Shown here: positions 1 to 32,529 of the stretch, in pieces
How the letters are laid out: each line of letters begins with the position of its first letter
Position numbering within the stretch: position 1 is the stretch's first letter
Position numbers and translations under genes: made by a program
Notes under the pieces: generated by a model
What the model was told of the DNA's origin: nothing
Databases searched by the model: none
Seen by the model: only the letters and a program-made list of their open reading frames with translations
Source of the DNA: an alpha proteobacterium MED-G10
GTDB taxonomy: Bacteria > Pseudomonadota > Alphaproteobacteria > Methylaequorales > Methylaequoraceae
Assembly: GCA_002457065.1 (NCBI GenBank)
Contig: NTKR01000010.1
Location: forward strand, 1-32,529
Direction of reading: 5' to 3'
DNA: 32,529 nt

Positions 1-19
1 GTGACCATATTATGAATCC

Positions 20-1378
20 TTATTTAAATTGTTTAATTCTTTGTTCATATCTTTTTGAAAGTGGAGTATCAGATTTTAATATTTTACTAAAAAATCCTCT
101 CGATTTAAAGTTATATGATAGACATTCAACATAACTCAATTTAATCTTTTTTAAACCAAGTGCCCCCTCTAAGATCTTTTCTAAGTTTTCCTTAATCAAT
201 CTAGAAAAGTCAGTTGAAAAATAAATCTTATCCTTGATCATAAAAACTGGAATATTTGCTGGAACACACTTCTGCAATAGTTTATAAAAAACTTCATTCA
301 AGAACTCTTCCCACTGCAGTTTATATTCTTTAAAAAAGTAGTTTGAAAGTGGCTGATTATCTTGAATAAAAATCTCCATTCTCCTTTTTATTTGTTTTGC
401 AGATAAATTTGCTGTATCAAAATATTTTTTCTTTTCTTGTAATATTGACCTAAAAAAACTTTTAAAACTTTTAGAATTAATTCCTTTCACTATAAGATTA
501 CAGATCTGTGATCTACTAAAATTTTCTAAATCTTTTTTTTTAAAGAAATACTCAATACCAATTTTTTTCTTTAAAAAATAGTTAAAGTTTTCATTTAGAT
601 TAAAAAAAGATGTTGGTTTATCATTTACTATAATATGCTTAGCATAAAATTTAAGAAAATCATAATCTAGTTTATTCCACCAACAACCATCAATTTTAAA
701 GTTTTTTTTTATATCGTCACTAAATATAAAATTTGCTTGTGAACCTGAAGTAGAAATTAAAATCTTCTTATTATCAAATCTGGTTATATAGGGTTTTTCT
801 AACATTGGGACATCAAAAATCGTTTTTGTAATAATCTCATTATAGTTAAACATTATTTCTTTAACATCTTGTGTCTCAAAATCATCAGAATATTGAACTT
901 TTTTATTGCCATCCATTTTGATAACAAATTCTCTCTTTGGATGGTTAACCTTCATTTTTTCAGATACTTTTAATTTTCTGAATAAATCAACAAGTTTTGC
1001 TGAGGCTTTAATCCTAGAAAGTCTACTTTTCATCGTTACTGTGTCGTAAAACCCAGGATAGAATTCGATAAAACCTGAGGATTTCAAAAATTTAACAATC
1101 TTTATTAAATAAGAAGATATCTTGTTAGGATTGTACCTTGATTCTGACAGATACCCTCTTTTTGACATTGAAACCGTTAACATTTGGTTACTAGATTCAG
1201 TCCAACAAAAGAAAAGCTCTAAAATAAGAAATTTAAAATGTTTGGAATAAATTAGATTTTTTTTGTATTCGTTGTCAATAACGAATAAGATCTGATCTAC
1301 AAAGTTAAGTGAAAGATTTCTTTGGAAATCTATTGGCCGAGAAAAATTAAAATCTAATTGATCATTTTTTTTTTTCAT
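20..1378 (-). CDS. Hypothetical protein resembling an alphaproteobacterial polymerase-palm/replication-like family, apparently catalytically degenerate
   Basis: The 452-residue product matches no everyday housekeeping enzyme. Residues about 66-135 look like a winged-helix region, with an SRYN block at 80-83, a GF-I-E-x-Y-x-G-F-Y turn near 102-111 and a SRLSRIKAS stretch at 118-126. Residues about 213-275 carry a CWWNKLD block and an NDKPTSF segment. The C-terminal part has a PVFMIKD block at 377-383. From memory, this order matches a chromosomal/plasmid family whose members carry WWQ, ING-x-PT-x-E-x-DY-x-x-LH and PVL-x-x-HDS motifs, similar to motifs A and C of family A polymerases. In that comparison the motif A Asp is Asn260, the motif C HDS is KDK (382-384), and only Asp383 remains. 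The family assignment and loss of activity are inferences. The start ATG lies 23 bases from the divergent yggT start, so their promoters must be very compact. Confidence 0.6.
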   Translation of the reverse strand: MKKKNDQLDFNFSRPIDFQRNLSLNFVDQILFVIDNEYKKNLIYSKHFKFLILELFFCWTESSNQMLTVSMSKRGYLSESRYNPNKISSYLIKIVKFLKSSGFIEFYPGFYDTVTMKSRLSRIKASAKLVDLFRKLKVSEKMKVNHPKREFVIKMDGNKKVQYSDDFETQDVKEIMFNYNEIITKTIFDVPMLEKPYITRFDNKKILISTSGSQANFIFSDDIKKNFKIDGCWWNKLDYDFLKFYAKHIIVNDKPTSFFNLNENFNYFLKKKIGIEYFFKKKDLENFSRSQICNLIVKGINSKSFKSFFRSILQEKKKYFDTANLSAKQIKRRMEIFIQDNQPLSNYFFKEYKLQWEEFLNEVFYKLLQKCVPANIPVFMIKDKIYFSTDFSRLIKENLEKILEGALGLKKIKLSYVECLSYNFKSRGFFSKILKSDTPLSKRYEQRIKQFK

Positions 1379-1401
1379 ATTATAAACTTACTCTTTTAAC
1401 T

Positions 1402-1689
1402 ATGTACTTTTTTGATTTTTTTGCTTACATAATATTTCAAGTTCTTCAATTGTATAAGTATGCAGTAATCATTTATGTTATATTTAGTATGTTAGTTTCA
1501 TTTAATATTATTAACTACGATAACAGATTAGTTTCAATTATAATGGATTTTTTATATAAGTTAACAGAGCCCTTACTTAAGATAATAAGAAAAGTATTAC
1601 CTAAAACTGGTGTCATAGATTTGTCTCCAGTTTTGTTGATCATCCTTATAGAAGCTTTACAATTTGTTATGACAAAATATGGATTTTAA
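1402..1689 (+). CDS. YggT family membrane protein
   Basis: This 95-residue integral membrane protein has the usual YggT length and layout: a hydrophobic helix at about residues 8-33, a polar middle with the conserved segment [14 protein letters not shown] (about 54-67), and a second helix at about 69-92 that begins with [12 protein letters not shown]. The LTEP-LL-x-x-R-x-x-x-P and D-SP-LL-I-I signatures are characteristic of the family. Family members have been linked to osmotic tolerance and, in phototrophs, to membrane organisation, but their biochemical role is not settled. It ends two bases before folD, so the two genes are very probably co-transcribed. Confidence 0.85.
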
Positions 1690-1691
1690 AA

Positions 1692-2591
1692 ATGACAGAA
1701 AATAAAATAATCGATGGAAAAGAAATATCAGCACAAATAAGAGAAAAAGTAAAAGAATTTGGTGAGACTCTAAAAAAAGAGTCGGGAAGAACTCCAGGTC
1801 TTGCAGTGGTTCTTGTGGGAGAGAATCCAGCAAGTAAGGTATATGTGAAAAATAAGATCGAGAAAACCAAAGAAGTTGGTTTTACCTCTATAGAACACAG
1901 ATTAAATGATGATGTATCTGAGGAAGAACTACTAAATGTTGTAAAAAATTTAAATGAAGATGATAAAGTGCAAGGTATACTTGTCCAACTTCCTCTTCCA
2001 AAACATATAAATGCAGATAAGGTCTTAGACACAATCAAACCAGTTAAAGATGTAGATGGTTTTCACGCGGAAAATGTAGGAAAATTATGGTCTGGTTTAG
2101 ATTCTTTAGTTCCATGCACTCCTCTTGGTTGTAGCATTATGCTTAAAAAATTAAACCCAGATCTATCAGGTAAAAAAGCTATTATTATAGGTAGATCTAA
2201 TATTGTCGGAAAGCCAATGGCCGCTTTACTTCTTGGAATGAATGCGACAGTAACAGTTGCTCACTCCAGGACCAAAAACGTTGAAGAACTCGTCAAGCCG
2301 GCTGATATTGTAGTTGCAGCCGTTGGAATACCGGAAATGGTAAAAGGTAGTTGGATTAAAAAGGGTGCTGTGGTTATTGATGTTGGAATTAATAGAATAG
2401 AAAGAGATGGAAAAAAAGTTTTAGTTGGCGATGTGGATTATGAAGAATGTTTAGAAAATTCGTCAAAAATTACACCTGTTCCAGGTGGCGTTGGGCCAAT
2501 GACTATTGCCTGTCTTCTCTTGAACACTCTTTTCACTTCATATGAACAGTTTGGTATTAAACCCTTAGATTTAGGAACCATTCTTGAGTAA
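1692..2591 (+). CDS. folD: Bifunctional methylenetetrahydrofolate dehydrogenase / methenyltetrahydrofolate cyclohydrolase
   Basis: FolD interconverts 5,10-methylene-THF, 5,10-methenyl-THF and 10-formyl-THF with NADP, feeding one-carbon units to purine, formyl-Met and other syntheses in the cytosol. The 299-residue length is normal. Visible signatures are the catalytic Y-x-x-x-K (Tyr51, Lys55, in ASKVYVKNK), the QLPLP segment, KDVDGFH, the nucleotide-binding loop [14 protein letters not shown] and the C-terminal [10 protein letters not shown]. The gene follows yggT after two bases. Its last 21 bases overlap the end of the convergent argG, so there is no room for a separate terminator between them. 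Nothing essential appears to be missing. Confidence 0.97.
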
Positions 2592-3773
2592 CTTAAGTCT
2601 CAGGGCATTTAATTTTATAAAACCCTCGGCATCTTTTTGGTCATAAACACTATCTTCTTCAAATGTTGCCATTTCGTTTGAATATAAAGAAGATTTTGAT
2701 TTTCTTCCAGTTACTATGACATTACCCTTGTAAATTTTTAATTTAACAGTTCCATTTACTTTTTTTTGACTTTGATCAATAAGAGATTGTAACATCTCTC
2801 TTTCAGGTGAAAACCAAAAACCGTTATATATTAATTCTGCATACTTAGGCATTACTTCATCTTTTAAATGTGAAGCCCCTTTGTCAAGGGTTAGACTTTC
2901 AACTGCTCTCCTTGCTACCATTAAAATTGTACCACCAGGCGTCTCGTAGACTCCTCTTGATTTCATGCCAATAAATCTATTTTCTACCAGATCTAATCGT
3001 CCCACACCATTTTCGCCTCCAATTTTATTTAGTAAATCTAATAATTCTGAAGGTGATAAGGATTTTTTATTTACAATTACAGGATCTCCTTCTTTAAATT
3101 CAATTTCTAAATCTGATGCCTGATCTGGAGCTTTTTCTGGTGAAACAGTTCTTAAAAACATAGATTCATCTGGGGGCATCCAAGGATCCTCTAAGACTTT
3201 TCCTTCATAAGAGGTGTGAAGAATATTTGCATCCATAGAATAGGGGGGGTCATTTATCTTATCATCTGAAAATAGAATTCCGTTTTTATTAGCATATTCT
3301 AATAAATCCTTTCGCGATTTAAGGTTCCATTCCCTCCAAGGTGCAATTACCTTAATACCTGGATTGTTAGCATAATATGCCAATTCAAAACGTATTTGAT
3401 CATTACCTTTTCCGGTTGCACCATGCGCTACAAATTTTGCCCCCACTTCTTTAGCAATCTCAACCTGTCTTTTCGCAATTAGTGGTCGGGCTATAGAAGT
3501 ACCTAACAAATAATAGCCTTCGTATAGAGCATTTGCTCTGAACATTGGAAAAACATATTGTCTGACAAATTCATCAGTCAGATCCTCAATGAAAATCTCT
3601 TTAACTCCAAACTTTTCTGCTTTTTCTTTTGCTTCCTTGATTTCTCCTCCCTGACCTATATCAGCAGTAAAGGTAACAACTTCATAATTCTGGTCATTTT
3701 GCAACCACTTCAAAATTATGGAAGTATCTAAACCTCCAGAAAAGGCTAGAACTATTTTTTCTTTTTTCTTCAT
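2571..3773 (-). CDS. argG: Argininosuccinate synthase
   Basis: ArgG condenses citrulline and aspartate using ATP to form argininosuccinate, the penultimate step of arginine biosynthesis. The 400-residue protein begins with the PP-loop [13 protein letters not shown] (residues 9-21) and contains the family signatures [26 protein letters not shown] and [17 protein letters not shown]. Length and motif order are those of a full enzyme. It reads towards folD and overlaps its 3' end by 21 bases. The upstream gene on the same strand (IalB-like) ends four bases before the argG start, so the two could share a transcript. No other arg genes are in the window. Confidence 0.97.
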
Positions 3774-3777
3774 TTGA

Positions 3778-4296
3778 TTATTTTTTTTTATTACAAGCTT
3801 CGTTAATTTTTTTATACGCCTTGCTGAAACCCACTAATGAATAGGTATCATTTGTAATTGTACCTCTTGAAGAGGTCCCAATAACTTTCATTTTCATTGA
3901 ATTTTTTAAAAATTTAACAATCTTCTCATCCTCACTTGGGCTAAAACTCCAGGCTCTTGATCCAGAAGTGAAAAGTTGAAACTTCATATCACCAATTGTA
4001 ACATCAGGGTTACTATTTGGTTGATAATTATAACCAGCAACAATGCTGAATTCATTCCATTTATTTTGTCCAGGTAGATGTGTAACAATCGCAAATATGT
4101 CACCGCGTCGAGAATATTTTCCCTCAGATTTTTTTGGTTTTGATACAGCCATACACGCAAGATTCTTTCCTTCGCCTTCTGCAAATGCTGTCCAATCATT
4201 ATATTTTGCTAACTCTTTAGAATTTAAATCAAATGCAAATAAGATTACGAATGTTAGAAAAAATTTTATAAGATTTTTTGGGAATATAAATTTCAT
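3778..4296 (-). CDS. Secreted IalB-like (invasion-associated locus B family) protein
   Basis: From the preferred start at 4296 the product has 172 residues, with an N-terminal signal peptide ([21 protein letters not shown]). The mature part starts near the motif [19 protein letters not shown]. The WTAF...CMA opening, the [12 protein letters not shown] and [13 protein letters not shown] segments, and paired cysteines near both ends (Cys48 and Cys168) fit the IalB family (PF06776). These are small periplasmic or outer-membrane-associated proteins common in Alphaproteobacteria; the name comes from Bartonella and does not imply virulence here. Alternative in-frame ATGs lie at 4311 and 4362. The longest form would add an odd hydrophobic prefix and start inside the divergent EamA gene. 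None of the starts has a clear Shine-Dalgarno sequence. Confidence 0.75.
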
Positions 4297-4356
4297 TATT
4301 TTTATTGACATAATTAAAACTAAATTGCAAGAAACTAAAGGAAAAATCATATAAAT

Positions 4357-5199
4357 ATGCATCCAATCTCTTTATTAATTATTTCTTGTTTCCTTTTTTC
4401 AATTCTAGCGGCATTAATCAAATTTCTATCTGACTTTATTGACCCTATTCAGCAATCCTTTTTTAGAAACTTTTTAAGCGTCATTATTTTATTACCATTA
4501 ATTTTAAAACAAAAATTCTTCGTAAAATCTAAATCAAGTTTTAAGTTGTTAGCCTTGAGAGCTTTTTTTGGGGGTATAACGATGGTTTTACTTTTCAAGG
4601 CTTACAGTCTAATTCCTCTTTCACAAGCAATGGCGATTAGTTTTAGCACACCCTTGTTTATGTATTTTGGAAGTATATTGTTTCTTGACGAAAAAGTTGA
4701 TCCTTTTAAAACCTTTCTATTATTAATTGGTTTCATTTTAACTTTGATAATTATTAGACCAGATATAAAAATTGAGACAGGAAGTTTGTTGGCTCTAATA
4801 TCAGCATTTACACATGCATGTGCGGGGTTATTAGTAAAAAAAATTTCCTACAAAGAAAATGTGTTAACTTTAATGTTTAGTATGGTTTTAATAATGACAC
4901 CAATTACTTTTATTCCTTCGATTTATGTTTGGGAATTCCCGAATTCTTTTTTTATAATTTTTATGCTTCTTTCCATAGCAATCGTTGCTACATTAGGAAA
5001 TTTTTTTTGGACGAAAGCAATCTCTCTCTCAACATTAACCAATCTTATGCCATTTGATTTTACAAAATTAATCTTCGCAACCCTTTTGGGTTTTATATTT
5101 TTTAATGAAAAAATTGACAAAATTACAACAAGCTCTGGGATAGGTTTAATTATATGTAACACATTAATAATGAATAGAGTTAAAAATGAAAATTCTTAA
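4357..5199 (+). CDS. EamA/DMT-family permease (first of a tandem pair)
   Basis: The 280-residue, very hydrophobic protein has about ten predicted membrane helices in two EamA repeats. The first repeat starts at FSILAALIKFLSDFIDPIQQSFFRNF (about 15-40, split across the helix) and includes IPLSQAMAISFSTPLF and FLDEKVDP. The second begins near SAFTHACAGLLVKKIS and ends with FDFTKLIFATLLGFIFFNEKID. This is the drug/metabolite transporter superfamily, inner membrane; members export amino acids, nucleosides or other metabolites, and the substrate cannot be read from sequence. The start ATG lies in the palindrome ATGCAT. Its last 14 bases overlap the start of the second EamA gene, implying translational coupling. 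Confidence 0.88.
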   Translation: MHPISLLIISCFLFSILAALIKFLSDFIDPIQQSFFRNFLSVIILLPLILKQKFFVKSKSSFKLLALRAFFGGITMVLLFKAYSLIPLSQAMAISFSTPLFMYFGSILFLDEKVDPFKTFLLLIGFILTLIIIRPDIKIETGSLLALISAFTHACAGLLVKKISYKENVLTLMFSMVLIMTPITFIPSIYVWEFPNSFFIIFMLLSIAIVATLGNFFWTKAISLSTLTNLMPFDFTKLIFATLLGFIFFNEKIDKITTSSGIGLIICNTLIMNRVKNENS

Positions 5200-6031
5200 T
5201 GTATACAATCAAGTTTTGAGCTGTATTTTTTTTGCTCTTTTAGGACTTCAGGTAAAATTACTTTTAGATGATTTCAATGCTGAGACAATTGTTTTTTTTA
5301 GATCATTTTTTGGTTTTATTTTAATGATGATACTAATTTTTTCTCAAAAGAAAATGCAACTTTTTAAAACACAGAATCTTAAAATACATCTTCTAAGGTC
5401 AATCTTTGGAACTTTAGCAATGTATTTTGGTTATAGTTCTCTTCAGTACATTTCTCTCTCTGAGGCCACTTCTATTGGGTATACTAAGGTTCTGTTTTCA
5501 AGTTTAATGGCAATAATTTTTTTAAAAGAAAGGATTAACTTTCATTCTTTATTTTTAATTTTTTTTGGATTCTTAGGTGTTTTTTTGATTACTTTACCAA
5601 CTCAAGAAACAAATTTGCTGGGAATTTATATGAGTATTTTTTCTGCAATTTGTGTTGCCGGAGGGATAATCTCAATTTCTTATTTGGCTAAAATTGAAAA
5701 TACTTTAACAGTAATTTTATATCATTCATTTATCTCATCTTGTATTTTTCTTTTCTTTTTCAGAGATCAAATAAATTTAGATCTAAAAATTAATTTTTTT
5801 TATTTATTATTGTTAACTTTTACTGCACTAGCCGGACAATACTTTAACTCAGAGTCATATAAATATGGCAAAACAAATAAAATAGCTATTTTAAGTTATA
5901 CTCGGATAATTTTTGCGACTTTTTTTGGCTTTATTTTTTTAGGTGAAAACGTAAAATCCTTAGCAATTCTAGGAATAATTTTCATCGCAATGACAACATA
6001 TTTTATTAAGGCAAGGGCAGAAAAAAGTTAA
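5186..6031 (+). CDS. EamA/DMT-family permease (second of a tandem pair)
   Basis: This is a 281-residue, ten-helix paralogue of the preceding permease. It shows the same landmarks: the early FFRSFFGFIL helix, ISLSEATSIGYTKVLFSSLMAIIFLKERI in the first repeat and SYTRIIFATFFGFIFLGENV at the end of the second. In both proteins a repeat ends in a helix followed by the acidic FL-x-E or F-x-N-E cap typical of EamA domains. Overlap with the upstream gene suggests one transcript and possibly a functional pair, since tandem EamA proteins can work as hetero-oligomers, although single proteins also function. Its stop overlaps the stop of the convergent aldo/keto reductase by four bases. Confidence 0.88.
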   Translation: MKILNVYNQVLSCIFFALLGLQVKLLLDDFNAETIVFFRSFFGFILMMILIFSQKKMQLFKTQNLKIHLLRSIFGTLAMYFGYSSLQYISLSEATSIGYTKVLFSSLMAIIFLKERINFHSLFLIFFGFLGVFLITLPTQETNLLGIYMSIFSAICVAGGIISISYLAKIENTLTVILYHSFISSCIFLFFFRDQINLDLKINFFYLLLLTFTALAGQYFNSESYKYGKTNKIAILSYTRIIFATFFGFIFLGENVKSLAILGIIFIAMTTYFIKARAEKS

Positions 6032-7068
6032 GGACAAGGAAAAGGATTTTCATTGCAAATTAATTCTATTTCTTCGAGAATTTCACTTGATAAATCTATA
6101 TTCACACTTGCAATGTTTTCTTCAAGCTGCTCCATATTAGTGGCACCAATAATGTTACTAGTTAGGAAATCTCTTGAATTTACAAAACCTAGAGCCATTT
6201 GCGTTGGAGTTAAATTAAATTTTTTAGCTAAATCATTGAATTTTTCTGAATATTTAAGGCCTTTTGGCTTTGTATATCTTGTGAACATTTCTCCAAATAG
6301 AGTTAACCTAGCACCATCTGGCTTATTATTATTATCATACTTTCCAGTTAGCATTCCAAAAGCTAATGGCGAATATGCCAGTAATCCACATTTTTCCCTT
6401 ATTGAAATTTCTGCTAAACCTACTTCATAACTTCTATTCAAAAGCGAATATGGATTCTGAATCGAGACCATTCTTGGAAGACCAAGACGGTCTGCAATCG
6501 TCAAAAATTTCATAACACCCCAAGGCGTTTCATTAGATAACCCTACATACCTTACTTTTCCGGATTTAACCAAATCAGCTAAAACATAAAGTTGATCCTC
6601 TATTTCAACAAAATCATCTTCAACTTGATGTTGATAAGATAATTGTCCAAAAAAATTTGATTTTCTATCAGGCCAGTGAAGTTGGTATAAGTCAATATAG
6701 TCAGTTTTAAGTCTTTTTAAACTTCCTTCGACTGCACCATTAATTTGCTCTTTGTTTAACCTGGTTTCTTTATTTCTAAACCATTTCATTCCAGATCTTC
6801 CTGTTACTTTGGTAGCCAGGATTAGCTTATCTCTGCATTTTCGTGATTCTAACCAATCTCCAATTATTGTCTCAGTAGAACCCCATGTCTCTTTCTTAGG
6901 TGGAACAGAATATAACTCGGCTGTGTCGAAAAAGTTAACGCCATTATCCAACGAATAATCCATTTGTGAAAAAGCTTCATTTTTGGTGTTTTGTTCACCC
7001 CAAGTCATTGTCCCCAAACAAATTATACTCACATCTATATCTGTATTTCCCAACTTCTTATATTTCAT
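6028..7068 (-). CDS. Aldo/keto reductase, Tas-like
   Basis: The 346-residue protein is a full-length NADP-dependent aldo/keto reductase with a TIM-barrel fold. The catalytic tetrad is visible as Asp48, Tyr53 (FFDTAELY), Lys87 (LATKVTG) and His131 (LYQLHWPD). The inserts after AELYSVPPK and after LHWPDRKSNFFG are typical of the Tas/YgdS branch and of the voltage-gated K-channel beta-subunit group. NADP-binding residues near the C terminus (TSNIIGATNMEQLEENI) are also present. The natural substrate is unknown; these enzymes reduce small aldehydes and ketones in the cytosol. It is a single-gene unit, convergent with the EamA pair and divergent from the BI-1 gene 107 bases away. Confidence 0.93.
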   Translation of the reverse strand: MKYKKLGNTDIDVSIICLGTMTWGEQNTKNEAFSQMDYSLDNGVNFFDTAELYSVPPKKETWGSTETIIGDWLESRKCRDKLILATKVTGRSGMKWFRNKETRLNKEQINGAVEGSLKRLKTDYIDLYQLHWPDRKSNFFGQLSYQHQVEDDFVEIEDQLYVLADLVKSGKVRYVGLSNETPWGVMKFLTIADRLGLPRMVSIQNPYSLLNRSYEVGLAEISIREKCGLLAYSPLAFGMLTGKYDNNNKPDGARLTLFGEMFTRYTKPKGLKYSEKFNDLAKKFNLTPTQMALGFVNSRDFLTSNIIGATNMEQLEENIASVNIDLSSEILEEIELICNENPFPCP

Positions 7069-7113
7069 ATTTTCTAATAATTCTCTTGATTTTATAAAAT
7101 TGTAACATATTTT

Positions 7114-7146
7114 TACTATTAAATAATAATAGTATAATATTACTAT
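7114..7146 (+). promoter_or_regulatory. Possible promoter/operator upstream of the BI-1 gene
   Basis: A TATAAT box at 7133-7138 lies about 38 bases before the gene's start, with no good -35 element at the usual distance. It is embedded in three alternating half-sites: TACTAT (7114-7119), ATAGTA (7129-7134) and TACTAT (7141-7146). The first two extend to an 8-base inverted repeat TACTATTA/TAATAGTA with a five-base loop. The AT-rich composition makes chance plausible. Confidence 0.3.
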
Positions 7147-7175
7147 AAATAAACCTTTTACTTATAGGAGAAAAA

Positions 7176-7907
7176 ATGGCTTACGACTATGATAGAAATG
7201 TCAGATCAAAAGCATCATCTGCTGAGATAGATTTAGGCTTAAAAGCTTATATGAATAAAGTTTACTCTTTTATGGCAGTAGGACTCGCACTAACAGGTGT
7301 TATTGCTCATATAACCTCTAAAATGGCCTTCGACTTCTCAACCAATACTATGACATCTTTTGGTGCCGCTATTTATGCCTCACCGCTAGCTTTCATTATT
7401 ATGTTATCACCACTTGGATTTATTTTAGCTCTAAATTTTGGTATTGCTAAAATGAGAGAAAGTACCGTTCAAATTTTATTTTGGGCCTTTGCTGGTGTTA
7501 TGGGGCTTTCACTATCTTCGATTTTCATTCAGTACACAGGGGAATCTGTTGCAAGAGTATTCTTCATTTCTGCCGGCGCTTTTGGTGGCCTAAGTCTGTA
7601 TGGATATACAACAAAAAAAGATCTTTCGGGATGGGGGTCATTCCTATTCATCGGATTAATCGGTATCTTGTTGGCTTCAATTGTAAATATTTTTCTTGCA
7701 AGCACTGGACTACAGTTTGCAATATCTGTAATCGGCGTATTAGTTTTTGCAGGTTTGACGGCTTACGATACACAAAGAATTAAAGCAATGTATTATGATG
7801 GATCTGGTAACGAAGGTAAAAAGGCCATAATGGGCGCTTTAACCCTTTACCTAGACTTTATCAACCTGTTCATAATGTTGATACAACTTTTTGGTCAACG
7901 TCGATAA
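7176..7907 (+). CDS. Bax inhibitor-1 / YccA-family membrane protein
   Basis: The 243-residue, seven-helix protein belongs to the BI-1/LFG family of inner-membrane proteins. A soluble N terminus of about 25 residues precedes the first helix (YMNKVYSFMAVGLALTGVIA). The family signatures GLTAYDTQRIKAMY (193-206) and ALTLYLDFINLFIMLIQLFGQRR (the last 23 residues) are intact. Asp198 and Asp227 fit the pair of conserved aspartates that, in the structurally studied Bacillus homologue YetJ, control a pH-sensitive calcium leak. Whether this protein conducts calcium is inferred from the family only. A good ribosome-binding site (TAGGAG, 7165-7170) precedes the ATG. A strong hairpin follows eight bases after the stop. 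Confidence 0.93.
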   Translation: MAYDYDRNVRSKASSAEIDLGLKAYMNKVYSFMAVGLALTGVIAHITSKMAFDFSTNTMTSFGAAIYASPLAFIIMLSPLGFILALNFGIAKMRESTVQILFWAFAGVMGLSLSSIFIQYTGESVARVFFISAGAFGGLSLYGYTTKKDLSGWGSFLFIGLIGILLASIVNIFLASTGLQFAISVIGVLVFAGLTAYDTQRIKAMYYDGSGNEGKKAIMGALTLYLDFINLFIMLIQLFGQRR

Positions 7908-7914
7908 CTATTTA

Positions 7915-7947
7915 TTGAGTGATTGTTGTAACGCAGCAATCACTCAA
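7915..7947. other. Strong intercistronic hairpin
   Basis: The sequence forms a 14-base-pair stem (TTGAGTGATTGTTG at 7915-7928 with CAGCAATCACTCAA at 7934-7947, one G-U wobble on the plus strand) around the loop TAACG. There is no U-tract on either strand after the stem, so it is not a standard intrinsic terminator. It may act as a processing or stabilising hairpin between the BI-1 gene and the next gene. It covers the GTG at 7919, which argues against that codon as a translation start. Confidence 0.75.
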
Positions 7948-7957
7948 AAATAAAATT

Positions 7958-8614
7958 TTGAAAAAAACTATCTTCTTCATTTTAGTTCTTATTTCTCCAA
8001 CTTTTTCAATTGGACAAGAATCCATCGAGGATATTTCCTTTAATGTTTATAGAAACGACTCTAAAATTGGTTATCACAAATTAAACTTTGAAAAAGAGGA
8101 AGACAGAATCATAGCTTCTATTGAAATTAAATTTGATGTAAAATTTTTAGGTTTTACTTTGTATGACTATTTTCATAAAAACAAAGAAGTTTGGATTGCT
8201 GACTCACTTTTTAAATTAAAAACAAACACTAATAAAAATGGAGACCAATTATATTGTAATGTAACAAAAAAAGCTGAGAGATTTGTTATTGATGGAAAAA
8301 ACAATAAAGTTATAACCAAAGATGAACCTCTTCCTTCAAGTTATTGGATATTTGATCTTGTAAATAATAAAAATAAAAGAGTTTTAAATACGCAAGATTG
8401 TAGTTTCATCGATTTCAAAATCGAGTTCTTAGGAAATGAAAAAATTTATGAGGATCAACTTGAAGCTATGCATTACAAACTTACGGGAAAAGAGTTTAAT
8501 GGTGATGATGTTAACATTGACATCTGGTATTCTAACTCCAAGTGGGTGAAAATGATTTTCGATAAAGATGGAAGTAAGATAGATTATTTTTTAGAAAAAT
8601 ATGACGATAAGTAA
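7958..8614 (+). CDS. Periplasmic DUF6134-like protein
   Basis: From the TTG at 7958 the product has 218 residues: a signal peptide (KKTIFFILVLISPTFSIGQ) and then a beta-rich domain opening with EDISFNVYRNDSKIGYHKL. The pattern 'F-x-V-x-R-(N/D)-x-x-x-IG-x-H', the repeated long beta strands (IEIKFDVKFLGFTLYDY, VNIDIWYSNSKWVKMIF) and a late short Cys-containing segment suggest the DUF6134 family of secreted proteins of unknown function. An in-frame GTG at 7919 would add 13 residues but lies inside the hairpin stem. Neither start has a clear Shine-Dalgarno sequence. The end overlaps the SDR gene by 14 bases, so it is likely co-transcribed with the SDR and NTF2 genes, which places it at the edge of the lipid/stress cluster. 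Confidence 0.65.
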   Translation: MKKTIFFILVLISPTFSIGQESIEDISFNVYRNDSKIGYHKLNFEKEEDRIIASIEIKFDVKFLGFTLYDYFHKNKEVWIADSLFKLKTNTNKNGDQLYCNVTKKAERFVIDGKNNKVITKDEPLPSSYWIFDLVNNKNKRVLNTQDCSFIDFKIEFLGNEKIYEDQLEAMHYKLTGKEFNGDDVNIDIWYSNSKWVKMIFDKDGSKIDYFLEKYDDK

Positions 8615-9365
8615 AAGAAAAAAAGTTTGGATTACCGGAGGCGGAACGGGTATAGGAAAAGAACTGACAAAAATTTTTAGTGATAATGAATTTGATGTAA
8701 TAATAAGTGCTAGACGTGAGGAAAAACTTTTAGAAGTTGCAAAGCATAATAAAAAGCATATTTTTCCGTATAAATTAGATGTTAGCAAAATAAAAGAAAC
8801 AGAAACAATATCAAAAAAAATAATAAAGAAGTTTGGATCTCTGGATTTACTTATCTTAAATGCTGCCGTTTATAGCCCTGGGTCATTAAATAAAATCAAT
8901 CCATCAGAGACTAAAAAGGTAATTGATATAAATCTTTCAGGGGTAATTAATTGCCTTCCAATAATTCTTGAAGATATGAAAAAGAAGAAGAAGGGACAAA
9001 TAGTATTTGTCTCTTCTCCAGCAGGATACCGAGGTATGCCAGGTGCAGGTTTATATGGTGTTACAAAATCTGGATTAACGTTCTTAGCAGAAACATTAAA
9101 AATAGAACTTGAAAAATTTAATATAAAAGTCCAAGTTGTCCATCCAGGATTTGTTAAAACTCCAATGACTGATAAAAATACTTTTCCTATGCCTTTCTTA
9201 ATGAGCCCGGAAAAGGCCTCAAAAATAATATTTTCTAAACTTAATTCAAATGTCTTTGAAATTTATTTTCCTAAATCACTTTTAATCCCAATGAAGTTAT
9301 TATGCCTGCTACCTTACAAAATTTACTTTTTTTTAATAAAGAAATTTATTAAATTGCCTGAATGA
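8601..9365 (+). CDS. Short-chain dehydrogenase/reductase (classical SDR)
   Basis: The 254-residue protein has a Rossmann fold with the NAD(P) loop TGGGTGIG (12-19), the structural NAA motif (87-89), and the catalytic Ser139, Tyr152 and Lys156 (VSSPAGYRGMPGAGLYGVTK). The VHPGFVKTPMT segment after the active site is typical. Arg38-Arg39 after the second strand favour NADP. The last 40 residues are hydrophobic and basic (LLIPMKLLCLLPYKIYFFLIKKFIKL), suggesting membrane association and a lipid-like substrate, which is inference. SDRs of this kind accompany NTF2, Cfa and DUF1365 genes in several proteobacterial stress clusters. It overlaps the preceding gene by 14 bases and the NTF2-like gene by four (ATGA). 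Confidence 0.92.
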   Translation: MTISKRKKVWITGGGTGIGKELTKIFSDNEFDVIISARREEKLLEVAKHNKKHIFPYKLDVSKIKETETISKKIIKKFGSLDLLILNAAVYSPGSLNKINPSETKKVIDINLSGVINCLPIILEDMKKKKKGQIVFVSSPAGYRGMPGAGLYGVTKSGLTFLAETLKIELEKFNIKVQVVHPGFVKTPMTDKNTFPMPFLMSPEKASKIIFSKLNSNVFEIYFPKSLLIPMKLLCLLPYKIYFFLIKKFIKLPE

Positions 9366-9763
9366 GGGAAATTCTAAAAATATACGTTAATTCCTATGAA
9401 AATCTAACGCCACATTCCATTCCTAATCTTATAAACTGTTTGCACAAGAATTTTGTTTTTGTAGATCCTTTTAATACGATTAAGGGTAAAGAAAATTTTG
9501 AGTTATTTCTAGAAAAAATGTTTTCCAGAGTAAAAAATCCCAAATTTAAAATAAAATTTACGTTAAAAAAAAAAAATCAAGTTTTGATAAAATGGAATTT
9601 CAAATGCCTAGCATTAAAAAATAAAATTGATTTTGATGGTGTTAGTGAAGTAATCCTCAAAGATAACAAAGTTTTTAAACATATTGATTACTGGGATAGT
9701 GGAAGAAACATATACGGAAAAATCCCTTTACTTGGGTTTATCTTTCGAAAAATTCATAAATAA
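9362..9763 (+). CDS. NTF2/SnoaL-like protein
   Basis: The 133-residue product fits the compact cone-shaped NTF2-like fold: an N-terminal helix pair (ILKIYVNSYENLTPHSIPNLINCLHKNFVFVDPFN), the FVFVDPFNTIKGKENFELFLEKMF block, then alternating beta strands ending in SEVILKDNKVFKHIDYWDSG. The 'F-x-DPF...I-x-G' and 'I-x-x-H-x-DYWD' signatures are those of the SnoaL-like proteins found beside SDR, photolyase and Cfa genes. Members can be enzymes (isomerases, hydrolases) or binding proteins; the function is not known here. The start overlaps the SDR stop by four bases. The stop directly abuts the stop of the convergent DUF3833 gene. A 12-adenine run (9565-9576) lies inside the gene. Confidence 0.8.
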   Translation: MREILKIYVNSYENLTPHSIPNLINCLHKNFVFVDPFNTIKGKENFELFLEKMFSRVKNPKFKIKFTLKKKNQVLIKWNFKCLALKNKIDFDGVSEVILKDNKVFKHIDYWDSGRNIYGKIPLLGFIFRKIHK

Positions 9764-10285
9764 TTATTCTATTTTCAAGAAGGTTATAGTAACCACCCCA
9801 ATATTAACACCCCATTTTTTTACTTCTGCTCTGTTAATGAGAATATTTCTATCTTGTAAAAACATCCAGTCGTCAAAATCAACTTTAATTGTAGAATCTT
9901 TTACTTTTAAATTAAGTTTATATTTCCAATTTAACGCATTACCTTTTGCAACCCCAGTTGCTTCCCCAATAACATCAGCAGCTTGACCTGAATATTTATT
10001 GTCTCCAAGAATTTTTATTGACCAGATTCTTTGATCTTTCTCTCCATCATCGTATAGAAATCTCTCATCTAAGGTAAGTAAATTATTAGATATTTCTCCA
10101 TCAATATCTACTTTAAATGTCCTTTTTAAGTTTCCAAATCTATCATGAAACATTCCCCACGCCTCAGTTTTACCATTAAAGTATTCTTCAAGCTTAAAAG
10201 CTGGTGTATTTTTACTAAAACTTTCAATATTCATATCGTTAGAGCAAGATGTTATGAAAAAAAAAATAAAAATTAATAAACGCAT
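9764..10285 (-). CDS. DUF3833-family lipoprotein
   Basis: The 173-residue protein begins with a short lipoprotein signal whose lipobox ends ITSC (Cys14), so it should be lipid-anchored in the outer or inner membrane. The mature domain shows the DUF3833 pattern: LEEYFNGKTEAWGMFHDRFGNLKRTFKVDI, then LDERFLYDDGEKDQRIWSI, GEATGVAKGNALNWKY and DWMFLQDRNILINRAEVKKWG. The YFNG-x-x-x-AWG-x-x-x-DR-G and DDW-x-x-Q-D-x-x-x-x-N-x-x-x-x-K-x-G blocks are distinctive. The role is unknown, but the family is repeatedly found with Cfa, DUF1365 and FAD-oxidoreductase genes, which suggests a task in membrane-lipid alteration. It is the last gene of that minus-strand cluster, 30 bases after the permease gene. Confidence 0.85.
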   Translation of the reverse strand: MRLLIFIFFFITSCSNDMNIESFSKNTPAFKLEEYFNGKTEAWGMFHDRFGNLKRTFKVDIDGEISNNLLTLDERFLYDDGEKDQRIWSIKILGDNKYSGQAADVIGEATGVAKGNALNWKYKLNLKVKDSTIKVDFDDWMFLQDRNILINRAEVKKWGVNIGVVTITFLKIE

Positions 10286-10315
10286 AGTATATTAATCTAT
10301 AAAAATTATATAATT

Positions 10316-11602
10316 TCAACCATAAATTTTTCTTTGTATTATCTCTAAATCTTTTTCATTAAATTTAAAACTAAATAAAATATAAGCAGCAAGAAGCTTT
10401 AAACATATTGGTGCTAAAGCATAGGCTAGAATTATGAAGTTTCTTGAAGAAGAATTTACTTCCTCATTTGCTTCAAAATTAAAAAAACTTAACATCGAAA
10501 AAATGAATAAGCTTGCTAATGCAAATGAAAACTTATTAAGAAAGGTAATAAAAGAAAAAAGAATACCTGAAATATCTTCCTTAAATTTATTAAGATGTAT
10601 ATCACTTAAATCAGCTTGGATTGATGGCGGAATAATTAAATCTGCTCCTAGGCAAAAACCAGTTACGCAAGATATAACTATAAAAGGAATAATATCTCCA
10701 GAGTCTAATAAAAAAACTGAAGTAAATAAACAAGATGATAAAATTAGAGAAATTGACCAAGTCTCTTTTTTTCCAAATTTCTTGCTAATATATGTCCAAA
10801 AAGGCACACCAAGTATTGCAAACAAAAAATAATAAAAGAGGACTATCTGCCTATCAGAATCTGTTCCTGTTAATACACTAGAAACAAAAAAAGAAAATAA
10901 TATCATTGGAAAAACATTTGCTAGACTATTAATTAGCCATACAAACATTACTTTTTTTAGGAGTTGGTTTTTTTTTAAATTTGTAAAGACATCTTTCAAT
11001 TTTATTTTTCTACGCAGAATTCGATTGTTGGGTGTTTTGCTCAGCATTAAAGGTACACCAATCAAGCCTGAAAAGATTGCAATTGCAACAATATATTTCA
11101 ACAAGTCAATGTTGTTAAGATTAAAAAACATTGGAAAACCTAGTGAAAAGAACAACCCTAAAAGAATTGAAAACTCTCTCATTGCACTAAGTTTTGTTCT
11201 CAAAAAATAATTTTTTTCTAGATCGTAACCTATTGAAAGGTAAGGTATTTGAAAAAGAGTCCAACCAAGATATAAAAAGCTTATCCAAACAAAAAGATAA
11301 TATTCATACAAAATTTGTTCATTTATGAATAGTTTATATAAACTAACTGCACAAAAAATTGATCCTAGTATGATTAATATTTTTCTGTTCAATAAATTCT
11401 TATCATTAATCCACCCCACAACAGGATCTGAGATTATATCAATTAACTTAGCTAAAAAAATATATGTACCAATCAAACCGATATCATAATTATGAACTTC
11501 TGCAAAGAAGGCGGGGAGCATAATCATAACCGGGAAGGTTGGTATTGCAAAAGAAAACGCAGGTAATGAATAAATTATGTTTCTAAGAAAATTTTTATTC
11601 AC
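10316..11602 (-). CDS. MFS transporter, GPH-like permease
   Basis: The 428-residue protein has about twelve predicted membrane helices. The N-terminal part contains the GPH-type signature region KLIDIISDPVVGWINDK (about 52-68), in which D-x-x-x-DP-x-x-G-x-x-x-D marks the glycoside-pentoside-hexuronide:cation symporter branch of the MFS. In this gene cluster such permeases are probably not sugar symporters; a lipid-precursor or lipid-handling role is an inference from context. The start is a GTG overlapping the cfa stop by one base (TAGTG), so translation is likely coupled. No other ATG with a better ribosome-binding site lies near. Confidence 0.88.
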   Translation of the reverse strand: MNKNFLRNIIYSLPAFSFAIPTFPVMIMLPAFFAEVHNYDIGLIGTYIFLAKLIDIISDPVVGWINDKNLLNRKILIILGSIFCAVSLYKLFINEQILYEYYLFVWISFLYLGWTLFQIPYLSIGYDLEKNYFLRTKLSAMREFSILLGLFFSLGFPMFFNLNNIDLLKYIVAIAIFSGLIGVPLMLSKTPNNRILRRKIKLKDVFTNLKKNQLLKKVMFVWLINSLANVFPMILFSFFVSSVLTGTDSDRQIVLFYYFLFAILGVPFWTYISKKFGKKETWSISLILSSCLFTSVFLLDSGDIIPFIVISCVTGFCLGADLIIPPSIQADLSDIHLNKFKEDISGILFSFITFLNKFSFALASLFIFSMLSFFNFEANEEVNSSSRNFIILAYALAPICLKLLAAYILFSFKFNEKDLEIIQRKIYG

Positions 11603-12786
11603 TAGTTTTTTTTAATTAAAAATTGCCCTACATTTATATTCCCTGACTTAAAGCCTCCTTCACAATAACCAAGGTAATATCTCCACATACGCCTGAATGT
11701 CTCATTAAACCCTTCTTTTTTTATTTTTTCCCAGGACCCTTCAAAGGATCTAGACCAAAGTTTAAGTGTTCTAGCATAGTCATTGCCGAACATTTTTTGT
11801 TCTTTAATAAAAAGACCATTAGATTTTAAGATTTTTGTCATCTCCTCGACTGAGGGTAACATACCACCGGGAAAAATATAAGTTTGAATGAAATCAGGAA
11901 ATTTTCTGTATTTCTTAAAAAATTTATCCTCAATTGTAATTGTTTGAAGACCAATGCTTCCGTTATTTTTTAAATTATTTTTTAGAACCTCAAAGTATTT
12001 CGGCCAATATCTCTCGCCTACAGCTTCAAACATCTCAATTGAAACTATCTTGTCATACTGCCCTTGAATTTCTCTGTAGTCTATTAACTGAACTTTTACC
12101 TTATCTGCTAGTTTGTCTTTAAATACTTTTTCTTTAACTTTTTCATATTGTTTTTTTGAAATTGTAATAGCTGTAACATCAGCCGAGAAATTTTTTGCTA
12201 AATAGCTGGAGAAACCGCCCCAACCACAACCTATCTCCAGAACTTTATCTTTGTTTCTAATATTGGTAATTTTCGCTAAGTTGGAATATTTATTAATTTG
12301 AGCTTTAAATAAATCGTCTGTTTGTTTTTCAAACATTGCAGATGAATATGTCATCGATTTATCTAGCCATTTTTCATAAAAAGAATTTCCTAAATCGTAA
12401 TGAAATGAAATGTTCTTTTTAGATCCTGATCTAGAGTTCTTATTTAAATAATGTTTGATCCGTAGGTATAAAATTATAAACCACTTTCCTCTAATATATT
12501 TAGAAAACTCATGGAAATTTTTTGCTCCCCACTCCAAAAAATCTGATAAATTTGACGACTCCCAATTTTTCTCAATATAGCTTTCTGCCCAACCTAAGTC
12601 ACCTTTAAGAAAAAAGTCATCTAAGCATTTTTTATTTACCAATGTTACCATAGCCCTTGGGCCTTCTAACTCCCCATTATGAGAAAAAACTAATTCGTTC
12701 TTATAAAATACCTCTATTGATCCGTATTTGGCTTGAGATAAAACACCATAAAAAAGATCGGCCTTTGCTTTAAACTCTTTATCCAT
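11602..12786 (-). CDS. cfa: Cyclopropane-fatty-acid synthase family SAM methyltransferase
   Basis: The 394-residue enzyme has the two-part Cfa layout: an N-terminal lipid-binding domain (LEGPRAMVTLVNKKCLDDFFLKGDLGWAESYI, about 40-71) and a C-terminal methyltransferase domain. The latter has HYDLGNSFYEKWLDKSMTYS (129-148), the SAM loop VLEIGCGWGGFS (182-193), the conserved EMFEAVG and the YIFPGGMLPS segment. Cfa proteins methylenate the double bond of phospholipid acyl chains in situ. In this neighbourhood, with FAD oxidoreductase and DUF1365, an alternative is a methyltransferase making methyl-branched or furan fatty acids, as described in Rhodobacter. Sequence alone does not separate these possibilities. 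It lies eight bases after DUF1365 and overlaps the permease start. Confidence 0.93.
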   Translation of the reverse strand: MDKEFKAKADLFYGVLSQAKYGSIEVFYKNELVFSHNGELEGPRAMVTLVNKKCLDDFFLKGDLGWAESYIEKNWESSNLSDFLEWGAKNFHEFSKYIRGKWFIILYLRIKHYLNKNSRSGSKKNISFHYDLGNSFYEKWLDKSMTYSSAMFEKQTDDLFKAQINKYSNLAKITNIRNKDKVLEIGCGWGGFSSYLAKNFSADVTAITISKKQYEKVKEKVFKDKLADKVKVQLIDYREIQGQYDKIVSIEMFEAVGERYWPKYFEVLKNNLKNNGSIGLQTITIEDKFFKKYRKFPDFIQTYIFPGGMLPSVEEMTKILKSNGLFIKEQKMFGNDYARTLKLWSRSFEGSWEKIKKEGFNETFRRMWRYYLGYCEGGFKSGNINVGQFLIKKN

Positions 12787-12794
12787 TCTCGTAT

Positions 12795-13559
12795 TTATTT
12801 TGTGATGAAGTTGTTAGGTTCTTTTGGTTTAGTAATATATTTGGCACCTTTAAACCATAGTTTCAAGGCTTGGATATAAATTCCTGATGTTACTTTAAGA
12901 TTTTGAAATGTATTTTTAAAAAAAATTTTTATTAAATTAATGTTAGACATATCTTTTGACTTCCCAGTAAATGATGCTTCAAAAACTTTTGTATTTTTGA
13001 CTACATAAAAAATGACTAAATTTACAAAATTTTTATTAATTTTAAAACAAATTTTATATTTACCTTCAGTTTTAAAAAATGGAGACACATATAATTCTTT
13101 TTTTAAAGTGTAATTTCCGGTTTGCTTGAATTCAGAGAGATATGCATGCCTCTCTCCAAAAGTATTACTTACTTCAAATATTATTTTTTTAGGTGTATTT
13201 TTGTTGTCATACAGCAAGAAAATTGAAATAGGGTTAAATACATATCCAAGTGTTCTTGGCAAGCAAAAAGCTTGAATTTTTTTGAATTCCTTCTTGGAAT
13301 AACCAATTTTTTTACTAAAATACTCTGTAAGATTTGTATTAATTTTTTTGACTGGTCCATGATCTTTGTCATAAAAAGAAAAAATTGAAAACCTATTTTT
13401 TTTGAATAAAAAAGACTTGTATGAATTATTAATATTAAACCAAAAATACGTTAATTTATATTTGAATGAATGCTTAAATGGTTTGTGTCTAGAATGACTT
13501 ACAATTCCTGTAAATAATTTATCTTCACAATGGTCTGAAATTTTCTTTCTCAACTTCAT
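12795..13559 (-). CDS. DUF1365-family protein
   Basis: From the ATG at 13559 the protein has 254 residues; a TTG at 13574 would add five. The conserved core starts LFTGIVSHSRHKPFKHSFKYKLTYFWFNI and includes LPRTLGYVFNPISIFLLYD, VSNTFGERHAYL and the late KIFFKNTFQNLKVTSGIYIQALKLWFKGA. The 'G-x-V-x-H-x-R-x-x-P-x-x-H-x-F-x-Y' start and 'P-x-x-x-GY-x-FNP-(I/V)S' block define DUF1365. The biochemical role is unknown; genes of this family nearly always lie between an FAD-dependent oxidoreductase and a Cfa-like methyltransferase, as here, and are often induced by singlet oxygen or light in Proteobacteria. The gene overlaps the end of the FAD gene by 35 bases. Confidence 0.9.
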   Translation of the reverse strand: MKLRKKISDHCEDKLFTGIVSHSRHKPFKHSFKYKLTYFWFNINNSYKSFLFKKNRFSIFSFYDKDHGPVKKINTNLTEYFSKKIGYSKKEFKKIQAFCLPRTLGYVFNPISIFLLYDNKNTPKKIIFEVSNTFGERHAYLSEFKQTGNYTLKKELYVSPFFKTEGKYKICFKINKNFVNLVIFYVVKNTKVFEASFTGKSKDMSNINLIKIFFKNTFQNLKVTSGIYIQALKLWFKGAKYITKPKEPNNFITK

Positions 13560-14787
13560 AAATTTTTTTTGCAACTTTCAGAGATGAACTTATACCATCC
13601 TCGTGAAATCCATAACCTAAATATGCCCCACAAAACCAAGTATTTAATTTACCTTGAATATTATCGATTTCTTTTTGTTTTTCAAAAGTTTTAAAATCAA
13701 AGTTTGGATGGGTATATTCGATTACCCTATATGTTTTTTTTATATCAGGCTTTTTGAAAGGATTTAATGAAACAAAAATGTTAGTTTTGGTTTGCAGATT
13801 TTGAAGATTATTCATCCAATAAGTTACAGTAAGCCTATTTGATTTTTTCTCTTGCTCTATATAATTCCAACTTGACCAAACTTTTCTAATTTTAGGCATT
13901 AGAGCTGAATCATTATGCAGATAAACGGTATTTTTTTTGTATTTAATATCTTTAAAAATATTTCTCTCTTTCTGGGCTAGGTTTATAATTGAACCCACCT
14001 GATCAGAATGGGTTGCTATTACTAAATGGTTATATTTTTTTAATGCACCATTAACATTTAAATGAATCATCCCTGATCTTTTTTTAACTTTAACTTTTGC
14101 ATTAAGATATGATTTAATTTTCTTATTATCTAAAACTTTATTTACATAGTTTTTACTTCCACCTTTGACTGTTCTCCATTTAGGTCTGTTCACTATTTTT
14201 AAAAGTCCATGATTATCAAAAAATGACACAAATTTTTCAAAAGGGTAATTTTTAATATCTTTTAATTCTGTTGACCAAATGCTGGCTGCCATTGGAAATA
14301 AATGATTGAATTTAAAGTAATTCGAATATTGCTTCTTCTCTAAATATTCACCAATGGTGTAGTTTTTAAAATTTAATTTGTCATCTTTAACGCTATTATT
14401 AAATTTTATAATCTCAATTAGCATTCTAATAAATTTAAAATTTAACAAATTCTTATTTTGAGCAAATATAGAAAAAAGATTTGTTCCAGAATATTCAAGA
14501 TTATCTCGTAAGATTGAAACTCCAAAAGACATATCGCTTTCATATGAATCTACACCAATAGATTCAAAGAACTTACATAAATTAGGATAATTATGTTCAT
14601 TAAAAACTATGAAACCTGTATCAACATCTATAAGTTTTCCTTTTTCACTTATCTGTACAGTATTTGAATGCCCTCCAAATCTCCCTTGACATTCATATAA
14701 ATCTACATCAAACTTTTCTGTCAGCTTCCAAGCACAAGATAAACCTGATATGCCACTCCCGACGACTGCTATTTTTTTTCTTTTCAT
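13525..14787 (-). CDS. FAD-dependent oxidoreductase (flavin amine oxidase-like, COG2907)
   Basis: The 420-residue flavoprotein opens with the dinucleotide-binding loop IAVVGSGISGLSCAW (GSGISG at 10-15), followed by the adenosine-binding acidic turn (LYECQGRFGGHSNTV) and DVDTGFIVFNEHNYPNL. The C-terminal flavin contact is seen near NTWFCGAYLGYGFHEDGISSSLKVA. These are the landmarks of the COG2907 group (predicted NAD/FAD-binding proteins), which head DUF1365-cfa operons. A role in desaturating or otherwise oxidising lipid acyl chains before or after methylation has been proposed for related proteins; here it is context only. It appears to be the first gene of the minus-strand operon running to the DUF3833 gene. 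No clear promoter of its own was found in 14788-14880. Confidence 0.92.
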   Translation of the reverse strand: MKRKKIAVVGSGISGLSCAWKLTEKFDVDLYECQGRFGGHSNTVQISEKGKLIDVDTGFIVFNEHNYPNLCKFFESIGVDSYESDMSFGVSILRDNLEYSGTNLFSIFAQNKNLLNFKFIRMLIEIIKFNNSVKDDKLNFKNYTIGEYLEKKQYSNYFKFNHLFPMAASIWSTELKDIKNYPFEKFVSFFDNHGLLKIVNRPKWRTVKGGSKNYVNKVLDNKKIKSYLNAKVKVKKRSGMIHLNVNGALKKYNHLVIATHSDQVGSIINLAQKERNIFKDIKYKKNTVYLHNDSALMPKIRKVWSSWNYIEQEKKSNRLTVTYWMNNLQNLQTKTNIFVSLNPFKKPDIKKTYRVIEYTHPNFDFKTFEKQKEIDNIQGKLNTWFCGAYLGYGFHEDGISSSLKVAKKIYEVEKENFRPL

Positions 14788-14833
14788 AGATTCATATTAA
14801 AAATTGTAAGTAAAAATTAAATCAAAAAAATCA

Positions 14834-14874
14834 ATATATTGTTTGACATTTATAATTCATCACTATATATTGTT
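14834..14874 (+). promoter_or_regulatory. Sigma70-type promoter flanked by a direct repeat
   Basis: TTGACA at 14843-14848 and TATATT at 14866-14871 are separated by exactly 17 bases, which is close to the housekeeping consensus. A 10-base direct repeat, ATATATTGTT, occurs at 14834-14843 and 14865-14874, 31 bases apart, touching the -35 and covering the -10 box. Transcription would start near 14878 and run rightwards through the 24-codon ORF. Confidence 0.75.
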
Positions 14875-14887
14875 ATTTAGGACTAGT

Positions 14888-14962
14888 ATGGTAATAACGA
14901 AAATTTGTGCAATAACATTCTCCTCAACATTTTTGTTGTTGCTAGTCTCAAGTCTATTTTAA
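14888..14962 (+). CDS. Putative 24-residue hydrophobic peptide
   Basis: A 24-codon ORF starts at ATG 14888, preceded by AGGA (14879-14882) with five bases of spacing. The peptide has a short start MVITKICAI, then an S/T pair and a leucine-rich stretch STFLLLLVSSLF, so it could span or insert in a membrane. It sits between a near-consensus promoter and a strong terminator, giving a predicted RNA of about 125 nucleotides with nothing else in it. It could be a real small membrane peptide, a type I toxin-like peptide, or an incidental reading frame in a small regulatory RNA. Nothing in the sequence decides between these. No antisense promoter was spotted. Confidence 0.45.
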   Translation: MVITKICAITFSSTFLLLLVSSLF

Positions 14963-14970
14963 TTTCCTCC

Positions 14971-15001
14971 AATAAAACCCTGATTATATCAGGGTTTTAT
15001 T
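14971..15001 (+). terminator. Intrinsic terminator, probably bidirectional
   Basis: AATAAAACCCTGA (14971-14983) pairs perfectly with TCAGGGTTTTATT (14989-15001) around the loop TTATA, giving a 13-base-pair stem with a GGG core and a T-rich downstream arm, followed by GTTT. The flanking A-rich and T-rich arms make it usable from both strands. It ends the small plus-strand unit and could end minus-strand transcripts from the left-reading genes at 15173 and beyond. Confidence 0.9.
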
Positions 15002-15173
15002 GTTTGCGATATAAATTAATCCAGTCTGTAGAGGAAAGTTGTGTGTCAAGATTTTCTTTCGAAGGATAAATACTCAATTCAGAATTTGAGTAATTCTCAA
15101 GGTTTTTTTTAAAAGAGTGATCATTATTTCTTTTAATTCTGTCTAGTCTGATATTATGCATTAAATTAAGCAT
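14997..15173 (-). CDS. Possible 58-residue hypothetical protein
   Basis: A 58-codon reading frame runs leftwards from ATG 15173 (a second Met is at 15161) and stops inside the terminator stem. The predicted peptide is polar and basic at the start (NIRLDRIKRNNDH), acidic in the middle and ends in DWINLYRKQ; there is no signal peptide or membrane helix. Ending in a terminator and lying 33 bases after the four-cysteine protein gene on the same strand favour a real gene. The lack of a Shine-Dalgarno sequence and the low-complexity base composition count against it. No family was recognised. Confidence 0.4.
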   Translation of the reverse strand: MLNLMHNIRLDRIKRNNDHSFKKNLENYSNSELSIYPSKENLDTQLSSTDWINLYRKQ

Positions 15174-15206
15174 AATTTAATAACGACTATCGTTGAGAAT
15201 GTTTAG

Positions 15207-15515
15207 TTATTTTCTCAAAAAATGTTTCCTAAATTCACAAACTGCAGTGAAATAAGGGTCTCTTGGCCTGGGTTCAGATTTTAATACATTTTTTCTTAAA
15301 TCACAGAACTCAGATATTAAGGAATTTAATAGGTGGCCTGAGTTATTGTATGAAGTGTGAATAGCAATGAAAAAATTATCGGAATTTCTGCATTTACTTA
15401 TCTGTTCTTCAAGATTTCCAGGAGTTATATCTTTATTGTAGACAACTTTACACCAATTACCAGCCTGGGCTAAATCTTGAAAAAAAAATAAAAAACAAAA
15501 TACAATCAATTTCAT
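15207..15515 (-). CDS. Small secreted four-cysteine hypothetical protein
   Basis: The ATG at 15515 gives a 102-residue protein with a clear signal peptide (MKLIVFCFLFFFQDLAQA) and a mature domain with four cysteines (22, 42, 71, 93), enough for two disulfides. The segment NWCKVVYNKDITPGNLEEQI and a late SEFCDLRKNV suggest a compact periplasmic domain. This start is preferred because GGAG lies nine bases upstream and ATGA overlaps the PAP2 stop by four bases; a TTG at 15530 is less likely. I do not recognise a named family. Translational coupling to PAP2 suggests a role in the same periplasmic or envelope process, which is inference. Confidence 0.7.
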   Translation of the reverse strand: MKLIVFCFLFFFQDLAQAGNWCKVVYNKDITPGNLEEQISKCRNSDNFFIAIHTSYNNSGHLLNSLISEFCDLRKNVLKSEPRPRDPYFTAVCEFRKHFLRK

Positions 15516-16282
15516 ATAAATATTCTCCAATACATTAACCTTATAAAATCATATACATTTGTAACGTTAGTTTCCTTATAAATGTTAATTTTTTTTTCAA
15601 AATAATATTTATAAAGAAAAACTGGTACAACAGCTCCCAAATATGCACCAAAAAAAATATCGCTTGGAAAATGCATAGACATAAAGATTCTTGAAATCCC
15701 CATTAATACAGCAAGTGTCAAAATATAAATATGAAATTTGTTTATGTGTATAATTATTAAAACTGCCAATGTAAATGCAGCTTGGGTATGTCCGGATGGG
15801 AATGAATTGGCTTTATGAAAAATATTAAAAAAATCTATTCTTTCAAAACCCTCTAAGAAAAAATATTTTGGCCTAGAAACTCCCATTATATATTTGATAA
15901 TGTTACAAACAATTCCAGCGACTGCTAAGGACCAAAAGAAATGAAGACTTATCGCAGAATAGAACCCAAAAGAATCTGTAATTTTTTTTGAGTCACAACC
16001 AGTTTTTTGAATCATCAAGTTCAACTTAAGCTTGTTCTTTAATACTTTCTTTAATTTCATATTAGACAGGAGAACTACTAGAGTTAAGATAATCACATTT
16101 AGAGGATCAAATATGTCAGAAATTGGATCAATAAAGTTTTTAAAAAAAAAGAAAATCAATTCAGGGAAAGACCTTGAAAATTGAAATACTCTAATGTCTA
16201 AAAAGTTAAATATAAGAAATGTGGAAATTATAACAATTAAGAAAATGTTAAATGATAGAAGCTTATTTAAATATTTGGGCAT
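15512..16282 (-). CDS. PAP2-family membrane phosphatase
   Basis: The 256-residue, six-helix protein carries the full acid-phosphatase signature: KYIMGVSRP (130-138), FPSGHTQ (161-167, His165) and SRIFMSMHFPSD (197-208, His204 and Asp208). The active site would face the periplasm. PAP2 enzymes of this type remove phosphate from lipids: candidates are undecaprenyl diphosphate, phosphatidylglycerophosphate or lipid A 1- or 4'-phosphate (LpxE/LpxF). Location next to the GT39 transferase and near the GT2 and LpxB-N-like genes favours a lipid A or carrier-lipid substrate, but this is inference. It follows the GT39 gene by seven bases and is coupled to the four-cysteine protein gene. Confidence 0.92.
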   Translation of the reverse strand: MPKYLNKLLSFNIFLIVIISTFLIFNFLDIRVFQFSRSFPELIFFFFKNFIDPISDIFDPLNVIILTLVVLLSNMKLKKVLKNKLKLNLMIQKTGCDSKKITDSFGFYSAISLHFFWSLAVAGIVCNIIKYIMGVSRPKYFFLEGFERIDFFNIFHKANSFPSGHTQAAFTLAVLIIIHINKFHIYILTLAVLMGISRIFMSMHFPSDIFFGAYLGAVVPVFLYKYYFEKKINIYKETNVTNVYDFIRLMYWRIFI

Positions 16283-16289
16283 TTATCTT

Positions 16290-17891
16290 TTAATAATTTT
16301 TATAAATCTTTATTAACTTATCTTTTCCTTGAGAGTAATTAAAACCTCTAATTTCATCAATTTTTTTAAAATTTAAAAATTTTTTTTCAACTTCATTACT
16401 ATAGTTATCAGTTACGATATAGAGAATTCTCTTTTCTTTAATTTCATTTGTTTTTATATCAATAATATTCATTTTTTCTGCTTTATGAGAAGTATAAAAC
16501 AGTAAACTTGGTTCATTAAATCCAAAATGGTAAACAATCTCATAATTTGGATTGTTAAGATCAATTGTATCATTAATATTTTTAGCAATCCAAAATGTTT
16601 CTAATCTTGGTACTAAAAACAGAACAGCAGAAAAATAAACTAATAGCTGGTGTGCAGAACATATTATTACTAGTTCCTTGATTTTTTTTTTTTTTAAAAA
16701 AAAGATTAGGGTTCCAATCAAAGAAAGAAAGAAAAATGTAATTATAAAAAAATTTAGATCAAATTTTGAATACTCATATATTGCAAAACCTATTACTATT
16801 AATATTGTGATTGGGAAGATTACTAGAGGAATAAGGGAGAATCTTAATAAATCAGAACTTCTTTTTTTTGCAATTTCTAAGGAAACTAAAATACTTAATG
16901 AAGCATAGCAAGGAAAAACATAATGAGGCAGTTTTGTTGGTATTATTTCATAAATAAAAAAAGGAACAAATGAGCTTATTATTAAGAAGCTTCTTAGCTG
17001 GTCATCTATAAGATAACTTCTTAAATTTTTCTTCATATTTAGAATTAAATTAGGAAGAAATATTGATGCCGGCCAAAAAAATAGAAAGATCAAAATTGTA
17101 TAATATCCAGGAATGAATCCGTGTGATTCCTGACCTGAGGTAACTTTATTAAATAAATCATTTAATAAGGATTCATGCCAGAAAACTCCTCCTGATTTTA
17201 TCGTAATGAGAACGAACCACGGCACAGAAATTATAAGAAAAATTAAAAGTCCAAATTTAGTCCACAAAAATTTTAAAAAGTTTTTTTTTTGAACTACTGA
17301 AAAAACTAATAATGGTAAAACTGTGAAAATAAAAATAATTGGTCCTTTAACCAAAACACCACAGGCAATAGACACGAAATAAGCAATTTTTAATGGATAA
17401 TCTAACTTCCCTTCATTGATTAATCTTATTGATAAAAGATTGCATATAACTATAAAAAGGAAAAGAAAACCATCTGTCTTTGCTTGATGAACCTCAGATA
17501 TTGTCAATAACGACAGAACCAAGAAAAGAATAGATAGTATTGCTTCCTTTTCTGCAAAGATTTTTTTAACTGATATAAAAATAAGAAATAATGATAATAT
17601 TATTCCAAATAATGAAGGAATTCTATAAACCCAAATTTTATCATAGGGAGGTTTTCCAAAGAAATAATTGGATAGAACCTGCGTCCAATAAATTCCAACA
17701 GGTTTTTTATAACGATATTCGTTATGCATTTTTATATCAATAAAATCATTAGTCTCAATCATCGTCTTGGAGGATGTAGCAAATCTTGCTTCATCTCGGT
17801 CCAATACAGGTATTCTTGTTAAACCTTGAAAAAAAATAATTATTGTAATAAACAAAAATAGAAAAATTTTTTTATCTTTTAAAAAATTCAT
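16290..17891 (-). CDS. ArnT-like GT39/GT83-family glycosyltransferase
   Basis: The 533-residue protein has about twelve membrane helices and a C-terminal periplasmic tail of about 100 residues. The first periplasmic loop carries the signature DRDEARFA (31-38), followed by KKPVGIYW (about 62-69), as in ArnT and other members of the protein-mannosyltransferase superfamily. These enzymes move a sugar from a polyprenyl phosphate to lipid A or another envelope acceptor on the periplasmic side. The divergent GT2 and LpxB-N-like genes would make and deliver the lipid-linked donor. The sugar cannot be read from sequence. A T14-A8 tract (16682-16703) lies inside the gene and encodes an Ile/Phe/Lys-rich stretch. 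Confidence 0.9.
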   Translation of the reverse strand: MNFLKDKKIFLFLFITIIIFFQGLTRIPVLDRDEARFATSSKTMIETNDFIDIKMHNEYRYKKPVGIYWTQVLSNYFFGKPPYDKIWVYRIPSLFGIILSLFLIFISVKKIFAEKEAILSILFLVLSLLTISEVHQAKTDGFLFLFIVICNLLSIRLINEGKLDYPLKIAYFVSIACGVLVKGPIIFIFTVLPLLVFSVVQKKNFLKFLWTKFGLLIFLIISVPWFVLITIKSGGVFWHESLLNDLFNKVTSGQESHGFIPGYYTILIFLFFWPASIFLPNLILNMKKNLRSYLIDDQLRSFLIISSFVPFFIYEIIPTKLPHYVFPCYASLSILVSLEIAKKRSSDLLRFSLIPLVIFPITILIVIGFAIYEYSKFDLNFFIITFFFLSLIGTLIFFLKKKKIKELVIICSAHQLLVYFSAVLFLVPRLETFWIAKNINDTIDLNNPNYEIVYHFGFNEPSLLFYTSHKAEKMNIIDIKTNEIKEKRILYIVTDNYSNEVEKKFLNFKKIDEIRGFNYSQGKDKLIKIYKNY

Positions 17892-17939
17892 TGTTTTTCC
17901 ATCACACTAGTTTAGATTAAAATATCATAACACCCTAAT

Positions 17940-18641
17940 ATGAATAATTTTACAATAATAATTCCTATTTATAACGAATCAGATTCAATCTTTAATCTCG
18001 TCGATGAAATCAATAAAGAATTTAATAAATTTAATCCTGAGATCTTAATTGTAAATGATGGTAGCACCGACAATTTTGAAAGCGAAAAGAAAAGGATTGT
18101 AAAAAAAGTAAAAATTTTAGATCATCCACAAAATGCTGGGAAATGTAAAGCTATGTTAACTGGAGTAAAATCTGCAAAATTTGATCTGATATGTGTCATA
18201 GATGGAGATGGTCAAAATCCACCATATGAAATAAAAAAAATGTTAAATTATTGGGAAGATATTCCAAAAGATTGGAAAAGATTTTCTATTATTTGTGGAA
18301 ATAGGAGAAAACGAAAGGATACAATCTTAAAAAAATTGAGTTCTAAAGTTGCTAATAAAATCCGAAAACATATCCTTAAAGATGATTGCAATGATACAGC
18401 TTGTGCCCTAAAAGTTTTTAGAAAACAAGATTATTTAAAATTAGAATATTTTAAAAATATGCACAGATTCTTGCCAGCACTTTTTAAAATGAATGGTGGA
18501 AAAGTATTTAATGTTTTAGTTGATGATAGAGAGAGACTTGCAGGAGTCTCAAAATTTAATTTTAATAATAGGTTTTGGATTGGTATTGCTGATTTGTATA
18601 GAGTTTGGATATTAATAAAAAAAAGGAGAAAAAATGAGTAA
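17940..18641 (+). CDS. GT2-family glycosyltransferase (polyprenyl-phosphate sugar synthase type)
   Basis: The 233-residue protein is a single GT-A domain with no C-terminal membrane helices. Landmarks are IIIPIYNESDSI (6-17), the NDG-x-x-D loop IVNDGSTDN (37-45), the metal-binding DGDGQ (88-92) and the acceptor-side segment DDCNDTACALKVFRK. The size and DGDGQNPP-x-E-I match dolichyl-phosphate mannose synthase/ArnC relatives, which transfer a sugar from a nucleotide donor to a polyprenyl phosphate at the cytoplasmic face. It is divergent from the GT39 gene (48 bases between starts) and overlaps the next gene by eight bases, consistent with the donor-synthesis half of a lipid A or envelope glycosylation pathway. 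Confidence 0.93.
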   Translation: MNNFTIIIPIYNESDSIFNLVDEINKEFNKFNPEILIVNDGSTDNFESEKKRIVKKVKILDHPQNAGKCKAMLTGVKSAKFDLICVIDGDGQNPPYEIKKMLNYWEDIPKDWKRFSIICGNRRKRKDTILKKLSSKVANKIRKHILKDDCNDTACALKVFRKQDYLKLEYFKNMHRFLPALFKMNGGKVFNVLVDDRERLAGVSKFNFNNRFWIGIADLYRVWILIKKRRKNE

Positions 18642-18936
18642 TGAACAAATTTGGTTAATTATTGGATTCATTGGACAAGCAGTATTTGCTTCAAGATTTT
18701 TGATACAATGGGTTGTAAGTGAGAGGGCCTCTAAAAGTATCATTCCTAACATTTTTTGGTGGATAAGTTTAGCAGGAAGTATGATTCTTTTGAGCTATGC
18801 TATCCATAAAGTTGATCCAGTCTTCATAATGGGTCAATCTTGTGGTTTTTTGATTTACTCCAGAAATATATACTTAATTAAAAAAGAAGGTAAGAATAAA
18901 AAAAATGATCCATCTAAGATTATGAAGGTTAATTAG
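18634..18936 (+). CDS. LpxB N-terminal-domain-like (LAB_N) membrane protein
   Basis: The 100-residue protein has three predicted membrane helices and the LAB_N signature (PF07578): GFIGQAVFASRFLIQWVVSERASKSIIPNIFWW (about 12-44; two adjoining blocks) and MGQSCGFLIYSRNIYLI. This domain is the N-terminal part of some lipid-A-disaccharide synthases but also exists alone, next to GT2 and GT39 genes, where it is thought to help flip or present polyprenyl-linked sugars; the mechanism is not established. A strong AGGAG (18624-18628) lies five bases before the ATG. The stop overlaps the GTG of the next gene by one base (TAGTG). Confidence 0.93.
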   Translation: MSNEQIWLIIGFIGQAVFASRFLIQWVVSERASKSIIPNIFWWISLAGSMILLSYAIHKVDPVFIMGQSCGFLIYSRNIYLIKKEGKNKKNDPSKIMKVN

Positions 18937-19553
18937 TGAAAACCAATTATGAAGAAATTCATAACCTATTAATAATCAAAAGCTCAAAAATAGAAGAAGT
19001 TAAATATCAAATTATTAAAAATGGTGTAATAAAGATCAAGAAACAAAAAATTGACCTCTTTTGTTTTATTACAAAAACAATCATATCTCAGCAAATATCA
19101 GATAATGTCGCTCAACTAATTTGGAATAAATTTTGTTCTTATTTTGAAAATGATAAACCAAGTTTAAAAAAAATACCAAATATAAATTTTTTAGAAAATA
19201 TCTTGTTGAATATAGGGATCTCTAAAAGAAAAATTGCTTACATTACAAATTTTTATAATATCTCTAAAAGTAATTTAATTAATGAAGACGTCCTTGAAAA
19301 GAAGTCTGAATCGGATTTTAGGGATCAGCTAAAAAAAAATCCCGGGATAGGTAGATGGACTTGCGATATGACTTTAATTTTTTTTTTTCAACGACTCAAC
19401 ATCTATCCAAAAAATGATTTGGTTATTGAAAAAGTAAAAAAAAGATTATGCGAGATTGAAAAGAAAGAAATTAACTTTAATAAAATTTTTTGTCCTTACT
19501 TATCAATTTTCTCTCTCCATTTGTGGGAAATGTCTAAAAGGGTTTTGAAGTAA
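18936..19553 (+). CDS. AlkA-like HhH-GPD DNA glycosylase
   Basis: The 205-residue product is a small DNA-3-methyladenine glycosylase II-type enzyme of base-excision repair. The helix-hairpin-helix reads LKKNPGIGRWTCDM (132-145), and the catalytic Asp161 follows in YPKNDLVIEK. The early TKTIISQQISDNVAQLIW segment matches the family's helix that starts with S-Q-Q. It lacks the AlkA N-terminal domain, as in many shorter homologues. It begins with GTG overlapping the LpxB-N-like gene's stop, so it probably shares that transcript despite an unrelated role. Its final 51 bases overlap the end of the convergent hemY, with both reading frames intact. Confidence 0.88.
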   Translation: MKTNYEEIHNLLIIKSSKIEEVKYQIIKNGVIKIKKQKIDLFCFITKTIISQQISDNVAQLIWNKFCSYFENDKPSLKKIPNINFLENILLNIGISKRKIAYITNFYNISKSNLINEDVLEKKSESDFRDQLKKNPGIGRWTCDMTLIFFFQRLNIYPKNDLVIEKVKKRLCEIEKKEINFNKIFCPYLSIFSLHLWEMSKRVLK

Positions 19554-20810
19554 AGTTTTAGGAGATTTTTTTTTCTGAGTTACAACCTTTGGCCAACTTA
19601 TTTTATTAACCGAGTTACACTCCTCACAAATAAATTTCCATTGATCATACCTATAGTTACAATTCTCACAAAACCACTTAGGTTTAGGTAAGATCCTATT
19701 CTCATTATTTGGAACTGAAATTTTAGAACTTTTTTCTGAAAGATTTTTGTAAAGATCTAAAATCCTTTCATCCCAATTATTTAAATTAATTGAATCTAAA
19801 AATTTCTGGCTTTCACCCCAAACCTCTGCAAAATATGCAGAATAAGCTAGGGAGAGTTTGGATTCATCACTCATAGATGTGTTTTTTTTTATAGATTTAA
19901 TAACTAATTTGTATCTTCTCAGTGAATCACCTATATTTTTAATTTTAAATTTCATAAAAATTTCTACTATTTCTAAACACTGAAACTTAATCCAGTTTTT
20001 TTGGATCAAACCTGCTGCTTTCTTTACTTCATTTTTATCTAAATGTTTTTTTATAGACTCCGTTAAGACAAAAATCGACTCACTACATAGTTTCTGTGCA
20101 CTAATTGGATCTTCTCCATTGAGGACTTTTAAAGTAACCATCATCCTTAATAACTCTGGGTTTTTTCTTGAAACTTTATTGTCCAGTGAATCAAGAGCTA
20201 ACTTCCATTCACCTTTCCCTGCGTGGATAATGGCCAACTCTCCAGAAAACCAATCATCATCTTGATATTCTTCAGTGAAGTCTTGTAAATACTTCAAGGC
20301 ATTACTCTTATCACTTTCCTTCAATGCAAGCAGTACTTTTGATCTTTTAAGAAGATAATCAGCCTTGGGAATTGACTCTAAAATATGCAAATATTTTTTT
20401 GCTTGTACAATATCATTTTTCAATAGAGACGAATTAAAAAGCATAAACGTAGAAAAAAGTTGATTATTAAAATATTTTCTTATTTTCCTAGAATTTTTCT
20501 CAAGATTATCAAAATCACCAACAAGAAGGTTTACAGCAATATCGTCTAGAGTTTGATTTCCTAAAATCAAATTTTTATTCTTTTTGGCAATCATATAATT
20601 TTTTGGCAAGTTTCTTAGCTTTGAAAATACGTTGAGTCCAAGTACTATGAATAGAATCAGTCCAAAGAAAACTAAAAAAAATCCTAACAAATTAGTTTCT
20701 ATAAGATATTCAGACCAGAAAATTTTTATTGTGCCTGGATGATCACTTATCCAAACAACGATATATGATAAGATTAAAGCTGTAAAAAAAAACTTAAAAA
20801 CATTAATCAA
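19503..20810 (-). CDS. hemY: HemY-type TPR membrane protein with C-terminal zinc ribbon
   Basis: The 435-residue protein shows the HemY N-terminal pattern: two membrane helices (FKFFFTALILSYIVVWI and LLGFFLVFFGLILFIVLGL) around the motif SDHPGTIKIFWSEY, followed by helical TPR-like repeats. In Alphaproteobacteria this protein lies at the end of the hemCD operon and is thought to organise or regulate heme synthesis rather than catalyse a known step. The C terminus adds a likely metal-binding site with two CxxC pairs (Cys381, Cys384, Cys395, Cys398). This zinc-ribbon is similar to the rubredoxin-like end of LapB. The start overlaps the mitofilin stop by eight bases. It is convergent and overlapping with the glycosylase gene. 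Confidence 0.9.
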   Translation of the reverse strand: MINVFKFFFTALILSYIVVWISDHPGTIKIFWSEYLIETNLLGFFLVFFGLILFIVLGLNVFSKLRNLPKNYMIAKKNKNLILGNQTLDDIAVNLLVGDFDNLEKNSRKIRKYFNNQLFSTFMLFNSSLLKNDIVQAKKYLHILESIPKADYLLKRSKVLLALKESDKSNALKYLQDFTEEYQDDDWFSGELAIIHAGKGEWKLALDSLDNKVSRKNPELLRMMVTLKVLNGEDPISAQKLCSESIFVLTESIKKHLDKNEVKKAAGLIQKNWIKFQCLEIVEIFMKFKIKNIGDSLRRYKLVIKSIKKNTSMSDESKLSLAYSAYFAEVWGESQKFLDSINLNNWDERILDLYKNLSEKSSKISVPNNENRILPKPKWFCENCNYRYDQWKFICEECNSVNKISWPKVVTQKKKSPKTLLQNPFRHFPQMEREN

Positions 20811-21828
20811 AATCTTTACCTAATTTTTTAAATATTAAATTTTCTAGTTCAATGATTTTTATTTTAACATTTTTCAACTCTTCCACTTTTAGTGACCAAC
20901 CATTCAAAAGAGTCATATCGAGTTCTGATTCTTTAACAATCTCATAGGCAGATGATAAGTCTCCTATGATTAAATATTCTTTAGCTTTTTGTAGAATTTT
21001 TCTGTAATCACCATTCCTTTTAATATTTGGCTCAATATCGGTTTTGTTATATTTAATAACCTTAAAAGTTGAGTTAAATAAATCATTTAAATAATTAAAG
21101 AAATCTTCTTTTGATCTAATGAAATCCTGATTTTCATTTTTTTCGTTTTTATTACTTGCATAAAAGAAATCATCAAACTTAAATTCGTAATCTTTAATTT
21201 GATTATTGATTTGCTCGAGTAGATTCTTTTCTGTAGCAATATCCTTTATCACGATATTATTAAAAAAATTAATAACGTTCTGTGCTTCAAGATTATCTTT
21301 AAAATAGTCAGAAATAAAAAAAATCTCTCTACCTAATTCTTCTCTTTTGACAAGATTATCCTTAAAAATTAAATAATTTTTTAACAATTTGTATTGTTTA
21401 ATTTCTTCATCGATATAGTCCTTATAATTTGTCCTATTCACTTCTGAAGTTTTTTTATTAATTTCATCAAGTCTTAAATTTATTTGATTTACTCTAGCTT
21501 CTAAATCCTCAAAAAATAATTCTGAAGATTTTATTTTTCTTGAAATCTCTTCTAAATCTTCATTAAATAGATCTATTCTTTCACTACTCTCTAAATTAAA
21601 TTGATTATTAGGTTTACCCTGAGATTTTTCAGTTTGTACGTTTAAATTTAATTTAAATAAATTTGGGTCAATTACTTGATTTACAAACATACCTAAACCA
21701 AAAAATATAAGTGCAAAAAATAGTGATTTTAGAAAAAACGTAAAGAAATTAGATTTTTTTTTAAATTCAGTTTTTTCTAAATCTATAAATTCTCCTTTTT
21801 GAGGATCATTTTTTTCCTTAACAGCCAA
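20803..21828 (-). CDS. Mitofilin (Mic60)-family inner-membrane protein
   Basis: The 341-residue protein has a cytoplasmic N terminus of about 28 residues, one membrane helix (FFTFFLKSLFFALIFFGLGMFV), a long coiled-coil domain (about 75-260) and a C-terminal signature helix pair (YRKILQKAKEYLIIGDLSSAYEIVKE), all as in alphaproteobacterial mitofilin homologues (COG4223). These bend the inner membrane, shaping intracytoplasmic membranes, and contact outer-membrane proteins; they are the ancestors of mitochondrial Mic60. The gene always sits in the hemCD-hemY operon, as here. The start is TTG, supported by AAGGAG seven bases upstream; this Shine-Dalgarno lies within the hemD stop region. No better ATG is nearby. 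Confidence 0.88.
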   Translation of the reverse strand: MAVKEKNDPQKGEFIDLEKTEFKKKSNFFTFFLKSLFFALIFFGLGMFVNQVIDPNLFKLNLNVQTEKSQGKPNNQFNLESSERIDLFNEDLEEISRKIKSSELFFEDLEARVNQINLRLDEINKKTSEVNRTNYKDYIDEEIKQYKLLKNYLIFKDNLVKREELGREIFFISDYFKDNLEAQNVINFFNNIVIKDIATEKNLLEQINNQIKDYEFKFDDFFYASNKNEKNENQDFIRSKEDFFNYLNDLFNSTFKVIKYNKTDIEPNIKRNGDYRKILQKAKEYLIIGDLSSAYEIVKESELDMTLLNGWSLKVEELKNVKIKIIELENLIFKKLGKDFD

Positions 21829-21831
21829 GAT

Positions 21832-22551
21832 TTAACTCCTTATTTTTTTTAAAACTAAATCAATCATTGCCTTTTCATTTGGATGATCAGCAACAAAAAT
21901 ATTAAATCCATCAAAAGAAAGTAAAACTTTTTTGACTTTTTCACTTATTACAATAAACAATTTTTTTTTACTGCACTCAACTAGATTTAATTTTTTAATT
22001 TCATCAATAAATGAATGAGCAGTTAAACTTGAATATAATGTAATTAAGCTGTTATTTTCTGAGGTCATAAATTTTTTAAATAAGTTTTTTTCTTCATTAA
22101 TCTTTTCTGTACTATAGCATTGTACGCATGAATAGTGACAATCAAGATTATGAAAAAAATTTTTAAGTTGCCTGTTTTGCGATAAATAAGTTGGGTGAAG
22201 TATTCTACTATTAGGCTTTAAGTATTTAACTATTTTTATTTTTAAGTTATCTAGGTTTCCATTTGTATTTACTATATTTTTATAACCCGAATTAACTAAA
22301 GCTTCTTTAGTCTCAGGACCTACTGCGAAAGTAATCTTGGTATCAACTGAATCTTTATTTTTAAGATTGAATTTCCTCACTCCGTTTTTACTTGTAAACA
22401 AAAAAAAATCATACTCTTCACAATCAATTTCTTTGTGTCTGACTTTTTTTATCTTTAGTAATGGGGCTATACAACTTTCAATAGAAAGATTTTTTAAATA
22501 ATTGGAAGTAGAAATTGCATCCTCTGTGGGTCTTGTTAAAAGAACTTTCAC
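21832..22551 (-). CDS. hemD: Uroporphyrinogen-III synthase
   Basis: HemD cyclises and inverts ring D of hydroxymethylbilane to uroporphyrinogen III. The family is poorly conserved, but the 239-residue length, the start MKVLLTRPTEDA, the motif DFFLFTSKNGV (about 48-58) and the second-domain segment TLYSSLTAHSFIDEI are consistent. The final domain has FIVISEKVKKVL and HPNEKAMIDLV, the usual end of HemD. The start codon is GTG. It follows hemC after two bases and precedes the mitofilin TTG by three bases, so all four genes form one operon with hemY. Confidence 0.9.
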   Translation of the reverse strand: MKVLLTRPTEDAISTSNYLKNLSIESCIAPLLKIKKVRHKEIDCEEYDFFLFTSKNGVRKFNLKNKDSVDTKITFAVGPETKEALVNSGYKNIVNTNGNLDNLKIKIVKYLKPNSRILHPTYLSQNRQLKNFFHNLDCHYSCVQCYSTEKINEEKNLFKKFMTSENNSLITLYSSLTAHSFIDEIKKLNLVECSKKKLFIVISEKVKKVLLSFDGFNIFVADHPNEKAMIDLVLKKIRS

Positions 22552-22553
22552 AA

Positions 22554-23471
22554 CTAAATTAATTTTTTTATTTTTTTCCCTAAATCTAAACTCATTTTCT
22601 TATAACTTTTTAACTTAAAAAAAGTATTACCTTTTACTAACCTTTTACCATCTAACGAAGATGCCATATATCTAAAAAATAAATAATCTTTTTTTTCTTT
22701 TTTTACAATTTTCGCAATTGCACCTATTGGGGTTTTGCAAGATCCATCCAATGATTTAAGAAATAATCTTTCACAATCTGATTCAATAAAAGTCCTGGTG
22801 TGGTTGAGTTCTTTAATTAACTTTTCAATTATTTTATTTTTGCATGTTACAATAGCAATGACACCCTGTCCTGCAGACGGAATAATATTTCTTACATCTA
22901 TTTTCTTGAAGTTATTCCGGATTTTTAGTCTTTTTAAACCAGCCGTAGCTAATATTATACAATCATATTTACCTTCACCAACTTTTTTAATTCTTGTTCC
23001 TAAATTTCCTCGTATATCTTTAACCTGAATTCTTGAATTAAGTTTTTGCAACTGAACTTTTCTTCTAATTGAAGAAGTTCCAACAATTAATTTCTTCTTA
23101 GACTTATTTAGTTTTATCTCTTTAAGTGAAAAAACTGCGTCATTAGGATCTTCTCTTTTTAAAACACCGGCTAAGTGCAATCCTTTTGGAAGTTCAGTTG
23201 GTAAATCTTTAAGTGAGTGTATTGCAATATCAACCTTTTTATTGAGTTGTGCATCATCTATTTCTTTTGTAAATAAACCCTTGTTACCTATCTCTGAAAT
23301 CTGTTTATTAAGAAATTTATCGCCAGTTGTTTTAAAGTATTTCTTATCAATAAATTTTAAAGTTGAGTTACCAAATTTTTTTCCAAATGCTTTAAGAAAT
23401 ATTTCCACTTGCTCTTTAGCTAATGGACTTTCACGGGACCCTACAATTATCCTTTTATTTTTTGAAAACAT
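22554..23471 (-). CDS. hemC: Porphobilinogen deaminase (hydroxymethylbilane synthase)
   Basis: HemC polymerises four porphobilinogen units to hydroxymethylbilane, using a covalently bound dipyrromethane cofactor. The 305-residue enzyme has GSRESPLAKEQ at the start, the catalytic Asp89 in AIHSLKDLP, the arginine-rich cofactor loop GTSSIRRKVQ, DIRGNLGTR and PSAGQGVIAI. The cofactor-attaching Cys245 lies in DGSCKTPIGA. Length and key residues are normal. It is the first gene of the minus-strand hem operon. Its ATG faces the tsaD start across 62 bases of AT-rich sequence that must hold both promoters; no clear consensus was picked out there. Confidence 0.97.
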   Translation of the reverse strand: MFSKNKRIIVGSRESPLAKEQVEIFLKAFGKKFGNSTLKFIDKKYFKTTGDKFLNKQISEIGNKGLFTKEIDDAQLNKKVDIAIHSLKDLPTELPKGLHLAGVLKREDPNDAVFSLKEIKLNKSKKKLIVGTSSIRRKVQLQKLNSRIQVKDIRGNLGTRIKKVGEGKYDCIILATAGLKRLKIRNNFKKIDVRNIIPSAGQGVIAIVTCKNKIIEKLIKELNHTRTFIESDCERLFLKSLDGSCKTPIGAIAKIVKKEKKDYLFFRYMASSLDGKRLVKGNTFFKLKSYKKMSLDLGKKIKKLI

Positions 23472-23533
23472 AATTTTAATCTATTTATTTAGTAGCATAG
23501 AATATTTTTTATAAATACTCTAATGTATTAATT

Positions 23534-24565
23534 ATGATTGTATTAGGAATAGAAACAAGTTGTGATGAAACATCAGTTGCGATTGTAAAGAAAAAAGCAA
23601 CCAATAAATTTGGTTATTTATTATCCGAAAATACACTTTCACAAGTAAAAAAACATAATAAGTATGGCGGGGTTGTGCCTGAACTAGCATCTCGGGAGCA
23701 TGAAAACTCACTTGACCTGATGGTAAGAAGGACTCTTGATGAATCAAACATTTCCTTAAAAGAAATTGATGCTTTTGCTGCTACAACCGGACCTGGACTA
23801 CTTGGGGGATTATTAATAGGATCTAATTATGCTAAAGCTTTATCATTAGTAAATAAAAAACCTTTTGTATCTGTTAATCATTTGCAAGGCCATATTTTAG
23901 TGGCAAGAATGAAAAATACAATTGACTTTCCTTTTTTATGTTTACTAGTTTCAGGTGGTCATACACAGATCTTACTTGTTAAAAATTATAATACCTTTGA
24001 GATACTAGGTGAAACGCTTGACGATGCACTTGGTGAAGCTTTTGACAAAACAGCAAAATTATTAGGCTATGGATATCCTGGTGGCCCTGTAATAGAAAAA
24101 CTGGCTTCTCAAAAAAAAAAATCAGAAGTTCTTAATCTTCCAAGACCTTTAAAGAATTCAAAAAACCTAGATTTTTCTTTCTCAGGACTTAAAACTTCAG
24201 TTCGAAAAATTATTGAATCCTCAGATAAAAAAAAAATAGAAAAAGATTTGGCTAATGAATTCCAAGTATGTGTAACAGAAATACTTATTTCAAAATTAGA
24301 AAAAGCAATCATTTCCACTAAAAAAAAATTAGATCTAAATTCTTTAGTTTTAGCTGGTGGCGTAGCATCTAATAAGTTTATCAGAAATGAATTTGAATCT
24401 ATGTGTAAAAAGAATTTTATCAATTTAATAGTTCCAGAAAAAAATTTATGTGTTGATAATGCGACAATGATAGCTTGGGCTGCAATTGAAAGATTAAGGC
24501 ACTCAAAATCTTCAGATCAGCTTGAAGAAAAGCCAAGACCTAGATGGAGTTTAGAAACGTTATGA
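23534..24565 (+). CDS. tsaD: tRNA N6-adenosine threonylcarbamoyltransferase
   Basis: TsaD transfers the threonylcarbamoyl group to A37 of ANN-decoding tRNAs, working with TsaB, TsaE and TsaC. The 343-residue protein has the ASKHA-fold start VLGIETSCDETSVA, the GGVVPELASREH loop, TTGPGLLGGLL, the metal ligands His116 and His120 in NHLQGH, VSGGHTQ, and the late CVDNATMIAWAA. All are intact and length is normal. It is followed by gpsA with an ATGA overlap and then yciI, a gene order widely kept in Alphaproteobacteria, with hemC divergent. Confidence 0.98.
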   Translation: MIVLGIETSCDETSVAIVKKKATNKFGYLLSENTLSQVKKHNKYGGVVPELASREHENSLDLMVRRTLDESNISLKEIDAFAATTGPGLLGGLLIGSNYAKALSLVNKKPFVSVNHLQGHILVARMKNTIDFPFLCLLVSGGHTQILLVKNYNTFEILGETLDDALGEAFDKTAKLLGYGYPGGPVIEKLASQKKKSEVLNLPRPLKNSKNLDFSFSGLKTSVRKIIESSDKKKIEKDLANEFQVCVTEILISKLEKAIISTKKKLDLNSLVLAGGVASNKFIRNEFESMCKKNFINLIVPEKNLCVDNATMIAWAAIERLRHSKSSDQLEEKPRPRWSLETL

Positions 24566-25482
24566 CAAATGTTGGAATAGTAGGTTCTGGAAAGTGGGCT
24601 TTAGCAATATCAAAGATATTAAAAGGAGTTAATACAACTATTAAAACTAGAAATATTAATAAAACCAAAAAAATATTTACAGAAACAAAAAAAATAAAGC
24701 TGACTGAGTCTTTTGATTTATTAAGAAATCAAGATATAATTTTTTTTGTAACTCCATCACAAACCTTTAGAAGTATTTTAAAGAAACTTCCTATTGGCTT
24801 AGATTCAAAATTAATAATTTGCAGTAAAGGTGTAGAAAAAAAATCTAATATGCTTATGAGTGAAGTATTAGAAGAATTTTTTCCAAAATCAAACTTTGGA
24901 ATACTATCAGGACCAAACTTTTCATATGAAGTAATCAAGGGACTTCCAACTGCAACTGTGATTTCTTCAAGAAGCTCTAATCTATTAAATTGTGTTTCAA
25001 AGATAATAGCACAAGACCGTTTTAGAACTTATTTTAATAATGATGTTATTGGAACCCAAGTTGGTGGAGCTATGAAAAATGTAATAGCAATTGCCTCTGG
25101 TTTTATTCTAGGTAATGGGTTAGGAAATAATGCTAATGCTTCAATTATCACAAGAGGATTGTCGGAAATGATTCAACTTGGTTTAAAGATGGGTGCAAAA
25201 AAAAATACTTTTTATGGTCTTTCTGGGATAGGTGATTTAACCCTTACCTGTTCCTCACTTAAATCAAGAAATACGAGACTTGGGTACCTCTTAGCAAAAA
25301 AAAAAAAAAAAACTAATGCTGTTGTTGAAGGAATGGAATCTTGTGATAGTATCTGCAGTCTTGGTAAAAAATTTGATGTCGAATTACCAATTTGTAATGC
25401 AGTTAAAAAAATCTTAGGTGGAAGAAGCCTTAATGAAATTACTAAAATACTATTATCAAGACCACTTCAATTTGAGAGATGA
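24562..25482 (+). CDS. gpsA: Glycerol-3-phosphate dehydrogenase [NAD(P)+]
   Basis: GpsA reduces dihydroxyacetone phosphate to sn-glycerol 3-phosphate for phospholipid synthesis. From ATG 24562 (ATGA overlap with tsaD) the enzyme has 306 residues, starting with the nucleotide-binding VGIVGSGKWALAI. The family blocks ILSGPNFSYEV, GTQVGGAMKNVIAIASG, RGLSEMIQLG, GLSGIGDLTLTCSS and VVEGMESCDSI are present. An in-frame ATG at 24544 lies inside tsaD and would add six residues; the ATGA start is preferred. A run of 17 adenines (25296-25312) encodes a lysine stretch where the family usually has a short glycine/lysine loop; the frame is kept across it. Confidence 0.96.
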   Translation: MTNVGIVGSGKWALAISKILKGVNTTIKTRNINKTKKIFTETKKIKLTESFDLLRNQDIIFFVTPSQTFRSILKKLPIGLDSKLIICSKGVEKKSNMLMSEVLEEFFPKSNFGILSGPNFSYEVIKGLPTATVISSRSSNLLNCVSKIIAQDRFRTYFNNDVIGTQVGGAMKNVIAIASGFILGNGLGNNANASIITRGLSEMIQLGLKMGAKKNTFYGLSGIGDLTLTCSSLKSRNTRLGYLLAKKKKKTNAVVEGMESCDSICSLGKKFDVELPICNAVKKILGGRSLNEITKILLSRPLQFER

Positions 25483-25754
25483 AAACATTTATAATTATTT
25501 GTGAAGATAAAAAAAATTCACTTAAAAAAAGACTTGAGAATAGAGAGCATCACCTCACTCATCTAAAGAGTCTTAAAAAAGACTTAATTTTAGCAGGCCC
25601 AACTCTTGACACAGATGGTAATCCCAATGGAAGCATCTTAATCATTAATTTCACAGATAAAATAGAATTAAAAAAATTTTTAGAAAAGGATCCTTATGTT
25701 AAGGAAAATTTATTTAAAAGCGTTTTAATTAAAAATTTTAAAAGGGTGTTTTAA
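25479..25754 (+). CDS. YciI-like protein
   Basis: The 91-residue protein is a small ferredoxin-like-fold protein of the YciI family. It has the usual order: strand FIIICEDKKN, then the RENREHHLTHLKSL-type helix with a histidine (NREHHLTHL), GPTLDTDGNPNGSILII and DPYVKENLF near the end. The H-x-x-x-L and DPY segments are the family's presumed active-site region. No defined substrate is known. It overlaps the gpsA stop by four bases (ATGA) and completes the tsaD-gpsA-yciI operon. Length is normal for the family. Confidence 0.88.
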   Translation: MKTFIIICEDKKNSLKKRLENREHHLTHLKSLKKDLILAGPTLDTDGNPNGSILIINFTDKIELKKFLEKDPYVKENLFKSVLIKNFKRVF

Positions 25755-25805
25755 TTTTTTAATGAATTCTTTATTAAAGCTGATATATTGCATCTGAGGA
25801 AAAAT

Positions 25806-27716
<1,911 letters not shown>

Positions 27717-27717
27717 A

Positions 27718-27852
27718 CTAAAAGTCGTGACAAATACCCTTTTTCTCCCAATCTCCATATCTTGTTGGATCTGGTCCGTCAACACCACCAATTTCACGAG
27801 GCTTTTTTGTAGGCTTTAATTTTGACTTGTTTGACTTTGACTTCTTAACCAT
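27718..27852 (-). CDS. DUF1674 / SdhAF4-like succinate dehydrogenase assembly factor
   Basis: A 44-residue ORF encodes a lysine-rich N terminus (MVKKSKSNKSKLKPTKK) followed by the DUF1674 signature in two adjoining parts, PREIGGVDGPDPTRYGDW and EKKGICHDF, the latter ending the protein. The EIGG-x-x-GP-x-PTRYGDWE-x-KG-x-x-x-DF pattern is nearly diagnostic of SdhAF4, which in eukaryotes protects and helps flavinylated SdhA assemble; bacterial members are common in Alphaproteobacteria and are inferred to do the same. No sdh genes are in the window. It is divergent from rsmB (42 bases between starts) and convergent with acs. It is easy to miss because it is so short. Confidence 0.9.
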   Translation of the reverse strand: MVKKSKSNKSKLKPTKKPREIGGVDGPDPTRYGDWEKKGICHDF

Positions 27853-27894
27853 AATATTCTCGTAATATAAATATAATTAGAAAGCCATAAATCA

Positions 27895-29181
27895 TTGCTT
27901 GATTCAAGAGAAATTTCCGCAAAAGTTCTGTTCAATGTTTTCTCAGGTAAAAGTATTGATGATGCAATTTCATCTAACACCCATTATTCTAAGTTAACAC
28001 AGAGAGATAAATCTTTAGTCAGTTTAATTGTTTTAAATTCACTAAGAAGAAATGGTCAAATTGAAGCAATTATGTCAAACTTTATAAAAAGGCCAATTAA
28101 AGATAGCAAATTTATAAAATATCTTTTAAAAGTCTCTATTGTTCAACTCCTTTACTTGGATTTTCCTGAATATTCAACTGTACATACAGCTGTTGAAATC
28201 TCAAAAAAATATAAGTCTGAAAAATTTATGAATGCAATTTTAAGGAATATCTGTAGACAAAAAAAAGATCTTTTAAAGAAAACTCCACAAACATTGAACA
28301 TCCCTTTATGGATTAAAAAAAACATCAAGGGTTTTCTAGGAGAAACGGAATTCTTAAATATAGCCACTCAAATTTCTAGAGAACCTTTTTTAGACATAAA
28401 CATAAAAAAAGACTCTTTTAAGGAAAGAAGGTGGGGAAGTGTTTTCAAGGGAAAAAATATTTTTGAAAACGTAGTAAGAGTCAAAAACCATTCAAATATA
28501 ACAAAATTACCTTTTTATAAAGATGGTGTATGGTGGGTTCAAGGTTTGTCAGCCACTTTGCCTGTTTTTTTAATTAACAAAATTTTTGCAAATAAAAATA
28601 AAGATAACATCAGTATACTCGATGTTGGTTCTGCTCCAGGGGGAAAGGCTTTCCAACTTTTAGATTTAGGTTTTAAGGTTAAGTCTATTGAAATTTCAAA
28701 AAGAAGAATTGAGATTCTTAAATCAAATTTTGAAAGATTAAAATTTAAATCTGAAATAATTAACTGTGACTTCCTAAATTTTGATGAAAGAGAAAAATTT
28801 GATTGTATTTTAATTGATGCACCTTGCTCTGGCTCTGGGCTAATGCAAAAAAAACCAGAAATTTTAGTCACCGAAAAGAAAATTGATCCTCTCCTAAGAA
28901 AGCAAAAAAATATGCTAAAGAAAGCATCAAAACTTGTCAAAGCGGGGGGGTGTATAATCTATGCAGTGTGTTCTCTACTCAGAAATGAAGGTGAAGGACA
29001 AATATTGAAATTTATCAATAATGAAAATAACTTTTATCTAAAATCAATATTTTCAGATTTAAATAATCTTGGAGTAACTCTTAAATCAAAGACTTTTATT
29101 ACAACACCTGCACATCTTTCTGAAAAAGGAGGAATGGACGGTTTCTTTATAGCTTGTATTTTTAAAAATGATAAATTATGA
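27895..29181 (+). CDS. rsmB: 16S rRNA (cytosine-967-C5)-methyltransferase
   Basis: The 428-residue protein has the RsmB two-domain layout. A NusB-like helical RNA-binding domain covers about residues 1-135, including the family's SREISAKVLFNVF and TVHTAVEISK. A Rossmann methyltransferase domain follows with the SAM loop LDVGSAPGGK (242-251). The catalytic cysteines Cys311 (DAPCSGSG) and Cys359 (AVCSLLRNEG) are in place. It methylates C967 of 16S rRNA with SAM. The start is TTG at 27895; no better ATG is in frame upstream of the conserved SREI. It is followed by the heparinase gene after 29 bases and preceded by the divergent SdhAF4-like gene. Confidence 0.93.
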   Translation: MLDSREISAKVLFNVFSGKSIDDAISSNTHYSKLTQRDKSLVSLIVLNSLRRNGQIEAIMSNFIKRPIKDSKFIKYLLKVSIVQLLYLDFPEYSTVHTAVEISKKYKSEKFMNAILRNICRQKKDLLKKTPQTLNIPLWIKKNIKGFLGETEFLNIATQISREPFLDINIKKDSFKERRWGSVFKGKNIFENVVRVKNHSNITKLPFYKDGVWWVQGLSATLPVFLINKIFANKNKDNISILDVGSAPGGKAFQLLDLGFKVKSIEISKRRIEILKSNFERLKFKSEIINCDFLNFDEREKFDCILIDAPCSGSGLMQKKPEILVTEKKIDPLLRKQKNMLKKASKLVKAGGCIIYAVCSLLRNEGEGQILKFINNENNFYLKSIFSDLNNLGVTLKSKTFITTPAHLSEKGGMDGFFIACIFKNDKL

Positions 29182-29210
29182 AAACTTAACTGTAACAAAC
29201 AAGAAATTTA

Positions 29211-30791
29211 ATGTTTTACAATAACCCGATTTATAACTTTTTATTAGAAAGGAAGTCTTCTACAGAAATTTCCTTTATTCCAGAGAGTTTATGGGTAGGT
29301 GATCCAGATAATGGAAAAAAAATAGTTGATGGATTTATGAATTTCAATGGTGAATCAATAGTATTTGATAAACAAACCTGGAAAAAGAACAAAGGTAGTA
29401 GAAGTTGGAATGAAGAACTTTTCTGCTTTGATTGGATTAAAGATGTCAAAGCACTAGGGACTAATAAAGCAAGGATTTTCCTTAGGGATAACATTAGAGA
29501 ATGGCTTAGATTAAAAAATCGATGGGATCCATTTAGTTGGGAAACTAAAATTTTATCAAAAAGGTTATGCTTTTTAATGAGCAATATGTCTTTCTTTTAT
29601 GAAACAGCAGATGAGAGTTTTCAAAAAAAGTTCGCAAAATCTTTGAATAAACAAGCAATCCATCTAATAAATGTTTTTAAAAAGAAAAAACTTGGATCTG
29701 AAAAAATCTTTACAGCTAAGGCTATTATAATTTCAGCTCTAAGTTTTAGGAACCTGTCCTCCAAGCTTAAAATTGGTATAAAATTACTTATCGATACTCT
29801 CAATAGTGATATCATGGAGGATGGAATGCATTATTTGAGATCCCCGAGTGAGCAATTTATTTTTTTACAGTCATTGATAGATATAAAAAATTACCTTGGG
29901 TCGTCAAAAATTGTAATACCAAAGGACTTAAATGAAAACATATATAGAATTGCTTCAACCCTAAAGTTTTTTAAGATTGCTAATGGTGAATTAGCGATTT
30001 TTAATAAATTCCAATATGTTGAAAGTTATCAAGTTAATGAGGTATTAAAAAGGTCAAACTCAAAATTAAAAATCCCAAACACTCTAAGTTCATCGGGTTT
30101 TCAAAGAATAAATGAGAATCGCTTAACGCTTATAATGGATTGTGGAACTCCTAGTATAGAAAAAACTCATGCAAGCTCATTGTCTTTTGAACTTTCTCAT
30201 GGAAATGAAAAGATTGTAGTGAATTGTGGATCTCCCTTTGTTAGTAATAAAGAACTTAATGAGGCTATGCGTTCTACTGCAGCCCACAGTACTGTAAGTA
30301 TAGACAACATTAATTCATCAGATATTTTCTTTGAAAAAAATACAACAACTAGGCTGGCAAAGGTTTGGTCAGAAAAACTTGAAAGAGATAATAATTTTTG
30401 GATAAATTCTGCCCACACAGGATACAAGGATTTGTTTGGTCTAATACATAACAGAAAAGTCCATATTGACAGCAAAAATTTAATTATCAGAGGTCAAGAT
30501 TATTTTTCCAGACCAACGAAGTCCTACAACCTCACGCCAAAAAAACTTTTTTTAAGATTTCATATTCATCCTGATGTAAAATTAAGTGCAACCGCAAGCA
30601 AAAAAAAAGTAGTGCTAAAACTAAAAAATAATCTGGGCTGGGAATTTATCTGCTCTGAGCCAAAAATTGAAATTAATGAGGGAATATACTTTGGCGAAAA
30701 AAAATTAAAGAAAAATAATCATCACATTCTTATTTCTGAAAAAATAGTTCCAGACAAAAAAATTAAATGGTTATTCAGAATGATTAAATAA
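29211..30791 (+). CDS. Heparinase II/III family protein
   Basis: The 526-residue protein has an alpha-helical N-terminal half, starting YNFLLERKSSTEISFIPESLW and including the W-rich REWLRLKNRWDPFSW, and a beta-rich C-terminal half with the family signature. The latter reads THASSLSFELSHGNEKIVVNCGSP followed by RSTAAHSTVSIDN; H359 of the AAHST motif and Asn/Cys/Gly of NCG are the landmarks of PF07940. Family members are polysaccharide lyases or related proteins acting on uronic-acid-containing polymers; this alphaproteobacterial branch, kept beside rsmB, has no known substrate. No signal peptide is evident, unlike secreted lyases. It ends two bases before the convergent sugar-dehydrogenase gene. 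Confidence 0.88.
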   Translation: MFYNNPIYNFLLERKSSTEISFIPESLWVGDPDNGKKIVDGFMNFNGESIVFDKQTWKKNKGSRSWNEELFCFDWIKDVKALGTNKARIFLRDNIREWLRLKNRWDPFSWETKILSKRLCFLMSNMSFFYETADESFQKKFAKSLNKQAIHLINVFKKKKLGSEKIFTAKAIIISALSFRNLSSKLKIGIKLLIDTLNSDIMEDGMHYLRSPSEQFIFLQSLIDIKNYLGSSKIVIPKDLNENIYRIASTLKFFKIANGELAIFNKFQYVESYQVNEVLKRSNSKLKIPNTLSSSGFQRINENRLTLIMDCGTPSIEKTHASSLSFELSHGNEKIVVNCGSPFVSNKELNEAMRSTAAHSTVSIDNINSSDIFFEKNTTTRLAKVWSEKLERDNNFWINSAHTGYKDLFGLIHNRKVHIDSKNLIIRGQDYFSRPTKSYNLTPKKLFLRFHIHPDVKLSATASKKKVVLKLKNNLGWEFICSEPKIEINEGIYFGEKKLKKNNHHILISEKIVPDKKIKWLFRMIK

Positions 30792-30793
30792 CC

Positions 30794-32053
30794 TTAAAGT
30801 GACCAGTAATTCTGATCATAATCATCTCTAAACTTTGCTTTCAGATCAAAAAAAACACCATTGTCTTTTAAAAGCGGATAGATTTTTTTTTTAAAATCTT
30901 TTAAAAGTTTTGAATGTGGAACAGCTAGCACAATTGCGTCAAAAATATTCTTTGAATTTGTTTTGATTTCATAATTTCTTATCCCTTTCATATTTTTTAT
31001 GAATGGGTCGTAAAAATAGACATTATGTTTTTTATCCTCAAGATATCTAATTAATTCTATACTTTTGGAATTCCTAAGGTCTGGAACATCTTCTTTAAAG
31101 GTAACTCCTAAAAATAAAATTTTAGAATTCGTTGAAATTTTTTTACAAATTTGTTTACCAACAAATTTAATCATACTGTCATTTGTATCTCTTCCAGATA
31201 AAATAACCTGAGGTTTAATCTTTAGTTTTCTTGCCTTTTCTGCTAAATAATAAGGGTCGACTCCTATACAATGACCTCCAACAAGACCTGGTTCAAAATT
31301 TAAAAAATTCCACTTAGTTAATGATGCTTTTAATACGTCGTATGTACTTATTTCAAGCTTACTACAAATTCTTGCCACCTCATTAATGAAAGCAATATTA
31401 ATATCTCGTTGAGCATTTTCTATTACTTTTGACGCCTCAGCTACTTTAATATTCTTGGCTAAAAAAACTTTACCTTTTGTTAATTTTGAATAAATTTTTA
31501 GAAGAACCTCTTCAACTTCTTTGTTTTGACCTGAAACAACTTTATTTATTTTTTCTATTGTATGAACTTTATCTCCAGGATTTACTCTCTCTGGTGAATA
31601 GCCAAGAAAAAAATCTCTACCACATTTTAATTTATTAGAATTTTTTTCCAATTCAGGACCACAAATATCTTCAGTTGCCCCAGGAAATACTGTGCTTTCG
31701 AACACCACAATGTCATTTTTTTTTAATAATCCTCCAATAATTTTACATACTTTTAAGAGTGAGGAGAAATCCGGTCTCTTTTTCTTATCAATTGGTGTTG
31801 GAACCGTTGCAATGAAAATATTACAGTCATTGAGTTCTTTTTTATTTGAAGTAATGAAAATTTTCTTCTTTTTTTGCTGAGTTAAAAGTTTTTTTTCATC
31901 AACTTCTAGTGTTGAATCAATACCTTTTCTAAGTTGATTAATTCTGATATTATCTACATCGAAACCTTTAATATTATAAGAAAAGGATAACCCTAAAGCT
32001 AATGGTAATCCAACATAACCAAGCCCTAGAACAGCAATTTTTTTGTCGTTCAT
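30794..32053 (-). CDS. UDP-N-acetylhexosamine C-6 dehydrogenase, TviB/WbpO type
   Basis: The 419-residue nucleotide-sugar dehydrogenase has the NAD loop GLGYVGLPLA (10-19), the middle segment ATVPTPIDKKKRPD, FESTVFPGATED, the substrate-domain helix IENAQRDINIAFINE and the catalytic Cys262 in VGGHCIGVDPYYL. VPTP-x-D-x-x-x-x-PD, STV-PG-TE and ENAQRD are typical of the TviB/VipA/WbpO branch that oxidises UDP-GlcNAc or UDP-GalNAc to the uronic acid. UDP-glucose dehydrogenase (Ugd) is less likely given the ENAQRDINIAF segment. It supplies precursors for capsule, O-antigen or exopolysaccharide. It is divergent from a WecA/MraY-type transferase (23 bases between starts), which fits a surface-polysaccharide locus. 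Confidence 0.92.
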   Translation of the reverse strand: MNDKKIAVLGLGYVGLPLALGLSFSYNIKGFDVDNIRINQLRKGIDSTLEVDEKKLLTQQKKKKIFITSNKKELNDCNIFIATVPTPIDKKKRPDFSSLLKVCKIIGGLLKKNDIVVFESTVFPGATEDICGPELEKNSNKLKCGRDFFLGYSPERVNPGDKVHTIEKINKVVSGQNKEVEEVLLKIYSKLTKGKVFLAKNIKVAEASKVIENAQRDINIAFINEVARICSKLEISTYDVLKASLTKWNFLNFEPGLVGGHCIGVDPYYLAEKARKLKIKPQVILSGRDTNDSMIKFVGKQICKKISTNSKILFLGVTFKEDVPDLRNSKSIELIRYLEDKKHNVYFYDPFIKNMKGIRNYEIKTNSKNIFDAIVLAVPHSKLLKDFKKKIYPLLKDNGVFFDLKAKFRDDYDQNYWSL

Positions 32054-32076
32054 ATATTTAATCTTCTGTTAGGAAA

Positions 32077-32529
32077 ATGATAGTCTTTATTACACCTTTA
32101 ATATTATATCTACTTTGCATAGTTGCATTAAAAAAACTTATACCATTTCTCACTAGAATGTCACTAGTTGATTATCCAACAAAAAGAAGCAATCATTTTT
32201 CATTGGTTCCAAAAGGAGCAGGAATACTAATAGTACCTTTATTAATTTTTTCTATCTCCATTATTTTTTTTTTTAAAAACATTCTAACTACACAATGGAT
32301 AATCTTTGTGTTGTCATTAACAATTTTATATTCTGTTTCTCTTATTGACGATATAAAAAATCTCTCAGCGTCTTCACGACTTTTTGTCCACTTTATATCA
32401 GTAGCAATTTCTATATTTGCACTTAAAAACGAAATAATGTTTTTTATGGAAAATAATGTCTTATCTTGGATAAATCATGACCCTTTAGTAATTTTTTATA
32501 TAATATGTGGAGTTCTGACGGTACTGTGG
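32077..32529 (+). CDS. WecA/MraY-family glycosyl-1-phosphate transferase (partial, cut by the window edge)
   Basis: An ORF runs 151 codons from ATG 32077 to the last base without a stop. The start is preceded by AGGA two bases away, which is short spacing. The translation begins with a membrane helix (IVFITPLILYLLCIVALKK), then the conserved loop MSLVDYPTKRSNHFSLVPKG (residues 28-47), a second helix, and SLIDDIKNLSASSRLFVHF, whose Asp-Asp and downstream Arg are hallmarks of the polyprenyl-phosphate N-acetylhexosamine-1-phosphate transferase family. Such enzymes start polysaccharide or O-antigen assembly on undecaprenyl phosphate. The catalytic loops beyond residue 151 lie outside the window, so the substrate branch is unknown. 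Confidence 0.82.
   Translation, partial: MIVFITPLILYLLCIVALKKLIPFLTRMSLVDYPTKRSNHFSLVPKGAGILIVPLLIFSISIIFFFKNILTTQWIIFVLSLTILYSVSLIDDIKNLSASSRLFVHFISVAISIFALKNEIMFFMENNVLSWINHDPLVIFYIICGVLTVLW

Follow-up and report, generated by a model that had tools for sequence, protein, structure and literature searches.

Features of the locus

The window, i.e., the whole stretch of 32,529 nucleotides that was analyzed, is part of a 0.99-Mb partial genome. It contains a compact unit on the plus strand, to which the following features were assigned together with an adjoining minus-strand gene:

14831 to 14842, plus strand: conserved upstream element TCAATATATTGT adjoining the −35 hexamer (mean column identity 0.95 vs. 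0.76 further upstream)
14843 to 14871, plus strand: promoter with −35 TTGACA (14843 to 14848), 17-nt spacer and −10 TATATT (14866 to 14871), exact match
14878 to 15003, plus strand: predicted RNA of about 126 nt, 5′ end placed from the −10 (fold z = −6.7; covariance model R1)
14879 to 14882, plus strand: AGGA, a weak ribosome-binding site by sequence, which differs among relatives
14880 to 14888, plus strand: 5′ arm of a stem, GGACUAGUA, extending over the ribosome-binding site up to and including the A of the start codon (97.9% of cells paired)
14888 to 14962, plus strand: 24-codon ORF for the hydrophobic peptide MVITKICAITFSSTFLLLLVSSLF, ATG at 14888 and TAA at 14960 to 14962 (coding selection)
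14940 to 14948, plus strand: 3′ arm of the stem, UGCUAGUCU, corresponding to ORF codons 18 to 21 (covarying pairs)
14951 to 14970, plus strand: linker AGTCTATTTTAATTTCCTCC, near-invariant and including the stop codon (19 of its 20 positions do not vary among 27 sequences)
14970 to 15002, plus strand: intrinsic terminator (15 pairs, 6 of them with compensatory changes; 98% of cells paired)
14997 to 15173, minus strand: convergent 58-aa ORF outside the unit, sharing its terminator (40–72% identity, same location in relatives)

Each copy of the unit is located between an operon for a FAD oxidoreductase, a DUF1365 protein and a cyclopropane synthase on one side and, on the other, the convergent 58-aa ORF, a 107-aa ORF and a PAP2 gene. 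The two small minus-strand ORFs (14997 to 15173 and 15207 to 15530) are conserved and syntenic beside PAP2 across the order, and no family could be assigned to either of them in Pfam or NCBIfam.

Conservation and distribution

Judged by its sequence conservation, the stretch of about 130 bases is almost certainly an unannotated gene, conserved throughout an order of marine methanol users; it is this conservation, and not the promoter match, that establishes the unit. It was found once per genome and at one syntenic location in 28 of 32 genomes of the TMED127/Methylaequorales, marine Alphaproteobacteria. The covariance model R1, built from 27 sequences, detected it in all five of the most complete genomes of the order and gave no match in the other genomes of the class sample (second search with stricter filters). 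A BLASTN search with the intergenic region yielded matches confined to the unit's own family, save for short AT-rich pieces.

When 84,980 species genomes were scanned for the exact linker, 30 stretches were returned, of which 28 contain the unit or a partial copy of it. All 28 come from marine Alphaproteobacteria, represented by MAGs or single-cell genomes (TMED13, AG-892-F10 and others). The remaining two lie outside the order and were rejected as chance matches: one is coding DNA of a Dictyoglomus bin without the unit (L077), and in the other neither the unit nor its neighbours have a match (L080). No linker was found in the viral contigs searched. From names and counts (one family, 12 genera; AG-892-F10) we infer that the host order is the TMED127/Methylaequorales of PMC12542740.

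The conservation edges of the unit are sharp. Across the order, column identity amounts to 0.87–0.98 for the −35 and −10 hexamers, the 12-base upstream element, the ORF, the linker and the terminator stem, and to 0.68–0.76 for the spacer, the terminator loop and the flanks. Conservation of promoter, ORF and terminator in close relatives had been named as a check in the preliminary description of this DNA; all three are conserved, and the unit was thus not refuted.

Promoter and upstream element

The promoter is present exactly as first described. With 11 of 12 consensus positions it is the best promoter match in the window and the sole site reaching at least 11/12. Its strength had also been called notable, which does not hold for the match alone: first-order simulations of the window gave about two matches of equal quality by chance, and promoter-like sites are not enriched (56 observed vs. 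61.5 expected). Since such matches are to be expected by chance in AT-rich DNA, the promoter by itself proves nothing. Column identity among relatives is 0.93 and 0.98 for the two hexamers and 0.70 for the spacer.

The upstream element TCAATATATTGT is conserved to the same degree as the promoter hexamers, and its TATATTG recurs at the −10. It is possibly an operator or part of the promoter of the divergent FAD-oxidoreductase operon. The search for a corresponding regulon was unsuccessful, as the near copies lie in coding DNA, except for one before an unrelated gene.

Predicted RNA and its structure

The fold of positions 14878 to 15010 has an energy of −41.5 kcal/mol (z = −6.7), and none of 200 shuffled sequences folded as strongly, which places it beyond chance. 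RNAalifold predicted a stem of 14880–14888 with 14940–14948 and the terminator. The 5′ arm of this stem is located in the untranslated leader, and compensatory changes occur at three of its nine pairs. When the structure was held fixed, 98% of cells were paired, compared to 30–51% in slid controls. The covariance analysis that had been suggested for the RNA revealed a covarying stem; over the fixed structure, two-sided compensatory changes occur in 43 cells vs. 13 in shuffles. An upper stem is present in each sequence, though its pairs differ between sequences.

The strong terminator that had been described is present and conserved; the fold assigns 15 pairs to it. Because the terminator stem spans 14970 to 15002, the unit, which starts at 14843 as described, ends at about 15003 and not at 15001. 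The terminator is probably bidirectional, the minus-strand ORF at 14997 to 15173 ending within it. Rfam gave no match to the RNA at the gathering score. At loose thresholds PsrR1, mir-338 and others were reported; they match the terminator hairpin only, are absent in relatives and were discarded.

ORF and encoded peptide

Both the AGGA and the leucine-rich 24-residue ORF of the preliminary description could be located. In an alignment of 27 sequences, indels and internal stops are absent from all 75 nt of the ORF. The mean entropy at codon positions 1, 2 and 3 is 0.36, 0.20 and 0.67 bits, respectively, and column permutations gave higher values for the second position (P = 0.0036). In 11 of 12 chosen sequence pairs, which are not mutually independent, amino-acid similarity in frame 0 exceeded that of random placement (P 0.0002–0.05), and in the remaining pair, with only six differences, P was 0.09; neither of the other frames gave a signal in the 12 pairs. 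The comparison of orthologous intergenic regions proposed earlier therefore yielded conservative substitutions in the ORF frame only. On these grounds the ORF is probably translated, and the selection signature points to the translated small protein that characterizes dual-function RNAs.

The peptide has a GRAVY of 1.9 (1.9–2.1 over three relatives), and divergent genera carry MYLTKICALSLSSIFLMLLILSLF or MYITKIGVISLGSIFLLLLIFSLF. ATG is found at codon 1 in 20 of 27 sequences. It is lost in seven genomes, four of which, from two genera, have ATG at codon 2. No ATG is present in three of the 27 sequences, namely two of genus g10, in which ATT replaces ATG and an in-frame GTG lies three codons upstream, and L019 (AG-337-K15, region 1496 to 1710), which has no start codon and carries S13P, with linker and terminator intact. 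The minus-strand ORF opposite the unit (14883 to 14972) was rejected as a gene, because relatives have stops in it and the column with the greatest variability coincides with its second codon position.

Linker and putative seed region

The invariance of the linker covers silent positions and the eight bases after the stop codon. Its 3′ end is the candidate seed AUUUCCUCC (14962 to 14970); the linker is predicted to be largely unpaired, and the seed to be unpaired but for its last base. The linker ends in CCUCC, the anti-Shine-Dalgarno sequence of 16S rRNA. Its 5′ half, AGTCTATTTTAA, is conserved more than a 9-base seed would require. Taken together, the near-invariant linker and the covarying stem suggest a constraint for which coding would be insufficient as an explanation.

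GGAGGAAA-N(1-9)-ATG occurs about three times as often as the reversed control in the genome of the window (17 vs. 5), glnA and tuf being among the genes with such a site just before ATG. Due to this enrichment, many strong ribosome-binding sites could pair with the linker. Extended complements of the whole linker were not found above the reversed control. None of the 32 genomes of the order, five of which are at least 90% complete, contained Hfq (PF17209) or ProQ (PF04352), while the positive controls were detected. Any pairing would thus be chaperone-independent or proceed via another protein, and, with neither of the two detected in the host, the RNA would not belong to the Hfq- or ProQ-dependent small RNAs.

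Functional interpretation

The reading that we favour, with some reserve, is that the unit is a core gene of the order encoding a dual-function RNA, i.e., a small membrane peptide and a trans-acting antisense RNA. The trans-acting function taken separately is likely. In this model, the promoter would yield a short stable RNA, in which the ribosome-binding site and the start codon are enclosed in a hairpin closed by the C-terminal codons of the ORF, so that peptide synthesis would be low or conditional. The exposed AUUUCCUCC would pair with GGAGGAAAU in the ribosome-binding sites or leader regions of other mRNAs, and this without Hfq or ProQ. Since the stop codon lies within the linker, the seed would be masked by any ribosome that completes the peptide, and translation and base-pairing would be mutually exclusive. 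The peptide would probably be a small inner-membrane protein with a regulatory or accessory role.

The main competitor, of lower but appreciable probability, is a plain small-protein gene, whose RNA serves solely as mRNA of the 24-residue membrane peptide, the hairpin tuning translation and the linker contributing to termination, mRNA stability or release. The frame-specific coding selection without indels, the start codon re-formed one codon downstream and the stem concealing the start would all be accounted for. Such a gene does not explain why the noncoding bases between stop codon and terminator stem are invariant in 27 sequences, why the stop-proximal codons are fixed even at silent positions, or why the RNA persists in L019, where no usable start codon is left. 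The retention of linker and terminator in L019 is expected if the RNA also acts alone.

It is improbable that the unit is a noncoding trans-acting small RNA with an accidental ORF, although the strong fold, the covariation, the invariant seed-like linker and the three sequences without ATG would agree with it. Conservative substitutions are confined to one frame, 75 nt including the long apical loop are free of indels, and the ATG is shifted in-frame in two genera. Of the small RNA with an incidental ORF that had been considered initially, the RNA features are thus retained in the form of the conserved stem and linker; the ORF is not incidental, because purifying selection on it is frame-specific.

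The small membrane peptide proposed alongside it is supported as a hydrophobic coding product, in contrast to its toxin-like character, for which size and hydrophobicity had been the basis. A type I toxin, i.e., a small hydrophobic protein with a self-repressed mRNA under antisense RNA control, is slightly less probable still. The predicted peptide does share with such toxins its size, its hydrophobicity (GRAVY 1.9) and its apparent single helix, and the ribosome-binding site is located in a stem. On the other side, no consensus promoter was found on the opposite strand near the ORF, the opposite minus-strand ORF is broken in relatives, and the locus occurs in one copy, in conserved synteny and as part of the order's core genome, unlike toxin-antitoxin loci, which are usually patchy in distribution. 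In length, hydrophobicity and the occlusion of the start codon in cis, the peptide resembles IbsC (19 residues) and ShoB (26 residues), and stem-occluded ribosome-binding sites are contained in type I toxin mRNAs (PMC8309996). It differs from both in that no antisense RNA was found, there being no consensus promoter opposite the ORF, and in being an order-wide core gene with fixed synteny.

Finally, the unit can hardly be the leader peptide and attenuator of a gene downstream, or a remnant of promoter and terminator left between operons: a short ORF followed by a terminator would fit an attenuator, which is contradicted by the gene order, as the genes past the terminator are on the opposite strand and the next plus-strand gene starts at 17940.

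Comparison with known small RNAs

SgrS/SgrT and AzuCR of E. coli are dual-function small RNAs, in which one short RNA combines base-pairing in trans with a small protein, as is predicted for the unit. SR1 of Bacillus subtilis is another (PMC8501984). The unit differs from all three in that its ORF takes up most of the RNA, its codons form a stem over their own start, the stop codon is part of the seed linker, and neither Hfq nor ProQ was detected in the host order. No sequence relation to dual-function small RNAs was found in Rfam, Pfam or NCBIfam.

Among alphaproteobacterial RNAs, NfeR1 (alpha-r14) has an exposed anti-Shine-Dalgarno motif and acts in trans without Hfq (PMC10746234), and the cuckoo/CcsR RNAs modulate C1 metabolism (PMC10253847). 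The unit shares with these families an exposed CCUCC-type motif and a length of about 125 nt. Unlike them, it has one UUUCCUCC in the linker instead of CCUCCUCCC in hairpin loops, its fold differs, a peptide is encoded inside the RNA, and no DUF1127 gene was found among its scanned neighbours. The loop of the unit reads CUCCUC in genus g1 and CUCAUC or AAGUUC in other genera. By its sequence features, the unit is best described as a putative RNA acting like dual-function anti-Shine-Dalgarno RNAs, outside the cuckoo and alpha-r14 families.

xoxF5 as a candidate target

The TMED127/Methylaequorales are abundant uncultured marine methylotrophs, and the mRNA of xoxF5, the lanthanide methanol dehydrogenase, is their top transcript, accounting for 16–57% of the transcripts mapped to one genome and following a diel cycle (PMC12542740). 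That study treats the same order and shares the single-cell genome AG-892-F10 with the matches of the unit; in its available portions it deals with proteins, and the RNA of the unit is not among them. No RNA regulator described for the order was found in a literature search.

The leading candidate target of the linker is the xoxF5 mRNA, although the probability of this link is rather low. GGGAGGAAATC, a non-Shine-Dalgarno site, lies in the leader of xoxF at a distance of about 100 bases from the start codon in 18 of the 22 genomes with xoxF, and in one further leader at a contig end (19 in total); elsewhere it occurs only three times in 32 genomes. Genera g2, g9 and g12 carry weaker forms, and the site is missing from g4. 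It was picked out post hoc, once a search had been run, and part of it is predicted to be paired. About 1–5% of random 140-nt windows pair with the linker at least as strongly as the leader does (calculated energy −14 to −19 kcal/mol); the duplex appears good but not exceptional. Alternatively, the leader site could act as a standby site for ribosomes or belong to a leader hairpin.

The full model, in which an order-wide, Hfq- and ProQ-independent dual RNA controls xoxF5, the dominant transcript of these obligate methylotrophs of the ocean, through its linker, with translation of the membrane peptide and seed pairing being mutually exclusive, is more speculative than its parts. If true, anti-Shine-Dalgarno regulation in trans would persist without the usual chaperones in a streamlined order. 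The unit would then represent a directly testable candidate regulator of the methanol pathway, from a class of genes that escapes ORF-length cut-offs and RNA family libraries.

Furthermore, the xoxF5 leaders themselves (L247 to L268; in the genome of the window L247, 1398 to 1500) contain a conserved GGGAGGAAATCAA about 100 bases upstream of xoxF. It is followed on its 3′ side by variable sequence able to form hairpins, and in genera g9, g11 and g12 another hairpin lies on its 5′ side.
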